This document shows positions 1-64,000 of a stretch of 64,000 nt of DNA, piece after piece. The stretch covers positions 849,288-913,287 of the forward strand of contig CP097974.1 of assembly GCA_023703675.1 (NCBI GenBank), read 5' to 3'. Position numbers and translations under genes: made by a program. Numbering within the stretch: the first letter of the stretch is position 1; each line of letters starts with the position of its first letter. This DNA comes from SAR86 cluster bacterium. GTDB lineage: Bacteria; Pseudomonadota; Gammaproteobacteria; Magnimaribacterales; AG-339-G14. The notes beneath the pieces were generated by a model. It ran no database searches and had not been told where the DNA came from. It saw only the letters and a program-made list of their open reading frames with translations.

Positions 1-777
1 GTAAGGTGTTTTGAGGATAAAAATATATCTCATGTAAATAATAAAGTGGACCCATTAGCCGATGTTGAAATAATTGAAACAGAATTACTTTTAGCTGATT
101 TAGAAATTCTTGAAAAAGTAAAGATTAATTTTAATAAAAAAAAATCCATTTTAGATAAAAGTTCAAAAGAAAAATTAGAGGTAATTGAAGAAATAATAGA
201 ATTAATAAAAAAATCTAATAGAAAAAAAATTTCTGAAATCTCTAATGAAAAAAAGAATCTCGTTAAAGAGTATAATTTAATTTGTCTTAAGCCTTTCATA
301 TACGTCGCAAATATTGATGAAAATAATAGCGAAATCAATATTGAAACTTTGAAAAATAAAGTCTCGAAAGAAGGGTCAGAATTTATAACCTTATCTATAA
401 AATTAGAATCAGAAATTTCCGAGCTAGATACCGACGAAAAAATAATTTTCCTTAAAGAAATGGGTCTTGAAGAGTCTGCTCTAGAAAGATTAATTAGAAA
501 ATCATATAACAGCTTAGGCTTAGGTACATTTTTTACTGCTGGAAAAGAAGAAGTAAGAGCATGGGTATTAAAGAAAGGATCTTTGGCTCCTCAAGCAGCA
601 GGTGTAATTCATTCAGATTTTGAAAGAGGTTTCATAAAAGCAGAAGTGGTGAGCTTTGACGATTATATTTCGTTTAATGGAGAGCAAGGTGCCAAATCTG
701 CGGGGAAGCTTCGTTCGGAAGGTTCCGACTATGTTGTAAACGAAGGAGATATTATTTTGTTTCGTTTTAACGTTTAA
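1..777 (+). CDS. ychF: YchF/OLA1-family redox-regulated ATPase, C-terminal part (5' end outside window)
   Basis: The reading frame is open from base 1, so the gene starts upstream; the GTG at 46 is only an internal codon. The first residues in frame read VRCFED, followed by DPLADVEIIETELLLADLE, a signature stretch of YchF after its Walker motifs. The nucleotide-specificity motif is NIDE (inside YVANIDEN), the NxxE form that replaces NKxD in YchF/OLA1 and gives ATP rather than GTP preference in the family. A coiled-coil insertion rich in K and E follows the ETELLLADLE stretch. A TGS domain ends the protein, starting near the TFFTAGKEE segment and closing with FRFNV. The family binds ribosomes and is tied to stress and redox responses. 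The Walker A region lies outside the window. The stop codon is followed directly by the promoter and gene for tRNA-Met. Confidence 0.95.
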   Translation, partial: VRCFEDKNISHVNNKVDPLADVEIIETELLLADLEILEKVKINFNKKKSILDKSSKEKLEVIEEIIELIKKSNRKKISEISNEKKNLVKEYNLICLKPFIYVANIDENNSEINIETLKNKVSKEGSEFITLSIKLESEISELDTDEKIIFLKEMGLEESALERLIRKSYNSLGLGTFFTAGKEEVRAWVLKKGSLAPQAAGVIHSDFERGFIKAEVVSFDDYISFNGEQGAKSAGKLRSEGSDYVVNEGDIILFRFNV

Positions 778-780
778 AGC

Positions 781-809
781 TTGACAAAACTTTTTATGAA
801 AAAGAGAAT
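781..809 (+). promoter_or_regulatory. Probable sigma-70 promoter for tRNA-Met
   Basis: A perfect TTGACA lies at 781-786, three bases after the ychF stop. With a 17-base spacer the matching -10 is GAGAAT at 804-809, four of six consensus positions. The expected start is near 816, two bases before the mature tRNA 5' end. Position and spacing fit a dedicated tRNA promoter; the -10 is imperfect. Confidence 0.5.
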
Positions 810-817
810 CCCCCTTT

Positions 818-894
818 GGCTATGTAGCTCAGCTGGTTAGAGCGCAGCATTCATAATGCTGAGGTCCTGTGTTCAAGTCACAGCATAGCCACCA
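818..894 (+). tRNA. tRNA-Met(CAT), elongator type, CCA encoded
   Basis: A 77-base cloverleaf can be folded by eye. The acceptor stem GGCTATG pairs with CATAGCC, followed by A and an encoded CCA at 892-894. The anticodon stem CAGCA/TGCTG closes the loop TTCATAA, giving anticodon CAT. The T arm is CTGTG/CACAG with loop TTCAAGT. Position 1 pairs normally with 72 and the anticodon stem lacks the three G-C pairs of initiators, so it is not tRNA-fMet. The acceptor sequence resembles elongator tRNA-Met more than the lysidine tRNA-Ile2. Its 3' end lies three bases from the convergent pnp stop codon. Confidence 0.95.
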
Positions 895-897
895 TTT

Positions 898-3000
898 CTA
901 TTCAGTGCTTTCTTGACCATTGTTAACGGCTTTCATGCTCAATTTTATTTTTCCACGATCATCGATTCCAATGACCTTTATATCCACCTCTTCACCTTCA
1001 ACTAAATAATCTTTTACATTTTTAACTCTTTCCTCGGCAATTTCTGATATATGAACTAGCCCTTCTTTTCCCTTTTCAAAAGAGACAAAAGCACCAAAAT
1101 CTACAATTTTTACAACTGTTCCTACGCAGACTAACCCAACCTCTGGATCTGAGATCATAGACTCAATAATTTCTAGAGCTTCCTGCCTTGATTCTTTGCT
1201 TCTTCCATAAATACTAATATTACCGTTGTCACTTATATCAATATTTGTTTCTGTTTTCTCAGTAATACTTTTAATTGTGCTTCCTCCTTTACCAATAACT
1301 TCACCAATTTTATTTTTAGGTATAGAAGTCTTTATTGCCTGAGGAGCTAAGTCTGAAAGTTCAGGTCTTGATTCGCCCAAAACTTTCGCCATTTCGCCAA
1401 GTATGTGAGACCTAGCTGTATTTGCTTTATTTAAAGCATCTTGAAGAATTTTCTCATTAATACCCGCAATTTTTATATCCATTTGAAGAGCAGTTACCCC
1501 ATCTGCTGTTCCAGCAACCTTGAAATCCATATCACCCAGATGATCTTCGTCTCCAAGAATATCAGTTATAACACAGTAATCATCCTCACTTTTCACTAAA
1601 CCCATTGCTACTCCTGCAACAGCTTTTTTAAGAGGAATGCCAGCATCCATCATAGCTAAACTTGAAGAACAAACAGTAGCCATAGAACTTGAACCATTAG
1701 ATTCTGTAATTTCTGAAACCACTCTTATTGCATATTCAAATTCCTCAGGATCAGGTAACACAGCCTCCAAAGCTCTTCTGGCTAATTTACCATGCCCAAT
1801 CTCTCTTCTTTTAGGACTACCAATCATTCCGGCTTCACCAACTGAATAAGGAGGAAAATTGTAATGCAACATAAAGGCATCTTTGGAGTCACCTTGAAGC
1901 GTATCAAGTAACTGAGAAAGTTTTAGTGAATCAATTGTCGCGACTCCAATTGATTGAGTTTCGCCTCTTGTGAACAATGCGGATCCATGCGCTTGCTTTA
2001 AAATACCTGTTTCAATATTAATTGGCCTCACGGTATCTAAATCTCTTCCATCTATTCTTGGTTGTCCTTCCAATAGGCGCGACCTGACGATAGAAGATTC
2101 AAGAGATTTAAAATAATCTTTTGCTTTGTCAATTTTTTCCTCTTCTTCTTCTTCAAATTGATTAGTTAAAAATTGTCTAGCATCAGAAACTGCTTCTTGC
2201 CTCAAAGATTTCTCTGGAATTTGGTAAGCTTCCTCAATTTTTGCGCTTACTGAATTAGTGACCATTTCCATTAGTTCTTCATCATCTTCTTCAAGAGTGT
2301 ACTCAATTGGATTGACTTCAACTTGGGAAACCAACTCCTCGATTAAATCCAAACTTGGTTTCATTTCTTGTTGAGCGAACAAAATCGCACCCAACATTTG
2401 GTCTTCGGACAACTCTTTTGCTTCCGATTCAACCATAAAAACTGCATCTGATGATCCCGCAATAACCATTTCTAATTCTGATTTTTTTAGATCACTTAAA
2501 GATGGATTCAAGACATAATTTCCATCGATAAAGCCTACCTTTGCTGCGGATAAAGGCCCCTGGAAAGGTAAGCCAGAAAGCTGTAATGCAGCCGATACTC
2601 CTATTAATGAAATAATGTCAGCAGTATCATCTTTATCTATTGACAAAACGGTACAAACTACTTGGACTTCTTGAGTATATCCTTTCGGAAAAAGTGGTCT
2701 AATAGGTCTATCTATTAATCTAGAAGTCAAGACTTCTCCTTCAGATGGCCTGCCCTCTCTTCTAAAGAAACTTCCAGGAATTTTTCCTGCAGCATAGAAT
2801 TTTTCTATGTAATTTACTGTCAGTGGAAAAAAATTCTGTCCTTCTTTTTGCCCGCCAGCTACTACAGTGACCAAAACTTGAGTATCTCCAGAAGAAGCAA
2901 TTACCGAGGCCGTTGCCTGCCGTGCTATTTTTCCAGTTTCTAATGATATTTCTTTACCTGCAATTAATTTTTTGCAGGATACAACTTTACTTTTATCCAT
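898..3000 (-). CDS. pnp: Polyribonucleotide nucleotidyltransferase (PNPase)
   Basis: This 700-residue protein has the full PNPase architecture and the usual length. It carries a first RNase PH-like domain with the FFRREGRPSE segment, a helical linker, and a second RNase PH domain with ITESNGSSSMAT and GDEDHLGDMDFK, which supply phosphate- and metal-binding residues. A KH domain with the GKGG loop follows, and a C-terminal S1 domain (VGTVVKIVDFGAFV) completes it. PNPase degrades RNA 3'-to-5' phosphorolytically and is a core degradosome component. It is the last gene of the nusA-infB-rbfA-truB-rpsO-pnp series, 24 bases after rpsO, matching E. coli and Pseudomonas order. It starts with ATG and ends with TAG three bases from the convergent tRNA-Met, leaving no space for a separate terminator. 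Confidence 0.98.
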   Translation of the reverse strand: MDKSKVVSCKKLIAGKEISLETGKIARQATASVIASSGDTQVLVTVVAGGQKEGQNFFPLTVNYIEKFYAAGKIPGSFFRREGRPSEGEVLTSRLIDRPIRPLFPKGYTQEVQVVCTVLSIDKDDTADIISLIGVSAALQLSGLPFQGPLSAAKVGFIDGNYVLNPSLSDLKKSELEMVIAGSSDAVFMVESEAKELSEDQMLGAILFAQQEMKPSLDLIEELVSQVEVNPIEYTLEEDDEELMEMVTNSVSAKIEEAYQIPEKSLRQEAVSDARQFLTNQFEEEEEEKIDKAKDYFKSLESSIVRSRLLEGQPRIDGRDLDTVRPINIETGILKQAHGSALFTRGETQSIGVATIDSLKLSQLLDTLQGDSKDAFMLHYNFPPYSVGEAGMIGSPKRREIGHGKLARRALEAVLPDPEEFEYAIRVVSEITESNGSSSMATVCSSSLAMMDAGIPLKKAVAGVAMGLVKSEDDYCVITDILGDEDHLGDMDFKVAGTADGVTALQMDIKIAGINEKILQDALNKANTARSHILGEMAKVLGESRPELSDLAPQAIKTSIPKNKIGEVIGKGGSTIKSITEKTETNIDISDNGNISIYGRSKESRQEALEIIESMISDPEVGLVCVGTVVKIVDFGAFVSFEKGKEGLVHISEIAEERVKNVKDYLVEGEEVDIKVIGIDDRGKIKLSMKAVNNGQESTE

Positions 3001-3024
3001 ATTTTTTTAGATTTATTTAATCTA

Positions 3025-3294
3025 TTATTTTCGGAGATTAAGCTCTTTCAAAACAGAACTATATTTTGCCTGATCATTCTTTCTAAGATAATCTAAAAGT
3101 CTCCTTCTCTTATTTACCATTCTTATCAGACCTTGCCTCGAATGATGATCTTTTTGATGATATTCGAAATGACCCTGCAGAGCCAAGATATTCTCCGTAA
3201 GAAGAGCAATTTGCACCTCAGGAGAGCCAGTATCTGATTCAGATCTTGAAAACTTTTTTATTACTTCACTTTTCTTATCAGCATCTAAGCTCAA
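3025..3294 (-). CDS. rpsO: 30S ribosomal protein S15
   Basis: The 89-residue product has exactly the family length. It contains DTGSPEVQIALLT and KDHHSRQGLIRMVNKRRRLLDYLR, the conserved S15 helices that bind 16S rRNA and nucleate the S6/S18 platform. The start is TTG, fused to the truB stop as TTGA: TTG at 3294-3292 and TGA at 3293-3291. Alignment with E. coli S15, which also begins MSL, supports the TTG, and no ATG is available before the conserved part. The overlap predicts translational coupling to truB. In E. coli S15 represses its own translation through a leader pseudoknot. Here the leader would have to form inside truB; I cannot confirm one. Confidence 0.97.
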   Translation of the reverse strand: MSLDADKKSEVIKKFSRSESDTGSPEVQIALLTENILALQGHFEYHQKDHHSRQGLIRMVNKRRRLLDYLRKNDQAKYSSVLKELNLRK

Positions 3295-4181
3295 GTGTTT
3301 TCTCCAACATTGTTAAAATTACCTAGTAATCTTTTGGGTTTCAAAAACCCATTATAACTTTCAACTATTCCCACAAAATTTTCTTTTTGATCAAAAAATC
3401 TAAAGAACCCGTCTTTTATAGCCTCTTTTGTTTCTATTATTTGGCCATTAGTTATTTTTTCTACTATTTCTGGGCGGCATTGTATCCTATCTAGACAATT
3501 AAGTGCATCCCCTGAAGGGATTATTTTCTCATTTAAATTTTTAACCGTTATATCATCAATATTTGAACTTTGACTTAAATCGAATCCTGCAGATTCAGTC
3601 CTGATTAAAGAAGAAATTGTCCCTATTGACCCTAAAGACTCGCAAATATCTTCTGCTAGGGTCCTTATATAAGTTCCAGGACCACACTTTACAGAAAATT
3701 TAAATTTATTCTCTTCAAAGCTTTCAAGAGAAATACTGTGGATTTTAACTTTCCTGCTTTTAATTTCTATTTCAATGCCCTTGACAGCATAATATCTATA
3801 AGGCTTGCCTTTGTATTTTAAGGAAGAATAAATTGGTGGCTTCTGTTCAATTGTTCCAACGAAAGATTTAAGTTTTTTTTCAAGAGCTAATCTAGATGGA
3901 ATACTTCTAGATCTTTCAATGACCCTTCCATCCATATCTCCTGAATCTGTTTTGATCCCTAATGAAACCTCGGCTAAATAAGTTTTATTTTCTTTGGTTA
4001 AAAAATTTACAAATTTAGTCATCTCTCCGATGCAAACTATCAAAATTCCTGAAGCTAAAGGATCTAATGTACCAGCATGCCCAATTTTCTTTTTTTTTGA
4101 AAATAAGGTTTTTAACTTTCTAACGAAAACTCCTGAGGAAACGCCTTTTGGTTTGTTTAAAATTAAAACGCCATCAATCAT
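3291..4181 (-). CDS. truB: tRNA pseudouridine(55) synthase TruB
   Basis: The 296-residue protein begins [13 protein letters not shown] and contains [13 protein letters not shown]40 of that motif corresponds to the catalytic aspartate of the TruB family, which converts U55 in the T loop of tRNAs to pseudouridine. The [12 protein letters not shown] segment is also conserved. A short C-terminal domain follows; the length is close to E. coli TruB (314). The ATG start lies inside the end of rbfA (8-base overlap), and the stop overlaps the rpsO TTG. Both suggest tight translational coupling within the nusA-pnp operon. Confidence 0.97.
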
Positions 4182-4482
4182 CTAACTCTTCTGCAAATAG
4201 AATTCTTGGAATTTTTCTAAGTTTCAAATTTTTTCCTAATCTTGCTTTGATAAAACCTTTACTTTTCTCTAGACCTTTTTGAATATCTTGAGACTCCTCT
4301 GTGCTCAAATCTGTAAGATAAAAAATAGTGGCATTAGACAGATCGTCACTTAAATCAACTCTACTAATAGTTAAGTTTTTTAATCTTGGATCTCTGAGGT
4401 CAAAAAGAAATATTGAAGCTACCTCTTTTTTTATCAGATCGCCGACTCTTTGAGACCTTTTGAATGGTGAAGATTTAAACAA
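4174..4482 (-). CDS. rbfA: Ribosome-binding factor A (short form)
   Basis: The protein has the RbfA KH-like fold signature: [17 protein letters not shown], then [24 protein letters not shown], then [15 protein letters not shown]. RbfA binds the 30S subunit during 16S rRNA 5'-end maturation and cold adaptation. The start is TTG placed directly after the infB TAA; no other start precedes the conserved region. At 102 residues it is about 30 shorter than E. coli RbfA (133). It stops soon after the IPRILF strand, where relatives continue with another strand-helix and tail. The stop lies within the start of truB, so shortening at the gene overlap is as likely as sequence error. No matching continuation is visible in another frame. 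Confidence 0.9.
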
Positions 4483-6810
4483 TTATATTTTTCTTTTAAT
4501 TTCTTCTTTATGGAAAACTTCTATCTTATCCCCAATTTTTATGTCTGAGTAATTTGAAATTCCAATTCCACATTCTGTACCAGACTTGACTTCTCTTACT
4601 TCATCTTTGAATCTTCTTAAAGAATCCAGAATTCCCTCATGAATTACAATATTATCTCTTAAAACTCTCACATTCATGTTTGCTGAAATTGTTCCTTCTT
4701 CAACTATTGAACCAGCTACAAATCCAAATTTTGGAGATTTAAATACATCTTTGACTTTAGCGACACCTTTAATATTCTCTTTAATTTCTGGGCTTAAAGA
4801 TCCTTCAATGGTTGATTTAATTTCATCTATCAAATCATAAATAATTCCAAAGTATTTAATTGAAATTCCCTCTTCTTCAGCTAAGTTACTTGCAGCAGTA
4901 TCTGCTCTTACATTAAAACCAAAAACAGATGCATCAGAAGCAATAGCTAAATTTACATCATTTTCAGAAATTGGGCCTACCGAGTCTAAAACTATTTTTA
5001 TATTCACTTCATCTACTTTTAGATTATTAATCGAACCTACTAAGGCCTCTAACGAGCCATTTGTGTCAGATTTCAATACTAAATTTACAGAAGATTTTTC
5101 TCCATTAGATACATTTGCAAACAAATTTTCAGTTGTAACTCCGCTTCTTTGAGCGAGTCTTTTATCCCTTATTTTTTTTGATCTATTTTCTGATAAAGCT
5201 CTTGCAGCTTTTTCGTCTTCTACAACTATGAATTCATCCCCGGCATTTGGAGAATACTCTAAACCCGAAATAGATACTGGCTGAGAAGGCAGTGCTTCCT
5301 TAATATTTTCTTCCGAAGAATTTTTTAAGCTTCTTATTTTTCTATATTGATCTCCGACTAAAATTAAATCTCCAGTTTCTAATTTACCTTTTTTTACGAG
5401 CAAAGTTGCAACTGCTCCTTCACCTTTTTTTACACCTGACTCAAGCACCAAACCCGCAGCGGGTCCTGAATGATTAGTTTTTAATTCTAAAACTTCCGCG
5501 ACTAATAGAATACTATCTAGCAAATCTTCGATGCCTTCGCCGGTCATTGCTGAAACAGAAATCATTTGAGTATCTCCCCCCCAGTCTTCAGGAGTCAGTC
5601 CAATTGCTGCAAGATCTCCTTTCACTTTATCAATGTCTGCGTCAGGCTTATCTACTTTGTTAATAGCAACTATTATTTCTACTTCTGCTGCTTTTGCGTG
5701 ATCTAAAGCTTCTTGAGTTTGAGGCTGAACACTATCGTCAGCTGCAACAACTAAGATTACAATATCTGTTAAATTTGCTCCTCTTGCTCGCATTTGCGAA
5801 AAAGCTGCATGTCCAGGAGTGTCTATAAAAGTAATACTTTTGTTATTATGAAGAGTCTGATAAGCGCCAATTCTTTGAGTAATACCTCCTTCTTCAGAAT
5901 CTGCTATAGAGGACTTTCTAATGAAGTCTAAAATAGAAGTCTTTCCATGATCCACATGCCCAAGTACAGATACTATTGGGTCTCTGCCCTCTTCTTCTCC
6001 GTCATAAGACAAATTTTCTATTAAGTTTTCCTCTTCATCTTTTTCCTCTAAGGGAATTCCTAAATGCCCAAGCTCTTCAACAACTAAAAGCGCCGTCTCC
6101 TGATCTATTGTTTGATTAAGCGTTACCATGACCCCATTAGTCATTAAAGATTTTATTAAATCAGCTGACTTTATAGATAATGCTTTTGCTAGATCCGCTA
6201 CGGATATAAAGTCAGGAACTTTAACTTCTTTTTGAATGAACTCTGATGGTTTCTCGAAACTCTGAACATTCGCAGAAAGTTTAGTTTCTAAATATTTTTC
6301 ACCTTCTAATTCCCTTTTATTTTTTTTACTATCCTTTAAAGTTAAATTGGTTTTTTTTGAGGTTACGGGCTTGTTTTCTTTTAAGGAAGTTTCTGATTTT
6401 TTTATTCGCCTTACTAAGTTACCTTTATTTTTTTCTTCAACTGATTGATCTTTAATATCTTCCTTTGATTTCTCGGCAGAGAGTCTTTTTCTTTCTGCAT
6501 CATCAAAATCTATGGTACCTGAGAAATCTTTTGAAATTTCTGAACTCCCTGCATCTTTATTTTGGTTTAACCTGGTAATTGAAACCTTAGAATTAACGCC
6601 GGCCTTATTTGTAGTTTTTTTTAAAGAAATCGTTTTTTTTGAAGCTTTTTTTGAAGATTTAATAAAGTTGAGTAATATTTTTTTATCTTCGTTATTAATT
6701 TCCTCATCAGCGTTTTTATGAGTCAACCCAGCTGCTTTTATTTGTAGAAGCAACTCTTCAGGAGAATAACCGATTGCTTTAGCAATTTGACTTACTTTCA
6801 TGTCACTCAA
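4483..6810 (-). CDS. infB: Translation initiation factor IF-2
   Basis: The 775-residue GTPase delivers fMet-tRNA to the 30S subunit and promotes subunit joining. An IF2N domain sits at the N terminus, followed by a long lysine/serine-rich linker. A second IF2N-like segment (PDFISVADLAKALS) precedes the G domain. G1 is GHVDHGKT at residues 284-291, G3 is DTPGHAAF and G4 is NKVD. The beta-barrel and fMet-binding C domains follow. The start I prefer is TTG at 6810, overlapping the nusA TGA as TTGA, because MSDMKVSQIA aligns with the E. coli start MTDVTIKTLA. An in-frame ATG at 6801, three codons later, is the alternative. Codon-level coupling to nusA is implied. Confidence 0.97.
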   Translation of the reverse strand: MSDMKVSQIAKAIGYSPEELLLQIKAAGLTHKNADEEINNEDKKILLNFIKSSKKASKKTISLKKTTNKAGVNSKVSITRLNQNKDAGSSEISKDFSGTIDFDDAERKRLSAEKSKEDIKDQSVEEKNKGNLVRRIKKSETSLKENKPVTSKKTNLTLKDSKKNKRELEGEKYLETKLSANVQSFEKPSEFIQKEVKVPDFISVADLAKALSIKSADLIKSLMTNGVMVTLNQTIDQETALLVVEELGHLGIPLEEKDEEENLIENLSYDGEEEGRDPIVSVLGHVDHGKTSILDFIRKSSIADSEEGGITQRIGAYQTLHNNKSITFIDTPGHAAFSQMRARGANLTDIVILVVAADDSVQPQTQEALDHAKAAEVEIIVAINKVDKPDADIDKVKGDLAAIGLTPEDWGGDTQMISVSAMTGEGIEDLLDSILLVAEVLELKTNHSGPAAGLVLESGVKKGEGAVATLLVKKGKLETGDLILVGDQYRKIRSLKNSSEENIKEALPSQPVSISGLEYSPNAGDEFIVVEDEKAARALSENRSKKIRDKRLAQRSGVTTENLFANVSNGEKSSVNLVLKSDTNGSLEALVGSINNLKVDEVNIKIVLDSVGPISENDVNLAIASDASVFGFNVRADTAASNLAEEEGISIKYFGIIYDLIDEIKSTIEGSLSPEIKENIKGVAKVKDVFKSPKFGFVAGSIVEEGTISANMNVRVLRDNIVIHEGILDSLRRFKDEVREVKSGTECGIGISNYSDIKIGDKIEVFHKEEIKRKI

Positions 6811-8270
6811 TCAAACCATTCGGCCCTAGCCGCCATTATAATTTTTCCTGCTTCATCCTCTGAAATTTCTAATATGGGAGCAAGCTCATCAGAAGCAAGA
6901 TCAGCCAATTCTTCTTTTGTTGAAACATTATTATTTGTAAGGTTTTCAATCATTTCACCATCAAGTAAATCTAGACTTTCAAGTGTGTTGTCTTTAGATT
7001 CTTCTTCCTCAATGTCGGATAAAGCCAGTTCCAAAAGAGCGGCTTCTGATCTTTCTAAAAGAGCCTCAGAAATTTCTGAATCTATTTCATCAATACTCTC
7101 CAAATCTTCCAAGGAGGCCTCAGAAATCTTTTGAATTGTATCAAAGCCACTTTGGATTAATTTTTCTGCTAAGTCGCTATCTACACCCATAAATTTAATT
7201 AATTTGTTTTCTGGTGAATCTTCAGTAACCAAGTCTTCGTTTTCGCCTCCTATTTGGATTTGCCAACCGATTAACTCGGAAGCTAGTCTAATATTTTGTC
7301 CATTTCTTCCAATGGCAAGAGCAAGATTCTCATCTTTCACTTTCACCTCCATAGTTCCATTTTCTTCATCCAAAACTATGGAAGTAACTTCTGCAGGTGA
7401 TAAAGTATTTATAAGAAGTTTTGCAGGATCATCATCCCAGACAACAATATCTATTCTTTCACTTCCAAGTTCATTGGAAACGGCCTGAACTCTAGAACCT
7501 CTCATACCTACACATGCACCAACAGGATCAATTCTAATATCATTAGTCTTGACAGCGATTTTCGTTCTTGCTCCAGAGTCTCTAGCCACCGCTCTTATTT
7601 GGATAACCTCTTCTGCTATTTCAGGGACTTCTAATTTAAATAATTCAACTACCATTTCTTTTGCACTTCTACTCAAAATTAATTGAGATCCTCTATTTTC
7701 CCTCTCAGCCTCTCCTAAGATTCCTTTTATTCGATCGCCAATTCTGTAGATCTCACCTTGTACCAAATCTCTTCGAGACAAAGAAGCTTCTGCGTTATCA
7801 CCTAAATCAACAATAATAAATTCCCTGGTAACTTTTTTAACTGTGCCGTTAACCAAAGTATTTAAGTAAGGTCTAAACTTTTTTATTATTTCTAGTCGTT
7901 CAGCATCTCTTACTTTTTGCACTATTACCTGCTTTGCTGCTTGAGCAGCAATCCTTCCAAATTCAGGATTTTCAATTTGTTCTTTATCTACGTCGCCTTC
8001 TTTTAAATCTTTTTCATCGGCTAAATCACTATCAGCTAAAATATGTATTTCTGAGTTCTCGTAGTTTTCAAAATCAACTGCTGTCCAACATCTAAATGTT
8101 TCAAAGTCACCTGTTTCTCTATCTATTGAAACTCTTATGTCTACTTCTTCTTGATATCTTTTTTTTGCGGCGCTCGCTAACGCCAGCTCAATAGCTTCAA
8201 ATATAGTATCTTTTGGCAAATCTTTTTCATTCGACACTGATTCAGCTACCATCAATATTTCTTGATTCAT
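6807..8270 (-). CDS. nusA: Transcription termination/antitermination factor NusA
   Basis: The 487-residue protein has the NusA order of domains: an N-terminal RNA-polymerase-binding domain (residues about 1-130), an S1 domain (NTLVNGTVKKVTREFIIVDLG), then KH1 and KH2 (VGACVGMRGSRVQAVSNEL and LAIGRNGQNIRLASELIGW). Two acidic helix-hairpin-helix repeats follow at the C terminus, each about 50 residues, typical of the gammaproteobacterial long form that contacts the alpha subunit C-terminal domain. It modulates pausing, Rho termination and antitermination. ATG start, one base after rimP. Its stop overlaps the infB TTG start. Confidence 0.98.
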   Translation of the reverse strand: MNQEILMVAESVSNEKDLPKDTIFEAIELALASAAKKRYQEEVDIRVSIDRETGDFETFRCWTAVDFENYENSEIHILADSDLADEKDLKEGDVDKEQIENPEFGRIAAQAAKQVIVQKVRDAERLEIIKKFRPYLNTLVNGTVKKVTREFIIVDLGDNAEASLSRRDLVQGEIYRIGDRIKGILGEAERENRGSQLILSRSAKEMVVELFKLEVPEIAEEVIQIRAVARDSGARTKIAVKTNDIRIDPVGACVGMRGSRVQAVSNELGSERIDIVVWDDDPAKLLINTLSPAEVTSIVLDEENGTMEVKVKDENLALAIGRNGQNIRLASELIGWQIQIGGENEDLVTEDSPENKLIKFMGVDSDLAEKLIQSGFDTIQKISEASLEDLESIDEIDSEISEALLERSEAALLELALSDIEEEESKDNTLESLDLLDGEMIENLTNNNVSTKEELADLASDELAPILEISEDEAGKIIMAARAEWFD

Positions 8271-8271
8271 T

Positions 8272-8733
8272 TTATGCTTGCTCCATGTATATTAATTTTG
8301 AAGATAAATAATTTGAAGAACTTATTTTTTCAAGATCTTCATTATGTTTTTTAACTTCTAAAAAATCATCTTCAGCTTTGATGAGCTTTCCTCTCAAAGT
8401 TTGTTTTGTATTTTCTTTCATGAATTTAATTTCAACTTGATCACCAAGAAAAGCTTTGTGCTGATTAAAATCAAAGAAAATTCGATCAATTCCAGGAGAA
8501 GAAACTTCTAATCTAAAGCTAAAATCTAAAAAATCTGAGTTATTAAGGATTTCCATTGTCTGGTTACTAACTTTTTCACAATCTGACAAATTTATAGATG
8601 TATCATTATTGTCTATGTAAAGCCTTATTAATTTAGATCTAGAACTTCCTGAAATTTCTAAACCCCAAAAAATATATCCCAAAGAAATAACATCTTTTTC
8701 AATCGCAGTTTTTAGTCTTTCCTTTATATCCAT
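8272..8733 (-). CDS. rimP: Ribosome maturation factor RimP
   Basis: The 153-residue protein carries the RimP signature LRLYIDN-like segment (KLIRLYIDNND), the SSPGIDR motif and a C-terminal SH3-like domain. RimP is needed for 30S maturation, acting on the S19/central-fold region. The length matches E. coli (150). It heads the rimP-nusA-infB series and lies 35 bases after tRNA-fMet, the same arrangement as metY-rimP in E. coli. A perfect hairpin fills most of that gap. Confidence 0.95.
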   Translation of the reverse strand: MDIKERLKTAIEKDVISLGYIFWGLEISGSSRSKLIRLYIDNNDTSINLSDCEKVSNQTMEILNNSDFLDFSFRLEVSSPGIDRIFFDFNQHKAFLGDQVEIKFMKENTKQTLRGKLIKAEDDFLEVKKHNEDLEKISSSNYLSSKLIYMEQA

Positions 8734-8744
8734 TATTTTATATT

Positions 8745-8768
8745 AAATAGGCCCATTAAGGGCCTATT

Positions 8769-8769
<1 letters not shown>
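8745..8769 (-). terminator. 10-bp perfect hairpin between tRNA-fMet and rimP (attenuator or processing signal)
   Basis: The arms AAATAGGCCC (8745-8754) and GGGCCTATTT (8760-8769) are exact complements around a five-base loop. Read on the minus strand the hairpin starts at the last base of the tRNA CCA and ends just before the rimP leader. It is followed by AATATAAAAT rather than a run of T, so it is a poor classical terminator. A leaky attenuator, an RNase processing site or a stabilising 5' hairpin for the rimP-pnp mRNA are all possible. Confidence 0.55.
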
Positions 8770-8845
<76 letters not shown>

Positions 8846-8892
8846 ATAAGTCGCAGGAGTATAGGATTTACATTAAATTTGGTCAAGTAAAT

Positions 8893-8979
8893 TGGTGCCG
8901 AAGAGAGGATTTGAACCTCCACGAGCAAAAGCTCACTACCCCCTCAAGATAGCGTGTCTACCAGTTCCACCACTTCGGC
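8893..8979 (-). tRNA. tRNA-Leu(GAG), CCA encoded
   Basis: An 87-base class II tRNA with a long variable arm (GTGAGC...GCTC). The acceptor stem GCCGAAG pairs with CTTCGGC. The anticodon stem CTATC/GGTAG encloses loop TTGAGGG, giving GAG. The T loop is TTCAAAT. CCA is encoded at 8895-8893. It begins four bases after the secG stop, so it is almost certainly cut from the secG messenger, as leuU is in E. coli. Confidence 0.96.
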
Positions 8980-8983
8980 ACTC

Positions 8984-9304
8984 TTAATCTGGTAAGTCTT
9001 CAATTTCAATAATGCCATCTGAAAGGCCTTCTGTATTCACGGGTTCAGAAAAAATTTCTAATTCTGAGTCAAAATTTGTCTTTTGGTAAAGCGATATGCC
9101 TAAAGTATTGATAAAAAAAACTAATACTAAGACCCATGTCAAAGTTGTTAGGGTGTTACCAGATTCGATTGGGCCAAGCATTCCATTGTTGTTGCCACTC
9201 CCAAAGGCCGAACCGATATCTGCCCCCTTGCCGTTTTGCAAAAGAATGACAACTACTAATAAAATAGCAACGAATATTTGAAATCCTATTAAAAAACTAA
9301 GCAT
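8984..9304 (-). CDS. secG: Protein translocase subunit SecG
   Basis: The 106-residue inner-membrane protein has two transmembrane segments separated by the conserved cytoplasmic loop with LQNGKGADIGSAFGSG. It is an auxiliary subunit of SecYEG that stimulates SecA-driven export. An acidic C-terminal tail ends the protein. It starts with ATG two bases after tpiA. The placement glmM-tpiA-secG is the Pseudomonas arrangement; E. coli lacks tpiA here. Confidence 0.94.
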   Translation of the reverse strand: MLSFLIGFQIFVAILLVVVILLQNGKGADIGSAFGSGNNNGMLGPIESGNTLTTLTWVLVLVFFINTLGISLYQKTNFDSELEIFSEPVNTEGLSDGIIEIEDLPD

Positions 9305-9306
9305 TT

Positions 9307-10041
9307 TTAAAAATTTTGGGCGATCTTAGCAAATTCTTCTCCATCAAGTGAAGCATTTCCTACTAATAATCCTGAAATATTTTTTTCAGCCAAAATTTCT
9401 TTAGAATTCGCGGCATTTACACTTCCGCCATATAAAATTTCTGATTTAATATTTCTAGTTTCTAAAGTTGCTTTTATGAAATCTATGGATTCTCTAATAC
9501 TCGAAATTTCGGCAGATATGCCAGTTCCAATTGCCCAAATAGGCTCATAAGCAATTATCATTGAGCTTGATTTGAAGTTTTCTAAATTACTAAAAGACTC
9601 TAATTGTTTTAGTAAAAAATTTTCTCTGTCTCCACTTTTCTTAATTTCTAGGCTTTCTCCCACGCAGACTATAGGAGAGATTTTTTCATTAATTAATTTC
9701 TGGGTCTTCTGAAATACAGTTGAATTGGTATCTCCCAACATTCTTTGTTCAGAATGTCCAACGATACAGTAATGAATTTCAGAAAACTTTGATAAATGCT
9801 TAGCCGAAACTTGACCGGTAAATGGACCGGGGTCCTGATCAGATACGTCTTGACTTCCTGTTGATAAATATTTAGAAAAAGCAGATTTTTCAATAAAAAA
9901 AGGAATTTGCAAAAAATTTGGACAAACTATAATTTGCAGCGCTTCTTTAGGACAAACCTCACCACAATTATTTTCAAATTTTGAAATCCAGTCAGTAATG
10001 TCTAAGCTATTCATTTTCCAATTAGCAATTAAATACTTCAT
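9307..10041 (-). CDS. tpiA: Triosephosphate isomerase
   Basis: The 244-residue TIM barrel interconverts dihydroxyacetone phosphate and glyceraldehyde 3-phosphate. All catalytic elements are visible: N7 and K9 in ANWKMN, the histidine in CIVGHSEQR, the catalytic glutamate in IAYEPIWAIGTG, which also opens flexible loop 6, and the phosphate-binding LYGGSV. Length is normal. The ATG overlaps the glmM TGA (ATGA), so it is translationally coupled inside the long carA-to-pnp unit. Confidence 0.98.
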   Translation of the reverse strand: MKYLIANWKMNSLDITDWISKFENNCGEVCPKEALQIIVCPNFLQIPFFIEKSAFSKYLSTGSQDVSDQDPGPFTGQVSAKHLSKFSEIHYCIVGHSEQRMLGDTNSTVFQKTQKLINEKISPIVCVGESLEIKKSGDRENFLLKQLESFSNLENFKSSSMIIAYEPIWAIGTGISAEISSIRESIDFIKATLETRNIKSEILYGGSVNAANSKEILAEKNISGLLVGNASLDGEEFAKIAQNF

Positions 10042-11387
10042 GAAAGATTTTTTGCAAAACTCTCTAACTCTTCAGAAACGTTTTTAGTTTTAGCTGAATC
10101 ATTACTTTCCACCATAATTCGTAATAATTTTTCTGTTCCTGACTTCCTAACGTTTATCCTTCCTTTATTATTATTAATATCTGCTTCCAAACGTTTTTTT
10201 AGAGCATTAAATTTTTTATTTTTGATTATTTTTTCAGGATCATTTGTTTTTATATTTTTTAAAACTTGAGGATATTTCTTGAAGTTTTTTATATTTTTTT
10301 TGTAAACTTTATTTGAATAATTGATTGCATCTAAAAATTTAATTGCAGCGATAATTCCATCCCCTGTCAATGTGGAATCTAAACAAATCACGTGTCCTGA
10401 TTGCTCACCGCCTAGCTCCCAGCCTAATTCTTCAAGTTTTTGAAGAACATATCTATCTCCAACATCTGACCTAATTAATTCAATATCTAACTCTTTCAAA
10501 GCGTCTTCAAGTCCTTGGTTAGTCATGTGAGTACCAACAACCCCTCTAGTTCCTAGGTAAATATTGTGTTGAAATTTTTCTTTAGCCAACAAATATAAAA
10601 TTTGATCTCCGTCTATCTCGGTCAAGTCTTTGCTAACAAAGATTAATCTGTCTCCGTCTCCATCTAATGCGAGCCCAAAATCTGCATCATTTTCGGTTAC
10701 AGCTTTTTTTAAAAATTCAATATCAGTCGATCCACAATCTTTATTAATATTCAAACCATCGGGTTTATTGGATATAACCTTTAAGTCAGCTCCTAATTCT
10801 TTAAACACCTTTGGAGCTACGTCATAAGCTGCGCCATTAGCAACATCAAGCACTAATTTTAATCCAGAAAAATTTTCATTTTTAGTAAGAGCTTTTTTAC
10901 AAAACTCTATATATCGTCCTCCTGCATCAGAAATTCTATTAGCCTTCCCTAAACAATCGGCTTCAACGACTTGAAATTTTTCATCAATCATCTTCTCAAT
11001 TTTATTTTCAATCTCTTCAGATAATTTTTTTCCTCTGTTGTCGAAAAATTTTATTCCATTGTCTAAATATGAATTGTGTGATGCACTTATAACGACTCCT
11101 GCCGCATTTTTAAATGAATTTGCTAAAAAAGATATTGCCGGAGTAGGTAGTGGGCCAACTAACTTGACGTCTACGCCAGCTGATATAAATCCAGATTGAA
11201 TGGCAGTTTCAAGCAGGTATCCTGAAATTCTCGTATCTTTTCCAATAATGACTGAAGAAATGCCCATTTCTGAGAAAACTTTTCCTGCAGCCCAACCAAG
11301 TTTTAAAACGAATTCAGGATTTGTGTTTTCGTTAATAGGCCCTCTAATACCATCGGTTCCAAAAAATTTTTTCTTTTTAACAAACAT
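10038..11387 (-). CDS. glmM: Phosphoglucosamine mutase
   Basis: The 449-residue protein converts glucosamine 6-phosphate to glucosamine 1-phosphate for UDP-GlcNAc, feeding both peptidoglycan and the lipid A genes elsewhere in this window. It opens FGTDGIRG, has the phosphoserine loop GVVISASHNSYLDNG, the metal-binding LALDGDGDR and the C-terminal phosphate loop RKSGTEKLLR. The start is ATG and overlaps the end of folP by 11 bases. Neighbours folP and tpiA match the Pseudomonas order. Confidence 0.98.
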   Translation of the reverse strand: MFVKKKKFFGTDGIRGPINENTNPEFVLKLGWAAGKVFSEMGISSVIIGKDTRISGYLLETAIQSGFISAGVDVKLVGPLPTPAISFLANSFKNAAGVVISASHNSYLDNGIKFFDNRGKKLSEEIENKIEKMIDEKFQVVEADCLGKANRISDAGGRYIEFCKKALTKNENFSGLKLVLDVANGAAYDVAPKVFKELGADLKVISNKPDGLNINKDCGSTDIEFLKKAVTENDADFGLALDGDGDRLIFVSKDLTEIDGDQILYLLAKEKFQHNIYLGTRGVVGTHMTNQGLEDALKELDIELIRSDVGDRYVLQKLEELGWELGGEQSGHVICLDSTLTGDGIIAAIKFLDAINYSNKVYKKNIKNFKKYPQVLKNIKTNDPEKIIKNKKFNALKKRLEADINNNKGRINVRKSGTEKLLRIMVESNDSAKTKNVSEELESFAKNLS

Positions 11388-12189
11388 CGATTTGATCTTT
11401 TAACTTTTTTGATAATTTTGCTACATTATGAACCCTTAGAATGTTCGCGCCATTTTCAGCTGCAATTATACTAGCAATAGCTGATTTTTCGTCCATATCT
11501 TCAGTTTTTGGTTCATTAAATAATTTATCTAAGAATCCTTTTCTTGATAATCCAATTAAAACCTTATTTTTATATTGAGAATAATCAAAGTCAAAGAGCA
11601 ATTTTTTATTTTCTTCAAATGTTTTATCGTATCCAAATCCAGGATCTAAAATAATATTTTGTTCTTTTATTCCGACGGCTTTAAGCTGGTTGATCTGAGT
11701 TTTAAAGAAACTATCAATGTCATCCTCCAATGATTTGGTTCTATCTCTGGAGTTATGCATTATGCAAATAGGTACATTATGATTTTTAATTATTTTTCTT
11801 CCTAAAACTGAAGTCAACCCACTAACATCGTTTATCAGTCCGATCGGAAATTTCAGCACCTCTTTCATGACTTCTGGCTTTCGGGTATCAATTGAAATAA
11901 TCGATTTGGTCTCTGAGATTAGTTCTAAAACCGGAATCAGTCTATCTAATTCCTCTTGAGTAGAAATTGGAGAATATCCCGGCCTAGTCGACTCCGCTCC
12001 TATATCAATAAATGATGCACCTGACTTTTCTAAAAAGTTAATTTCTTTGATAATTTTTCTTGAATCAAATTCTGAAGTTAAATTGTTAGAAATAAATTTA
12101 CCACCATCTGAAAAAGAATCAGTGGTGATATTTATTATCCCCATAACAAGAGGCTTATCAAAGATAAGCTCCTTGTTCCCGAAAAACAT
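11377..12189 (-). CDS. folP: Dihydropteroate synthase
   Basis: The 270-residue TIM barrel condenses p-aminobenzoate with dihydropterin pyrophosphate in folate synthesis. Signature segments are MGIINITTDSFSDGG, the pterin/pyrophosphate-binding loop, and FIDIGAESTRPG, loop 2. GLSRKGF contains the conserved lysine and arginine of the pterin site. The family target of sulfonamides is therefore intact here. ATG start, nine bases after ftsH. Confidence 0.97.
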   Translation of the reverse strand: MFFGNKELIFDKPLVMGIINITTDSFSDGGKFISNNLTSEFDSRKIIKEINFLEKSGASFIDIGAESTRPGYSPISTQEELDRLIPVLELISETKSIISIDTRKPEVMKEVLKFPIGLINDVSGLTSVLGRKIIKNHNVPICIMHNSRDRTKSLEDDIDSFFKTQINQLKAVGIKEQNIILDPGFGYDKTFEENKKLLFDFDYSQYKNKVLIGLSRKGFLDKLFNEPKTEDMDEKSAIASIIAAENGANILRVHNVAKLSKKLKDQIDVC

Positions 12190-12198
12190 TCTAAGAAT

Positions 12199-14109
12199 TT
12201 AGGTTTGATTTGCTGGATCAGATATGGGTGGATTAGATTTCTTCTTCCTAGAATCTTTTGTATCAGAATCATCTGAATCTCCAGCTCTAGGTTTTGCTCC
12301 GGCCATAATATCGTCTATTTGGTCAGTATTTAATGTTTCGAATTCAACTAACGCTTTCGCCATGGCGTGAAGTTTCTCAATGTTTTTATTGAGAAGATCC
12401 GTAGCGGTTTTATAACATCTATCAATAATTTTCTTTGACTCCTCATCAATTAATTTCGCAGTTTGATCCGAAAAAACGGTAGATGAGTTTGAGGCTGATC
12501 TTCCTAGAAATGGTTCGTCATTTTCATCTTCATATCTCATGGGACCTAATTTTTCAGATAAACCCCATTTAGTTACCATGTTCCTAGCAAGTTCAGTAGC
12601 TCTCTCGATGTCATTAGAAGCACCAGTAGTTACACCTTTGTCTCCGTAAATTAATTCTTCGGCAATTCGACCACCAAAAAGACCACATATTCTATCGAGA
12701 ATTCCCTGTTTACTTAGGCTATATCTGTCTTCTTCTGGGAGGAATACTGTAACACCAAGCGCTCTTCCTCTAGGAATAATAGAGACCTTGTAAACTGGGT
12801 CGTGTTCGTCAAGCTCTCTTCCTATGATTGCGTGACCAGCTTCATGATAAGCTGTTCTTGTTTTCTCTTCTAAAGACATAACCATAGACTTTCTCTCAGC
12901 ACCCATCATTACCTTGTCTTTTGCAAGTTCTAATTCGTTCATTGTTACTTTTTTCTTTCCTGACCTAGCTGAAAATAACGCAGCCTCGTTAACTAAATTC
13001 GCCAAATCGGCGCCAGAAAAACCTGGAGTTCCTCTAGCGATATACGAAACTTCAACGTCCTCAGAGATTGGCACATTTCTACAATGCACCTTAAGAATTT
13101 GTTCTCTTCCTCTTATGTCAGGCAAAGGAACTACAACTTGTCTGTCAAATCTACCTGGTCTTAATAAAGCTGGGTCTAGAACATCGGGTCTGTTGGTAGC
13201 AGCAATAATGATAATTCCTTCATTAGCCTCAAATCCGTCCATTTCTACTAAAAGTTGATTTAATGTCTGTTCTCTTTCGTCATGGCCACCGCCGAGACCA
13301 GCTCCTCTGTGTCTTCCTACAGCATCTATTTCATCAATAAAAACTATGCATGGAGCCTGCCTTTTGGCTTGCTCAAACATATCTCTAACTCTTGACGCAC
13401 CAACACCAACAAACATTTCAACGAAATCTGAACCAGAAATAGAGAAGAATGGAACTTGTGCCTCCCCTGCTATAGCTCTAGCTAAAAGGGTTTTTCCAGT
13501 CCCTGGGGAACCGCTCATCAAAATTCCTCTTGGAATTTTTCCACCTAATCTTTGAAATTTTGAAGGATCTTTTAAAAAATCAACTAATTCTTGGACTTCT
13601 TCTTTAGCCTCTTCTACACCAGCAACATCTTTAAAGGTAGTCTTAACTTTTCCTCCTTCAAGCATTTTTGCCTTACTTTTACCAAAGCTCATTGGTCCGC
13701 CTCTGCCTCCCATTCCACCTTGCATTTGGCGCATAAAGAAAAAGAAGATAGCCAATATTATTAAAATTGGAAAGCTAGCAACTAGTAGCTGAGTCCAAAT
13801 ACTTTCTGTTTGAGGCTCCTCTCCAAAAACTTCGACCTGGTGTTCAAACAAATCGTCCATTAACTGGTTGTCTTGCACGTAAATTGGCCTTGTGGTTTTG
13901 AAAGAAGTTCCATCTTCTTTGAAACCGTTGATAGAATATCCATCTCCTTCAAATGAAACACTGGCTATTTGATCTTTATTGACTAGAGATACAAACTCAG
14001 AGTAAGTAATATTTTCTGAACCCGGGCCTTGATTAAAATTTTGTAATGCAAAAAAGGTTGCACCTGCAATGAAAAGCCAGATAAAAGTGTTTCTTAAAAA
14101 TTGGGACAT
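12199..14109 (-). CDS. ftsH: ATP-dependent zinc metalloprotease FtsH
   Basis: The 636-residue inner-membrane AAA+ protease degrades misassembled membrane proteins and, in E. coli, LpxC and sigma-32. A first transmembrane segment lies near residues 7-24 and a second near 108-127, flanking a small periplasmic domain. The AAA+ core has GSPGTGKT near residue 198, the Walker B segment IVFIDEIDA and the second region of homology ending in PGRFDR. The zinc site is H422-E423-A-G-H426. A charged, disordered tail ends the protein. It sits between rlmE and folP as in E. coli and Pseudomonas. Confidence 0.98.
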
Positions 14110-14121
14110 AATATTTTAAAT

Positions 14122-14700
14122 CTATATTTTATCGATACCTAAAATGTAACATTCTTTCGAGGTTGATCTTGAAGCATCAGGTTTTATTCTTTTAATTTTT
14201 CTAAAGCGGTTTTTCAATTCATTTTTTAAAAAATTCATAGAATCCCCTTCAAAACATTTACACAAGTATTTTCCACCAATTTTCAGAAATTTGTCTACTA
14301 TACTTATCTCTATTTCTAATAAGGATTTCATATTTTCAGAGTCAATTATACTCACACCACTTATATTGGGGGCGATATCAGATAAAACAATAGACATCTC
14401 ATTTAAGTTGATCTTGTCGACATCTTTTAAGTCGATTTGAAAGAAATTTACGTTTTTTATTCTTTTCATAGGCAATAAATCTATTGCAATTATTGAACCT
14501 GAATCACCTAAAATATTACTAACTACTTGGCTCCAACCGCCTGGAGAAGAACCTATATCAAGAACTTTATCTCCAACCTTAATAATTTTATTTTGTTTTT
14601 GTATCTGAATTAACTTGTAAGCAGCCCTAGATCTATAACCATCTTTTTTTGATAGAGAATTATATTTTTCTCCTTTTGAATAAGATGCATGTTTTGACAT
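14122..14700 (-). CDS. rlmE: 23S rRNA (uridine 2552-2'-O)-methyltransferase RlmE
   Basis: The 192-residue Rossmann methyltransferase contains VLDIGSSPGGWSQV, the SAM-binding loop, and the SRAAYKLIQIQ segment typical of RrmJ/FtsJ. A lysine-aspartate-lysine-glutamate tetrad is expected, and matching residues occur around RAAYK, LSDIAPN and GGKYLCKCF. It methylates U2552 in the 23S A loop during 50S maturation. Length (E. coli 209) and position before ftsH support the call. The yhbY gene that normally sits between greA and rlmE in gammaproteobacteria is absent; only six bases separate greA from rlmE. Confidence 0.95.
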   Translation of the reverse strand: MSKHASYSKGEKYNSLSKKDGYRSRAAYKLIQIQKQNKIIKVGDKVLDIGSSPGGWSQVVSNILGDSGSIIAIDLLPMKRIKNVNFFQIDLKDVDKINLNEMSIVLSDIAPNISGVSIIDSENMKSLLEIEISIVDKFLKIGGKYLCKCFEGDSMNFLKNELKNRFRKIKRIKPDASRSTSKECYILGIDKI

Positions 14701-14706
14701 GGATAT

Positions 14707-15183
14707 TTATGAATGTTTTGTGGACACAATCTCATATTCTTTGAATCCTGAAGGAGTTTCAAACTTTATGATTTCGCCTTCTTCTTTGCCTATAAGAGCT
14801 TTAGATATGGGAGATGAATAAGATATTTTCCCCTTTTTTACATCGGCTTCATCCTCACCAACAATTATATAGGTCACCTTTTTTTCTGAGCTCATTTCAA
14901 AAAGTGTAACAGTCGCTCCAAATATAACTCTTCCAGATTCAGGGATATTCTTTACCTCTATTATTTGAGATCTGGATAGTTTTGATTCTATTTCTCTAAT
15001 CCTTGCCTCTGCTAAGCCTTGTTGCTCCTTTGCTGCATGGTATTCAGCATTTTCTTTAAGATCCCCAAATTCTCTGGCTTCTGCGATGGCTTTTGATATT
15101 TTTGGCCTTTCAGTTAAAAGTTTTTGAAGCTCTTCTTGCAAAGCAACCTCTCCTTCTTTTGTCATGGGTTCTCTGTCATGCAT
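14707..15183 (-). CDS. greA: Transcription elongation factor GreA
   Basis: The 158-residue protein has the N-terminal antiparallel coiled coil with the tip segment [19 protein letters not shown], whose D and E residues enter the polymerase secondary channel to stimulate cleavage of backtracked RNA. The C-terminal FKBP-like domain follows ([26 protein letters not shown]). Length equals E. coli GreA. The start at 15183 yields [13 protein letters not shown]7 would be the alternative, but E. coli MQAIPMT aligns to the longer form. It follows carB by six bases. Confidence 0.97.
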
Positions 15184-15189
15184 AATTAA

Positions 15190-18100
15190 CTATATATCTT
15201 GTAATTTTCTATAAGACCAATCAACCTTTTTTGTAATTACTTCACAAATAGCTTTCGCACCTTTAATTGTTGTAGTGCAACAAATTTTTTCATCTAATGC
15301 AGTCCTTCTTATTGAAGCAGAATCTAAAATTGATTCTCTACCCTCTGTTGTGTTTATAACAAGATTGACTTCTTTATTTTTCATCAAATCTACTATATTT
15401 GGCCTACCTTCTATAACTTTTTTTATTTGGCTTACTTTAAAGCCCATATTTTTTATAACACTCGCGGTTCCTTTAGTTGCAAACAAGTTGAAATCTTGTT
15501 CAACCAGCGAAGGTACTATTTCTGATAAAAATTGTTTATCCGTATCTCTTACACTTATAAAAACTGATCCTTTTTTTGGAATTTCTACTCCTGCACCAAC
15601 CTCAGCTTTTTCAAAAGCCTCTGCAAATGAATTCCCTATCCCCATTACTTCGCCCGTAGATCTCATTTCCGGGCCAAGTATAGGATCTACGTTTTGAAAC
15701 TTATTGAATGGCATCACTGCTTCTTTTACAAAAAAACCTTCTAAGCTAGGTATCTCTTGAAATTTTAAATCTTTCAGACTTTTTCCGGCCATTATTTTTG
15801 CGGCTATCCTTGCGAGAGGAATTCCTAATGCCTTAGAAACAAAAGGAATGGTCCTAGAAGCTCTAGGATTTACTTCTAAAAGATAAACATTGTTATTGAC
15901 ATATGCCAACTGGACATTAACCAAGCCAATTATTTTCATATTAGATATTACTTTTTCAACTTCAATTTCAATCTTATTGATCGCATCTTTTGAAATATCA
16001 TAGGGAGGAATTGAGCAAGCTGAATCACCAGAATGGACCCCGGCTTGTTCAATATGTTGTAGGATTCCGCAAATGACAAATTCTTTTCCATCGCTAATTG
16101 CTTCGACGTCAAATTCAATTGCTACATCTAAAAATTTATCCAATAGGACTGGATTGGAATCATTCACTTGAAAAGCGCTGCTTAAATATTTTTTAAGATC
16201 TTCGTCATCGTATACTATTTCCATTGCTCTTCCTCCCAAAACATAAGAAGGTCTTACAACTAATGGGAATCCTATTAAATTTGCAACTTCGATAGCCTCT
16301 GTTTCATTTGAAGCCATTCCATTTGGTGGTTGAGACAGATCATATTTTTCTACAAAATTTAAAAATCTTTCTCTATCTTCAGCTAAATCTATCTGATCCG
16401 GAGATGTTCCTAGTATAGGAATGCCCAAATTATCAAGTTCATTTGCAAGCTTTAAAGGAGTTTGTCCACCATATTGAACAATCAAACCTTTTGGTTTCTC
16501 AAGTTCAACTATTTCGATAACGTCTTCAAGTGTAATTGGCTCAAAATATAAACGGTCGGAAGTGTCATAATCGGTTGAAACTGTTTCGGGGTTACAATTA
16601 ACCATTATAGTTTCGTAACCATCTTCTTTGAGAGCTTGTGCGGCATGAACGCAACAATAATCAAATTCTATACCTTGCCCTATCCTATTTGGCCCTCCCC
16701 CCAAAACCATAATTTTTTTATTTTTAGAGGGTTCTGCCTCGCACTCATCTTGATAAGTAGAATACATATAAGCAGTAGATGTTCTAAATTCAGCTCCACA
16801 TGTATCAACCCTTTTGAAGACTGGATTTATATTCAAACTTTTTCGAGCTTTTCTTACTTCTGCCTCATTAATATTTAATAATTGAGATATTCGTTGATCA
16901 GAAAAACCTCTTTTTTTAGCACCAAGAAAATCAGATTCATTTGCCAAAAATCCTTTTTTCATTATTAGGTTTTCATAGCTAACTAATTCTTGTAATTCAC
17001 TTAAAAACCAAGGATCAATTCCTGATGCATCATAAATTTCCTCAACTTCATAACCTCTTCTGAAAGCTTCAGCGATATAAAAAATTCTTTCAGGAGAAGG
17101 AGAAATTAATTTAGATCTAATTTCAGTTTTTGTCGGCTTAGCGTCAAAACCCTCTAATCCACTCTTCCCAATTTCTAGACCCCTAATTGCCTTTTGAAAA
17201 GATTCTTGAAAAGAAGAGCCAATAGCCATCACTTCGCCTACGGATTTCATCTGTGAAGTTAAAACTTCATCTGCGCCAGGAAACTTTTCGAAATTAAACC
17301 TTGGAATTTTTGTGACCACATAATCTATGGTGGGCTCAAAAGAAGCGGGAATTCCATCGCCACTGATATCATTTTTTAACTCATCTAAAGTAAATCCTAC
17401 AGCCAACTTCGCCGCTATTTTAGCTATTGGAAATCCTGTAGCTTTTGAAGCAAGAGCTGATGATCTTGAAACTCTTGGATTCATTTCAATGATAACCATC
17501 TCGCCATTTTTAGGGTTTACAGAAAATTGAACATTCGAACCTCCTGTTTCAACGCCTATTTCTCTTAAAATTGCCATAGAAGCATTTCGCATTTTTTGAT
17601 ATTCCTTATCAGTTAAAGTTTGAGCTGGTGCTACAGTAATTGAATCGCCAGTGTGAACTCCCATTGGATCAAAATTTTCTATGCTGCATATTATTATGCA
17701 GTTGTCTGCTTTATCCCTTACTACTTCCATTTCGTATTCTTTCCAGCCAGATAAATATTGGTCAATATAAAGTTCAGATGTTGGAGAAAGATCAAGTCCC
17801 CTTTCGCAAATTTCTTCAAATTCGTCCGGATTATAGGCAATACCACTTCCAGAACCGCCCATAGTAAAATTTGGACGAATAATGCAAGGAAAGCCGACAT
17901 CTTCTAAAATTTTTTGCGCTTCCGATAAATCATGAGCGAGCCCAGCTTTTGGTGTTTTAAGCCCTATTTTTTTCATGCATGAAGCAAAAAGTTCTCTATC
18001 CTCAGCTTTGTCGATTGCTTCTTTTGTAGCGCCTATTAACTCAACATTAAATTCCTTTAAGACTCCATGTTTGTTTAGATCGAGAGCTGCATTGAGTCCT

Positions 18101-18381
18101 GTTTGTCCACCCATAGTAGGTAATATTGCATCTGGTCTTTCTTGAGCGATTATTTGTTTTAATGATTTCCAGTTTATAGGTTCAATATAAGTCGAATTGG
18201 CTAATTCAGGATCAGTCATAATAGTAGCGGGATTAGAGTTAACTAAGATAACTCTGAAACCTTCCTCTCTCAAAGCTTTGCAAGCTTGAACGCCCGAGTA
18301 ATCAAATTCACAGGCTTGACCTATTACAATTGGACCGGCTCCAATTATCAATATCGAGTTAATATCTTTTCTTCTTGGCAT
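15190..18381 (-). CDS. carB: Carbamoyl-phosphate synthase large subunit
   Basis: The 1063-residue protein has the duplicated ATP-grasp architecture. One half begins [21 protein letters not shown] and the second begins [20 protein letters not shown] near residue 555. A C-terminal MGS-like allosteric domain (from about residue 935) binds IMP/UMP and ornithine in E. coli. It uses ammonia from CarA to make carbamoyl phosphate for pyrimidines and arginine. Length matches the family (1073). It lies five bases downstream of carA. Confidence 0.98.
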
Positions 18382-18386
18382 ATTTT

Positions 18387-19508
18387 TTAAATACCCATGT
18401 TTTGAATAAACTTATCAAACAATTTTCTAATATCCTGTGGTCCTGGGCTAGCTTCTGGATGCCCTTGAAACCCAAATACTTTGCCTTCATCATAAGATAT
18501 TCCCTGTATTGTGTTGTCAAATAATGACCTATGGGTAACCTCAACATTATTATTGTTTTTAATGCTGCTATCACTAATTGTAAAACCATGATTTTGACTA
18601 GTTATAAAAACTTCATTTGTTTTTAAATCTTTCACTGGATGGTTAGCTCCATGATGTCCAAATTTCATTTTTTCTGTCTTTAACCCAAGAGCAAGTCCGA
18701 GCAATTGATGCCCTAAACAGATTCCAAAAATTGGTATCTTTTTTTCCAAGAAAACCTTTATTGCATCTATAGCGTATCTACAAGGATCTGGGTCTCCTGG
18801 ACCATTTGATAAAAAAATACCATCGGGCTTCATTTTCAAAACTTCTTTAGCCGAGGTCTTTGCTGAAACTACAACTACCTCGCAACCTCTATCTACCAAA
18901 AGACGCAAAATGTTATGTTTCACTCCAAAATCATAAGCAACTACTTTGAGAATATTTTTTTTTGAATTTTCATTTTCTGTTCCTTCTTTCCAAACATATT
19001 TATTGGAGCAAGTTACTTTTTGCGCTAGATCCTTTCCTTTTAGATCTCCAAAAGAATCAAACATCGAGTCAATTTTAGTGTTAGGGAGATTCTCTTTCGA
19101 AATCACTGCGGGTTGTGAGCCCTCCTCTCTTAAAATTCTTGTAAGTTTTCTGGTATCTATTCCAGCAATACCAATAATTTTTTTCTTTTTTAAAAAACTA
19201 TTCAGACTTTCTTCATTCCGCCAGTTACTTGTAAATTTTGTCTGCTCTCTTATGACGATCCCTTTACACCCTCCAGTAAAAGATTCTAGATCTAGGTTAT
19301 TTGTACCTACATTGCCAATATGTGGGTAAGTAAAACAAACAATCTGATCTGTATAAGAAAGGTCTGTTATTACCTCTTGGTACCCCGACATAGAAGTATT
19401 GAAAATTATCTCTCCGACTTGAGGTTCATCTGAACCAAAAATCTCCCCAAAAAAAACATTCCCAGATTTTAAAGTGAGTTTTGCTTCTTTATTTTTTTTA
19501 TTATTCAA
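18387..19508 (-). CDS. carA: Carbamoyl-phosphate synthase small (glutaminase) subunit
   Basis: The 373-residue class I glutamine amidotransferase has the N-terminal CarA domain and a GATase domain with the nucleophile C264 in [10 protein letters not shown]. The partner histidine is in [12 protein letters not shown]. It hydrolyses glutamine and channels ammonia to CarB. The start is TTG (19508-19506); no ATG precedes the first conserved strand [12 protein letters not shown]. It heads the 18.6-kb minus-strand unit. In Pseudomonas dapB precedes carA; here map lies divergent upstream instead. Confidence 0.97.
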
Positions 19509-19526
19509 AGCTATTGATTAAAAAAA

Positions 19527-19560
19527 ATCGCGACATAGAAGAAAATCTAAGTATCGCGAT
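19527..19560. repeat. Paired TCGCGA palindromes in the carA|map intergenic region
   Basis: ATCGCGA at 19527-19533 and TCGCGAT at 19554-19560 form an inverted repeat. Each core is itself the palindrome TCGCGA, and the cores are centred 26 bases apart. They lie between two divergent starts (carA and map) in otherwise AT-rich sequence. A dimeric operator is possible; no known regulator can be assigned from sequence. Confidence 0.4.
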
Positions 19561-19595
19561 AGTTACGTCTAATGCCGATTGCATTAAAAAACGAC

Positions 19596-19601
19596 TATAA
19601 T
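19596..19601 (+). promoter_or_regulatory. Consensus -10 element upstream of map
   Basis: A perfect TATAAT lies 39 bases before the preferred map ATG at 19641. No good -35 stands at 16-18 bases (the 17-base position holds TGCCGA). If used, the transcript would start near 19608, downstream of the in-frame ATG at 19572, which supports the shorter start for map. Confidence 0.4.
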
Positions 19602-19640
19602 GAAATATATACGTTTAGTCCATGGATATCTCAAAAGAAA

Positions 19641-20408
19641 ATGATAAAAAGTTCAGAAGACATAAAAAAAATGAGAGAAGCAGGCAAAATAGCTGCTAAA
19701 ACTCTTGAAATGATCGAAGAATTCATCAAGCCTGGTGTAAGTACAGGAGAACTTGATAGCATTTGTCATAAATTCATCACGGAAGACCAAAAATGTATTC
19801 CAGCACCGCTCAATTATAAAGGCTTCCCTAAGTCTATTTGCACTTCTGTCAATCAAGTGGTGTGTCATGGAATTCCAAGTGAAACAAAAATTTTGAAAAA
19901 CGGTGACATAATGAATATCGACGTTACCGTTATCAAAGATGGGTTCCATGGAGATACGAGTAAAATGTTTTTTGTTGGAAAAGAAAAGCCCCATACTAAA
20001 AAATTAGTAGAAACGACTCAAAAATGCATGTACGAAGCCATCAAAATTGTTCGTCCGGGAGTAAGACTAGGAGACATTGGACACAAAATCCAGACAATTG
20101 CAGAAAATAATCATTATTCTGTCGTAAGAGACTATTGTGGTCACGGAATTGGAAGAGTCTTTCACGAAGATCCTCAAATACTTCATTATGGCCAGCCAAA
20201 TACTGGTTTAGCATTAAAAGAAGGAATGTGTTTTACGATAGAGCCAATGATAAATATCGGAACATACAAAACTAAATTATCTAAACAAGATGGATGGACA
20301 GTTGAAACACTCGATGGGAGGCTGTCCGCTCAATGGGAGCACACAATATTAGTTACTCCTGATGGATTCGAAGTTCTAACAATTCGTGAAGAAGAATTAA
20401 TACAATGA
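19641..20408 (+). CDS. map: Type I methionine aminopeptidase
   Basis: The enzyme removes initiator methionine. All five metal ligands are visible: two aspartates in NIDVTVIKDGFHGDTS, the histidine in YCGHGIGRVFHEDP, and glutamates in FTIEPMIN and SAQWEHTI. An in-frame ATG at 19572 would add 23 residues with no family counterpart. I choose 19641 because IKSSEDIKKMREAG aligns with the E. coli start (ISIKTPEDIEKMR) and a TATAAT lies between the two ATGs. That gives 255 residues (E. coli 264). In most gammaproteobacteria map is divergent from rpsB; here it is divergent from carA. Its stop overlaps the dapC ATG (ATGA). Confidence 0.96.
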   Translation: MIKSSEDIKKMREAGKIAAKTLEMIEEFIKPGVSTGELDSICHKFITEDQKCIPAPLNYKGFPKSICTSVNQVVCHGIPSETKILKNGDIMNIDVTVIKDGFHGDTSKMFFVGKEKPHTKKLVETTQKCMYEAIKIVRPGVRLGDIGHKIQTIAENNHYSVVRDYCGHGIGRVFHEDPQILHYGQPNTGLALKEGMCFTIEPMINIGTYKTKLSKQDGWTVETLDGRLSAQWEHTILVTPDGFEVLTIREEELIQ

Positions 20409-21571
20409 ACCCTCTTATTTCTGAAGTAAATTCTTATCCATTTGATAGATTGCGAAAACTTTTGAGTAAATCATCGCCAAAAAGATATAAAAACAACTTC
20501 ATAAATTTATCTATAGGAGAACCTAAGCAAGATTCAAACAAAGAAATCTTAAAAATTTTAAAAAAAAATGAAAAACTTTTTTCTCAGTACCCTCCAATTG
20601 AAAGTATTCGAGATCTAACCAATAGTTATAAAACGTATTTGAATAAAAGATTTGGTGTTTCAAATATCGAAAATGAAAATATTCTAAATTTAGGTGGAAC
20701 TAGAGAAGGCACCTTTTCAGTTATTCAATCTTTGTTTAACAGATCTTTAAAATTAAAAAAGCCGTTTATTTATATGCCGAATCCTTTCTATCAAATTTAT
20801 GGAGGTGCATCTTTATTTGCTGGTGCAATTTCTAAATATATAAATTTAAATGAAGAAAAAGATTTTATCCTTGACCTAGATTCTGTTAGTGAAAACCAGT
20901 GGCGAAAGTGTCAAATTCTAATAATGTGCTCCCCTTCCAACCCCACAGGAAGCGTCATGAAGAGAGAAGAAATTTTAAAAGTTATTAAACTTTCTAGGAA
21001 ATATAATTTTTATATTGTCAGTGATGAATGTTACATAGATATCTATCGTAAAAAACCTCCAGAAAGTTTTATTCAAGTATCCATTGAAAAGTACGGAAAC
21101 ATGAGGAATATTGTTTCTCTCCATAGTTTATCCAAAAGATCAAACCTACCGGGATTTAGGTCTGGAATGATTTGTGGAGACAAAAAACTCATAAACAATT
21201 TTAAAAAGTATAGAGCCTTTCATGGGGTAAGCATTCCTTTGCCAATTCAGATGGCGAGTTCAGCTGCTTGGAAGGATGAAAAAACAGTATTTAAGAATCG
21301 AGATTTTTACAAAAAAAATTTTGAACTTGCAAAGAAAATTCTTAATTATGACGCTCCTGAAGGAGCCTTTTATATGTGGTTAAAAACTGAAGATGGTGAA
21401 AAATTTTCTAAAACTTTGTTTATTGAAAAGAATATTGTTACTCTTCCTGGAAAATACCTTGCTGTTTCCAAAAATGGTAAGAATCCAGCTGAGAACTATG
21501 TAAGAATTGCTTTAGTTCACAACAAAAAAATAGTTAAAGAGGCTTTGGAAAAAATTTCAGAAATTTTATGA
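20405..21571 (+). CDS. dapC: N-succinyldiaminopimelate aminotransferase DapC
   Basis: The 388-residue fold-type I PLP enzyme starts MNPLISEVNSYPFDRLRKLL and has INLSIGEPK, a typical DapC opening. MCSPSNPTG binds cofactor and substrate, YIVSDECY holds the PLP aspartate and tyrosine, and SLHSLSKRSNLPGFR carries the Schiff-base lysine. It transaminates N-succinyl-2-amino-6-ketopimelate in lysine/diaminopimelate synthesis. Direct coupling (ATGA) to dapD, the preceding pathway enzyme, strongly supports DapC over other aminotransferases. dapB, which acts two steps earlier, is at 53448-54176. Confidence 0.9.
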   Translation: MNPLISEVNSYPFDRLRKLLSKSSPKRYKNNFINLSIGEPKQDSNKEILKILKKNEKLFSQYPPIESIRDLTNSYKTYLNKRFGVSNIENENILNLGGTREGTFSVIQSLFNRSLKLKKPFIYMPNPFYQIYGGASLFAGAISKYINLNEEKDFILDLDSVSENQWRKCQILIMCSPSNPTGSVMKREEILKVIKLSRKYNFYIVSDECYIDIYRKKPPESFIQVSIEKYGNMRNIVSLHSLSKRSNLPGFRSGMICGDKKLINNFKKYRAFHGVSIPLPIQMASSAAWKDEKTVFKNRDFYKKNFELAKKILNYDAPEGAFYMWLKTEDGEKFSKTLFIEKNIVTLPGKYLAVSKNGKNPAENYVRIALVHNKKIVKEALEKISEIL

Positions 21572-22476
21572 CAAATAAGACTTGGCGAGGTTATGGCTTG
21601 GGTACCAAAAACAAGAAAGGTGCCTTTATTGAAATGTATTTTGCACCAGAAAATATTGCAGAAACAACGAAAGTAGTCGTTGATCCCGATGATGAAATTA
21701 TTAAAAAATTTGAAATAGTTTTTGTATCGGACGATAAGCCGCCTGAAACAGTCAGCGAGGCTTATCTAAAACTTCATTTATTATCTTTAAGAAAGGTTAA
21801 GCCAAATGAGACAAACTTGGATGGTATTTTTAACATTCTTCCAAATGTTGCCTGGACATCTCTTGGACCTGTTGATGCTGAAGAGCTTTCTAATTTTCTC
21901 TTTAAAAACAAAGAAAAAGGTATTCCGGTTAAAGTTTTCTCTATAGATAAATTCCCTTGTTTGACCGACTATGTTTCTTTGAGTGATGTTAGAATTGCAG
22001 ATGCAAGTCGTGTAAGGCTAGGAGCATATCTTGGTCCAGGGACTACCGTAATGCATGAAGGATTCGTCAACTTTAATTCCGGAACACTTGGTGAAGCTAT
22101 GGTTGAAGGAAGAATTTCTCAAGGAGTTGTAGTAGCTGAAAATTCTGACATTGGAGGAGGTGCCTCTACTATGGGTACTCTTTCAGGAGGAAATGAAATC
22201 AAAATTTCTGTTGGAAAAAATTGTCTTTTAGGAGCAAATTCCGGATTGGGTATTCCTTTAGGCGATAGGTGCACTATAGAAGCAGGATTGTATTTAACAA
22301 GTGGTTCAAAAGTTGAAATTCTTGGCGAAAATGGTGATGTAGAAACTTCTTCAAAAGCCAGCGACTTAGCAAATAAACCTGACCTTTTATTTTTTAGAAA
22401 TTCATTGACTGGTGCTATCCAGTGTAAAAGAAATAAAAATGTAAATAAGCTTAATAAAGATCTGCATGACAATTGA
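21568..22476 (+). CDS. dapD: Tetrahydrodipicolinate N-succinyltransferase
   Basis: The 302-residue acyltransferase starts with an alpha/beta domain (WRGYGLGTKNKKGAFIEMYF). A left-handed beta-helix follows from about residue 135, with hexapeptide-like turns such as VRLGAYLGPGT and EGRISQGVVVAENSDIGGG. It belongs to the longer DapD class known from Pseudomonas and actinobacteria rather than the 274-residue E. coli type. It transfers succinyl from succinyl-CoA to tetrahydrodipicolinate. The start overlaps the dapC stop (ATGA), and its 3' end overlaps the next gene by 11 bases. Confidence 0.93.
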   Translation: MTNKTWRGYGLGTKNKKGAFIEMYFAPENIAETTKVVVDPDDEIIKKFEIVFVSDDKPPETVSEAYLKLHLLSLRKVKPNETNLDGIFNILPNVAWTSLGPVDAEELSNFLFKNKEKGIPVKVFSIDKFPCLTDYVSLSDVRIADASRVRLGAYLGPGTTVMHEGFVNFNSGTLGEAMVEGRISQGVVVAENSDIGGGASTMGTLSGGNEIKISVGKNCLLGANSGLGIPLGDRCTIEAGLYLTSGSKVEILGENGDVETSSKASDLANKPDLLFFRNSLTGAIQCKRNKNVNKLNKDLHDN

Positions 22477-22909
22477 AGAGTCTTATGAAGAAGAATATAA
22501 GCCAGCTAGCTTTTTAAGAAGAATATTAGCTCTTTTCTACGATACTCTGTTACTGACCGGAATCATATTGGGGTACTTGCTGGTAGTTACTCTAATGTTT
22601 GGTGATACTTTTGAAAGCATTTCAGAAAGAATATTTTTACAATTTTCTTACTTAATCTTAGGCGTAATTTTTTTTACTTATTTTTGGAAAGTTAACAAAG
22701 GACAAACGTTGGGAATGCAAGTCTGGAAAATAAGAATAGTTGGAGATGAGAATAAAGAACCCTCTACAAAAAATCTAATTTATAGAAGCTTATTTGGTTT
22801 GGTTTTCAATCTAGCTTTTGGGTCAAATTATTTGTTTATTTTTTTTAATAAAGATAAAAAATCCATCAACGATTTGCTGTCAAAAACAAAAACAATAAAA
22901 ATTAATTAA
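22466..22909 (+). CDS. RDD-family membrane protein
   Basis: The 147-residue protein has the RDD motif pattern, with arginine in FLRRILALFYDTLLL, the aspartate in YDT and the conserved GQTLGMQVWKIRIV stretch. Hydrophobic segments lie near residues 17-45, 53-75 and 95-115. RDD proteins are small integral membrane proteins of mostly unknown role; some have proposed transport or cofactor functions. It overlaps dapD by 11 bases. The last codons are KIN-stop and overlap the lptG end, which also reads KIN-stop on the opposite strand through a 16-base palindrome at 22898-22913. Confidence 0.8.
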   Translation: MTIEESYEEEYKPASFLRRILALFYDTLLLTGIILGYLLVVTLMFGDTFESISERIFLQFSYLILGVIFFTYFWKVNKGQTLGMQVWKIRIVGDENKEPSTKNLIYRSLFGLVFNLAFGSNYLFIFFNKDKKSINDLLSKTKTIKIN

Positions 22910-23927
22910 TTTTTAACATTCTTATACCGATCAGAGCTACTAAAAGCGAAGGAAGAAGTATCGCCAAAGATGGTGAAATATTGTTGATGATTGCCACGTT
23001 TCCAAAAATCTTTAATATCAAATTGAAACCAAAAGCCATCAAAGAACCGAAAAGGAGTCTTTCGAGATTTTTATTTTTTGTGAATAAGATAAGCGATAGA
23101 GATAAAGATAATAAAATTATTGCAATAGCAGAAAATGGTTCAAGAAGTTTTTTCCAAAATTCATATGAAATTTTTTTTCTTTCTCTTTCCGGTCCAGTTT
23201 GCGTGAGAATTTTAAATACCTGAGAGAGAGATAGTTCTTTGAGTCCTAATTTTTCATTAATCCCGACGACAGGAGCATTTTTCCAATTAAAGACCTCATA
23301 CCCTTCCCTATTTATATTTTCAAAAGCGTTATTTAATTGCCAACTATTATCTTGAATTTCAAAAGATTCAGCTTCGACTATAGTTGAAAGTTTTTTATCT
23401 GGGCCTAAAAAATAAAGAACAACGTTAGAGCCGCGATTTTTTTCAAAAGAAAAATTAGCCATGACATTGTCCTTTTGTAGCCATTGAGAGGTTTTATCAA
23501 TGTCTTCTTTTTTATACTTCAAGTTATTTGCTGCACTTTCTAAAGTTGGCGTCAAAAATTCAAAACTTAATAATGTTAAAAGTAAAACAATTATGATGGG
23601 TTTCAATATATTCAAAACACTAATACTTAATGATTTTCCTAAAATTTGTGCTGCAACTAATTCTCCTGAGTCGCTTAAAAATCCAAAAGTTAAAATGGCC
23701 GAAATTACAGCACACAGAGGTAGAATTTCACATAATCTTCCCAATGAAATTAAAAAAAGATATTCAAAAATTTTAGCGAAACTGTAATCGTTATTTAAAT
23801 CTTCTAACTCTTTTACAAAATTTAAAAGTAAATCTAACGAAAGAACTAAAAAACACACAAAAAAAAGAATTTTGAGAGATTCCCAAAAGAATATCTTGTC
23901 TATAGTGTCTCCAAAAATTGTTTTCAA
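22902..23927 (-). CDS. lptG: Lipopolysaccharide export permease LptG
   Basis: The 341-residue YjgP/YjgQ-family protein has three N-terminal transmembrane segments, a periplasmic beta-jellyroll region (about residues 125-235) and three C-terminal segments. With LptF and LptB2 it extracts LPS from the inner membrane for transport to the outer membrane. The start is TTG overlapping the lptF TGA as TTGA (23927-23924). It is second in the lptF-lptG pair, which is the basis for choosing LptG. It ends in an 8-base convergent overlap with the RDD gene. Confidence 0.9.
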   Translation of the reverse strand: MKTIFGDTIDKIFFWESLKILFFVCFLVLSLDLLLNFVKELEDLNNDYSFAKIFEYLFLISLGRLCEILPLCAVISAILTFGFLSDSGELVAAQILGKSLSISVLNILKPIIIVLLLTLLSFEFLTPTLESAANNLKYKKEDIDKTSQWLQKDNVMANFSFEKNRGSNVVLYFLGPDKKLSTIVEAESFEIQDNSWQLNNAFENINREGYEVFNWKNAPVVGINEKLGLKELSLSQVFKILTQTGPERERKKISYEFWKKLLEPFSAIAIILLSLSLSLILFTKNKNLERLLFGSLMAFGFNLILKIFGNVAIINNISPSLAILLPSLLVALIGIRMLKIN

Positions 23928-25090
23928 CTTATAACCTCATAAAAAATGATATTGAAAATTACCGAAACTAAAATGACAAGCAACAAAAGTTGTAAAAACC
24001 ACCTCTTAGAATATTTTTTCGCGATGAGTGAATTGAAATTGAAAATAAATTTGTCAAATCCAAAGAGAAATATTGCGAGCATTGCAAATAAGCTGTGAAT
24101 GATTAAAAAAATTTGCGTAGGTGTAAAAATATTCTCCTCAATAAAGGCTTTTTGGCCTATCACTAGGCCATAGTATGATAAAAAAATTACCAAACCAGAA
24201 AAGACCAAAATAAATCTACCGTTTTCCTGCATTCTTAAGCTGAGAGGCGAGGCAATCAACACAGATATAATTAACATCAAACTTAATGAAAATCTTTCTA
24301 AAATTTCTGTTACATAAATTTGATTATCGGTCTCTTTTGATAATTCATTCCAAGTTTTAGTTTTAATTTCCTTACTGGTTTGTATTTCACTTTTTGGAAA
24401 AAGGAAAAAAAGACTTTCAAAATCTAAAAAAAAATTATTCTCTTCAAGGGGGATAAATAACTCCCCATTCTCGAATAAAATTTTGTTGTAAATTTGATCA
24501 TTTGAATTAGCAGAAACCTCCTCGGAATTAAGTATGTAATTTAAATCTTCTGATTCAATTTTTGCAAAAATGTTTTGGAATCCAAGATCTGACGCGCCTT
24601 CAGCAAAAAAAATACCATTTAATTCTTCTATTTCGTTAATTTTGCCTTCTCCCATAAGTTTAAAATTATCAGCAAAAGATTGAGATTTAGACAAAAAGCT
24701 GAGCTGTTGATTTGATGTGGGAGCTAAAAAGAAAGAATTAAAAATAAGAAAAATGGATAGAAAAATTGATGGAACTAGGCAAATTAATACTATTCCTGAT
24801 TCACCTAATCCAGCTTGGTTGGCAAAGGTTATTTCATTTGTTTTTTTTAAATTATAAATAGCAATTAAAGTGCCAATGAACAAAGACGTTGGGATAGCAA
24901 TTTCTAGTAACGATGGTATTGAAAAAATTAAAACTAAACTTACAAGACTAGGATAAAGTTCACCATTTGATGCTTTCTCAAGAAATCCTATTGATTCATT
25001 AAAAAATAATATTCCAAAAAGTATAAAAAAAGTTATAAGTAACGTTTTTAGCAATTGGTTTAATATATAAAACGATATAATTTTTGGCAT
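23924..25090 (-). CDS. lptF: Lipopolysaccharide export permease LptF
   Basis: The protein has the same family architecture as LptG: three transmembrane helices, a periplasmic jellyroll with several beta-rich acidic segments, then three helices near the C terminus. A TTG at 25126 would extend the frame by 12 residues. I prefer the ATG at 25090 because MPKIISFYILNQLLKTLLI aligns with the E. coli LptF start (MIIIRYLVRETLKSQL); this gives 388 residues. It is divergent from pepA across 54 bases. lptF-lptG next to divergent pepA-holC-valS is the usual gammaproteobacterial arrangement. Confidence 0.92.
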   Translation of the reverse strand: MPKIISFYILNQLLKTLLITFFILFGILFFNESIGFLEKASNGELYPSLVSLVLIFSIPSLLEIAIPTSLFIGTLIAIYNLKKTNEITFANQAGLGESGIVLICLVPSIFLSIFLIFNSFFLAPTSNQQLSFLSKSQSFADNFKLMGEGKINEIEELNGIFFAEGASDLGFQNIFAKIESEDLNYILNSEEVSANSNDQIYNKILFENGELFIPLEENNFFLDFESLFFLFPKSEIQTSKEIKTKTWNELSKETDNQIYVTEILERFSLSLMLIISVLIASPLSLRMQENGRFILVFSGLVIFLSYYGLVIGQKAFIEENIFTPTQIFLIIHSLFAMLAIFLFGFDKFIFNFNSLIAKKYSKRWFLQLLLLVILVSVIFNIIFYEVIS

Positions 25091-25144
25091 AATACTTTTA
25101 ATTATCTTACACACATTATCTAACAAATTTAGATTGGAGCAAAA

Positions 25145-26656
25145 ATGAAAAAATTAATTTCTATTTCAATGAACTTAAAAAAAATTGAGGCTTTGAAAAG
25201 TTTAAACTCAGAATGTTTAGTGATCGGCATATATGAGGACAAAAATTTAAATGAGATTACAAAAATATTAAATTCCGACTCCTCTGGTCTAATAAAAAAA
25301 CTTTTAACTAGAAAAGAGCTTACCGGAGCCTTAAAAAATCAATTGTATTTACCCGACATGAGTGGTTTTAAAGCCAACAAGGTTTTTCTTGTGGGTCTTG
25401 GTAAGAAAAACAAGGAACTAAATGAAGACGAATTTTCCCAGTTGAGTAGCTCAATTTCTAAAATAACAATTTCTTCTAATGCTAGAAACGTTGATATTTT
25501 CCTTCCCGAAATAAAAGTCAAGTCAAAAAAACCTTCTTGGATTTATAAAATCTTATCCAGAGACCTAGAGTCTGGATGTTATCAATACTTTTTTGAAGGA
25601 AAAAAAACACAGCCAAAAAATAAATTAAAAAAAGTAAACTTTCTTAGTTTGGCAGGTAATGAGAGTAAAGCAAAAATACTTTCTTCTATTAAAATGGGAC
25701 ATGTTATTGGTGCCGGGATGAACACATCCAAAGATCTTGCTAATACTCCTGCAAATATATGCACACCAAGCCACTTAGCTAATCAAGCCAAACTCATAAG
25801 TAAGACTTTTCCTTCAATTAAAACAAAAGTTTTAGGTGAGAAGGAAATGAAAAAATTAGGAATGGATTGTTTACTATCTGTCGGTAACGGGAGTGCTCAA
25901 GAATCTAAATTTATTATCATGCAGTACTCTGGAGGAAAAAAAACCTCGAAACCTCATATCATAGTTGGCAAAGGAATCACTTTTGATACTGGAGGTATAA
26001 GCATTAAACCAAGCCCTAACATGGACGAAATGAAATATGATATGTCAGGTTCTGCTAGTGTTTTTGGAACTATGAGGGCGATAGCTGAAATTAAACCTAA
26101 ACTTAATATTATTGGAGTAGTAGCTTCAGCTGAAAACATGCCAAGTAGCACAGCGACAAAGCCTGGGGATGTGGTGAATACCTTGTCTGGACAAACTGTT
26201 GAAATTTTAAATACTGACGCCGAAGGTAGATTGGTTCTATGTGATGCACTTACATATATTGAAAGGTTCAAACCAGCGAGTGTAATAGACATTGCAACTC
26301 TAACAGGTGCTTGCGTTGTTGCCTTAGGTCATCAAGCAACAGGGTTATTATCTAATGATCAAAATTTAGCCGATAATATTTTAGAAAGCGGATATTCTAG
26401 TTGCGACAAAGCTTGGCAACTCCCCCTATGGGATGAATATCAGAGTGATATAAATAGTAAATATGCAGACATCGCAAATATTGGTGGGAGAGCAGGAACG
26501 ATTACCGCAGCTTGCTTCCTTTCAAGATTTACTCGATCTTATAAATGGGCTCATTTAGATATTGCTGGTACTGCTTATGGAGGGCGCGTAGGTAAAACTT
26601 CTAGCGGAAGACCAGTACCACTCTTAACGGAATATCTGTTGTCTAGAAAACAATAG
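25145..26656 (+). CDS. pepA: Leucyl aminopeptidase PepA (cytosol aminopeptidase)
   Basis: The 503-residue M17 peptidase has the metal site VGKGITFDTGGISIKPS, the signature NTDAEGRLVL and the downstream DIATLTGACVVALG. It removes N-terminal residues from peptides; in E. coli the protein also binds DNA at the carAB promoter and at cer recombination sites. carAB is in this window, but no evidence of such binding can be read here. A GGAG ribosome-binding site lies five bases before the ATG. The stop TAG abuts the holC ATG. Confidence 0.97.
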   Translation: MKKLISISMNLKKIEALKSLNSECLVIGIYEDKNLNEITKILNSDSSGLIKKLLTRKELTGALKNQLYLPDMSGFKANKVFLVGLGKKNKELNEDEFSQLSSSISKITISSNARNVDIFLPEIKVKSKKPSWIYKILSRDLESGCYQYFFEGKKTQPKNKLKKVNFLSLAGNESKAKILSSIKMGHVIGAGMNTSKDLANTPANICTPSHLANQAKLISKTFPSIKTKVLGEKEMKKLGMDCLLSVGNGSAQESKFIIMQYSGGKKTSKPHIIVGKGITFDTGGISIKPSPNMDEMKYDMSGSASVFGTMRAIAEIKPKLNIIGVVASAENMPSSTATKPGDVVNTLSGQTVEILNTDAEGRLVLCDALTYIERFKPASVIDIATLTGACVVALGHQATGLLSNDQNLADNILESGYSSCDKAWQLPLWDEYQSDINSKYADIANIGGRAGTITAACFLSRFTRSYKWAHLDIAGTAYGGRVGKTSSGRPVPLLTEYLLSRKQ

Positions 26657-27118
26657 ATGAGTTCTGTAAGTTTTTTACAAGCCGGATTTTCAGAAGATTT
26701 AGCCATAGACTATGTCTGCGATCTCACTGGAAAGATAATTCAAAAAAATTTACATGATTCAACTTCAAAAAAAATTTTTATCAGATGTAACGATGCCGAA
26801 CAAGCAATTAAGTTAGATGAAAGAATGTGGGGATATCCAAAACATATATTTATTCCTCATAAAATTTCTACCGAAAAAAACTCCAAAGATTGTGAAGTCT
26901 CAATTTCTTATCCAGGGATTAAAAACAATGAAGAATTTTATTATTTGGTAAACCTTAATCCTCAATTACCATCTAATTATAGCGAATACAAAGAAACTCT
27001 TCAGATAGTCATAAAAGATAATTCAACCAATCAAGAAATTGCAAGAGAGAGTTACAAAAAATGTCTTGGCGATGGGATAAAACCAAAATATATAGAAGAA
27101 AATGAAGAAAGTATTTGA
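26657..27118 (+). CDS. holC: DNA polymerase III chi subunit HolC
   Basis: The 153-residue protein matches HolC in pattern: an N-terminal F-L segment, KKIFIRCNDAEQAIKLDERMWGYP aligning with the E. coli VLIACEDEKQAYRLDEALW region, then FIPHKI and a final RESYK helix. Chi binds SSB and the psi subunit and links the clamp loader to single-stranded DNA. It sits directly between pepA and valS, the standard position. Its 3' end overlaps valS by 17 bases. A candidate psi partner is encoded at 32218-32511. Confidence 0.92.
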   Translation: MSSVSFLQAGFSEDLAIDYVCDLTGKIIQKNLHDSTSKKIFIRCNDAEQAIKLDERMWGYPKHIFIPHKISTEKNSKDCEVSISYPGIKNNEEFYYLVNLNPQLPSNYSEYKETLQIVIKDNSTNQEIARESYKKCLGDGIKPKYIEENEESI

Positions 27119-29837
27119 ACCAAAACAAATTGAGAGAAAATGGTACAAATTTTGGGAACAAAACAACCTCTTTAGTCCAAAGATATCTTCCAAGAAAAAA
27201 CCCTTCAGCATGATGATCCCTCCTCCAAACGTTACAGGAAGTCTCCATATGGGTCATGGTTTTCAGAATACATTGATGGATACTATATGTAGATATAAAA
27301 GACAAAAAGGATTTGAAGTCCTTTGGCAACCTGGTACTGACCATGCAGGAATTGCTACTCAACTTGTTGTAGAAAGAAATTTAGAACAAAAGGGACTATC
27401 CAGAGAAGAAATTGGCAGAAAGAGATTTGAAGAAGAAGTTTGGAAATGGAAGTCAACTTCAGGAAATATAATCACAAAACAGCTAAGACGATTAGGAGCC
27501 TCTTTAGATTGGAATAGAGAAAAATTCACAATGGATAAGGATTTTAACAATGCAGTGATAAAAGTCTTCTGTTCTCTATATGATGAGGGCCTTATCTATA
27601 GAGGTTATAGATTAGTTAATTGGGACGTTAGCTTGCAATCTGCAATTTCAGATCTTGAAGTCATGAATGAAGAAGAGACAGCAAAAATTTGGTACATCTC
27701 TTATAAGAATAAAAATGACTCTGTTACTGTTGCCACCACGAGGCCCGAAACAATGTTCGGAGACGTTGCAATTGCAGTCAATCCAAAAGATAAGAGGTAT
27801 AAAAAATTAGTAGGACAAGAATTTGAAATACCTCTTTCTGGAAAAAAAATTAAAGTGATAACTGATAGTTACGTTGATCCTGATTTTGGGACTGGATGTC
27901 TAAAAATTACTCCAGCCCATGACTTCAATGATTTTGAAATAGGCCTCAGAAATAAATTACCCATGGTAAATATCTTAAATAAAAATGGTACGCTCAATGA
28001 AAATGTCCCCAGTAAATTTCAAAGTCTTTCCACACTTGAGGCTAGAAGACAGATACTGATTGATCTAGAAAAAAACGGAAATCTTATCAATGAAAAAGAA
28101 CATAAGGTTAGCGTTCCTAAAAGTGAAAGAACTGGAGAAATACTAGAACCGCTATTAACTAAACAGTGGTATCTCAAATCAACAAAACTATCCAAAAAAG
28201 CGATTAGTTTAGTCAAAACAAAAAAAATAAAATTTATTCCTAACAATTGGGATAAAACTTATTTTTCTTGGATGAACGAAATTAAAGATTGGTGTATCTC
28301 AAGGCAACTTTGGTGGGGTCATAGAATCCCAGCCTGGTATGATAAAAATTCTAATGTTTATATTGGCGCGTCTGAAAAAGAGGTCAGAAATAAATACAAA
28401 TTAAGTAAAGGTATAAAATTAGAAAGAGATAATGACGTTTTAGACACTTGGTTTTCTTCTCAATTATGGACATTTGCTACCTTAGGATGGCCAAAAAAAT
28501 CAACATTACTTGAAAAGTTTCACCCATCCTCGGTATTAGTGACAGGATTTGACATAATTTTTTTCTGGGTAGCCAGAATGATTATGATCTCTCAAAAGTT
28601 TTTAAATGAAGTGCCTTTTCGAGAAGTTTATATTCATGGATTAGTTAGAGACAGTGAGGGTCAAAAGATGTCTAAATCTAAAGGTAATATTTTAGATCCA
28701 ATAGATATAATTGACGGGATAAGTCTAGATGAATTAATTTTGAAGAGAACTTCAAACCTCTTGAGTTCCAAGCAAGTACAAAAAGTTGTAAATTCTACAA
28801 AAAAAGATTTTCCTAAAGGAATATCTCCTTATGGAGCTGATGCAATAAGATTTACATTTTGTTCTCTTGCATCCGGTAGTAGGGATATTAACTTTGATTT
28901 GAATAGAGTTGAAGGTTACAGAAATTTTTGTAACAAGTTATGGAACGCATCAAGATTTATCATTTTGCAATGTAACGCTAAAAAAGTTTCAAAAAATAAA
29001 TCTAATAACGAAGAAGATCAATGGTTATTAAACGAAATGAATAAAACCTTAAAAATTTATTCTGATCATATAGAAAACTACCGATTTGATTTAGCTGTTC
29101 AGTCTATTTATGAATTTGTTTGGGAGATTTACTGTGATTGGTATATTGAATTTTGTAAAATAAGACTTCAAGACGAAAATTTATCAATTTCTAAAAAGAG
29201 TGAAATTCTTAACTCTTTAGTAAATTCATTGGAGTCAATTTTGGTAGCTTTACATCCCATAATTCCATTTATTACTGAAGAAATATGGCAACAAACGAAA
29301 AGCTTACATAAGTACAAAGAAAAAAGTATTTCTCTCAGAAAATTTCCTAAAATATCAAGTTCAAAAGGATCTTTTCGAGACATTGAGTTTTTAAAAAATT
29401 CAATCGTAGGTATTAGAAATTTAAGGGCTGAAATGCAATTGTCTCCTAAAATAAAAATCGATTTAATTCTCATTAAAAAAAATAAAACTTATAAAATTCT
29501 AAATAAATACAGAAATTATTTAAGCAATCTTTGTGGTATCACAAATTTAATGGTTTTACCTTCGCCTCCTCCATCATCAATTGTCCTAGTTTCGGATGAG
29601 AAGCTTTTTGTTCCATTAAAGGGGTTAATAGATCCTTATAAAGAGATTGCAAGAAACTCAGAAAATCTTAGTAAGTTAAATAAAAACTTTGAAAATTTGA
29701 AATCACAATTGCAAAACAAAAAATTTCTAAAAAATGCGCCCAAACTTTTAGTAAAAGAAAGAAAACTACAATTAAAAGAATTAAGTCAAAAAATATCTAA
29801 AACTATAAAGCACCTTAAAGTACTAGAAAAAGTATAA
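27102..29837 (+). CDS. valS: Valyl-tRNA synthetase
   Basis: The 911-residue class Ia synthetase has the HIGH-type motif HMGH at residues 49-52 after PPPNVTGSL and KMSKS at 522-526. The editing domain includes VATTRPETMFGDVA. The anticodon-binding domain and a C-terminal coiled coil rich in K and L (about residues 845-911) complete it. The coiled coil is typical of ValS and contacts the tRNA corner. Length is slightly below E. coli (951). Confidence 0.98.
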   Translation: MKKVFEPKQIERKWYKFWEQNNLFSPKISSKKKPFSMMIPPPNVTGSLHMGHGFQNTLMDTICRYKRQKGFEVLWQPGTDHAGIATQLVVERNLEQKGLSREEIGRKRFEEEVWKWKSTSGNIITKQLRRLGASLDWNREKFTMDKDFNNAVIKVFCSLYDEGLIYRGYRLVNWDVSLQSAISDLEVMNEEETAKIWYISYKNKNDSVTVATTRPETMFGDVAIAVNPKDKRYKKLVGQEFEIPLSGKKIKVITDSYVDPDFGTGCLKITPAHDFNDFEIGLRNKLPMVNILNKNGTLNENVPSKFQSLSTLEARRQILIDLEKNGNLINEKEHKVSVPKSERTGEILEPLLTKQWYLKSTKLSKKAISLVKTKKIKFIPNNWDKTYFSWMNEIKDWCISRQLWWGHRIPAWYDKNSNVYIGASEKEVRNKYKLSKGIKLERDNDVLDTWFSSQLWTFATLGWPKKSTLLEKFHPSSVLVTGFDIIFFWVARMIMISQKFLNEVPFREVYIHGLVRDSEGQKMSKSKGNILDPIDIIDGISLDELILKRTSNLLSSKQVQKVVNSTKKDFPKGISPYGADAIRFTFCSLASGSRDINFDLNRVEGYRNFCNKLWNASRFIILQCNAKKVSKNKSNNEEDQWLLNEMNKTLKIYSDHIENYRFDLAVQSIYEFVWEIYCDWYIEFCKIRLQDENLSISKKSEILNSLVNSLESILVALHPIIPFITEEIWQQTKSLHKYKEKSISLRKFPKISSSKGSFRDIEFLKNSIVGIRNLRAEMQLSPKIKIDLILIKKNKTYKILNKYRNYLSNLCGITNLMVLPSPPPSSIVLVSDEKLFVPLKGLIDPYKEIARNSENLSKLNKNFENLKSQLQNKKFLKNAPKLLVKERKLQLKELSQKISKTIKHLKVLEKV

Positions 29838-29844
29838 TAATTTT

Positions 29845-30216
29845 ATGTGGTTAAGAGGAGCGACAGCAGGAATAATAGTAAGTCTTACTTCTGCTTTTTT
29901 ATATAACTACTTTTTTCAAGAAGGATTTTTAAGAATTTTTTTCTTCATATTCTTTTCGACATATATCTCCAGCATGATAATTGTTTATGGTAGGCAAATT
30001 AAATATAGACTGAGAAGAGAGAAAGGAACTATAAAATGGTTCGATCCTAGCAAAGGTTATGGTTTCTTAGAAAGAGATAAAGGAGGAGATTTGTTCATCC
30101 ATTTTGCCTCGGTTGCTGAAAAAGATAGAAAAAGTTTGAAAGAAAATACTCGGGTAAGTTACACGGTTATTAATAGCGTAAAGGGACCTCAAGCTAATGA
30201 AATAAGAGTTATTTAA
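29845..30216 (+). CDS. Membrane-anchored cold-shock-domain protein
   Basis: The 123-residue protein has two N-terminal hydrophobic segments (about residues 5-22 and 28-48), then a basic linker (RQIKYRLRREK) and a complete cold-shock domain (residues about 58-123). The RNP1-like motif KGYGFLERD and RNP2-like DLFIHFASV are intact. The domain should bind single-stranded RNA or DNA at the membrane surface. I do not know a characterised protein of this exact architecture. It starts seven bases after valS and may be cotranscribed. The 3' end overlaps the convergent GNAT gene by four bases. Confidence 0.8.
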   Translation: MWLRGATAGIIVSLTSAFLYNYFFQEGFLRIFFFIFFSTYISSMIIVYGRQIKYRLRREKGTIKWFDPSKGYGFLERDKGGDLFIHFASVAEKDRKSLKENTRVSYTVINSVKGPQANEIRVI

Positions 30217-30656
30217 AAATCTCTCTTCATATAAAATCTATCAAGACTATTTTCATTTTTTATATCGTATACTTCAAAATCATATTTTTCGTAGAATTCT
30301 TTTGTTTTAAGTCTTGAAGTTAAAATAAGCGAAGATTTATTAAAAATCTTTTTTGCGTTTAAAAAAATAAAATTCATAAGAATTTTTGATACACCAATAT
30401 TTCTGTATTTCTCAGCAACGGAAAATCTTTGTAAAGACACTTCGTAATCTGAAGTTTGATATAAACGAGAGTAAGCAATCAAATCTGATTTCAAAAAGAT
30501 TGTTAGATGGAAACTTTCTTTATCTATTTGATTATCATCATATACTTTGTCTCCCTTTACGGAATCCCTTAAATTTTTTATTTTTTGAAAAAGCTCTTTT
30601 TCAATATCTTCAAATTTTTTACACTCCTTAAAAAAAGAGTCTTCTGTTATCTTCAT
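30213..30656 (-). CDS. GNAT-family N-acetyltransferase, substrate unknown
   Basis: The 147-residue protein has a GNAT core: a strand (SLQRFSVAEKYR), the acetyl-CoA loop RNIGVSKILM in the usual R-x-x-G-x-(A/S) form, and a C-terminal KEFYEKYDFEVYD helix-strand typical of the fold. The N-terminal 50 residues are helical and charged and show no recognisable motif. It lies nine bases after the aldo/keto reductase gene and may be cotranscribed with it. The acceptor substrate cannot be told from sequence. Confidence 0.65.
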   Translation of the reverse strand: MKITEDSFFKECKKFEDIEKELFQKIKNLRDSVKGDKVYDDNQIDKESFHLTIFLKSDLIAYSRLYQTSDYEVSLQRFSVAEKYRNIGVSKILMNFIFLNAKKIFNKSSLILTSRLKTKEFYEKYDFEVYDIKNENSLDRFYMKRDF

Positions 30657-30665
30657 TCAGTCAAA

Positions 30666-31706
30666 TTAAGGGCAGGGATTAGGGCATTCGGAATGAATCT
30701 TGTCTAATTCCCCTAAAACATCATCAGACAATTTAGTAAGCCCACTTTTAATTGCTATTTCAAGTTGTTCCATTGTGGTTGCCCCAATAATATTAGAAGT
30801 AACAAATTCTCTAGAGTTTACAAAAGCATTAGCCATCAAAGATGGATCTAAATTGGATTGATCAGCAAGATCAATGTATTTTCTAATTGCAGCTTCGGCG
30901 CTTGGTGTTTCGTATCTTTGACCTCTACCAAAAAGTTTTGTTCTGGATCCCTCTGGAAGTTTTCCATCTAAATATTTACCTGATAAATAACCTTGCGCTA
31001 AAGGAGAATAGGCTAATAATCCTACTGAGCTTCTATGAAAAAATTCTGACATACCCGATTCATAGGATCTGTTCAATAAATTATATGCGTTTTGAACCGA
31101 CTGTACTCTTGGCAGATTATCTCTTTCAGATACATTTAAAAATTCAGATAGGCCCCATGGTGTTTCATTTGACAACCCTATGTGTCTAACCTTGCCTGTT
31201 TCAACAATTTGGTTTAAAACATCTAAAGTTTCTTCAATTGGGACAGACTCAAGATCATAATGTTTATAAAGTCCTAAGCCTCCACCAAATATATTTAAAG
31301 CTCTATCTGGCCAATGTAATTGATAAAGATCTATGTAATCTGTTTTCAATCTTTTTAAGCTTCCTTCAATCGCTTTTTCTATGTTTTCCTTGTTTAGTCT
31401 GGTCTCTCCGCCCCTAAACCATTTCATGCCACTTCTTCCGGCTACTTTAGTTGCAAGAATAATATCTTGCCTGCACCCTTTTTTCTCAAACCAAGAACCA
31501 ATTATTCTTTCTGTGCTGCCCTGGGTTTCTTTTTTGGGAGGTATGGAATATAGCTCAGCTGTATCAAAAAAATTCACTCCATTTTCAACGGCGTAGTCCA
31601 TTTGCTCATGACCTTCTTCTTCAGTATTTTGCTGGCCCCAAGTCATTGTCCCTAAACAAATTAAACTTACATCAATATCAGTATTCCCAAGTTTTTTATA
31701 CTCCAT
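30666..31706 (-). CDS. tas: Tas-like NADP(H)-dependent aldo/keto reductase
   Basis: The 346-residue protein aligns along its whole length with E. coli Tas: LGTMTWGQQN, FDTAELYSIPPKKETQGSTE, DLYQLHWPDR, VRHIGLSNETPWG and LLAYSPLAQGYLSGKYL. The catalytic tetrad is visible as D48, Y53, K87 and H131. The family reduces aldehydes and ketones with NADPH; the physiological substrate of Tas is uncertain. It lies three bases after rimI. The symbol rests on similarity recalled from the E. coli protein. Confidence 0.85.
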   Translation of the reverse strand: MEYKKLGNTDIDVSLICLGTMTWGQQNTEEEGHEQMDYAVENGVNFFDTAELYSIPPKKETQGSTERIIGSWFEKKGCRQDIILATKVAGRSGMKWFRGGETRLNKENIEKAIEGSLKRLKTDYIDLYQLHWPDRALNIFGGGLGLYKHYDLESVPIEETLDVLNQIVETGKVRHIGLSNETPWGLSEFLNVSERDNLPRVQSVQNAYNLLNRSYESGMSEFFHRSSVGLLAYSPLAQGYLSGKYLDGKLPEGSRTKLFGRGQRYETPSAEAAIRKYIDLADQSNLDPSLMANAFVNSREFVTSNIIGATTMEQLEIAIKSGLTKLSDDVLGELDKIHSECPNPCP

Positions 31707-31709
31707 AGA

Positions 31710-32240
31710 CTAACCTCGATTGAAATTTAACATCTTTCTTAAAAAAAATAATGAAAATCTTGAAATACTTTCTAAGGAAGATAGGTTCATATGCTTGGTA
31801 AAAATTAATCCGTCTTCTCTCCCTTGAGATAATCTATAGTAATTTTTTCTTTTACCAACGTTTTTATAATTATTCTTTTTATAAAACTTAATTGCTCTAT
31901 CATTACTATCTCTAACCTCCAAAAAAATATCGGAAACGCCCTTTTTTTTTGCATCTTGTTCGGATTTATTTAAAAGCAACTGACCCATACCTTGAGATCG
32001 AAACTGAGGATGCACAGATATATTTAGTAAATGAGATTCTGTAAAGTTAATAGTAGAAATGCAGAACCCTATTATTTCTTCTTGTTTAATTAATAATATA
32101 TTTTGGTAGTTGGAATTTATACAATCTATAAAGCTTCCAATAGACCAAGGTGTAGGATTCGAAAGTCTTTCAATTTCCATTACTCTTTCAAGATCCTTAA
32201 AATCAAGAATTTTAAATTTAAAGCTTTCTTTCCCAGACAT
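31710..32240 (-). CDS. rimI: Ribosomal-protein-S18-alanine N-acetyltransferase RimI
   Basis: The GNAT core is clear: LERVMEIERLSNPTPWS, ISVHPQFRSQGMGQLLL with the acetyl-CoA loop, FLEVRDSNDRAIKFYKKNNY and RKNYY near the end, all RimI landmarks. The ATG at 32240 gives 176 residues and fits the family N terminus; an upstream non-ATG start at 32273 would add 11 residues inside holD. The last 25 residues, after FTKHMN, form an extra hydrophobic/basic tail. It follows the holD candidate with a 23-base overlap, reproducing the holD-rimI order of E. coli. Confidence 0.88.
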   Translation of the reverse strand: MSGKESFKFKILDFKDLERVMEIERLSNPTPWSIGSFIDCINSNYQNILLIKQEEIIGFCISTINFTESHLLNISVHPQFRSQGMGQLLLNKSEQDAKKKGVSDIFLEVRDSNDRAIKFYKKNNYKNVGKRKNYYRLSQGREDGLIFTKHMNLSSLESISRFSLFFLRKMLNFNRG

Positions 32241-32511
32241 TTTTTCTTGCTTTTGAATCCGACATGAATTCACTAAGTTTATCTAATTGAATAAGATTTT
32301 GGTCTACGAAAAAGTTATAAATTTTTAATGAATCTTTTTCTTCAAAGTTTAGTCCAAATGCTGAAGACATAGAAAACAAGAAGGAAATCTCTTCTTTAGT
32401 AAATTTTTTCGTTTCGATTTTAAAAACCTTATTTTTTTCAAACGAATAACTCGAGTTTAATTCCCATTTATGTATTTTTAAATCTTCAAATATATAGTCG
32501 TTAAATTTCAT
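32218..32511 (-). CDS. holD: Probable DNA polymerase III psi subunit HolD (short, diverged)
   Basis: This 97-residue protein would be called hypothetical by length alone. Two blocks resemble E. coli HolD. The first, DLKIHKWELNSS near residues 10-21, matches QLGITQWSLRRP, with W16 at the position of the E. coli tryptophan that docks into the clamp-loader collar. The second, near the C terminus (LSEFMSDSKARKNVWERKL), matches LTDLRANPTARAALWQQI. The middle is shorter than in the 137-residue E. coli protein. The gene lies immediately upstream of and overlaps rimI, the conserved holD-rimI pairing. The partner chi is encoded at 26657-27118. The assignment is inference from context plus short motifs. 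Confidence 0.7.
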   Translation of the reverse strand: MKFNDYIFEDLKIHKWELNSSYSFEKNKVFKIETKKFTKEEISFLFSMSSAFGLNFEEKDSLKIYNFFVDQNLIQLDKLSEFMSDSKARKNVWERKL

Positions 32512-32557
32512 TTAATTAATCCTATATAATATTTTAATTCAAATTTAAGAATAAAAA

Positions 32558-34240
32558 TTGAAAGAAATTATAAATAGCTCTGCTTCAAAGTATTCACCAT
32601 TCAAGAAGATTGAGTTGGCCAATAGAAAATGGCCTGAGAATCAGATTACACATCCGCCAATTTGGTGCAGTGTTGATTTAAGAGATGGTAATCAGGCATT
32701 AATAGAACCTATGGGTATAGATAAAAAGTTAAGGTTTTTTTCTATGCTAGTAGAACTAGGATTTAAACAAATTGAAATCGGCTTCCCTTCTGCTTCTGAA
32801 ACCGAATTTAAGTTTGTGCGGGAACTTGTGAACCAAAATCTCATTCCGGATGATGTTCAAATTCAAGTTTTAACTCAATCAAGAGAGCACTTAATAGAAA
32901 AAACTTTTGAATCAGTTGCTGATTGTAAAAAAGTGATACTGCATTTATATAATTCAACATCAACTCTTCAAAGAAAGGTAGTTTTTAATAAAGACAAAAA
33001 AGGGATCACTAAAATAGCCACAGAAGGAGCAGCTTTAGTAAAGAAATTATCAGAAGAAGCGAAAAACACAAATTGGCAATTTCAATATAGCCCAGAAAGT
33101 TTTACGGGAACCGAATTAGAGTATGCTCTAGAAGTTTGCAACGAAGTAAATGAGATTTGGCAACCAACTAAAAATAGAAAATCAATCATGAACCTTCCGG
33201 CTACTGTTGAATTGTCTACTCCAAATATTTATGCAGATCAAATTGAATGGATGTCTGAAAACTTAAAAAATAGAGAAAGTATAATTTTGAGTCTTCATCC
33301 TCATAATGATAGAGGAACTGCTGTTGCAGCTGCAGAGCTTGGTTTAATGGCAGGCGCAGACAGAATAGAAGGAACTTTATTTGGTAATGGAGAAAGAACT
33401 GGAAATGTTGATATAGTCTCGCTTGCCTTAAATCAACTGACTCAAGGAGTTGATCCTAAACTTGATTTTTCTAACATCAATAAAATTATGAGAGAAGTTG
33501 AGTATTGTAATCAACTACCCGTTCATCCTAGGCACCCTTATGCTGGAGACTTGGTTTTCACTGCATTTTCAGGTTCACATCAAGATGCAATAAAAAAAGG
33601 TTTTGATGCAATGAGAGAATCTAACGATCCCAAATGGGCGGTTCCGTACCTCCCGATAGATCCAGAAGATGTCGGAAGATCTTATGAGGCAGTAATAAGA
33701 ATTAATAGTCAATCAGGAAAAGGAGGAGTTGCATATTTGCTTGAGAAAGATCATGGTTTGTCCTTGCCAAGAAGATTACAAATTGACTTCTCTAGGGTAA
33801 TTCAAAAAATCACAGATTCCACGGGACAGGAAATAGAAGCGGAGGAGATTTGGAAAGTTTTCAAAGAGAACTATGTTGAATTAGGCGATGACATGAAGTA
33901 CTTAAGTCATAGTATCAATTCAAAGAGCTCCCCTAATGGAGAAAACTTAGATTTATTAAAATTAAAAATTCATTACAAAGATAAAGAAATTTTAGTCGAA
34001 GGAGAAGGAAATGGACCCATTGATGCATGCATTAAAGCTTTAAGCAAGTTACTTGGAATTTCACTTAAAATTTCAGATTACCAGCAACATGCCATATCAT
34101 CGGGAGCAGACGCTTCTGCAGCAGCTTATATTGAAATTACGATCGATAATAAAAGCTTTTGGGGGATTGGAATAAACTCAAACACAGTTGCTGCGTCCTT
34201 TGAAGCAATTATGAATGGTATAAAAAAATCATTTAGCTAG
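32558..34240 (+). CDS. leuA: 2-isopropylmalate synthase LeuA (long class)
   Basis: The 560-residue enzyme condenses acetyl-CoA with 2-ketoisovalerate, the first step of leucine synthesis. The catalytic motif is LRDGNQ (R42, D43, Q46) and the metal-site histidines are in LHPHNDRG. A C-terminal regulatory domain (about residues 430-560) should mediate leucine feedback. It belongs to the longer class found in Pseudomonas and actinobacteria, not the E. coli class. The start is TTG at 32558; a TATAAT at 32525-32530 lies in the 46-base gap to divergent holD. The last eight bases overlap the end of tilS. No other leucine genes are in the window. Confidence 0.94.
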   Translation: MKEIINSSASKYSPFKKIELANRKWPENQITHPPIWCSVDLRDGNQALIEPMGIDKKLRFFSMLVELGFKQIEIGFPSASETEFKFVRELVNQNLIPDDVQIQVLTQSREHLIEKTFESVADCKKVILHLYNSTSTLQRKVVFNKDKKGITKIATEGAALVKKLSEEAKNTNWQFQYSPESFTGTELEYALEVCNEVNEIWQPTKNRKSIMNLPATVELSTPNIYADQIEWMSENLKNRESIILSLHPHNDRGTAVAAAELGLMAGADRIEGTLFGNGERTGNVDIVSLALNQLTQGVDPKLDFSNINKIMREVEYCNQLPVHPRHPYAGDLVFTAFSGSHQDAIKKGFDAMRESNDPKWAVPYLPIDPEDVGRSYEAVIRINSQSGKGGVAYLLEKDHGLSLPRRLQIDFSRVIQKITDSTGQEIEAEEIWKVFKENYVELGDDMKYLSHSINSKSSPNGENLDLLKLKIHYKDKEILVEGEGNGPIDACIKALSKLLGISLKISDYQQHAISSGADASAAAYIEITIDNKSFWGIGINSNTVAASFEAIMNGIKKSFS

Positions 34241-35198
34241 CCTCAACTGACATTATTCCCTTTTTTATCATCAGGCAAACCTCATTCCCTTTATTTTTAG
34301 ATCCCCAAATATGCTTAGGACAACTTGTCTTTTCTGAATGGATAAACTTATTTATTATTTCTTCTAAAACAGAACTATTTGGTAAATTGCATTTTTTATT
34401 TTCCAGCCAACTGAGAATTAAAATTTTTTGAAAATTTACATCATATTTTTTCAACTCATTGATTTTAATATCTTCTCCCTTAACAATTTTAGCCAACTCT
34501 TTCTTTGAAATTTCAGTTAAAAATTCGAATGAGTTTTTTTGATTATCTATAGACTTAGAGATACTCTTTCTATAATTTGGCCACCTCTCAGAAATTTTCG
34601 GAATCACTATATTTCTCAAATAATTTCTATCGAAATCGTTATTGTTGTTTGAATCGTCCTCTACGTAACTTAAATTATTATGGATAGCATTTTGAATAAT
34701 TTCCTCTTTTGCAACTTTTAAAAATGGTCTTACAATGAATCCATTCCCTAAATTACGTTTAAGCGGTATTGAAGAGGCACCTTTTAAACCTGTGCCCCGA
34801 ATCAATCTAAAAAATAAGGTTTCTATTTGATCGTCCAAGTGATGGCCCATAAACAATAGAGAAGTTTTATCTATAAGAATTTTTTGAAAAATTTCGTATC
34901 TTCTCTCTCTCATCAAGGATTCCAAGCTTGCTCCCCGTAAATTTTTTGAATCCATTTGAAATGATTTGAAGGAAAAACCTTTTTTTTTACAAAAAACTTT
35001 ACAATGTTCTTCCCAAGATTCTGAAGATTTAGAATATCCATGATTCACATGTACTGCTTCTACTTCAGAATTTAATTCATTGGCAGCCTTTCCAACTTCA
35101 TTAAGTAAAACAGTAGAATCTACTCCTCCGCTATATGCAACGAAACACTTCTTGCCCTTAATTAGATGTGGAGTAATTAGAGATTTTAGATTGAACAA
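34233..35198 (-). CDS. tilS: tRNA(Ile)-lysidine synthase TilS (short form)
   Basis: The N-terminal PP-loop ATPase has SGGVDS at residues 23-28 and MGHHLDDQIETLFFRLIRG, both diagnostic. It makes lysidine at C34 of tRNA-Ile(CAU) so that AUA is read as isoleucine. At 321 residues it lacks most of the C-terminal domain of the 432-residue E. coli enzyme and resembles the compact Aquifex type. The start is TTG, three bases after accA. It is the last gene of the 24-kb minus-strand block. The TAA overlaps the convergent leuA stop region by eight bases. Confidence 0.92.
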   Translation of the reverse strand: MFNLKSLITPHLIKGKKCFVAYSGGVDSTVLLNEVGKAANELNSEVEAVHVNHGYSKSSESWEEHCKVFCKKKGFSFKSFQMDSKNLRGASLESLMRERRYEIFQKILIDKTSLLFMGHHLDDQIETLFFRLIRGTGLKGASSIPLKRNLGNGFIVRPFLKVAKEEIIQNAIHNNLSYVEDDSNNNNDFDRNYLRNIVIPKISERWPNYRKSISKSIDNQKNSFEFLTEISKKELAKIVKGEDIKINELKKYDVNFQKILILSWLENKKCNLPNSSVLEEIINKFIHSEKTSCPKHIWGSKNKGNEVCLMIKKGIMSVEAS

Positions 35199-35201
35199 GA
35201 T

Positions 35202-36149
35202 TTAAACCAATCCATAGGACATAATTTTTTGATATCTTTGATTTAATATTTCCTCAATATCCTTGTCCTTAAGAGATTCTAAAGACTTCTCAATTGAATC
35301 AGAAATAATATTACAAGCACCTTTTACGTCTCTATGTGCTCCTCCAAGGGGCTCGCTTATAACCTCATCTATAAGACCGAAATTAATTAAATTTTCTGCA
35401 TCAACTTTCATTGCTTTTGCAGCCTCATTTGCCTTGGATTTATCTCTCCAAACAATTGAAGCGCATGCTTCTGGAGAGGCAACCGCGTAGATGGAATATT
35501 CAAGCATACAAATACGATCCCCTATTCCAATTGCAAGAGCTCCTCCCGATCCACCTTCTCCGGTGATAATAACAATAATAGGTGTTTTTAATTTTGCTAA
35601 AACGCTTAAATTTTTTGCAATCGCTTCACTCATTCCTCTTTCTTCACTTTCTATTCCTGGGTATGCCCCTGGCGTATCCACAAAAGTTATCAAAGGTAAA
35701 TTAAAATCTTCTGCTAGTTTCATCAGCCTTTCAGCTTTTCTATAACCCTCTGGCTGAGCCATACCAAAATTTCTCAAGATCTTATCATCCGTACTAGCGC
35801 CTTTTTCATGACCGATAAGAACAACTGGCATTTTTTTAAACATTGCTAGCCCCCCAATAATGGCTCTATCATCGCCAAATGTTCTGTCGCCATGAAGCTC
35901 ATCAAAGTTAGTAAAAATATTTTCTATGTAATCTGAAAAATGAGGTCTATGTGGATGCCTTGCTACTTGAACTTTCTGCCAAATGTCTAAGTTGCCATAA
36001 ATTTCTTTTGTAATAGACTCTATTTGGTTACTAATTTTTGAAATCTCTTCCGATACTTGGTTATCTTCTTTAGAAGAGGTTTTAAGGTTTTCGATTTTAC
36101 TTTCTAAATCGCTAATTGGTTTTTCAAATTCTAAGTATGTATAAGCCAT
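35202..36149 (-). CDS. accA: Acetyl-CoA carboxylase carboxyltransferase subunit alpha
   Basis: The 315-residue protein has the AccA N-terminal helical region and a crotonase-like carboxyltransferase core with HPHRPHFSDYI, GDRTFGDDRAI, FVDTPGAYPG and GEGGSGGALAIG. With AccD it transfers the carboxyl group from biotin to acetyl-CoA, committing carbon to fatty acids. Length equals E. coli AccA (319). The ATG directly abuts the dnaE TAA, the conserved dnaE-accA pairing. Confidence 0.97.
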   Translation of the reverse strand: MAYTYLEFEKPISDLESKIENLKTSSKEDNQVSEEISKISNQIESITKEIYGNLDIWQKVQVARHPHRPHFSDYIENIFTNFDELHGDRTFGDDRAIIGGLAMFKKMPVVLIGHEKGASTDDKILRNFGMAQPEGYRKAERLMKLAEDFNLPLITFVDTPGAYPGIESEERGMSEAIAKNLSVLAKLKTPIIVIITGEGGSGGALAIGIGDRICMLEYSIYAVASPEACASIVWRDKSKANEAAKAMKVDAENLINFGLIDEVISEPLGGAHRDVKGACNIISDSIEKSLESLKDKDIEEILNQRYQKIMSYGLV

Positions 36150-39100
36150 TTACTGCCTCGAATAATAATGCAAATCAATATTTTTCATACCACAAGCTTT
36201 CTTCAAGGATTCAAAATTATCATTAGTTAAAGAAATATTAAAGTTTTCTTTAAGTTCCATGCCAACTTTTCCATCTTTAGTATGATAATTAATTTCAACG
36301 GGGCATCCATTAGTACTTTCTTCTTTAGAAAAATCTTGAAGTTGCTCTATCAATTGTTCTATTTTCTTCGTTTGATTTTCCGAAATGTTTATAGATAATT
36401 TTCTAGCAAATTTTATTCTTAATTCTTCGAGAGTATTTAATTGGGTTACTCTCATTTTTTTTGATAAGCCAAATTCTTTGTTCCCTTTTCCGTCTTCCTC
36501 AATGACCTCTCCATCAGCAATAATTATTTCTTGGCCGTTAAAAGATAAGTTGGAATCTTCTAAAACCTCTTGATTAATGATTAATTCGATCCTTCCAGAA
36601 TTATCATCTAGGGTTGCAAATACTATTGTTCCCCTTCGAGTTTGAATTCGATTATGAGAAATGATGACTCCGCTACATCTCTGATTATTATTACTTAATG
36701 AAAGATCTTTTATTTTTATTGGAGAGATTTTTTTTAATTCCCAGTAATTCTCTTCCACTGGATGGTGTTGCAGATGATATCCCAAAGATTCAAATTCTAA
36801 AGTTGAGAGACCAGATGAAGGGAAAGACTCTTTTAAAACTGACTTACTTTCTACTGAAAATTCTTGAACTCCGAACATATCGGATTGACCGTTTTCTTTA
36901 TTTTCTATTTCTTGTCTTGCTAACTTTAATATATCTTCAACTTGATCCAATAGTTGAAATCTATCTATGTTAAATGCATCCATTGATCCACTTTTTATTA
37001 AGGGCTCGATACACCTCTTATCAACTTTTGAAAGATCAACTCTAAAACAAAAGTCTTTAAGACTCTCAAAATCGCCTTTTTTTCTTTGTTCTACAATATT
37101 TTCTATAGCATTTTCTCCAACTCCTTTTATCGATCCAAGGCCAAATAAAATAGTTTCTTCATTAAGAGAGATAAAGTCTCTGAAACTTTTATTTATGTCT
37201 GGAGGTTCTATTTTTAATCCTAAAGAAGACGCATCATCAATCAAAACTTTAATTTTATCTGTGTCGTCTAATTCTGATGATAAAGCTGAAGCCATAAATT
37301 GAGATGGATAATGAGATTTAAGCCATGCAGTCTGATAGGAAATTAAGGCATAAGCAGCAGAATGAGATTTATTAAATCCATACCCAGCAAAAGTTTCAAT
37401 TTGATCCCATAAATCTTCGGCTACTCTGCTTATCTTTTGATTTTTTTTTGCACCGTCAATAAAGGCTTGTCTTTGACCCTCCATTACTTCAGGAATCTTT
37501 TTTCCCATTGCTTTTCTCAAAATATCAGCCTGACCTAAGGTAAATTCCGAAAATTCTTGAGCTAATTGCATTACCTGTTCTTGGTAAACAATTACTCCAT
37601 AAGTACTTTTTAAAATTTTCTCTATATCTTGATCTTTAGAGTAATCAATTTTTTCTATTCCATTTTTCCTGTTGATATAAGTATCGACCATCTTCATTTC
37701 TAAAGGGCCAGGTCTATAAAGAGCAATCATCGCAATAATGTCTTCAAAAGTATTGGGTTTTAGTTTGATTAGGTACTCTCTCATACCTCGCGATTCCATT
37801 TGAAAAACTGCCGTAGTAATACCTTTCTGAAGCAACTCAAATACTCCTTTATCGTCTAATTTAAGCTCATCAAGATTGATTGGTTCTAATTTTATGGATT
37901 CTCTATATTTATTTATTTCAATCAGAGCTTTATTGATAACGGTTAAAGTTTTTAAACCTAAAAAATCAAATTTTTGTAGTCCTACTGCTTCAATATCTTC
38001 CATACTATATTGAGTTGCATAACTTTGAGGAACAGATTCATCATAAGTATCGGCATCTAAATACAAAGGAGAATAATCATTAATTTTTGAAGGAGCTATA
38101 ACTACTCCAGCTGCATGTTTTCCCACACTTCTAGCAGTACCTTCTAACTTAAGTGCCATATCAAATATTTCTGAAGCATCCTCATCTAATTTTAAAATCT
38201 GTTTTAATTCTTTATTTTCATTAAGGGCTTTTTCCAGAGTCATTTCAGGACTAAAAGGAATTAGTTTTGCTATTCTATCTCCCAAACTGTAAGACTTGCC
38301 TTGAGCTCTGGCAACATCTCTAACTACAGCCCTAGCCGCCATGGTTCCGAATGTGCAAATTTGTGCTACTGCTTGGTTACCATACTTATTTGTTACATAG
38401 TCTATGACTTTCTCTCTTCCATCTCTGCAAAAGTCAATATCAAAGTCAGGGTTACTTATTCTGTCCGGATTCAAGAAACGTTCAAATAATAAATCGTATT
38501 TCATTGGGTCTAATCCAGTAATGCCCAAAGAATAAGCAATTAAAGACCCTGCTCCGGAGCCCCGTCCAGGTCCCACAGGAACCTGATTTTTTTTAGCCCA
38601 ATTAACAAAGTCAGCTACTATTAAAAAATATCCCTCATAGCCCATTTTTAAAATTGTCTCTAATTCGTAATTGAATCTTTGTAAATACAATGAAGGCAGT
38701 TGATCAAAGTTTTTTAACTTCATTTTTTCCAAAATACCTTCGACTGCTAATTTTCTAAGGTAATCCGATTCTTTTAAATTATTAGGTGTTTCGAAATCAG
38801 GTAGAACATAAATACCCGTTTTTATTTCCAAATTACATTTCTTTGAAACTTCATAAGCGTTTTCTATTGCTTCAGGAATATCAGCGAAGTCATCCAACAT
38901 CTCTTCGGCTGATTTAAAATATTGAGCTTCTTTGTAATCTCTTTTTCTTCTTGGATCGCTTAGTACATAACCCGATTGGATGCTTACTCTAGTTTCGTGA
39001 GATTCATAATCATTTTCATTTAAAAATCTAACTCGATTTGAAGCAATTACAGGGATCTCTAAAGATTTTGATAAGTCTAAAAGAGCGCTATTGCTCCTAC

Positions 39101-39620
39101 TTTCATCTTCAAAACCTAATCTAGTAATTTCAAAGAAAAAATCTTCTTTAAAAATTTCTTTAAAAAATTTAGCTTGCTTCTCAGCCAGTTCAAATTTATC
39201 CGACAATATGGAGTCTGAAATTTGACTTCCTAAACCCCCCGAAAACATTATGAGTCCTTCATAGTTATCCTTTAGTATTTTTGTATTAATTAAGCATTCT
39301 TTATTTTTTTTTCCTTTTGTATTCGCATGAGATATTAACCTCATCAAATTTTTATATCCTTTGTGATTTTTAGCTAAAAATGTCAAATTACCTCTAGAAT
39401 TTTCCCCTTCTAAAATCATTTCAGAGCCACAAATAGGTTTTAACCCTTTCTTCCTCATGTTTTCGTAAAAATTAACAAACCCGAAAAGATTAGAACAATC
39501 CGTTAATGCAACAGAATCAAATCCTAATTCTGAACTTTTATCTGCCAAATCTTTCATATTAATTAAACCGTCATTAATGGAAAATTCTGAGTGAAGACTA
39601 AGATGACAAAATTTATTCAT
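36150..39620 (-). CDS. dnaE: DNA polymerase III alpha subunit
   Basis: The 1156-residue replicative polymerase has an N-terminal PHP domain (residues about 1-270, opening FCHLSLHSEFS), a palm with catalytic aspartates in PDFDIDFCRDGRE, and VGPGRGSGAGSL. FGFNKSHSAAYA and a helix-hairpin-helix region (IKGVGENAIENI) follow. A clamp-binding pentapeptide QSDMF lies at residues 912-916, equivalent to E. coli QADMF. An OB fold is near the C terminus. It overlaps rnhB by eight bases, as part of the lpxB-rnhB-dnaE-accA series. Confidence 0.98.
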   Translation of the reverse strand: MNKFCHLSLHSEFSINDGLINMKDLADKSSELGFDSVALTDCSNLFGFVNFYENMRKKGLKPICGSEMILEGENSRGNLTFLAKNHKGYKNLMRLISHANTKGKKNKECLINTKILKDNYEGLIMFSGGLGSQISDSILSDKFELAEKQAKFFKEIFKEDFFFEITRLGFEDESRSNSALLDLSKSLEIPVIASNRVRFLNENDYESHETRVSIQSGYVLSDPRRKRDYKEAQYFKSAEEMLDDFADIPEAIENAYEVSKKCNLEIKTGIYVLPDFETPNNLKESDYLRKLAVEGILEKMKLKNFDQLPSLYLQRFNYELETILKMGYEGYFLIVADFVNWAKKNQVPVGPGRGSGAGSLIAYSLGITGLDPMKYDLLFERFLNPDRISNPDFDIDFCRDGREKVIDYVTNKYGNQAVAQICTFGTMAARAVVRDVARAQGKSYSLGDRIAKLIPFSPEMTLEKALNENKELKQILKLDEDASEIFDMALKLEGTARSVGKHAAGVVIAPSKINDYSPLYLDADTYDESVPQSYATQYSMEDIEAVGLQKFDFLGLKTLTVINKALIEINKYRESIKLEPINLDELKLDDKGVFELLQKGITTAVFQMESRGMREYLIKLKPNTFEDIIAMIALYRPGPLEMKMVDTYINRKNGIEKIDYSKDQDIEKILKSTYGVIVYQEQVMQLAQEFSEFTLGQADILRKAMGKKIPEVMEGQRQAFIDGAKKNQKISRVAEDLWDQIETFAGYGFNKSHSAAYALISYQTAWLKSHYPSQFMASALSSELDDTDKIKVLIDDASSLGLKIEPPDINKSFRDFISLNEETILFGLGSIKGVGENAIENIVEQRKKGDFESLKDFCFRVDLSKVDKRCIEPLIKSGSMDAFNIDRFQLLDQVEDILKLARQEIENKENGQSDMFGVQEFSVESKSVLKESFPSSGLSTLEFESLGYHLQHHPVEENYWELKKISPIKIKDLSLSNNNQRCSGVIISHNRIQTRRGTIVFATLDDNSGRIELIINQEVLEDSNLSFNGQEIIIADGEVIEEDGKGNKEFGLSKKMRVTQLNTLEELRIKFARKLSINISENQTKKIEQLIEQLQDFSKEESTNGCPVEINYHTKDGKVGMELKENFNISLTNDNFESLKKACGMKNIDLHYYSRQ

Positions 39621-40176
39621 TTATATTTTTTACAATTCCAAAGCTTTTTCTATGTTCTTTTATTATTCCATATGAATTTATAGCGTCTATATGTTTTTTA
39701 GTTGCATAGCCTTTATGAGAGCCAAAAGAATATTTAGGATATTTGCAATCTAAAAGCATCATTAATTCATCTCGGAAAACCTTTGCAATTATTGAAGCAG
39801 CCATAACTTCGGGTACTAAGTTATCAGCTTTCACTAAAGTACTTACTGGATGTTTTGAGTTTAAAGAATCCCTTCCATCTACAATTATTTTTCTAGGCGA
39901 ATGTTTTAGACCGTCTATAGCTTTTTCCATGGCTAGAATAGATGCGTTTCTAATGTTAACTTTGTCGATTATCCTGGCAGAGACTGTAGCGATAGAAAAG
40001 GCATGAGCCTTTAGTTTTATTATGTTTGAAAGTTCAGTCCTTTTTTTTTGGGATAATTTTTTTGAGTCTGATAATCCTTTTACGTTATTTTCACCAAGAA
40101 TTACTGCTGCTGCAACAACTGGCCCTGCAAGACTACCCCTTCCGACTTCGTCAACTCCGGCTAAAAACCTTTTCAA
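39613..40176 (-). CDS. rnhB: Ribonuclease HII
   Basis: The 187-residue enzyme removes RNA from RNA-DNA hybrids and single ribonucleotides from DNA. The GVDEVGRGSLAGPVVAAAVIL signature contains D9 and E10. A further active-site aspartate is in LVKADNLVPEVMAASIIAKV. The start is TTG, overlapping the lpxB TGA as TTGA; the first conserved strand begins within five residues, so no other start is possible. Confidence 0.97.
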   Translation of the reverse strand: MKRFLAGVDEVGRGSLAGPVVAAAVILGENNVKGLSDSKKLSQKKRTELSNIIKLKAHAFSIATVSARIIDKVNIRNASILAMEKAIDGLKHSPRKIIVDGRDSLNSKHPVSTLVKADNLVPEVMAASIIAKVFRDELMMLLDCKYPKYSFGSHKGYATKKHIDAINSYGIIKEHRKSFGIVKNINE

Positions 40177-41294
40177 TTTTTTTTTATTGAGTGGATTACT
40201 TCGTAAAATTTTGTTTTTTTTGAATTTATTAAAGAACTATGGATTTTCTTATAATCATTGAATAAATTATGATGATCTATATTCATCAAAGCCTCTAATC
40301 CATAAATAAGATTTTTTTTAGTAACCTTTGATTGAATAAGTTCCTGAACAATTTTTTTCTTTTTCAATATATTTGGTAAAGAAATAAATTCTGTCTTGAT
40401 GAATCTTGATAAAATCAAATAACTTAAAAAGTTCGTTTTATAAATAACAATCATTGGAATTTTACAAAGTGCCGCCTCCAAAGAAGCCGTTCCAGAGGTT
40501 ATAACAGCATAGTCACAGGCGCGAAGAATATTTCTAGAATTGCTATAATGAATCTCTAAATTCGAATTTCCCTTTATTTTTTTCTCCAAATTCATTGACT
40601 TGCTACCTTCAGTTAAAGCAAATATAAAGCGAAGCTTTGAATTTACTTTTAAATAATGATTTGAAAGAGAAGCTAAAACATTGAAGTGTCTGGTAACTTC
40701 AGATTTTCTACTACCAGGCATTAAAACAACGTACTTGAAATTTTCATCTAGATTTAGTTTTTGTTTGTACTCCTTTCTATTTATTTCAAACTCAATTTTT
40801 TCTGCAATGGGGTGACCAACAAAACTTGAATTAATATTATGTTGACTTAAAATTTTTTTTTCAAAATCATATAAACAAAAAATATGATCTAAAAATTTAG
40901 AAAAACTTTTTATTCGATTTTCACGCCAGGCCCAAAATTGAGGACAAACATATTGAATTGTTGAGATGTCTGTCTTTTGTTTTAATTTTTTTGATATTCC
41001 AAGATTAAAGGAAGGACTGTCTATCCCGATAAAGATATCTGGTTTTTTTGATTCAAAAAAACTTATTAATTGCTTTCTTCTTTTTAATATGGTGTTTAAT
41101 GAGAGCAAAGGATCTATGATTCCCATTTTTGAAATTTCTTTAATTGGAAACAAGGATTCTAGCCCCTCTTGCTTCATCCTTTCTCCGCCAATTCCTATGA
41201 ATTCAATCTTATCGTCATGAGCTTTAAGAGAACGCATTAAATCTGAGCCTAAAATATCACCTGATTCCTCTCCCGCTGATAAAGCTATTTTCAT
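40173..41294 (-). CDS. lpxB: Lipid-A-disaccharide synthase LpxB
   Basis: The 373-residue glycosyltransferase (GT19) begins MKIALSAGEESGD, the family opening, and has IDSPSFNLGISKKLK, YVCPQFWAWRENR and LMPGSRKSEV. It joins UDP-2,3-diacylglucosamine with lipid X to form the lipid A disaccharide at the inner membrane. Length is normal (E. coli 382). It starts seven bases after lpxA. Together with lpxD, fabZ and lpxA it forms the conserved lipid A cluster. Confidence 0.97.
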   Translation of the reverse strand: MKIALSAGEESGDILGSDLMRSLKAHDDKIEFIGIGGERMKQEGLESLFPIKEISKMGIIDPLLSLNTILKRRKQLISFFESKKPDIFIGIDSPSFNLGISKKLKQKTDISTIQYVCPQFWAWRENRIKSFSKFLDHIFCLYDFEKKILSQHNINSSFVGHPIAEKIEFEINRKEYKQKLNLDENFKYVVLMPGSRKSEVTRHFNVLASLSNHYLKVNSKLRFIFALTEGSKSMNLEKKIKGNSNLEIHYSNSRNILRACDYAVITSGTASLEAALCKIPMIVIYKTNFLSYLILSRFIKTEFISLPNILKKKKIVQELIQSKVTKKNLIYGLEALMNIDHHNLFNDYKKIHSSLINSKKTKFYEVIHSIKKN

Positions 41295-41301
41295 TACTAG
41301 C

Positions 41302-42072
41302 TTACCTAACGATTCCTCTTTCAGAATTCTTCAAAGAATTAAGAAGAGTTTTAATCTCGGGTAAGTGGCCAAAATTAGCTTCTATTTCCTTTTTAGAATT
41401 TTCTAACGTATTTTTTCTCAAATAAATAATTTTATAAGCTTCTTTAAGTGCGTGAGTACCCTCTTTATTAATATTGAGTCTAGAGATTCCAGTGACGTTA
41501 AGCCCCCTTGCTTTTGCAGTATTACCGCTTACCCTAACAAAGGCTGGAATATCTTTCGATACCGCGCTTCCCATGGCAGAAAAGCTGTAAGCTCCAATAT
41601 TGCAAAACTGATGAACTAAACTAAAACCGCCTAAAATCGCTCCTCTTTCTAATTTTACACAGCCAGCAATTGATGAATTGTTTACTAAAACAACGTCATC
41701 TTCTATTTCACAATCATGAGCCACGTGTACATAAGCCATAAATAAGTTTCTTGAGCCTATCAGAGTTTTTGAATTTTCTTGGATTGTACCTCTATTTATT
41801 GTGACTCCTTCTCTAAAAATATTATTGTCTCCAATTTCTAAAAAAGTTTTTTCTCCTTTATATTTTTTATCTTGTGGATCTCCTCCAATTGAAGCAAACG
41901 AAAAAATTTTATTATTTTTTCCTATAGTCGTTGGACCTTCTAGAACAACATGAGATCCTATATTTGAACCAGAATTAATTTCTACTTCAGGTCCAATAAC
42001 CGCAAATGGCCCAACGTTTACAGTGGTATCAAGTTTTGCTGATTTATGAACAATTGCAGATTTATGAATCAT
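41302..42072 (-). CDS. lpxA: UDP-N-acetylglucosamine acyltransferase LpxA
   Basis: The 256-residue left-handed beta-helix protein catalyses the first acylation of UDP-GlcNAc. The catalytic-base equivalent of E. coli H125 is H119 in YVHVAHDC, and H116 and H154 (LVHQFC) are also conserved. The residue matching E. coli H144 is cysteine (C138, in SIAGCVKLERG), a change in a position that contributes to activity in E. coli. The ATG overlaps the fabZ TAA by one base. Length matches E. coli (262). Confidence 0.97.
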   Translation of the reverse strand: MIHKSAIVHKSAKLDTTVNVGPFAVIGPEVEINSGSNIGSHVVLEGPTTIGKNNKIFSFASIGGDPQDKKYKGEKTFLEIGDNNIFREGVTINRGTIQENSKTLIGSRNLFMAYVHVAHDCEIEDDVVLVNNSSIAGCVKLERGAILGGFSLVHQFCNIGAYSFSAMGSAVSKDIPAFVRVSGNTAKARGLNVTGISRLNINKEGTHALKEAYKIIYLRKNTLENSKKEIEANFGHLPEIKTLLNSLKNSERGIVR

Positions 42073-42509
42073 TATTTAGGTCTATCTGCGCATAAAATTG
42101 TAGCTGAGCAGACGAATTCATCTTCTACAGAGGCTTTACATTCAAATTTCCAAATTCCTCTTTTGTCTGAAATTTTTGTTGATTCTAGAATTAATTTATC
42201 TCCAGGAATTACAGGTCTTTTAAATCTTAAATTGTCTGCTCCAACAAAATAATACATTGAACCTTCATCAGGAGTTTTACCCATAGTTTTGAAACCCAAT
42301 ATGCCTGAAGCTTGAGCCATAGCCTCTAAAATTAAAACTCCTGGAACCACACTTTTCTCAGGAAAGTGTCCTATAAAATAAGGCTCATTATTGGTTATGT
42401 TTTTATAAGCCTTTATATATTTATTCAACTCAATCTCGATTACTCTGTCCACAAGCAAAAAAGGATATCTATGAGGTAAATATTTTCTAATTTCTTCTAT
42501 ATCAATCAT
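42072..42509 (-). CDS. fabZ: 3-hydroxyacyl-[ACP] dehydratase FabZ
   Basis: The 145-residue hot-dog-fold enzyme has the catalytic histidine in [13 protein letters not shown] and the glutamate in [13 protein letters not shown]. It dehydrates 3-hydroxyacyl-ACP in fatty acid elongation. Its gene sits between lpxD and lpxA, which use the hydroxyacyl-ACP substrates it competes for. The ATG overlaps the lpxD TGA (ATGA), and its stop overlaps lpxA by one base. Confidence 0.97.
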
Positions 42510-43483
42510 TTTTTTCTTAAAGTTGCTGACTTTTTTAACCAGTTTTTATGTTCCATTAATATAGGCCCTCCTGAATAGGCTCCTTTATTTTTGACACTAT
42601 TTGTCACAAATGTCATTGGGTAGATAGTTACCTCGTCAGTAATTTGAATATTATCCACTATCCCACAAAGACCGCCAATTACGCAGTTATTACCTATCTT
42701 TACACTTCCAGCTATTGAAGTATTTGCACCAATAATAGTATTTTCTCCGATATAACAATTATGGGCTAAATGTATTTGGTTATCTAATTTTACTCCGTTG
42801 CAAATTTCAGTAGATCCAGAAGAGGCTTTATCAATTGTGCAGCCAGCGCCGATTTCAACATTATCGCCGATAATCACCTTTCCGGAATGAATTATCTTTT
42901 CCCATTTTTTTCCATTTTTTGCAAAACCTAATCCATCCGAACCTATAACGGTACCTGAATGGATAATGCAATTTTTCCCAATCATTGAATCTGGATAAAG
43001 CGAGACATTTGAGTATATTTTAGAATTTTTTTTGATTATGGTTCCCGCCCCTATATGAACTCCAGAGTTGATAAAAACACCTTCTTCTATTTGAACCTCT
43101 TTTTCTATAACACTGTAAGCTCCAATAAAAGAACTAGAATTGACTTTTGCACTTTCATGAATCTTAGAGAACTCATCTTTTAAAGAAGGTATAGAAATTT
43201 CAGGTTCAAATAATTGACTGCATTTAGCATAAACTAGATGAACTTGATCTGTATAAAGTTTGCTTCCAGGGAAATCAAAATCATCTTCTTTAGATAAAAT
43301 AATTGCCCCTGCTTTTGTATTATTTAAATCCTTTTTAAATTTTTTTGAATAGTAAAAGGACAATTCAGAGGGTTTTGCATCCTTAAGATTATTTATTGAT
43401 ACAATTCTTTTTTCTCCATCTCCATCTAAGGATAAATCTAAAAGTTCAGCAATTTCGCTAAGCTTGTATACTTTTTTGGACAA
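42506..43483 (-). CDS. lpxD: UDP-3-O-acylglucosamine N-acyltransferase LpxD
   Basis: The 325-residue protein has an N-terminal uridine-binding domain (about residues 1-100, with [13 protein letters not shown]) and a left-handed beta-helix of hexapeptide repeats. The catalytic histidine lies in [13 protein letters not shown]. It adds the second hydroxyacyl chain in lipid A synthesis. The start is TTG, nine bases after skp. Slightly shorter than E. coli LpxD (341). Confidence 0.96.
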
Positions 43484-43492
43484 AACAAATAA

Positions 43493-44026
43493 TTAATCTT
43501 TATTATTTGCCTGATTTAATAATTCAATTACCTCAGGAGTAATGTTTATTAAAGGATTCGCTTGGTCATAGGCTAACAAAGCTTGACTGTTAAACAACAA
43601 AGTAATTTTTTTTGCCACAATCAGATCATTTACAACTTTTTGTACAGTAGGTCCTTGGTTAGCTTGAAGTTTTTGAACTACCTCATTTTCAAGAGTTTGC
43701 ATCTTCTGTGTGAGAAACTGAATATCTTGATATAGGGATTGAGCTTTTTTTAATTTATCAGCTTGTTCTTCATCTGACATTGTCGATGCATCTTTATTAA
43801 GTTCCTCAGCTAACGCCAATCTATCTGAATCCTTAAGCTGAGCCTCTTCCATTAACTCTTTATAATCGTTTGATTCTCTTAGTTCCTCAAAACTTGTTCT
43901 CGCAAGATCAGTGCCTAAAAATATAGCTTGATAATCTATTACTGCGACGCCTTCTAGGTTTGCAATCGATGGAAGCGAAAAAATAGAAAATAAAACTGAA
44001 GTTAAATAAATTGAAAAATTTCTCAT
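43493..44026 (-). CDS. skp: Periplasmic chaperone Skp/OmpH
   Basis: The 177-residue protein has a signal peptide (hydrophobic core about residues 4-18, cleavage likely after SIA near residue 22) and then GVAVIDYQAIFLGTDLA, similar to the Skp beta core. The long helical arms are predicted as coiled coil (residues about 55-125). Skp escorts unfolded outer membrane proteins to BamA, the gene immediately upstream. A strong GGGAG lies six bases before the ATG, so it may be translated more than its neighbours, in line with the 71-base gap after bamA. Confidence 0.88.
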   Translation of the reverse strand: MRNFSIYLTSVLFSIFSLPSIANLEGVAVIDYQAIFLGTDLARTSFEELRESNDYKELMEEAQLKDSDRLALAEELNKDASTMSDEEQADKLKKAQSLYQDIQFLTQKMQTLENEVVQKLQANQGPTVQKVVNDLIVAKKITLLFNSQALLAYDQANPLINITPEVIELLNQANNKD

Positions 44027-44097
44027 GATGATCTCCCTAAGAGGATTTATATAAACGAAGTTTACCTTCTGTACGGGGTCTTTTTCCAGAAGAATTT

Positions 44098-46419
44098 TTA
44101 AAATTGATTTCCTATCTCAAATTGAAAAGTTTCAGTTTCATCTAAGATATCATCTCCAAAAACAGAAGAAATAGCGAAAGACATTGGTCCAAGTGCGGTA
44201 ATCCAAGTTACGCCAAGACCTACAGAGTATCTCAATTCTGATAAATCAAATTCACTACAATTGGTTTCATATGATTTACAGCCATCATTAAATACGTTTC
44301 CAAAATCAAAGAATAGCGAGCTTCTTACTGATCTGCTGTCTTCTAAAAAAGGAATAGGAAAAATTAAATCCATTCCTCCTTCAAACGAATAAGTTCCACC
44401 TGTTGGCCTGTTGTAATAGGAATAAAATCCTGAATATACTGCTCTGGGACCAAGAGAATTTTGTTCAAAACCTCTAACAGAATTTAAGCCTCCGGCATAA
44501 AAATTTTCATATGGAGGCGGTGTTTCGGTGTCTCCATATGCAAAAAGTCCACCAACTTCAGTCCTTATTGAAAAAACAAAATCACTTGGCAAAGGTCTAT
44601 AAAACTTGAATCTATGTGATAACTTTCCATAAGTTAAAGAACTCCCAGGCACGGCAACTGAACCTGACAGAACATTTAAAGTTCCTGCAGTAGGAAATAA
44701 GCCTCTATTAAGAGAATTTCTTGACCAAGTTACTCCTAGAGTCAAAGATTCAAACTTAGAACCCTCAGTAGAAATGAAATCTAAAAGTTGTCTAGAAGAT
44801 AGAGCGCTTGATGACAGATCTGTTTGATCAATTGAAGCGGACAAACTTAATTGTTCAATTTCGTTAATCGGTAAAACAAATTGAACTGAACCACCAAAAG
44901 ATTCTGTGTTGTATGCAGAAATATTAAAATTTGAATAATCTGAAGATCTAATATAAGCGCCATAACCTAAACCAACACCATCCGCGTTAAAATAAGGATC
45001 AAAAAAATTAAAAGACACATCGGTTTGCCAATCACTATAATTTAGTCCTACCCCAATACTATTTCCAGTTCCAAAAGCATTACTCTCTGAATAATTTGCT
45101 CCTATACTGAAGCCATAAGCGCCGTAACCTAAACTTCCCGCAATAGAGCCAGAAAATTCCTCTTCAACGTTGAAATCTATATCTACTTTGTCTTTTTCTC
45201 CTGGAACAGGAATTGTTTCAAAATTTACTTCTTTAAAAAAACCTAACCTATCTAACCTCAATTTAGAGCGCTCAAGAAGTGAGTTTGATGCCCATGCACC
45301 TTCCATTTGTCTCATTTCTCTTCTTAAGACAACGTCATGAGTTCTTTTATTGCCGTAGAAATTAATGTTTCTAACATAAGTCCTCTGTCCAGGTTCGACA
45401 AAAAAAACTATATCTACAAGATTGTCATCAACTCTCTTGATATTTCCCGACACTTCAGAAAATAAAAATCCTTCGTTGTTTAAAAGATTATTTATACTTT
45501 CTTCAGAAAAGGTAATGAGTTCTTGAGAAAAAGTTGAATCATCAACAACATATATAAGACTTCTGATAATTTCTTCTTTTACTGGAAAGTCACCTGCTAA
45601 AGAAACATTATTGATTTTGTAAAGATCTCCTTCAGAGATATTTACAGTTATAAATACTTTCTGCTTGTCCTCAGAGATAGTTATTATCGAATTATTTACA
45701 GAAAAATTTAGGTATCCTCTATTTTTATAAAAAGACTCTAAGCTTTCTAGATCACCTTTAAGATTTTCTTTTGAATAAGGAGTATTTCTTCTAAATATTG
45801 ATAACCAGGATCTTGGTCTAAGCTTAAAAACTTTCTTTAGCTCGTCCTCAGAAAATAGATTATTCCCGACAATATTAATGCTCTGTAACTTTGCAGTTTC
45901 GCCTTCTTGTATTTCAACGTTTAGTTTTACCCGATTACGAGGCAAAGGATCGGATGAGACTTCTACATTCGCAGCATATTTTCCTTGAGAAACGTATTGC
46001 CTTTCCAACTCGGAACTTAAATTTTCGAAAACTGATCTTCTAAATAAAGCGCCCTCAAAAATTCCTGAATTTTTCAGCCCATCCATTAAATTATCTGTTT
46101 TAATCGCTTGATTCCCTTCGATGACTATTTCGTCGATTGTTGGTCTTTCGACTAAATTTATTAATAATGCGTTTCCTTCTCTTCCAATTTGGATGTCGTC
46201 AAATTGACCAGTAGAAAATATTGATTTGGAGATTTCAATAATTTCGTCTTGTTCTATAGAATCTCCAATGGTCACAGGTATTTCAGCGAAAATGCTACCT
46301 GCAGAAACTCTTTGCAAACCACTAATCCTTATATCTTCAATAATCCACGATGATGAAAAAACTAGATTTGAGAAACAAAAAGTTGCCAAAAATAAAAAAT
46401 TAAAAAAATTTAATTTCAT
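44098..46419 (-). CDS. bamA: Outer membrane protein assembly factor BamA
   Basis: BamA inserts beta-barrel proteins into the outer membrane. The chosen ATG at 46419 gives a signal peptide (MKLNFFNFLFLATFCFSNL) and 773 residues in all. The frame is open further to 46464, but those 15 residues precede a clear signal peptide and overlap rseP. Five POTRA domains follow (residues about 25-420), beginning IEDIRISGLQRVSAG. A 16-strand barrel completes the protein, with the conserved VRGF of the lid loop in GGLNSVRGFEQ. The C terminus ends in phenylalanine (EIGNQF), the outer-membrane signature. Confidence 0.97.
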   Translation of the reverse strand: MKLNFFNFLFLATFCFSNLVFSSSWIIEDIRISGLQRVSAGSIFAEIPVTIGDSIEQDEIIEISKSIFSTGQFDDIQIGREGNALLINLVERPTIDEIVIEGNQAIKTDNLMDGLKNSGIFEGALFRRSVFENLSSELERQYVSQGKYAANVEVSSDPLPRNRVKLNVEIQEGETAKLQSINIVGNNLFSEDELKKVFKLRPRSWLSIFRRNTPYSKENLKGDLESLESFYKNRGYLNFSVNNSIITISEDKQKVFITVNISEGDLYKINNVSLAGDFPVKEEIIRSLIYVVDDSTFSQELITFSEESINNLLNNEGFLFSEVSGNIKRVDDNLVDIVFFVEPGQRTYVRNINFYGNKRTHDVVLRREMRQMEGAWASNSLLERSKLRLDRLGFFKEVNFETIPVPGEKDKVDIDFNVEEEFSGSIAGSLGYGAYGFSIGANYSESNAFGTGNSIGVGLNYSDWQTDVSFNFFDPYFNADGVGLGYGAYIRSSDYSNFNISAYNTESFGGSVQFVLPINEIEQLSLSASIDQTDLSSSALSSRQLLDFISTEGSKFESLTLGVTWSRNSLNRGLFPTAGTLNVLSGSVAVPGSSLTYGKLSHRFKFYRPLPSDFVFSIRTEVGGLFAYGDTETPPPYENFYAGGLNSVRGFEQNSLGPRAVYSGFYSYYNRPTGGTYSFEGGMDLIFPIPFLEDSRSVRSSLFFDFGNVFNDGCKSYETNCSEFDLSELRYSVGLGVTWITALGPMSFAISSVFGDDILDETETFQFEIGNQF

Positions 46420-46423
46420 TTTC

Positions 46424-47761
46424 TTAAAGCACAGAAAGCCTTGATAAGTCATTGATGAAAACAAATATCATCAAAAAAATAACCATGGAGAGTCCCACTC
46501 TATAAACAAAATCTAACGTCCTGGGTGAAATAGGAGATCCTTTTAATCGTTCTAATGTCAACAAACAAATTTGGCCCCCATCTAGAATTGGAATCGGTAC
46601 TAAATTTATTACTCCTAATCCTATGCTTACAAAACTCATAAGTAATAGAAAAGAATAAAATCCTCCATAAATTAAAGATTCCCCTGCAACCTGACCTATC
46701 ATGACAGGGCCGCCAAGATTTTTTGGAGAAACATAACCTGCAATCATTTTGTATAGAAAAATAAACGAATCAACTATAGTGGAATATGTTTTTTCCAAAG
46801 CATTTGTGAAAGCATTTAATGGAGAGTATGACTTATAAATATAAGAATTCTCCGAAAATTTATTAGCTGAAGTAATGCCTAAAATCCATCTAGATTCAGA
46901 AAAAGTTGGAGTTACTTGAAAAAATATTTCTTCGTTATCTCTTAAGATTTTTATTTTTAACGGCATGCCTAGCGACTTATCTACAACATCTTTAATTTGC
47001 CCCCAACTTGAAATTTTTTGAGCTTCGATTTCCAAAACTTTATCTCCAGAAATGAGGCCTGCTTTATTTGCAGGGCTATTATCTAAAACCGCACCAATTT
47101 CTGAGCTTACTGGAATCCCAATACCTAAATTTGAGAGGAGGTCTTTTGGCTCCTCACCTATTAGCCAATCTTTAACATCAATTTTTGTTTCTTTTAAAGC
47201 TCCATTTGAGTCTAGCTTAAATTTTATTTCTCCTGACTCTCCTAGTCTTCTTGACAATGCCATTTGAGCGTCGGCTCTCGAGGAGATGTTTTTGTCGTCT
47301 ATCTCAATAATTAATTCGCCTTCAATAATATTTGCCTTGCTTGCAGCGCTTTCTGGCAAAACGTATCCGACTTGAGATGAAAGGACTGTTGACCCTAACA
47401 AATTTAAAATCGTGAATAAAAAAATAGCTAATAAAAAATTAGCAAAAGGCCCTGCAAAAAGAATCAATACCTTTTGATAATATTTTTTTGAAGCAAAGGA
47501 ATCATCTATATCTTTCGAATTTTTATCCATGACATCTTCTCCAAGCATTTTTACGTATCCACCAACAGGAAAGAGTCTTAAGTTATAAGATGTGCCGTCC
47601 TTACCAATATAATTTTTTATGGACTTTCCCATTCCGATTGAAAAATCAAGAATTTTTACATTGAAAAATCTAGCAACATAAAAATGTCCGGCTTCATGAA
47701 TTGCTGTAATGACCATAATTAATGTTAAAAAACCTAAAATGTATGAAAATATTTCTATCAT
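46424..47761 (-). CDS. rseP: Site-2 protease RseP
   Basis: The 445-residue inner-membrane metalloprotease has H22-E23-x-x-H26 in the first transmembrane segment and the LDG motif in VPIPILDGGQI near the C terminus. Two periplasmic PDZ-like domains lie between (around residues 115-190 and 200-290). It cleaves anti-sigma-E factor RseA and leftover signal peptides. Its neighbours BamA and Skp are classical sigma-E targets. The ATG overlaps the dxr TGA (ATGA). Length equals E. coli (450). Confidence 0.97.
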   Translation of the reverse strand: MIEIFSYILGFLTLIMVITAIHEAGHFYVARFFNVKILDFSIGMGKSIKNYIGKDGTSYNLRLFPVGGYVKMLGEDVMDKNSKDIDDSFASKKYYQKVLILFAGPFANFLLAIFLFTILNLLGSTVLSSQVGYVLPESAASKANIIEGELIIEIDDKNISSRADAQMALSRRLGESGEIKFKLDSNGALKETKIDVKDWLIGEEPKDLLSNLGIGIPVSSEIGAVLDNSPANKAGLISGDKVLEIEAQKISSWGQIKDVVDKSLGMPLKIKILRDNEEIFFQVTPTFSESRWILGITSANKFSENSYIYKSYSPLNAFTNALEKTYSTIVDSFIFLYKMIAGYVSPKNLGGPVMIGQVAGESLIYGGFYSFLLLMSFVSIGLGVINLVPIPILDGGQICLLTLERLKGSPISPRTLDFVYRVGLSMVIFLMIFVFINDLSRLSVL

Positions 47762-48903
47762 GATTTACCTAGAAAATCGGCAGCAATCTTTTTTGCTTCT
47801 TTGTCTACCTCCAAAAGATCTTGTAAATTTAAATCAAATTGTGAAGGCCTACCTTCAAATATGCCCATAGTATAATCTACTGAATCAAAAATTGAATTGA
47901 ACTTAACTTTATTATTAAGAAAATAACTAACGGCTATTTCATTCGCAGCATTCATAGCAGCTGGAATAGTGTCGTCTCCCTCTAGCGATCTGTAAGCAAA
48001 CTCCAAAGAAGGAAAATCAGTATCTTTTGGATCGAAAAATTCTAGTTTCTCTTGTTCAAGTAAATTTAAAAATTTAGCGCTTGAGTCTATTTTATCTGGG
48101 TAACCTAGACCATAAGCGATACAGATTTTCATATCAGGTGCAGACATCGAAGCTAGAGATGAGCCATCAATATTTTCTACTATTCCATGAATTATGCTTT
48201 GAGGATGAATCAATACTTTTATTTTTTCTGGGTTTATGTCAAATAACCACCTTGCTTCTATTATTTCTAGGGCTTTGTTCATAAGCGTTGCGGAATCAAT
48301 AAGATTTTTTTCTCCCATGTTCCAAACAGGGTGTTTTTTTGCTTCTTTGTAAGAGATTTTATCCAGGTCATTTCTCGATTGACCCCAAAAAGGTCCACCT
48401 GAGCAGGTTAAAGTAATTGATTTAATATCTTTTTTCTCAAGTTTGCTTAAACATTGATGAATTGCGCAATGTTCTGAATCGATTGGAATAATCTCTGCTC
48501 CAGATTTTTTTGCCTCAGACATTAAGATTTTTCCTGCTACAACGATGGGCTCTTTATTGGCAATTAATATTTTTTTACCTGCTCGGATTGCCTTTAAGAT
48601 TGAGTCAACGCCAATTAACCCTGAAATGGCCGCAACGACTATTTCTACATCTTTGTCTTCAATTAATGCATCTAAATCTTTGAAAAAATTAAGATTAGGA
48701 TGCTTGCTTTGTTCCACGTTTGAAAAACTTTCATTTGAAAGATAAACATTGGAAGCATTAAATTTATTAGCTTGTTCAAGAAGGAGGTCTTTTTGGTTTT
48801 TTGCAACTAAAGAAATGACATTAAAATTATCATTATTATTAATTACTTCCAAAGTTGATTTTCCAATTGATCCAGTAGATCCTAAAATTAAGACATTTTT
48901 CAT
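47758..48903 (-). CDS. dxr: 1-deoxy-D-xylulose 5-phosphate reductoisomerase
   Basis: The 381-residue enzyme of the MEP isoprenoid pathway has the NADPH motif GSTGSIGKSTLEVI, the metal-binding IDSEHCAIHQCL, the flexible-loop segment LTCSGGPFW and HPQSIIHGIVE. It converts DXP to MEP. Its gene order, uppS-cdsA-dxr-rseP, is that of Pseudomonas; E. coli has frr-dxr-uppS. The start overlaps the cdsA TGA (ATGA). Confidence 0.98.
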   Translation of the reverse strand: MKNVLILGSTGSIGKSTLEVINNNDNFNVISLVAKNQKDLLLEQANKFNASNVYLSNESFSNVEQSKHPNLNFFKDLDALIEDKDVEIVVAAISGLIGVDSILKAIRAGKKILIANKEPIVVAGKILMSEAKKSGAEIIPIDSEHCAIHQCLSKLEKKDIKSITLTCSGGPFWGQSRNDLDKISYKEAKKHPVWNMGEKNLIDSATLMNKALEIIEARWLFDINPEKIKVLIHPQSIIHGIVENIDGSSLASMSAPDMKICIAYGLGYPDKIDSSAKFLNLLEQEKLEFFDPKDTDFPSLEFAYRSLEGDDTIPAAMNAANEIAVSYFLNNKVKFNSIFDSVDYTMGIFEGRPSQFDLNLQDLLEVDKEAKKIAADFLGKS

Positions 48904-49526
48904 AATTTAAAAAATTCAAGCAACCCAAAGAATACTGGCAAAGTAGTCAAATGACTATCCAACCTATCTGATATGCCGCCATGTCCTGGTAAAATTTTTC
49001 CTGAATCCTTTATATTTTGAATTCTTTTAAATCTACTTTGTAAATAATCACCAAAAATTGCTGCTAGGGAAGATACCCATACAATCAAAATTAACAGAAG
49101 ATAGTTTAAATCAAAAAAAGTTGGTGTAGAAAATATAATAAAGGTTATCAAAAGAGTTGTAATAAGATTTCCAAAAATTAAACCTTCTAAGGTTTTATTT
49201 GGACTAGTTTTTGGAAATATTTTAATTTTTCCTAATTTCTTACCAAAGTAATATGCGATTGAATCAGTTAAAACAGCAATTAGGATTGCAACAAAGAATA
49301 GCTCTCTATTAATTTCATATGTTGGGAGAAATAAAACAGAACTAAATATTAGAAATATCTGAATCCAAAAAAAGGAATCGAAGTATTTAGTTATTTTGAG
49401 AAGTTCAAAAAGCAAGAAAAATAAAATTAAAATAAAAAAAGTATTAAAAAAAAATTTGTCTGAAGTAAAGATAAGGATTGTCGAAGCTAAAGCCAATGCG
49501 ATACCGGTTAACTCTCTTAGGAACAT
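48900..49526 (-). CDS. cdsA: Phosphatidate cytidylyltransferase CdsA (short form)
   Basis: The 208-residue integral membrane protein ends with the CDP-DAG synthase signature: SRFKRIQNIKDSGKILPGHGGISDRLDS, with the K-D and D-R-x-D metal/substrate residues. TDSIAYYFGKKLGK is also conserved. It activates phosphatidate with CTP for phospholipid synthesis. E. coli CdsA is 285 residues; the missing portion is in the N-terminal membrane helices. The start ATG is 3 bases after uppS, so a longer form would need to overlap uppS. Confidence 0.93.
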   Translation of the reverse strand: MFLRELTGIALALASTILIFTSDKFFFNTFFILILFFLLFELLKITKYFDSFFWIQIFLIFSSVLFLPTYEINRELFFVAILIAVLTDSIAYYFGKKLGKIKIFPKTSPNKTLEGLIFGNLITTLLITFIIFSTPTFFDLNYLLLILIVWVSSLAAIFGDYLQSRFKRIQNIKDSGKILPGHGGISDRLDSHLTTLPVFFGLLEFFKL

Positions 49527-49529
49527 GAA

Positions 49530-50237
49530 TTATTTCCTCTTTCCAAAATTCCGCTTTCTTTCTTTAAATTGATTTAAGGCCCTTCGTAAATCAACATTAC
49601 TGAAATCAGGCCATAATTTTTTGCTGAAAATTAATTCAGAGTAAGCGGCTTGCCAAATTAAAAAATTACTTAGTCTTTTTTCATTGCCAGTTCTTATGAT
49701 TAAATCTGGATCTGGAATTTTAGAGGTGTCTAGATAGTAAGAAAATAGCTTTTCGTCTAACTGATTGATTTTGATTTTTCTTTCTAAGATTTCTTCATGA
49801 ATTTTTTTTGCGGCATTAACTATGTCCCATTTTCCCCCATAACTTATTGCTATGTTCAAGTTTAATTTAGGCTGATAGTTGCTCGTTAGCCCTTTTGTCT
49901 CGATAATTTTTTTGATTATTACTTCATTTAATTTCGATATATCTCCAATGAAATTCACTTTAACCGAATTCTTTATAAGCTCTGGCGTTTCTTCTCTTAA
50001 TGCTTCAACAAAAAGATCCATGATGGAATTTACTTCAAATTTGGATCTTCCCCAATTTTCTGTACTAAATGCAAAAAGGGTTAAATGATCTAAATGTCTC
50101 TTCGCAGCGTACTCAATTATATTTTTCGCAGCTTTAACACCTGCTCTATGCCCTTCTTTTTTTGTTAGTTTATTTTTTTTTGCCCACCTAGAATTTCCAT
50201 CCATGATGATCGCGACGTGAGATGGGGCATCACTCAT
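49530..50237 (-). CDS. uppS: Undecaprenyl pyrophosphate synthase UppS
   Basis: The 235-residue cis-prenyltransferase has the catalytic IIMDGNSRWAKK, the FAFSTENWGRS segment and RTGNEKRLSNFLIWQAAYSEL near the end. It elongates farnesyl pyrophosphate to the C55 lipid carrier for peptidoglycan and LPS O-units. Placement between frr and cdsA is the Pseudomonas order. ATG start two bases after frr. Confidence 0.97.
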   Translation of the reverse strand: MSDAPSHVAIIMDGNSRWAKKNKLTKKEGHRAGVKAAKNIIEYAAKRHLDHLTLFAFSTENWGRSKFEVNSIMDLFVEALREETPELIKNSVKVNFIGDISKLNEVIIKKIIETKGLTSNYQPKLNLNIAISYGGKWDIVNAAKKIHEEILERKIKINQLDEKLFSYYLDTSKIPDPDLIIRTGNEKRLSNFLIWQAAYSELIFSKKLWPDFSNVDLRRALNQFKERKRNFGKRK

Positions 50238-50239
50238 TT

Positions 50240-50797
50240 TTAAATCTCTAACAAGTCTTTTTCTTTTTCCTTGAGCAAATTGTCTACACTTTCTATATAT
50301 TGATCAGTGACTTCTTGAATTAATACTTCGCCTCTTTTCAAATCATCTTCGGAAATCTCTTTTTCATTCAGATACTCTTTTAACAAACCATTGGCATCTC
50401 GTCTTTGGTTCCTAATCGATACTTTAGAATTTTCAGCTTCAGCCTTAGCAACCTTAATCAAGTCTCTTCTGGTTTCCTCCGTAAGATCCGGAAGAATAAC
50501 TCTTATTGTCTCTCCCGAGGTGATTGGCTGCAGTCCTAACTCTGATTGTTGGATAGACTTTTCTATCAAAGGAACATTATCTTTTTCCCAAGGAACAATC
50601 GCCAAAGTCTTAGCATCCTCTATAGAGATATTTGAAACTTGGTTAAGAGGTGTTTTGTTTCCATAATAGTCAATCTCTATAGTATCGAGTAGAGAAATAT
50701 TTGCCCTACCAGTCCTTATTCTTTTAAAAGAAGATTCGAGAGCTTCAAGAGTTTTGGCCATGCCTTCTTTGGCGTCTAGTTGAATATCTTCAATCAT
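50240..50797 (-). CDS. frr: Ribosome recycling factor
   Basis: The 185-residue protein has exactly the RRF length and motifs: RIRTGRANISLLDTIEIDYYG in the first helix/strand region, SIEDAKTLAIVPWEK and LPDLTEETRRDLIKVAK. With EF-G it splits post-termination ribosomes. It starts within pyrH (8-base overlap), preserving the rpsB-tsf-pyrH-frr operon. Confidence 0.98.
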   Translation of the reverse strand: MIEDIQLDAKEGMAKTLEALESSFKRIRTGRANISLLDTIEIDYYGNKTPLNQVSNISIEDAKTLAIVPWEKDNVPLIEKSIQQSELGLQPITSGETIRVILPDLTEETRRDLIKVAKAEAENSKVSIRNQRRDANGLLKEYLNEKEISEDDLKRGEVLIQEVTDQYIESVDNLLKEKEKDLLEI

Positions 50798-51515
50798 TTT
50801 TAACTTTTACTAAAGTACCTAAATCTGTTTTTTTATTAATTAGCGCTTCCAATAATGCACCATTCGAATTAGCGTTAAAAACTCTCACATCCAAATTGTT
50901 ATCACGACAAAAACATAAAGAAGTTTGATCCATAACTTTTAAATTCTTTTGAATTGCTTCATCAAAGGTTATGTAATCAAATTTCTGGGCATTTTTATTT
51001 TTTTTTGGATCATCTGAGTAAATTCCATCAACATTTGTAGCTTTTAACATTACATCTGATTTTAATTCTACCGCTCTTACGCTTGCCGTAGAGTCAGTAG
51101 TAAAAAGCGGATTGCCAAGGCCGCCAACTAAAATTACTATTTTGTTTGATAACAAAGATTTTTCAGCATCTTCTTTGCTATAGGCTTTTATGAAATTACC
51201 AATTGCAAATGAGGAAAATAGGCTGTTATCGCAATTTTTAGAAGTTAAGAAATTCGACAAAGCAATTCCATTCATTATTGTCGAAAGCATTCCAATATAA
51301 TCTGCTGAAACCTGATCAATATTGAGTGATACCAATTCTCTCCCTCTATAAATATTTCCCCCTCCGAGTACTAAAGCAATTTGAATATTTTGATTATTGG
51401 CTTCGATCAAAGACTCTGTGAGGCTAGCAAACGTCTTTTCATCAAAACCTTTTTCTTTGTCTCCAGAAAACCATTCTCCGCTAACTTTTAAGAGAACTCT
51501 TCTGGAATCGGTCAT
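50790..51515 (-). CDS. pyrH: Uridylate kinase
   Basis: The 241-residue amino-acid-kinase-family protein has VLLKVSGEWFSG, ALVLGGGNIYRGRE, GGLGNPLFTTDSTASVRA and MLKATNVDGIYSDDPKK. It phosphorylates UMP and is GTP-activated, UTP-inhibited in the family. Length equals E. coli PyrH. One base separates it from tsf. Confidence 0.98.
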   Translation of the reverse strand: MTDSRRVLLKVSGEWFSGDKEKGFDEKTFASLTESLIEANNQNIQIALVLGGGNIYRGRELVSLNIDQVSADYIGMLSTIMNGIALSNFLTSKNCDNSLFSSFAIGNFIKAYSKEDAEKSLLSNKIVILVGGLGNPLFTTDSTASVRAVELKSDVMLKATNVDGIYSDDPKKNKNAQKFDYITFDEAIQKNLKVMDQTSLCFCRDNNLDVRVFNANSNGALLEALINKKTDLGTLVKVKND

Positions 51516-51516
51516 T

Positions 51517-52374
51517 TTAATTTTCGAGCTGAGACTTTACTTCTTCCGCAAAATCAATTTTATTAACTTCTATTCCTTCGCCCAATTCATATCTATGAAA
51601 ATTTAAAACGTTTAAATTTTGTTCTTCAAGTAAAGTTTTAATATTTTTTGAAGGATCTTTTACAAAAGGTTGGTTTAAAAGGGAAACCTCTGATTTAAAC
51701 TTTTCCAATCTTCCTTTAACCATTTTTTCAACTATATTCTCTGGTTTATCAGAATTCGCAACCTGAGCTTTTATTATTTCCTCTTCTTTGGATACTAAAT
51801 TTTCATCTAAATCATTAGGATCAATTACCAAAGGAGATGAAGCGGCTATATGCATAGCAATATCCTCTCCAGCGTTTTTATTTTCTTGATTAATAGATAC
51901 TATAGACCCGATTTTATTGTTTCCATGTACGTATGAATACAAATTATCAGATTTAATTATTTCTCTTCTTCTAACGACAATATTTTCTCCAATTTTTTGA
52001 ATTAAAGCCTGTCTCTTTTCTTCTAATTTTTCTTCGGAAAGTTGAGCCAAAGAAGAATCTGGATTTTGTAGGCAAGAATCCAATACCTCTTCGCAGAATT
52101 CAATAAAGCTATCATCCTTTGCAACAAAGTCGGTTTCACAATTTACTTCTAAAATAACAGCCAAATTCTCAGAAGAGTCTATTTTGGAGATAATACGTCC
52201 CTCGGCAGCGGTTCTAGAAGATTTTTTTTCAGCTTTAAGAGCACTATTTTTTCTTAGATTAGTAATTGCTAATTCTAGATCTCCTTTTGATTCAACAAGA
52301 GCATTTTTACATTCCATCATACCTAAACCAGTTTTTTCTCTTAATAATTTAACTTCGCTTGCTTTAATTGTCAT
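51517..52374 (-). CDS. tsf: Elongation factor Ts
   Basis: EF-Ts exchanges nucleotide on EF-Tu. Conserved parts are LREKTGLGMMECKNAL, the TDFVAKD motif that contacts EF-Tu, and IAMHIAASSP. I choose the ATG at 52374 (285 residues) over the upstream start at 52386. It aligns with the E. coli N terminus and has GAGG six bases upstream. The gene follows rpsB by 20 bases, the universal rpsB-tsf pairing. Confidence 0.97.
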   Translation of the reverse strand: MTIKASEVKLLREKTGLGMMECKNALVESKGDLELAITNLRKNSALKAEKKSSRTAAEGRIISKIDSSENLAVILEVNCETDFVAKDDSFIEFCEEVLDSCLQNPDSSLAQLSEEKLEEKRQALIQKIGENIVVRRREIIKSDNLYSYVHGNNKIGSIVSINQENKNAGEDIAMHIAASSPLVIDPNDLDENLVSKEEEIIKAQVANSDKPENIVEKMVKGRLEKFKSEVSLLNQPFVKDPSKNIKTLLEEQNLNVLNFHRYELGEGIEVNKIDFAEEVKSQLEN

Positions 52375-52394
52375 AACTAACCTCAATAAACTTA

Positions 52395-53270
52395 CTATTC
52401 TGAAGTTTTACTTTCGTCTAAGTTCTCTTTACTTTCTTCTTGAGTATCTAAAGACTCAGGAGAATCCATATTTAGTTCTTTTTCAACATTCTTAGGTGAA
52501 ACAGATTTTTTCTCTTCTTTGGTCACTGTTTTTTTATTTTCTTCTCCCTTTCTAACGATCACAGGTCCATCGCCGGAAACAATGCCAGTAGCTTTTGAGG
52601 CCCCTTCAAGACAAGCATTAGAGATTATTCTTGTTAATAAAGAAACAGATCGAATCGCATCGTCATTTCCAGGGATAACATAATCTACGCTATCGGGGTC
52701 AGAATTCGTATCTACTATACCAATGATAGGTATGCCCATCTTTCGAGCCTCAGAGACAGCAATTTTTTCATTTTTTACATCAACCACAAATAAGGCTTCT
52801 GGCAAACCTCCCATATTTTTTATTCCGCCAATAGATCTTTCTAGCTTATCCATTTCTCTTTTGATACCCAATACTTCCTTCTTAGTCAAAGGATCAAACT
52901 TGCCTTCCTCTTCCTGAGTTTTCAGAATTTCTAACCTTCTTATTGAAGCTCTGACAGTTTTATAATTAGTGAGCATCCCCCCAAGCCAACGGTAATTGAC
53001 GTAAGGCATATTGCATCTTTCTGCTTCTTCCTTTATCACCCTGCTTGCTGATCGTTTGGTCCCTACAAAAAGAATTCTATTATTTGATGCGGCTAACTGA
53101 CTGCAAAAATCAATTGAAGGCTTAAGAAGTTCTAAAGTCTTTTCTAAATTTATTATGTGAACTTTATTTCGTGACCCAAAGATATAGTTATCCATTTTTG
53201 GATTCCAAAACCTTGTTTGATGTCCGAAGTGCACTCCGGCTTTAAGCATTTGATCTATGGAAATGTCCAT
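52395..53270 (-). CDS. rpsB: 30S ribosomal protein S2 with acidic/lysine-rich C-terminal extension
   Basis: Residues 1 to about 235 match S2: [37 protein letters not shown] and [10 protein letters not shown] tail of about 50 residues, rich in K, E and S, follows [10 protein letters not shown]. coli S2 has 241 residues against 291 here. The ribosome-binding site AAGGAG lies five bases before ATG. The gene is preceded by 177 non-coding bases, the largest gap between protein genes in the window, which include a potential autoregulatory leader. Upstream lies dapB rather than the divergent map found in most gammaproteobacteria. Confidence 0.97.
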
Positions 53271-53362
53271 TTCCGCTCCTTTATGATGTAAGCCCTAAGG
53301 CTTGGGTTAAACTTCCTTGAGCCAAAATATCAAACTAGATTTGAGCTAAACCTAGCACCCAA
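53271..53362 (-). promoter_or_regulatory. Candidate structured leader of rpsB-tsf (S2 autoregulation)
   Basis: On the minus strand a stem can form between 53357-53362 and 53302-53307 (TTGGGT with ACCCAA), enclosing about 49 bases. A second hairpin, AAGCC/GGCTT at 53290-53294 and 53299-53303, lies ten bases upstream of the AAGGAG ribosome-binding site. The two stems share bases 53302-53303 and so exclude each other. E. coli rpsB-tsf is repressed by S2 through its leader, so a switch of this kind is plausible. No promoter is clear. Confidence 0.4.
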
Positions 53363-53388
53363 ATATTTATTTAACTCAAGTGCGAATT

Positions 53389-53434
53389 GAATTTTTTAAA
53401 ATTCGAAGAGGATTTAAACACAAATGTTTAAATC
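53389..53434. terminator. Two AT-rich palindromes downstream of dapB (weak terminator or protein site)
   Basis: GATTTAAACA (53411-53420) and TGTTTAAATC (53425-53434) are exact complements around CAAA. A second palindrome, GAATTTTTTAAAATTC, occupies 53389-53404 (7-bp arms, 2-base loop). Both lie between the dapB stop at 53448 and the rpsB leader. Neither has a U-run on the minus strand immediately after it, and the stems are AT-rich, so termination would be inefficient. Confidence 0.4.
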
Positions 53435-53447
53435 GAGAAAGAAAAAT

Positions 53448-54176
53448 TTATAAATCTGAAAGTGAATATATCCCAGGTGTTTTACCTGCAATCCAATTGA
53501 TAGCAGAAATGGCTCCTTGAGCAAAAATATCTCTTGATTTAGCTTCATGCTTCAATTCGATAGATTCATTTTCCATAATAATTTTTATTGAATGAACTCC
53601 TACTGAGTCCTCATCTCTAGTTGAATTAATAGAAATTTTTATTTCTTTATTTTTTTCTTCAATAATTTTTTCTAATTCAAGTGCAGTACCAGATGGAGAA
53701 TCTTTTTTATTCTTGTGATGAATTTCATTTATTTTGACTTTTTTTGAGAAAGCGCTTAAGTCGTTATCGGACAAAAGTTTCTTAATAAAATTAATTCCTC
53801 TACTTAAGTTTGGAACCATCATTATGGGTATAGAATTTGAGAGAAGTTTCAAAGACTCTAATTGCTCATTTGAATGCCCAGTGGAGGCGATGATCAATGC
53901 AGATTTATTGAGTTCAGAAAATTTTACAATATCTTCAAATGCTTCAGGAGAAGAAACGTCTATAACCACATCTGGTTTTGAAATTTCTTCAAAAGAATCT
54001 TTAAGTTCTAACTCACAATTCGATTCAATAAAGGTCGATATTTTTTTGCCAAAATTTTTGTTATTTTTTGAAGCAAGACAACCTATTAGGTTAATATTAT
54101 TTTGATTTTCTACTTCAATTAATATTTCTTTTCCTAATCTCCCAGTGGCGCCGCATAATACCAAGTCTATAGTCAT
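53448..54176 (-). CDS. dapB: 4-hydroxy-tetrahydrodipicolinate reductase
   Basis: The 242-residue Rossmann enzyme has GATGRLGKEI for NAD(P)H and the catalytic segment NEIHHKNKKDSPSGTAL with the histidine pair and lysine. It reduces the DapA product on the way to lysine and diaminopimelate; DapD and DapC at 20405-22476 act next. The ATG abuts the dnaJ TAG. dnaK-dnaJ-dapB is the Pseudomonas order, where carA follows; here rpsB follows instead. Confidence 0.96.
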   Translation of the reverse strand: MTIDLVLCGATGRLGKEILIEVENQNNINLIGCLASKNNKNFGKKISTFIESNCELELKDSFEEISKPDVVIDVSSPEAFEDIVKFSELNKSALIIASTGHSNEQLESLKLLSNSIPIMMVPNLSRGINFIKKLLSDNDLSAFSKKVKINEIHHKNKKDSPSGTALELEKIIEEKNKEIKISINSTRDEDSVGVHSIKIIMENESIELKHEAKSRDIFAQGAISAINWIAGKTPGIYSLSDL

Positions 54177-55253
54177 CTAAAGGCCTCTTAAAAAATTCTT
54201 AGCACTTTTATACCATTTCTCAGTTAAAGGTTGATTATCATTTTTTGAAATAGATTTTTTGAATTGTTCAAGCAAGTTTTTCTGATCTGAATTTAACTTG
54301 ATTGGTACTTCAACCAACACACGAACGAGTATATCTCCTTTTGAACCACCTCTTAAAGGTTTTATGCCCTTACCATTTAATCTAAATAACTTATGACTTT
54401 GTGTTCCCTCAGGAATCTTAAATTTAACTTTACCCTCCAAGGTAGGAACTTCAATTTCAGCTCCTAAAGATGCATCAACAAAGTCTATTGGGACTTCACA
54501 ATATAAGTGCTTACCGTCTCTTTCAAAAATTTCATGGCTTTTTACATTAATTTCAATGTAAAGATCTCCATTTCCACTCTTTCCAGAATCTCCTTCTCCA
54601 GACAATCTAATTCTATCTCCAGTATCAACTCCTTGAGGAATGTTGACTGACAAAGTCTTGTTTTCTTTTTTATAACCTGATCCCCCACACTTATTACAGG
54701 ATGGATCATGGATTTCTCCCTCGCCTTGGCAGTGCGGACAGGTTTGTTGCATTGAGAAAAACCCTTGCTGTGCTCTAATTACTCCTTGGCCTTGACAATG
54801 ACTACAAACCTGCCAATGTCCATCGCATCTTTGCGTAGAAGGGATATCTAAGTTAATCTTTTTACCAGTTACAGCATCTTCCAAAGAGACTTCTAAACTG
54901 TAACTTAAATCTGAACCTCTCCTATTCCTGGAGCCTCTACTTGAACTTCCTCCAAAAATGTCCGAAAAGATATCTCCGAATATATCGCTGAAACCCTCAG
55001 CAGCGCTTTGGGCATTATTAAAAGAAGAATTTACACCTTGATGACCAAATTGGTCATAAGCTTGTCTTTTTTGATCATCTGACAATATTTCATATGCCTC
55101 GGAAAGTTCTTTAAATTTTTCATCTGCCTTTTCATCACCCTGATTTCTATCTGGATGATATTTCATGGCTAGCTTTCTATAAGACTTTTTTAAATGTTCC
55201 TTTGTTGCAGATCTATCTACCCCTAGCACCTCATAGTAATCTCTTTTACTCAT
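54177..55253 (-). CDS. dnaJ: Chaperone DnaJ with modified zinc-binding domain
   Basis: The J domain has YHPDRNQGD (HPD motif), followed by a G/F-rich region ([14 protein letters not shown]). The zinc domain is unusual. Motifs 2, 3 and 4 are complete: CSHCQGQG (150-157), CPHCQGEG (172-179) and CNKCGGSG (186-193). Motif 1 is reduced to C143-D-G-H146 and lies only seven residues before motif 2, where E. coli has CDVCHGSG and a 17-residue spacing. A CxxH pair could still bind zinc with motif 4. The C-terminal substrate-binding domains look normal. Total 358 residues (E. coli 376). It stimulates DnaK ATPase and hands over substrates. Confidence 0.96.
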
Positions 55254-55270
55254 GGAAGTGGGGACTATGA

Positions 55271-57187
55271 TTAGCTTTTATTTTCTTCTTTTACTTCTTC
55301 AAAATCTGCATCTACTGCTGAATCGTCTGAGTCTTGAGGAGTATCGGAATTCTCTTCAGAGGAATTAGTTTGCTGTTCCTGATAAAGTCTTTGTGCAAGT
55401 GAAGATGACGCTTCTGCTAAAGCTTTTGTCTTTTCTTCTATACTATCTTTGTCATCGCCTTTAAGAGCTTCTTCTAAAGCGGAAATTGCTTCTTCAATCT
55501 GACTCTTTTCTTGATCTTCTACTTTGTCAGCAGATTCTTCTAAGGTTTTTTTACAACCGTGAATAAGTGTATCAGCAGCATTTCTAGCTTGAACCATTTC
55601 TTCAAATTTTTTGTCCTCATCGGCGTTAGCCTCAGCTTCTGCAACCATTTTTTCAATGTCGTCTTCAGAAAGACCTCCAGAGGCTTGAATGGTAATGGAT
55701 TGTTCTTTGTTGGTAGCTTTATCTTTAGCTGAAACATTTAGAATACCATTTGCATCGATATCAAAGGAAACTTCGATTTGGGGCATACCTCTAGGAGCTG
55801 CAGGAATGCCATCTAAATTGAAAAGACCTAGTTGTTTGTTTTCCTTCGCCTGTTTTCTTTCTCCCTGCACAACATTAACAGTAACGGCTGTTTGATTATC
55901 CTCTGCAGTAGAAAATATTTGAGATTTATTGGTTGGAATGGTTGTATTTTTTTCTATTAAAGGAGTCATTACTCCACCCATTGTCTCAATTCCTAAAGTA
56001 AGAGGTGTGACATCAAGTAATAAGATATCAGTCACATCGCCTGACAATACTGCTCCTTGAACAGCTGCGCCTACAGCGACAGCTTCGTCTGGATTTACAT
56101 CTTTTCTCGGTTCTTTTCCAAAAAATTCTTTTACCTTTTCTTGAACCAAAGGCATCCTAGTTTGCCCTCCAACTAAAATAACATCATTGATATCTGAAGG
56201 CTTAAGATTTGCATCTTTCAACGCTACTTCTACTGGTTTTAGGCTTCTTTTAACTAAACCCTCAACCAAAGATTCCAGCTTTGATCTAGTAATCTTGATA
56301 AGCAAATGCTTAGGACCAGATGCATCAGCAGTTATGTAAGGAATGTTGATTTCCGTTTGCTGATTTGAAGAAAGTTCAATTTTTGCTTTTTCGGCAGCTT
56401 CTTTTAATCTTTGCAAAGCAGCAGGATCTTTTCTTAAATCAAAATCTTGCTCACTTTTAAACTCATCTACAAGAAAATCTATTAATGCAAGATCAAAATC
56501 TTCCCCACCTAAAAAGGTATCCCCATTGGTAGATAAAACCTCAAATTGTTTTTCGCCATCTATTTCAGCTAGTTCAATAATTGAAATATCAAATGTGCCT
56601 CCACCTAAATCGAATACGGCAATTTTTTGATCTCCTGTCTTTTTATCAAGACCAAATGCTAAAGCAGCAGCAGTTGGTTCGTTTATAATTCTTTTGACGT
56701 CTAAGCCAGCAATTTTTCCAGCATCCTTAGTAGCTTGCCTTTGAGAATCATTGAAGTAAGCAGGTACTGTAATTACTGCTTCTTTAACCTCATGACCTAA
56801 ATAGTCCTCTGCTGATTTCTTCATTTTTGAAAGAATTTGCGCAGAAACTTGTTGAGGTGCTAAATCTTCACCATTAGCGTTAACCCATGCGTCACCGTTT
56901 TTAGCTTTTACAATTTTAAACGGACAAATTTCAGAATCTTTTTTAACTACGTCGTCATCGAATTTTCTTCCTATCAGCCTTTTAATGGCATATAAAGTAT
57001 TTTCTGGATTGGTAACAGATTGTCTTTTGGCGCTTTGGCCGACAAGGGTTTCTCCGTCGGTATATGCAACTATAGACGGTGTGGTTCTTCCACCTTCGCT
57101 ATTTTCAATTACCTTCGCTTGATCACCTTCCATTATTGCAAGGCAAGAATTAGTTGTTCCTAAGTCAATTCCTATAATTTTGGCCAT
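55271..57187 (-). CDS. dnaK: Chaperone DnaK (Hsp70)
   Basis: The 638-residue Hsp70 has [16 protein letters not shown], the phosphate loops [15 protein letters not shown] and [11 protein letters not shown], the linker [14 protein letters not shown] and an intact substrate domain. Its C terminus is acidic and ends [12 protein letters not shown], a gammaproteobacterial style of tail. Length equals E. coli. GAGG lies five bases before ATG. A heat-shock-like promoter is present in the 62-base gap after grpE. Confidence 0.98.
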
Positions 57188-57215
57188 ATGTACCTCTTTT
57201 TAGTTACATACGTTA

Positions 57216-57242
57216 ATTAAGGGCGATTAAATTTATTTCAAG
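57216..57242 (-). promoter_or_regulatory. Candidate heat-shock (sigma-32) promoter of dnaK-dnaJ
   Basis: On the minus strand CTTGAA (57242-57237) is followed after 13 bases by CCCTTAAT (57223-57216). Sigma-32 promoters have CTTGAA, 13-15 bases, then CCCCAT-T. The -35 is exact; the -10 keeps the CCC but diverges after it. It sits 29 bases before the dnaK ATG, in the only sizeable gap of the grpE-dnaK-dnaJ series. The assignment is by consensus only. Confidence 0.5.
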
Positions 57243-57249
57243 TCTTTTT

Positions 57250-57810
57250 TTACTTTTTATTCACTACAACCATGGCAGGTCTTACAACTCTCTCGTTAAA
57301 TTTGAATCCTTTTTGAAAAACCTCTAAGACAATGTTTGGTTTTTCTTTGTCGTCATCGCTAACAGATAAAGCTTCATGTTCTTTTGGATCGAATTCTTCA
57401 CCTTTCGGGTCAATCACTGAGATTCCATTTTTTTCAAGGGCTGAGATAATTTCCCTGACGATAAGAGATATGCCTTCAGCAGGAACAGTTTTGGCTTCTA
57501 TGTCTTGATGTTCTAAAGTTCTAAAAAGGTTATCTATTGAAGGAATTAGATCCTTAACGAGATTTTCATTTCCATACAGGCGAGCTTTTGTAACTTCATT
57601 TTGAGAAATTCTGCGTAAATTTTGAATTTCTGCTTGATATCTTAAAAGTTGTTCCTTTAATTCTTCAATTTTTGGATCCTCTGTTGATGATTCCTCAGAT
57701 GATTCACTCGAATTTTCATCAATATTTGATTCTTGAGAATTTTCTTCTTGAAGAGCTTCCTCATGTTCTATTTTTTCTTTAGCTTGGTCTTCTGTATCTT
57801 TTTTATTCAT
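57250..57810 (-). CDS. grpE: Nucleotide exchange factor GrpE
   Basis: The protein begins with an acidic, E- and S-rich region (about residues 1-45), then a long coiled coil and the conserved C-terminal beta domain: KDLIPSIDNLFRTLEH, EKNGISVIDPKGEEFDP and FNERVVRPAMVVVNK. It releases ADP from DnaK. The ATG at 57810 gives 186 residues and overlaps fur by eight bases; a TTG two codons upstream is the alternative. The recN gene found between fur and grpE in Pseudomonas is absent. Confidence 0.96.
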   Translation of the reverse strand: MNKKDTEDQAKEKIEHEEALQEENSQESNIDENSSESSEESSTEDPKIEELKEQLLRYQAEIQNLRRISQNEVTKARLYGNENLVKDLIPSIDNLFRTLEHQDIEAKTVPAEGISLIVREIISALEKNGISVIDPKGEEFDPKEHEALSVSDDDKEKPNIVLEVFQKGFKFNERVVRPAMVVVNKK

Positions 57811-58213
57811 CAGCAATAGGTTCTACATACAAAACTAATCTATGATCAACTATCTTATAACCTCTCTCTTCGGCCAATTTTTCTTGCTGTTCTTCAATAA
57901 TTTCATTGGTAAATTCTATGACTTTACCAGTTTTGAGACAGACCATATGATCGTGATGATCGTTAGGAGTCAGCTCATATACGGAGTGGCCGTTTTCGAA
58001 ATTCTGTTTCATCAAAATGCCTGCTGATTCAAACTGAGTTAGCACTCGATAAACAGTTGCTAGGCCGACTTCGTCGCCTGCTTCAAATAACTTTTTATAA
58101 ACTTCATCTGCGCTTAAATGTTTTGTTTCAGATTCTTCAAAAATTTCTAAGATCCTGATTCTAGGCAAAGTTACTTTTAGCCCAGCCTCTCTTAAGTTTT
58201 TATCTTCAGCCAT
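57803..58213 (-). CDS. fur: Ferric uptake regulator Fur
   Basis: The 136-residue protein has the winged-helix DNA-binding domain (GLKVTLPRIRILEIF, GLATVYRVLTQFE) and a dimerisation domain with the metal site NDHHDHMVC (H86-H89). It keeps C92 but has threonine where E. coli has the next cysteine, and lacks the C-terminal cysteine pair, as in Pseudomonas Fur. It represses iron uptake genes when Fe(II) is bound. It is divergent from bamE, as fur is from omlA in Pseudomonas. The first 83 coding bases plus 10 upstream bases are duplicated in tandem just upstream, so fur now follows a short in-frame copy of its own start. Confidence 0.97.
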   Translation of the reverse strand: MAEDKNLREAGLKVTLPRIRILEIFEESETKHLSADEVYKKLFEAGDEVGLATVYRVLTQFESAGILMKQNFENGHSVYELTPNDHHDHMVCLKTGKVIEFTNEIIEEQQEKLAEERGYKIVDHRLVLYVEPIADE

Positions 58214-58316
58214 ATTTAATTAAGATTCTTCAAAAATTTCTAAGATCCTGATTCTAGGCAAAGTTACTTTTAGCCCAGCCTCTCTTAAGTTTTTATCTTC
58301 AGCCATATTTAATTAA
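58131..58316. repeat. Perfect 93-bp tandem duplication covering the 5' end of fur
   Basis: Bases 58131-58223 and 58224-58316 are identical over all 93 positions. The unit comprises the first 83 coding bases of fur plus ten bases of leader. The identity stops at 58317, where bamE promoter sequence begins. The absence of any difference indicates a recent event or an assembly error. The unit length is a multiple of three. It pushes the original fur/bamE intergenic sequence 93 bases away from the intact fur start. Confidence 0.97.
58220..58306 (-). pseudogene. Truncated 28-codon copy of fur, a potential upstream ORF
   Basis: The outer copy of the 93-bp repeat contains an ATG at 58306 and reads the first 28 residues of Fur (MAEDKNLREAGL...EIFEES). 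It then meets TAA at 58222-58220, created at the repeat joint. The intact fur ATG lies six bases after this stop. The peptide would contain only part of the winged helix and should not bind DNA. It inherits the original leader, so ribosomes may load here and reinitiate at fur. Confidence 0.8.
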
Positions 58317-58341
58317 TAGTATAATTTAGAAAAATTTCAAG

Positions 58342-58659
58342 ATGTTTAAAAAACTTATTTTATATTTTTTAATAGCTATTTGCATTATCGCCTGTGCCAA
58401 TAGGTTTTACAGAGTTCCAATTTCACAGGGAAATATTGTTACTGACGAAATGATAGATCAGCTTGAAATAGGACTAACTTCTGCTCAAGTACAATTTATT
58501 ATGGGCTCTCCATCATTTACCAGTGTCTTTAATTCAGATCGATGGGAATATATTGGCACTTTTAGTGTTGGTGAAAATAAAATTACAAATGTTCATTATG
58601 TTTTAACTTTTGATAATGGAAAATTAAAGACTTGGAATAATTTACTTGACGAAACTTAA
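58342..58659 (+). CDS. bamE: Outer membrane protein assembly factor BamE (SmpA/OmlA)
   Basis: The 105-residue lipoprotein has a short signal peptide ending in the lipobox IIAC, with the lipidated cysteine at residue 18. The BamE domain follows (MIDQLEIGLTSAQVQFIMGSPS, WEYIGTFSVG and VHYVLTFDNGKL). BamE stabilises the BamA-BamD complex; bamA is at 44098-46419. A TATAAT lies at 58320-58325. Divergence from fur is conserved in Pseudomonas. The stop overlaps the convergent neighbour by four bases. Confidence 0.94.
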   Translation: MFKKLILYFLIAICIIACANRFYRVPISQGNIVTDEMIDQLEIGLTSAQVQFIMGSPSFTSVFNSDRWEYIGTFSVGENKITNVHYVLTFDNGKLKTWNNLLDET

Positions 58660-59399
58660 ATAATTCCGGGAATCACTGCCTTTCTTTCTTTAGGGTATTC
58701 TTCAAAATTTGCTTGTAACCATTTGTGATTTGAAATCGCTCTTGGCAGTAAATTTGCAAGAGTCCAAAAAAAGAAAACAAATCCAGCTAGATTCATAGTC
58801 ATCAAAGCCCAGCCAAACCATTCTAAAAATTCTCCTAAATAATTTGGACAACTAACCTTTGAATAAAGAAAGCCTTTTGGAATCGAATATTGACCATTAT
58901 TTTTTTTCTTTAGGGATATCATAATTTCGTCAGCTATTACATTCACTGTCATGCCTATAAAAAAAATAATTATTCCGATAACAAAATAAAAACTCAAAAT
59001 CCATTCATTGGAATAATCAATAAGAACAAAAATCCATGTTCCTTGGAAAAAAACATTTATTAAATTAAAACTAAATGCTGAAGCCATGACGTTAACAGGC
59101 ATTTTTTTTGAATTATTCTGAGCTCTTAATGGCCAAACAAAGCTTCTATTAAAATAATGGAGGCAGTATAGAGAAGTCAAAACTACATGAATTAAGTTAT
59201 TAGAGTCACCATATAATAAAAAAAAGATGATCATTAAGTAGAAGGCAGGAGATTCCATAACAATCCAACCTGTCCTAGCTCCCACAGAATACTTTGAATG
59301 TTTTATGTGCTTTCCATAAGGTGCTGGCTGCCTGATTAAATAAAAAAAAGCCGTCAAGCCAAGCAAAGCCCAACAACAAAGGAAGAAATAGTAAACCAT
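58656..59399 (-). CDS. Steroid 5-alpha-reductase-like (3-oxo-5-alpha-steroid 4-dehydrogenase family) membrane protein
   Basis: The 247-residue protein has about six or seven hydrophobic segments and the C-terminal family signature: YSIPKGFLYSKVSCPNYLGE, EWFGWALMTMN, ANLLPRAISNHKWL and FEEYPKERKAVIPGII. This part binds NADPH in the family, which reduces C=C bonds of steroids or related lipids. Bacterial substrates are mostly unknown. The ATG at 59399 overlaps the stop of the upstream transporter as TGATG, so I prefer it over the open frame extending to 59459. Coupling to a sodium symporter suggests, but does not prove, uptake of a related substrate. Confidence 0.75.
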   Translation of the reverse strand: MVYYFFLCCWALLGLTAFFYLIRQPAPYGKHIKHSKYSVGARTGWIVMESPAFYLMIIFFLLYGDSNNLIHVVLTSLYCLHYFNRSFVWPLRAQNNSKKMPVNVMASAFSFNLINVFFQGTWIFVLIDYSNEWILSFYFVIGIIIFFIGMTVNVIADEIMISLKKKNNGQYSIPKGFLYSKVSCPNYLGEFLEWFGWALMTMNLAGFVFFFWTLANLLPRAISNHKWLQANFEEYPKERKAVIPGII

Positions 59400-60736
59400 C
59401 AAGTTAAAGCGTAAATAAAAATCAACAGCACCGATAGAGGAGCAATAATTTTTAAGCAACTTTTAAAGGTATTTTTAAAGATTTTTGAAATATTTAAATC
59501 GTTTTCAATATCTAAATTCGGAATAAAGAATCCAACCATCAAACATATTAACAAACCGCCTAAAGGCAACATGAATTGGTCTGTTATTGTGGCAGTCCAT
59601 TCAAAAAAATTAAGCCCGTTAAGCTCATACTCTGACCAAATATTGTCAGAGAAAACCGTTCCAAGGCCTATCACCCAAGCTATAAAGCCTAAAAAAACAA
59701 CTCCTTTTGCTCGTGAAAAAATTTTTTCTTCTTCAATCCATGCGGTAAAAGGTTCAATTAAGGAAACTGAGGAACTTAAAGCTGCAATCGAAACTAAAAT
59801 AAAAAATATTGAATGAAAAATACTTCCCAATGGCATAGCGTGAAATGCTACGGGAAGGGATTCAAACAACAATCCTTTTCCTACAAATGCTGAAAGCTCT
59901 GGGTTACTAAATACGATAGGAAAGATAGTAAATCCAGCCAGTAGAGCCACTAAAGTATCCAAAAAAATAACAATTAATACAGTTTTACCTATCATTTGTT
60001 CCTGCGGCATATATGCCCCATAAGCCATAATAGATCCCATTCCAATGCTAAGAGTAAAAAAAGCTTGCCCCATTGCGGTAATTACTACTCCTGGAGTGAT
60101 TTTTGAAAAGTCTGGATTAAATAAAAAGGTAAAGGTTTTAAGAAATTCACCAGTAACTGAAGAGTAAATACAAAGAACAATTACTAAAAAGAAGAGTATG
60201 GGCATCAAAATATTAATCGCTTTCCCAATACCATCCACAACACCCTTGCCCACTACATAGCAAGTTATTCCGATGAATAAGGTATGCCAAAAAATCATGA
60301 GCAGTGGGGATTCTTTGAAATCTGAATAATATTGAACCGAATACTCTGCTGGATTCAACTCAGATACAGGTATTGAGCTAAAAATATATGAAGCGGCTAT
60401 TCCCGCAATCACGCTATAGTATGAAAGAATCAAAAGCCCTGCCAAGGCTCCTAACCATCCCAAGACTAACCAAAATTTACTTAGGTTAAAATCTGAGATA
60501 ATCTTTGTGACTGAATTTATTGGGCTCTTACGTCCATACCTTCCGATATAAATTTCAGCAATCATTATGGGAAGTCCAAGAAGTAAAATGCAGAGCAAGT
60601 AAACTATTACAAATGCTCCACCCCCACTTTCTCCAGCTAGGTAAGGAAACTTCCAGATATTTCCTAAACCTACTGCTGCACCAGCTGCTGCGAGGACAAA
60701 AGTCCAGTTCCCTTTCCATATTTTTGCTTGGTTCAT
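59399..60736 (-). CDS. Sodium-dependent transporter, neurotransmitter:sodium symporter (SLC6) family
   Basis: The 445-residue protein has the unwound first helix signature AAAGAAVGLGNIWKFPYLAGESGGGAF, which forms the substrate and sodium sites in LeuT. GLPIMIAEIYIGRYGR follows. Hydrophobic segments continue to the C terminus and fit eleven transmembrane helices. Bacterial members take up amino acids or related amines with sodium. The stop overlaps the start of the steroid-reductase-like gene. The substrate cannot be predicted from sequence. Confidence 0.88.
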   Translation of the reverse strand: MNQAKIWKGNWTFVLAAAGAAVGLGNIWKFPYLAGESGGGAFVIVYLLCILLLGLPIMIAEIYIGRYGRKSPINSVTKIISDFNLSKFWLVLGWLGALAGLLILSYYSVIAGIAASYIFSSIPVSELNPAEYSVQYYSDFKESPLLMIFWHTLFIGITCYVVGKGVVDGIGKAINILMPILFFLVIVLCIYSSVTGEFLKTFTFLFNPDFSKITPGVVITAMGQAFFTLSIGMGSIMAYGAYMPQEQMIGKTVLIVIFLDTLVALLAGFTIFPIVFSNPELSAFVGKGLLFESLPVAFHAMPLGSIFHSIFFILVSIAALSSSVSLIEPFTAWIEEEKIFSRAKGVVFLGFIAWVIGLGTVFSDNIWSEYELNGLNFFEWTATITDQFMLPLGGLLICLMVGFFIPNLDIENDLNISKIFKNTFKSCLKIIAPLSVLLIFIYALT

Positions 60737-60781
60737 TTCTTTTCTAATGATTAGTAATTATTTAATATTTATACTCAACTA

Positions 60782-61258
60782 ATGTCAAAAAACAAAAAAA
60801 TAAATTCAAGGCCTGTAATTGAGAACAGACAAGCTAGATTCAATTTTGAGCTCTCCGAAGAATTTGAAGCAGGTATTTCTTTGAACGGCTGGGAAGTAAA
60901 AGGTATTCGCGCGAGTCAGGCAGACATGAAAGATAGTTACGTTCTTATGAAACAGGGCGAAGCCTGGTTGATAGGAATGAACATTAGACCTCTCAATGAA
61001 GTTACTCATAAAGTAGACCCAATTAGGACAAGAAAGCTTTTATTGACTAAATCAGAACTTGCGAAAATCTATAAAGCTACACAAGAAAAAGGTCTGACTT
61101 GTGTGCCTACTAAACTTTTTTGGAAAGAAAATTTAATAAAAATAAAAGTTTCTTTAGGAAAAGGAAAAACAAAATATGACAAAAGGCAGTCTTTGAAAAA
61201 AAAGGAATGGGATAGAGAAAAATTAAAAATTACCAATCTTCCTAGTAACTTGAAATAA
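60782..61258 (+). CDS. smpB: SsrA-binding protein SmpB
   Basis: The 158-residue protein has the SmpB oligonucleotide-binding fold: NRQARFNFELSEEFEAGISLNGWEVKGIR, SYVLMKQGEAWLIGMNI and LTCVPTKLFWKENLIKIKVSLGKGK. The basic C-terminal tail (YDKRQSLKKKEWDREK) enters the decoding centre of stalled ribosomes. It lies 22 bases upstream of the tmRNA gene on the same strand, so the two partners of trans-translation are side by side. Confidence 0.97.
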   Translation: MSKNKKINSRPVIENRQARFNFELSEEFEAGISLNGWEVKGIRASQADMKDSYVLMKQGEAWLIGMNIRPLNEVTHKVDPIRTRKLLLTKSELAKIYKATQEKGLTCVPTKLFWKENLIKIKVSLGKGKTKYDKRQSLKKKEWDREKLKITNLPSNLK

Positions 61259-61280
61259 ATTCATTAAAATATCGGCCCAC

Positions 61281-61630
61281 GGGGGCGAAATGGATTAGAC
61301 ATTTATTTGAGAACCTGAAAGGCATGTCGAGATGGTAACAATCTCGTTAAATTTAGTTACGAAACATTTAGTTGGCAATAAAGCAAACTACGCACTAGCC
61401 GCATAATTCGGCTAGCTTTCTTGGCCTGACACCTATTAAGGTTAAAGAAAGTCACTAAATAGGTTGCTTGAGAGAATTTTTCTGGAGTTTTCTCAAAAAG
61501 AATTTACAGAATATATTTTATTTATCCTGCTCATCGGAGAAATAAAAAAGAAACAATAGATGAAACTAAACATGTAGAACTGAAGGGGATGAATCGATGG
61601 ACGCGGGTTCGATACCCGCCGCCTCCACCA
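61281..61630 (+). ncRNA. ssrA: tmRNA (one-piece), tag GNKANYALAA
   Basis: The 5' end GGGGGCG pairs with CGCCTCC before ACCA, including a G3-U wobble, the alanine identity element. The T arm GCGGG/CCCGC with loop TTCGATA completes the tRNA-like domain. The tag frame runs 61374-61403 with TAA at 61404-61406 and encodes GNKANYALAA, the same length as E. coli ANDENYALAA and with the same YALAA degron. TTAGTT precedes the resume codon, like TAGTC in E. coli. The stop lies in a 7-bp hairpin loop (CTAGCCG/CGGCTAG). It is not the permuted two-piece form of alphaproteobacteria. TAAAAT at 61265-61270 may be its -10. Confidence 0.96.
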
Positions 61631-61711
61631 TATTATTTCTGAATGATATATATAAATCTTATTTTTGAAAATAGATTAGATATGAGTTTAAAAATCTCTT
61701 AACATTGATTT

Positions 61712-63733
61712 ATGAATAATCCTCTCACTGAAAACTTTAAATCTAAATTTGGACTTCCTCCATTCGAAAAAATTAAACCAAAACATTATTTACCAGCTTT
61801 CAAAAAAGCAATTGCCGATCATAAAACTGAGATAGAACTTATTTTAAAAAATAAGGAAAAACCAACCTTCAGAAATACTATTAATGCCCTAGAAAATGCT
61901 GGCTCACTTTTATCAAAAGTTAGTAGAGTTTTTTTTAACGTTTTATCTGCTGATTCATCTGATGAGCTCCAAAAAATAGCTGCCAAAGTAACTCCGTTAT
62001 TATCAAAACATAGAGACAGTATTTCTTTAAATGTGTCTTTATTTAAAAAAGTAAAAAAAGTCTATGAATCTAATGAAGACTTGAACGAAGAACAACGCAG
62101 GTTAGTAAAAATTACTTACGATAATTTTAAGCTCAATGGTTCTGATCTTGACTCGAAGAAAAGAGCTTTGTTAAAAAAAATTAATCAAAAACTATCATCT
62201 CTATCATTAATTTTTGGGCAGAATACTCTTAAAGAAACGAATGCATTTGAACTGATTATAAACAACAAGTCTGATTTAGATGGCTTACCGAAAGACCTAG
62301 TCAGTCAAGCTAAACTTCAAGCAGAAAAAGAGAATTACAAAGGCGCCTGGTTATTTAAAGCAACTAGAGAAAATCTTTACCCTTTTCTAACTTTTTCAAA
62401 AAATAGAAATCTTAGAGAAGAAATTTACAAAGGTTATGTTAACAAAGGAAAAAATAACAACCAGAACAACAATGAAAAAATTCTTATAGAGATGTCTAAT
62501 TTAAGAGAAAAAAAAGCTAATCTTCTTGGCTTTAGATCACACACTGATTTAGCTTTACAAAATTCGATGGCGGAAAACAAAAAGAATGTTTTAAATCTTT
62601 TAGACAATGTTTGGAAGCCAGCAAAATTAAGAGCGAAAGAAGAAATAGATGAGATTCAAAATCTTATTCAAGCTGAAGGGAATAACTTTAAATTGAAACC
62701 TTGGGATTGGTGGTTCTATGCTGAAAAAGTAAGAGAATCCAAGTTTAACTATTCTGAAGAAGAAATGCGCCCTTATTTGTCTTTAGAAAATATTCAAAAA
62801 GCGGCATTTGCAGTTGCTGAAAGGTTATTTGAGATAATGTTCGTGCCTTTGAATAACTATCCCAAGTACCATAAGGATGTCAAAGCATATAAAGTTTTGA
62901 ATAAATCCAAAAAAATTGTCGGAATCTTTCTTACTGACTATCACGCAAGACCTTCAAAGCAAGGTGGCGCGTGGATGACTAGCTATCAGGATCAGAGTAA
63001 AAACAATGGTTCAAAGTTTCCAATCATAATAAATGTATGTAATTTTCCAAAATCAAAATCTGCTAAAACCACATTGTTAAGCTTTGAACAAGCAATTACG
63101 CTTTTCCACGAATTTGGTCATGGATTGCATGGATTGTTGTCTGATGTAACTTATCCTTCTTTGTCAGGAACTTCTGTGCCAAGAGATTATGTAGAATTTC
63201 CCTCTCAAATGATGGAAAACTGGATAAGATCGCCAAAGGTTCTCGAAGAGTTTGCATTGCATTATAAAACTGGAAAAAAAATACCCAAAAGCCTTCTAAA
63301 AAAATATGAAAAGTGCCAAAAATTCAATCAGGGTTTTGCAACAACCGAGTATCTTGTTGCTTCCTATCTTGATCTTGCATGGCATTCAGAAAAAAAGAAG
63401 TTATCTAATGTTGAGAAATTCGAAAAAAATCTATTTAAATCGCTAGGCAAGCCAGATGCTATAGATAGCAGATACGGAAGTACGTATTTCAATCATATTT
63501 TTTCTGGAGGATATTCCTCAAATTATTACAGTTACATGTGGTCTGAGGTTCTCGATTCTTCTGCTTTTGAAGTTTTCGAAAAAAAAGGTCTTTTTAATAA
63601 AGCCTCTGGAAAAAAACTCAAAGAATTTGTCTATTCGTCAGGAAATTCAAAAAATCTTATGGATCAATTCGTTAAATTTTATGGAAAAAAACCTGATCCA
63701 AATAGGTTGCTTCAAAAAAGAGGATTAATGTAA
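61712..63733 (+). CDS. prlC: Oligopeptidase A (M3 family)
   Basis: The 673-residue zinc metallopeptidase has the M3 motif LFHEFGHGLHGLLS (HEFGH), then ENWIRSP with the third ligand region and GGYSSNYYSYMWSE near the end. It starts PLTENFKSKFGLPPFEKIKPKHYLPAF, matching E. coli oligopeptidase A in layout and length (680). It degrades short peptides, including signal-peptide fragments. The 81 bases after ssrA hold an imperfect AT-rich hairpin near 61655-61677 and no clear promoter. Confidence 0.95.
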   Translation: MNNPLTENFKSKFGLPPFEKIKPKHYLPAFKKAIADHKTEIELILKNKEKPTFRNTINALENAGSLLSKVSRVFFNVLSADSSDELQKIAAKVTPLLSKHRDSISLNVSLFKKVKKVYESNEDLNEEQRRLVKITYDNFKLNGSDLDSKKRALLKKINQKLSSLSLIFGQNTLKETNAFELIINNKSDLDGLPKDLVSQAKLQAEKENYKGAWLFKATRENLYPFLTFSKNRNLREEIYKGYVNKGKNNNQNNNEKILIEMSNLREKKANLLGFRSHTDLALQNSMAENKKNVLNLLDNVWKPAKLRAKEEIDEIQNLIQAEGNNFKLKPWDWWFYAEKVRESKFNYSEEEMRPYLSLENIQKAAFAVAERLFEIMFVPLNNYPKYHKDVKAYKVLNKSKKIVGIFLTDYHARPSKQGGAWMTSYQDQSKNNGSKFPIIINVCNFPKSKSAKTTLLSFEQAITLFHEFGHGLHGLLSDVTYPSLSGTSVPRDYVEFPSQMMENWIRSPKVLEEFALHYKTGKKIPKSLLKKYEKCQKFNQGFATTEYLVASYLDLAWHSEKKKLSNVEKFEKNLFKSLGKPDAIDSRYGSTYFNHIFSGGYSSNYYSYMWSEVLDSSAFEVFEKKGLFNKASGKKLKEFVYSSGNSKNLMDQFVKFYGKKPDPNRLLQKRGLM

Positions 63734-63760
63734 TTTATTTAAAAAAATTTTAAATAAATT
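63732..63760. terminator. 13-bp perfect A/T-only hairpin after prlC
   Basis: AATTTATTTAAAA (63732-63744) and TTTTAAATAAATT (63748-63760) are exact complements around AAA. The left arm begins inside the prlC stop codon and the right arm ends inside the TTGACA of the rpsT promoter. Lacking G-C pairs it is a weak terminator at best. It may slow polymerase between the two genes. Confidence 0.4.
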
Positions 63761-63787
63761 GACAAAATATACTAAAAACCTCATCAT
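63759..63787 (+). promoter_or_regulatory. Probable sigma-70 promoter of rpsT
   Basis: TTGACA at 63759-63764 is exact. Seventeen bases later CATCAT (63782-63787) matches four of six -10 positions. The start would fall near 63794, just before the ATG at 63796, so the transcript would be nearly leaderless; a shorter-spaced TATACT at 63768-63773 is not usable with this -35. No ribosome-binding site is seen before the ATG. Confidence 0.4.
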
Positions 63788-63795
63788 TTCCCGCC

Positions 63796-64000
63796 ATGGC
63801 AAACATTCAATCAGCTAAAAAAAGAGCAAGACAGACGATTGTCAAAAACGAACTGAAAAGTTCACAAAGGGCTTCCGTTAGAACAGCTATTAAGTCAGTT
63901 GAACAAGCAATTGAGGCAAAAGACCAAGAGCAAGCAAAAAGTTTGTTTTTAAAGGCTCAAAAACTAATTGACAAAATGGCAAATAAAAAAGTTATTACAA
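63796..64000 (+). CDS. rpsT: 30S ribosomal protein S20, 5' part (runs off window)
   Basis: The frame begins MANIQSAKKRARQ and stays open to the last base, giving 68 codons of an expected 85-90. The start and the SVRTAIKSVEQAIEAKD helix match S20, a three-helix protein that binds 16S rRNA helices 9 and 44. It is encoded downstream of prlC on the same strand. The sequence CCGCC directly before ATG is not a ribosome-binding site; E. coli rpsT is also poorly initiated and autoregulated. Confidence 0.95.
   Translation, partial: MANIQSAKKRARQTIVKNELKSSQRASVRTAIKSVEQAIEAKDQEQAKSLFLKAQKLIDKMANKKVIT

Follow-up and report, generated by a model that had tools for sequence, protein, structure and literature searches.

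The fur locus and its tandem repeat

In the window, a stretch of 64,000 nucleotides from the genome of a SAR86 cluster bacterium, an intact open reading frame (ORF) assigned to Fur (Pfam PF01475 (FUR), E=1.1e-43) sits between grpE and the divergent gene bamE, and its start is contained in a perfect tandem repeat (Table 1). Bases 58131-58223 and 58224-58316 of the assembly sequence were found to be the same, base for base, and TRF reported the interval 58130-58316 with a period of 93, 2.0 copies, 100% matches, and zero indels. At one edge the match continues by one further base, which gives the joint 1 bp of microhomology.

Table 1. Features at the start of fur (positions are those of the window)
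Feature	Position	Strand	Description
Outer 93-nt unit	58224..58316	-	Ten leader bases, then fur bases 1-83 (codons 1-28 without their final base); upstream of intact fur
Inner 93-nt unit	58131..58223	-	Intact fur start and ten leader bases
Mini-ORF	58220..58306	-	28 codons identical to Fur 1-28, then a TAA formed at the joint
Intact fur	57803..58213	-	136 aa, complete
TATACT, putative fur -10 element	58318..58323	-	11 nt upstream of the outer ATG
bamE	58342..58659	+	Divergent from fur

The ATG of the outer unit (58306-58304, minus strand) opens a stub whose 28 codons read MAEDKNLREAGLKVTLPRIRILEIFEES, and which terminates at a TAA at 58222-58220; the six bases TTAAAT then lead from this stop to the intact fur ATG at 58213-58211. 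Because 93 is a multiple of three, the outer and inner starts lie in a common frame. Only the last ten bases of the original leader, TTAATTAAAT, were left to the intact gene, and the joint between the units reads GAAGAATC on one side and TTAATTAAATATGG on the other. At the position that matches TATACT, 11 nt before the intact ATG, the hexamer is AAGAAT, and the 5' spacer of bamE was unchanged by the duplication. A sequence-only reading of this DNA had described a perfect 93-bp duplication with a 28-residue stub, a TAA created at the joint, a six-base gap, and a ten-base leader, and this description proved correct to the base.

Within the first 464 kb read, no other tandem run reached 25 exact bases at a distance of up to 1000; this excludes a chance origin of the fur repeat, which was also the sole perfect tandem copy of such size in the 804 kb read (67% of the genome). 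When these 804 kb were scanned for runs of at least 20 bases, the other tandem runs were 22 bases at period 22 and 20 bases at period 178. The same scan recorded 41 exact bases that are directly repeated at a spacing of 678 (G000:C1:48519, L161). Sampled relatives contained few perfect tandem runs, each shorter and with a smaller period than the fur repeat; in a related SAR86 genome, a repeat of 45-base period has an exact run of 77 bases (G045, locus L152:1238). An exact search of viral contigs with the joint sequence gave no match, and searching viral contigs for Fur returned a single distant relative.

Origin, age, and integrity of the assembly

The nearest sister species (G004), whose Fur protein is identical to that of the window genome, carries fur as a single copy, with the leader ...TATACTATTAATTAAAT-ATG as here, running directly on into ...GAAGAATCTGAAACA. 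When the 28-aa stub was used as a query, it matched once in each of the other genomes of the genus (6/6) and twice in the window genome. Comparison of the fur region among close relatives had been proposed by the sequence-only reading, and it gave one copy in all six congeners and likewise at the other fur loci of the family that were examined. Across the SAR86 order, fur was matched in 169 of 203 genomes, and among the matches listed for these 169 an N-terminal mini-copy appeared in the window genome only, in a listing that stopped short of the second matches in G078 and G106; 28-residue copies in distant families may have fallen below the threshold, and copies elsewhere may thus have been missed. 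In another SAR86 genome (G033:C1:76972-77374), the fur match is split into residues 1-110 and residues 99-134, as a frameshift near the 3' end, either real or a sequencing error, would produce; the second piece looks like a C-terminal frameshift and was rejected as a mini-copy. A search of genome_contigs for fur returned SAR86 and other gammaproteobacterial loci, with SAR86 cluster genomes as the nearest named relatives. Since each of the six congeners has one copy only and the listed matches of the order include no further mini-copy, the duplication is, on sequence comparison, a derived change that is private to the window genome. With adjacent identical copies and a single-copy ancestor, the arrangement corresponds to a perfect short tandem duplication.

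The absence of differences between the units (0/93) places an upper bound of about 3.2% on copy divergence (95%, -ln 0.05/93). Compared with dS values to G004 of 0.17 for fur and 0.30 for dnaK, this bound makes the duplication clearly more recent than the G004 split; recombination between the units could also hold them identical. The earlier statement that zero differences imply a very recent event was thus borne out in that the duplication is recent relative to the G004 split, whereas "very recent" is too strong for a count that bounds divergence only at about 3.2%.

An exactly repeated segment may also be produced during assembly, when contigs or reads that overlap by 93 bases are joined unmerged, or when a chimeric amplified molecule is assembled. 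The exact identity of the units, the negligible microhomology, and the occurrence of the duplication in one genome only would agree with such an origin, and a published warning holds that, among "complete" SAR86 genomes built by pooling single-cell assemblies, some are chimeric misassemblies (PMC11582366). Against an artefact, the window genome is one contig of 1,194,046 bases, which begins with dnaA, dnaN, recF, and gyrB-like genes (named from reading of their translations), holds no N bases in the 804 kb read, and has a two-armed GC skew, with predominantly positive values over the first half of the contig and predominantly negative ones over the second, all of which is as expected of a correctly assembled chromosome. 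A second repeat of the unmerged-overlap kind was not found in these 804 kb. Colinearity with G004 is perfect; in 60.8 kb aligned to this species, the duplication is the sole indel of more than 3 bp, with the other indels being small and mostly in frame or intergenic. Identity to G004 shows no step at the joint, and a strain chimera at the joint was rejected because this identity is constant across it. We consider an assembly artefact unlikely, although it deserves to be kept in mind.

Initiation signals and the predicted effect on Fur

No Shine-Dalgarno (SD) sequence precedes the intact fur gene of the window genome, and the congener leaders displayed are likewise without one, while TATACT is kept in them at 11-12 nt upstream of the fur ATG. 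Start-signal statistics were obtained from 464 kb of the window genome (the window and L112-L131), and are rough, because starts were taken as longest-ORF starts: an SD core at -18 to -4 occurred in 18% of 309 ATG-start ORFs versus 10% at internal ATGs, and TATAAT-like hexamers were enriched just upstream of ATG starts, with a peak 6 nt before the ATG (4.9% versus 0.4% at internal ATGs). Few SD cores together with -10-like boxes near starts give a hint that leaderless or very short-leader mRNAs may be common in this organism. We infer that transcription of fur begins only a few bases upstream of its ATG; with TATACT 11 nt from the outer ATG, the 5' end should then fall almost at the mini-ORF.

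We lean, with some confidence, toward a reading in which a single recent and lineage-private 93-bp duplication placed the stub in a 5'-proximal position, so that intact fur would be translated via reinitiation or weak entry and Fur would probably be reduced. One tandem duplication, essentially without microhomology (1 bp), would have copied the fur start in one SAR86 lineage, with the Fur protein itself being left unchanged. TATACT now precedes the stub only, and the native promoter would thereby generate an mRNA in which the AUG nearest the 5' end opens a dead end of 28 codons; the stub peptide covers just the first part of the N-terminal winged-helix domain and probably has no function. Because the first AUG of this mRNA would be that of the stub and fur is without an SD sequence, ribosomes would have to arrive at the intact fur AUG either through termination-reinitiation over the six-base gap or through weak direct entry into its AU-rich start, and Fur output would probably go down by a modest factor, tied to translation of the stub.

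In E. coli reporters, SD-less reinitiation does take place but declines with spacing: expression from an SD-less coupled start was about twofold lower at a spacing of 4 nt and near background at 40 nt (PMC2268962). 5'-Terminal uAUGs of E. coli were demonstrated to bind 70S ribosomes and to alter downstream expression to varying degrees, and when 5' uORFs were blocked, the effect on downstream expression ranged from none to -93% and included some increases (PMC4965119). On the basis of these SD-less reinitiation and uORF results, a modest reduction of Fur would be the most likely outcome, and no change would also be quite possible. Against this reading, a scan of 58100-58500 for consensus promoters and terminators returned nothing, with no sigma-70 promoter reaching 9/12, and the fur box is at 11 nt from the outer ATG, whereas the -10 peak in this genome falls at 6 nt. 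RNA folding of the leader gave a z of -0.92, that is, no special structure, and a structured leader or riboswitch-like element was dropped on this value. With no special RNA structure, nothing forces coupling, and direct initiation at the inner AUG could equal the former level. The proposal of the sequence-only reading that fur translation may depend on reinitiation is supported indirectly, by the missing SD sequence and by TATACT before the stub only.

It is conceivable, though on the whole somewhat unlikely, that the duplication is neutral, with intact fur being translated as before through its AU-rich start or from a promoter in the outer unit, and with the Fur level held constant. Initiation without an SD sequence is the norm in this genome, the region around the inner start is moderately open (unpaired 0.60 versus 0.63 at the G004 start), and several E. 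coli 5' uORFs left expression of the gene behind them unaffected (PMC4965119). On direct reading, the outer unit also contains TAGAAT, a 5/6 match to TATAAT, 37 nt upstream of the inner ATG. However, no promoter passed the scan, and if the fur mRNA is near-leaderless, a shift of its AUG by ~97 nt inward would remove initiation at the 5' end.

Tandem direct repeats can collapse or expand by recombination, and the first reading of the sequence had suggested that recombination between the units would switch the level of Fur reversibly, as a form of phase variation. The 93-bp direct repeats, being perfect, are open to such events, and collapse would exactly restore the single-copy ancestral arrangement as in G004. 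However, two copies are present in one genome only and are not conserved in any congener, no three-copy or alternative state was found among the relatives' fur loci examined, and collapse is possible for any tandem duplication and does not amount to a regulatory switch. Copy-number switching of Fur therefore gained no support, and we regard it as very improbable; a literature search for short tandem duplications that act as phase switches gave nothing directly applicable. It is also doubtful, if less so, that in an organism rich in leaderless starts the near-leaderless gene of a global regulator was made reinitiation-dependent in one step by a uORF derived from its own start, in a change that a single recombination reverses and that selection on iron availability may tune.

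As a mutation the duplication is ordinary; what interest it has comes from the way it tests SD-less translation in nature. SAR86 is among the most abundant and least cultivable bacterial groups of the ocean. If real, the locus provides a clean natural experiment, in which the start of an SD-less gene has been pushed ~93 bases down the mRNA and placed after a stub. Should it be an artefact, it would show that features of this kind have to be confirmed in reads before any regulatory role is proposed for them. Either way, it says little on iron regulation across SAR86.

Relation to known systems

Short tandem duplications arise spontaneously in bacterial genes and reportedly switch, for example, the type 3 capsule gene of pneumococci. 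The SAR86 repeat resembles these duplications in being a perfect direct copy of tens to hundreds of bases that recombination can revert. The pneumococcal duplications interrupt their gene and were shown to revert, whereas the SAR86 fur gene stays intact. The locus is also similar to the 5'-terminal uAUGs and leaderless uORFs of E. coli (PMC4965119), in which an AUG near the mRNA 5' end, before the main gene, could load ribosomes; in those cases the main gene has an SD sequence, whereas SAR86 fur is without one and its transcript start is putative.

In E. coli, the uORF uof is translationally coupled to fur and is a target of RyhB (PMC11550727, PMC6191717). Coupling of the uof type has been described for E. 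coli, Shigella, Pseudomonas aeruginosa, and Vibrio cholerae; it involves rare codons that respond to iron and, in E. coli, also targeting by an sRNA. As in E. coli uof-fur, a short ORF lies directly upstream of fur in the SAR86 genome, its translation would affect Fur synthesis, and its stop is near the fur start (six bases from TAA to ATG). Unlike uof, the SAR86 stub arose by accident from the fur start and is private to one genome, being present in none of the six congeners (0/6) and in one genome among the listed matches of 169; its codons are simply fur's own. Since the stub duplicates the start of fur itself and lacks conservation, it is not a uof homologue or member; at most, it may work like uof, which would make uof its nearest functional analogue.
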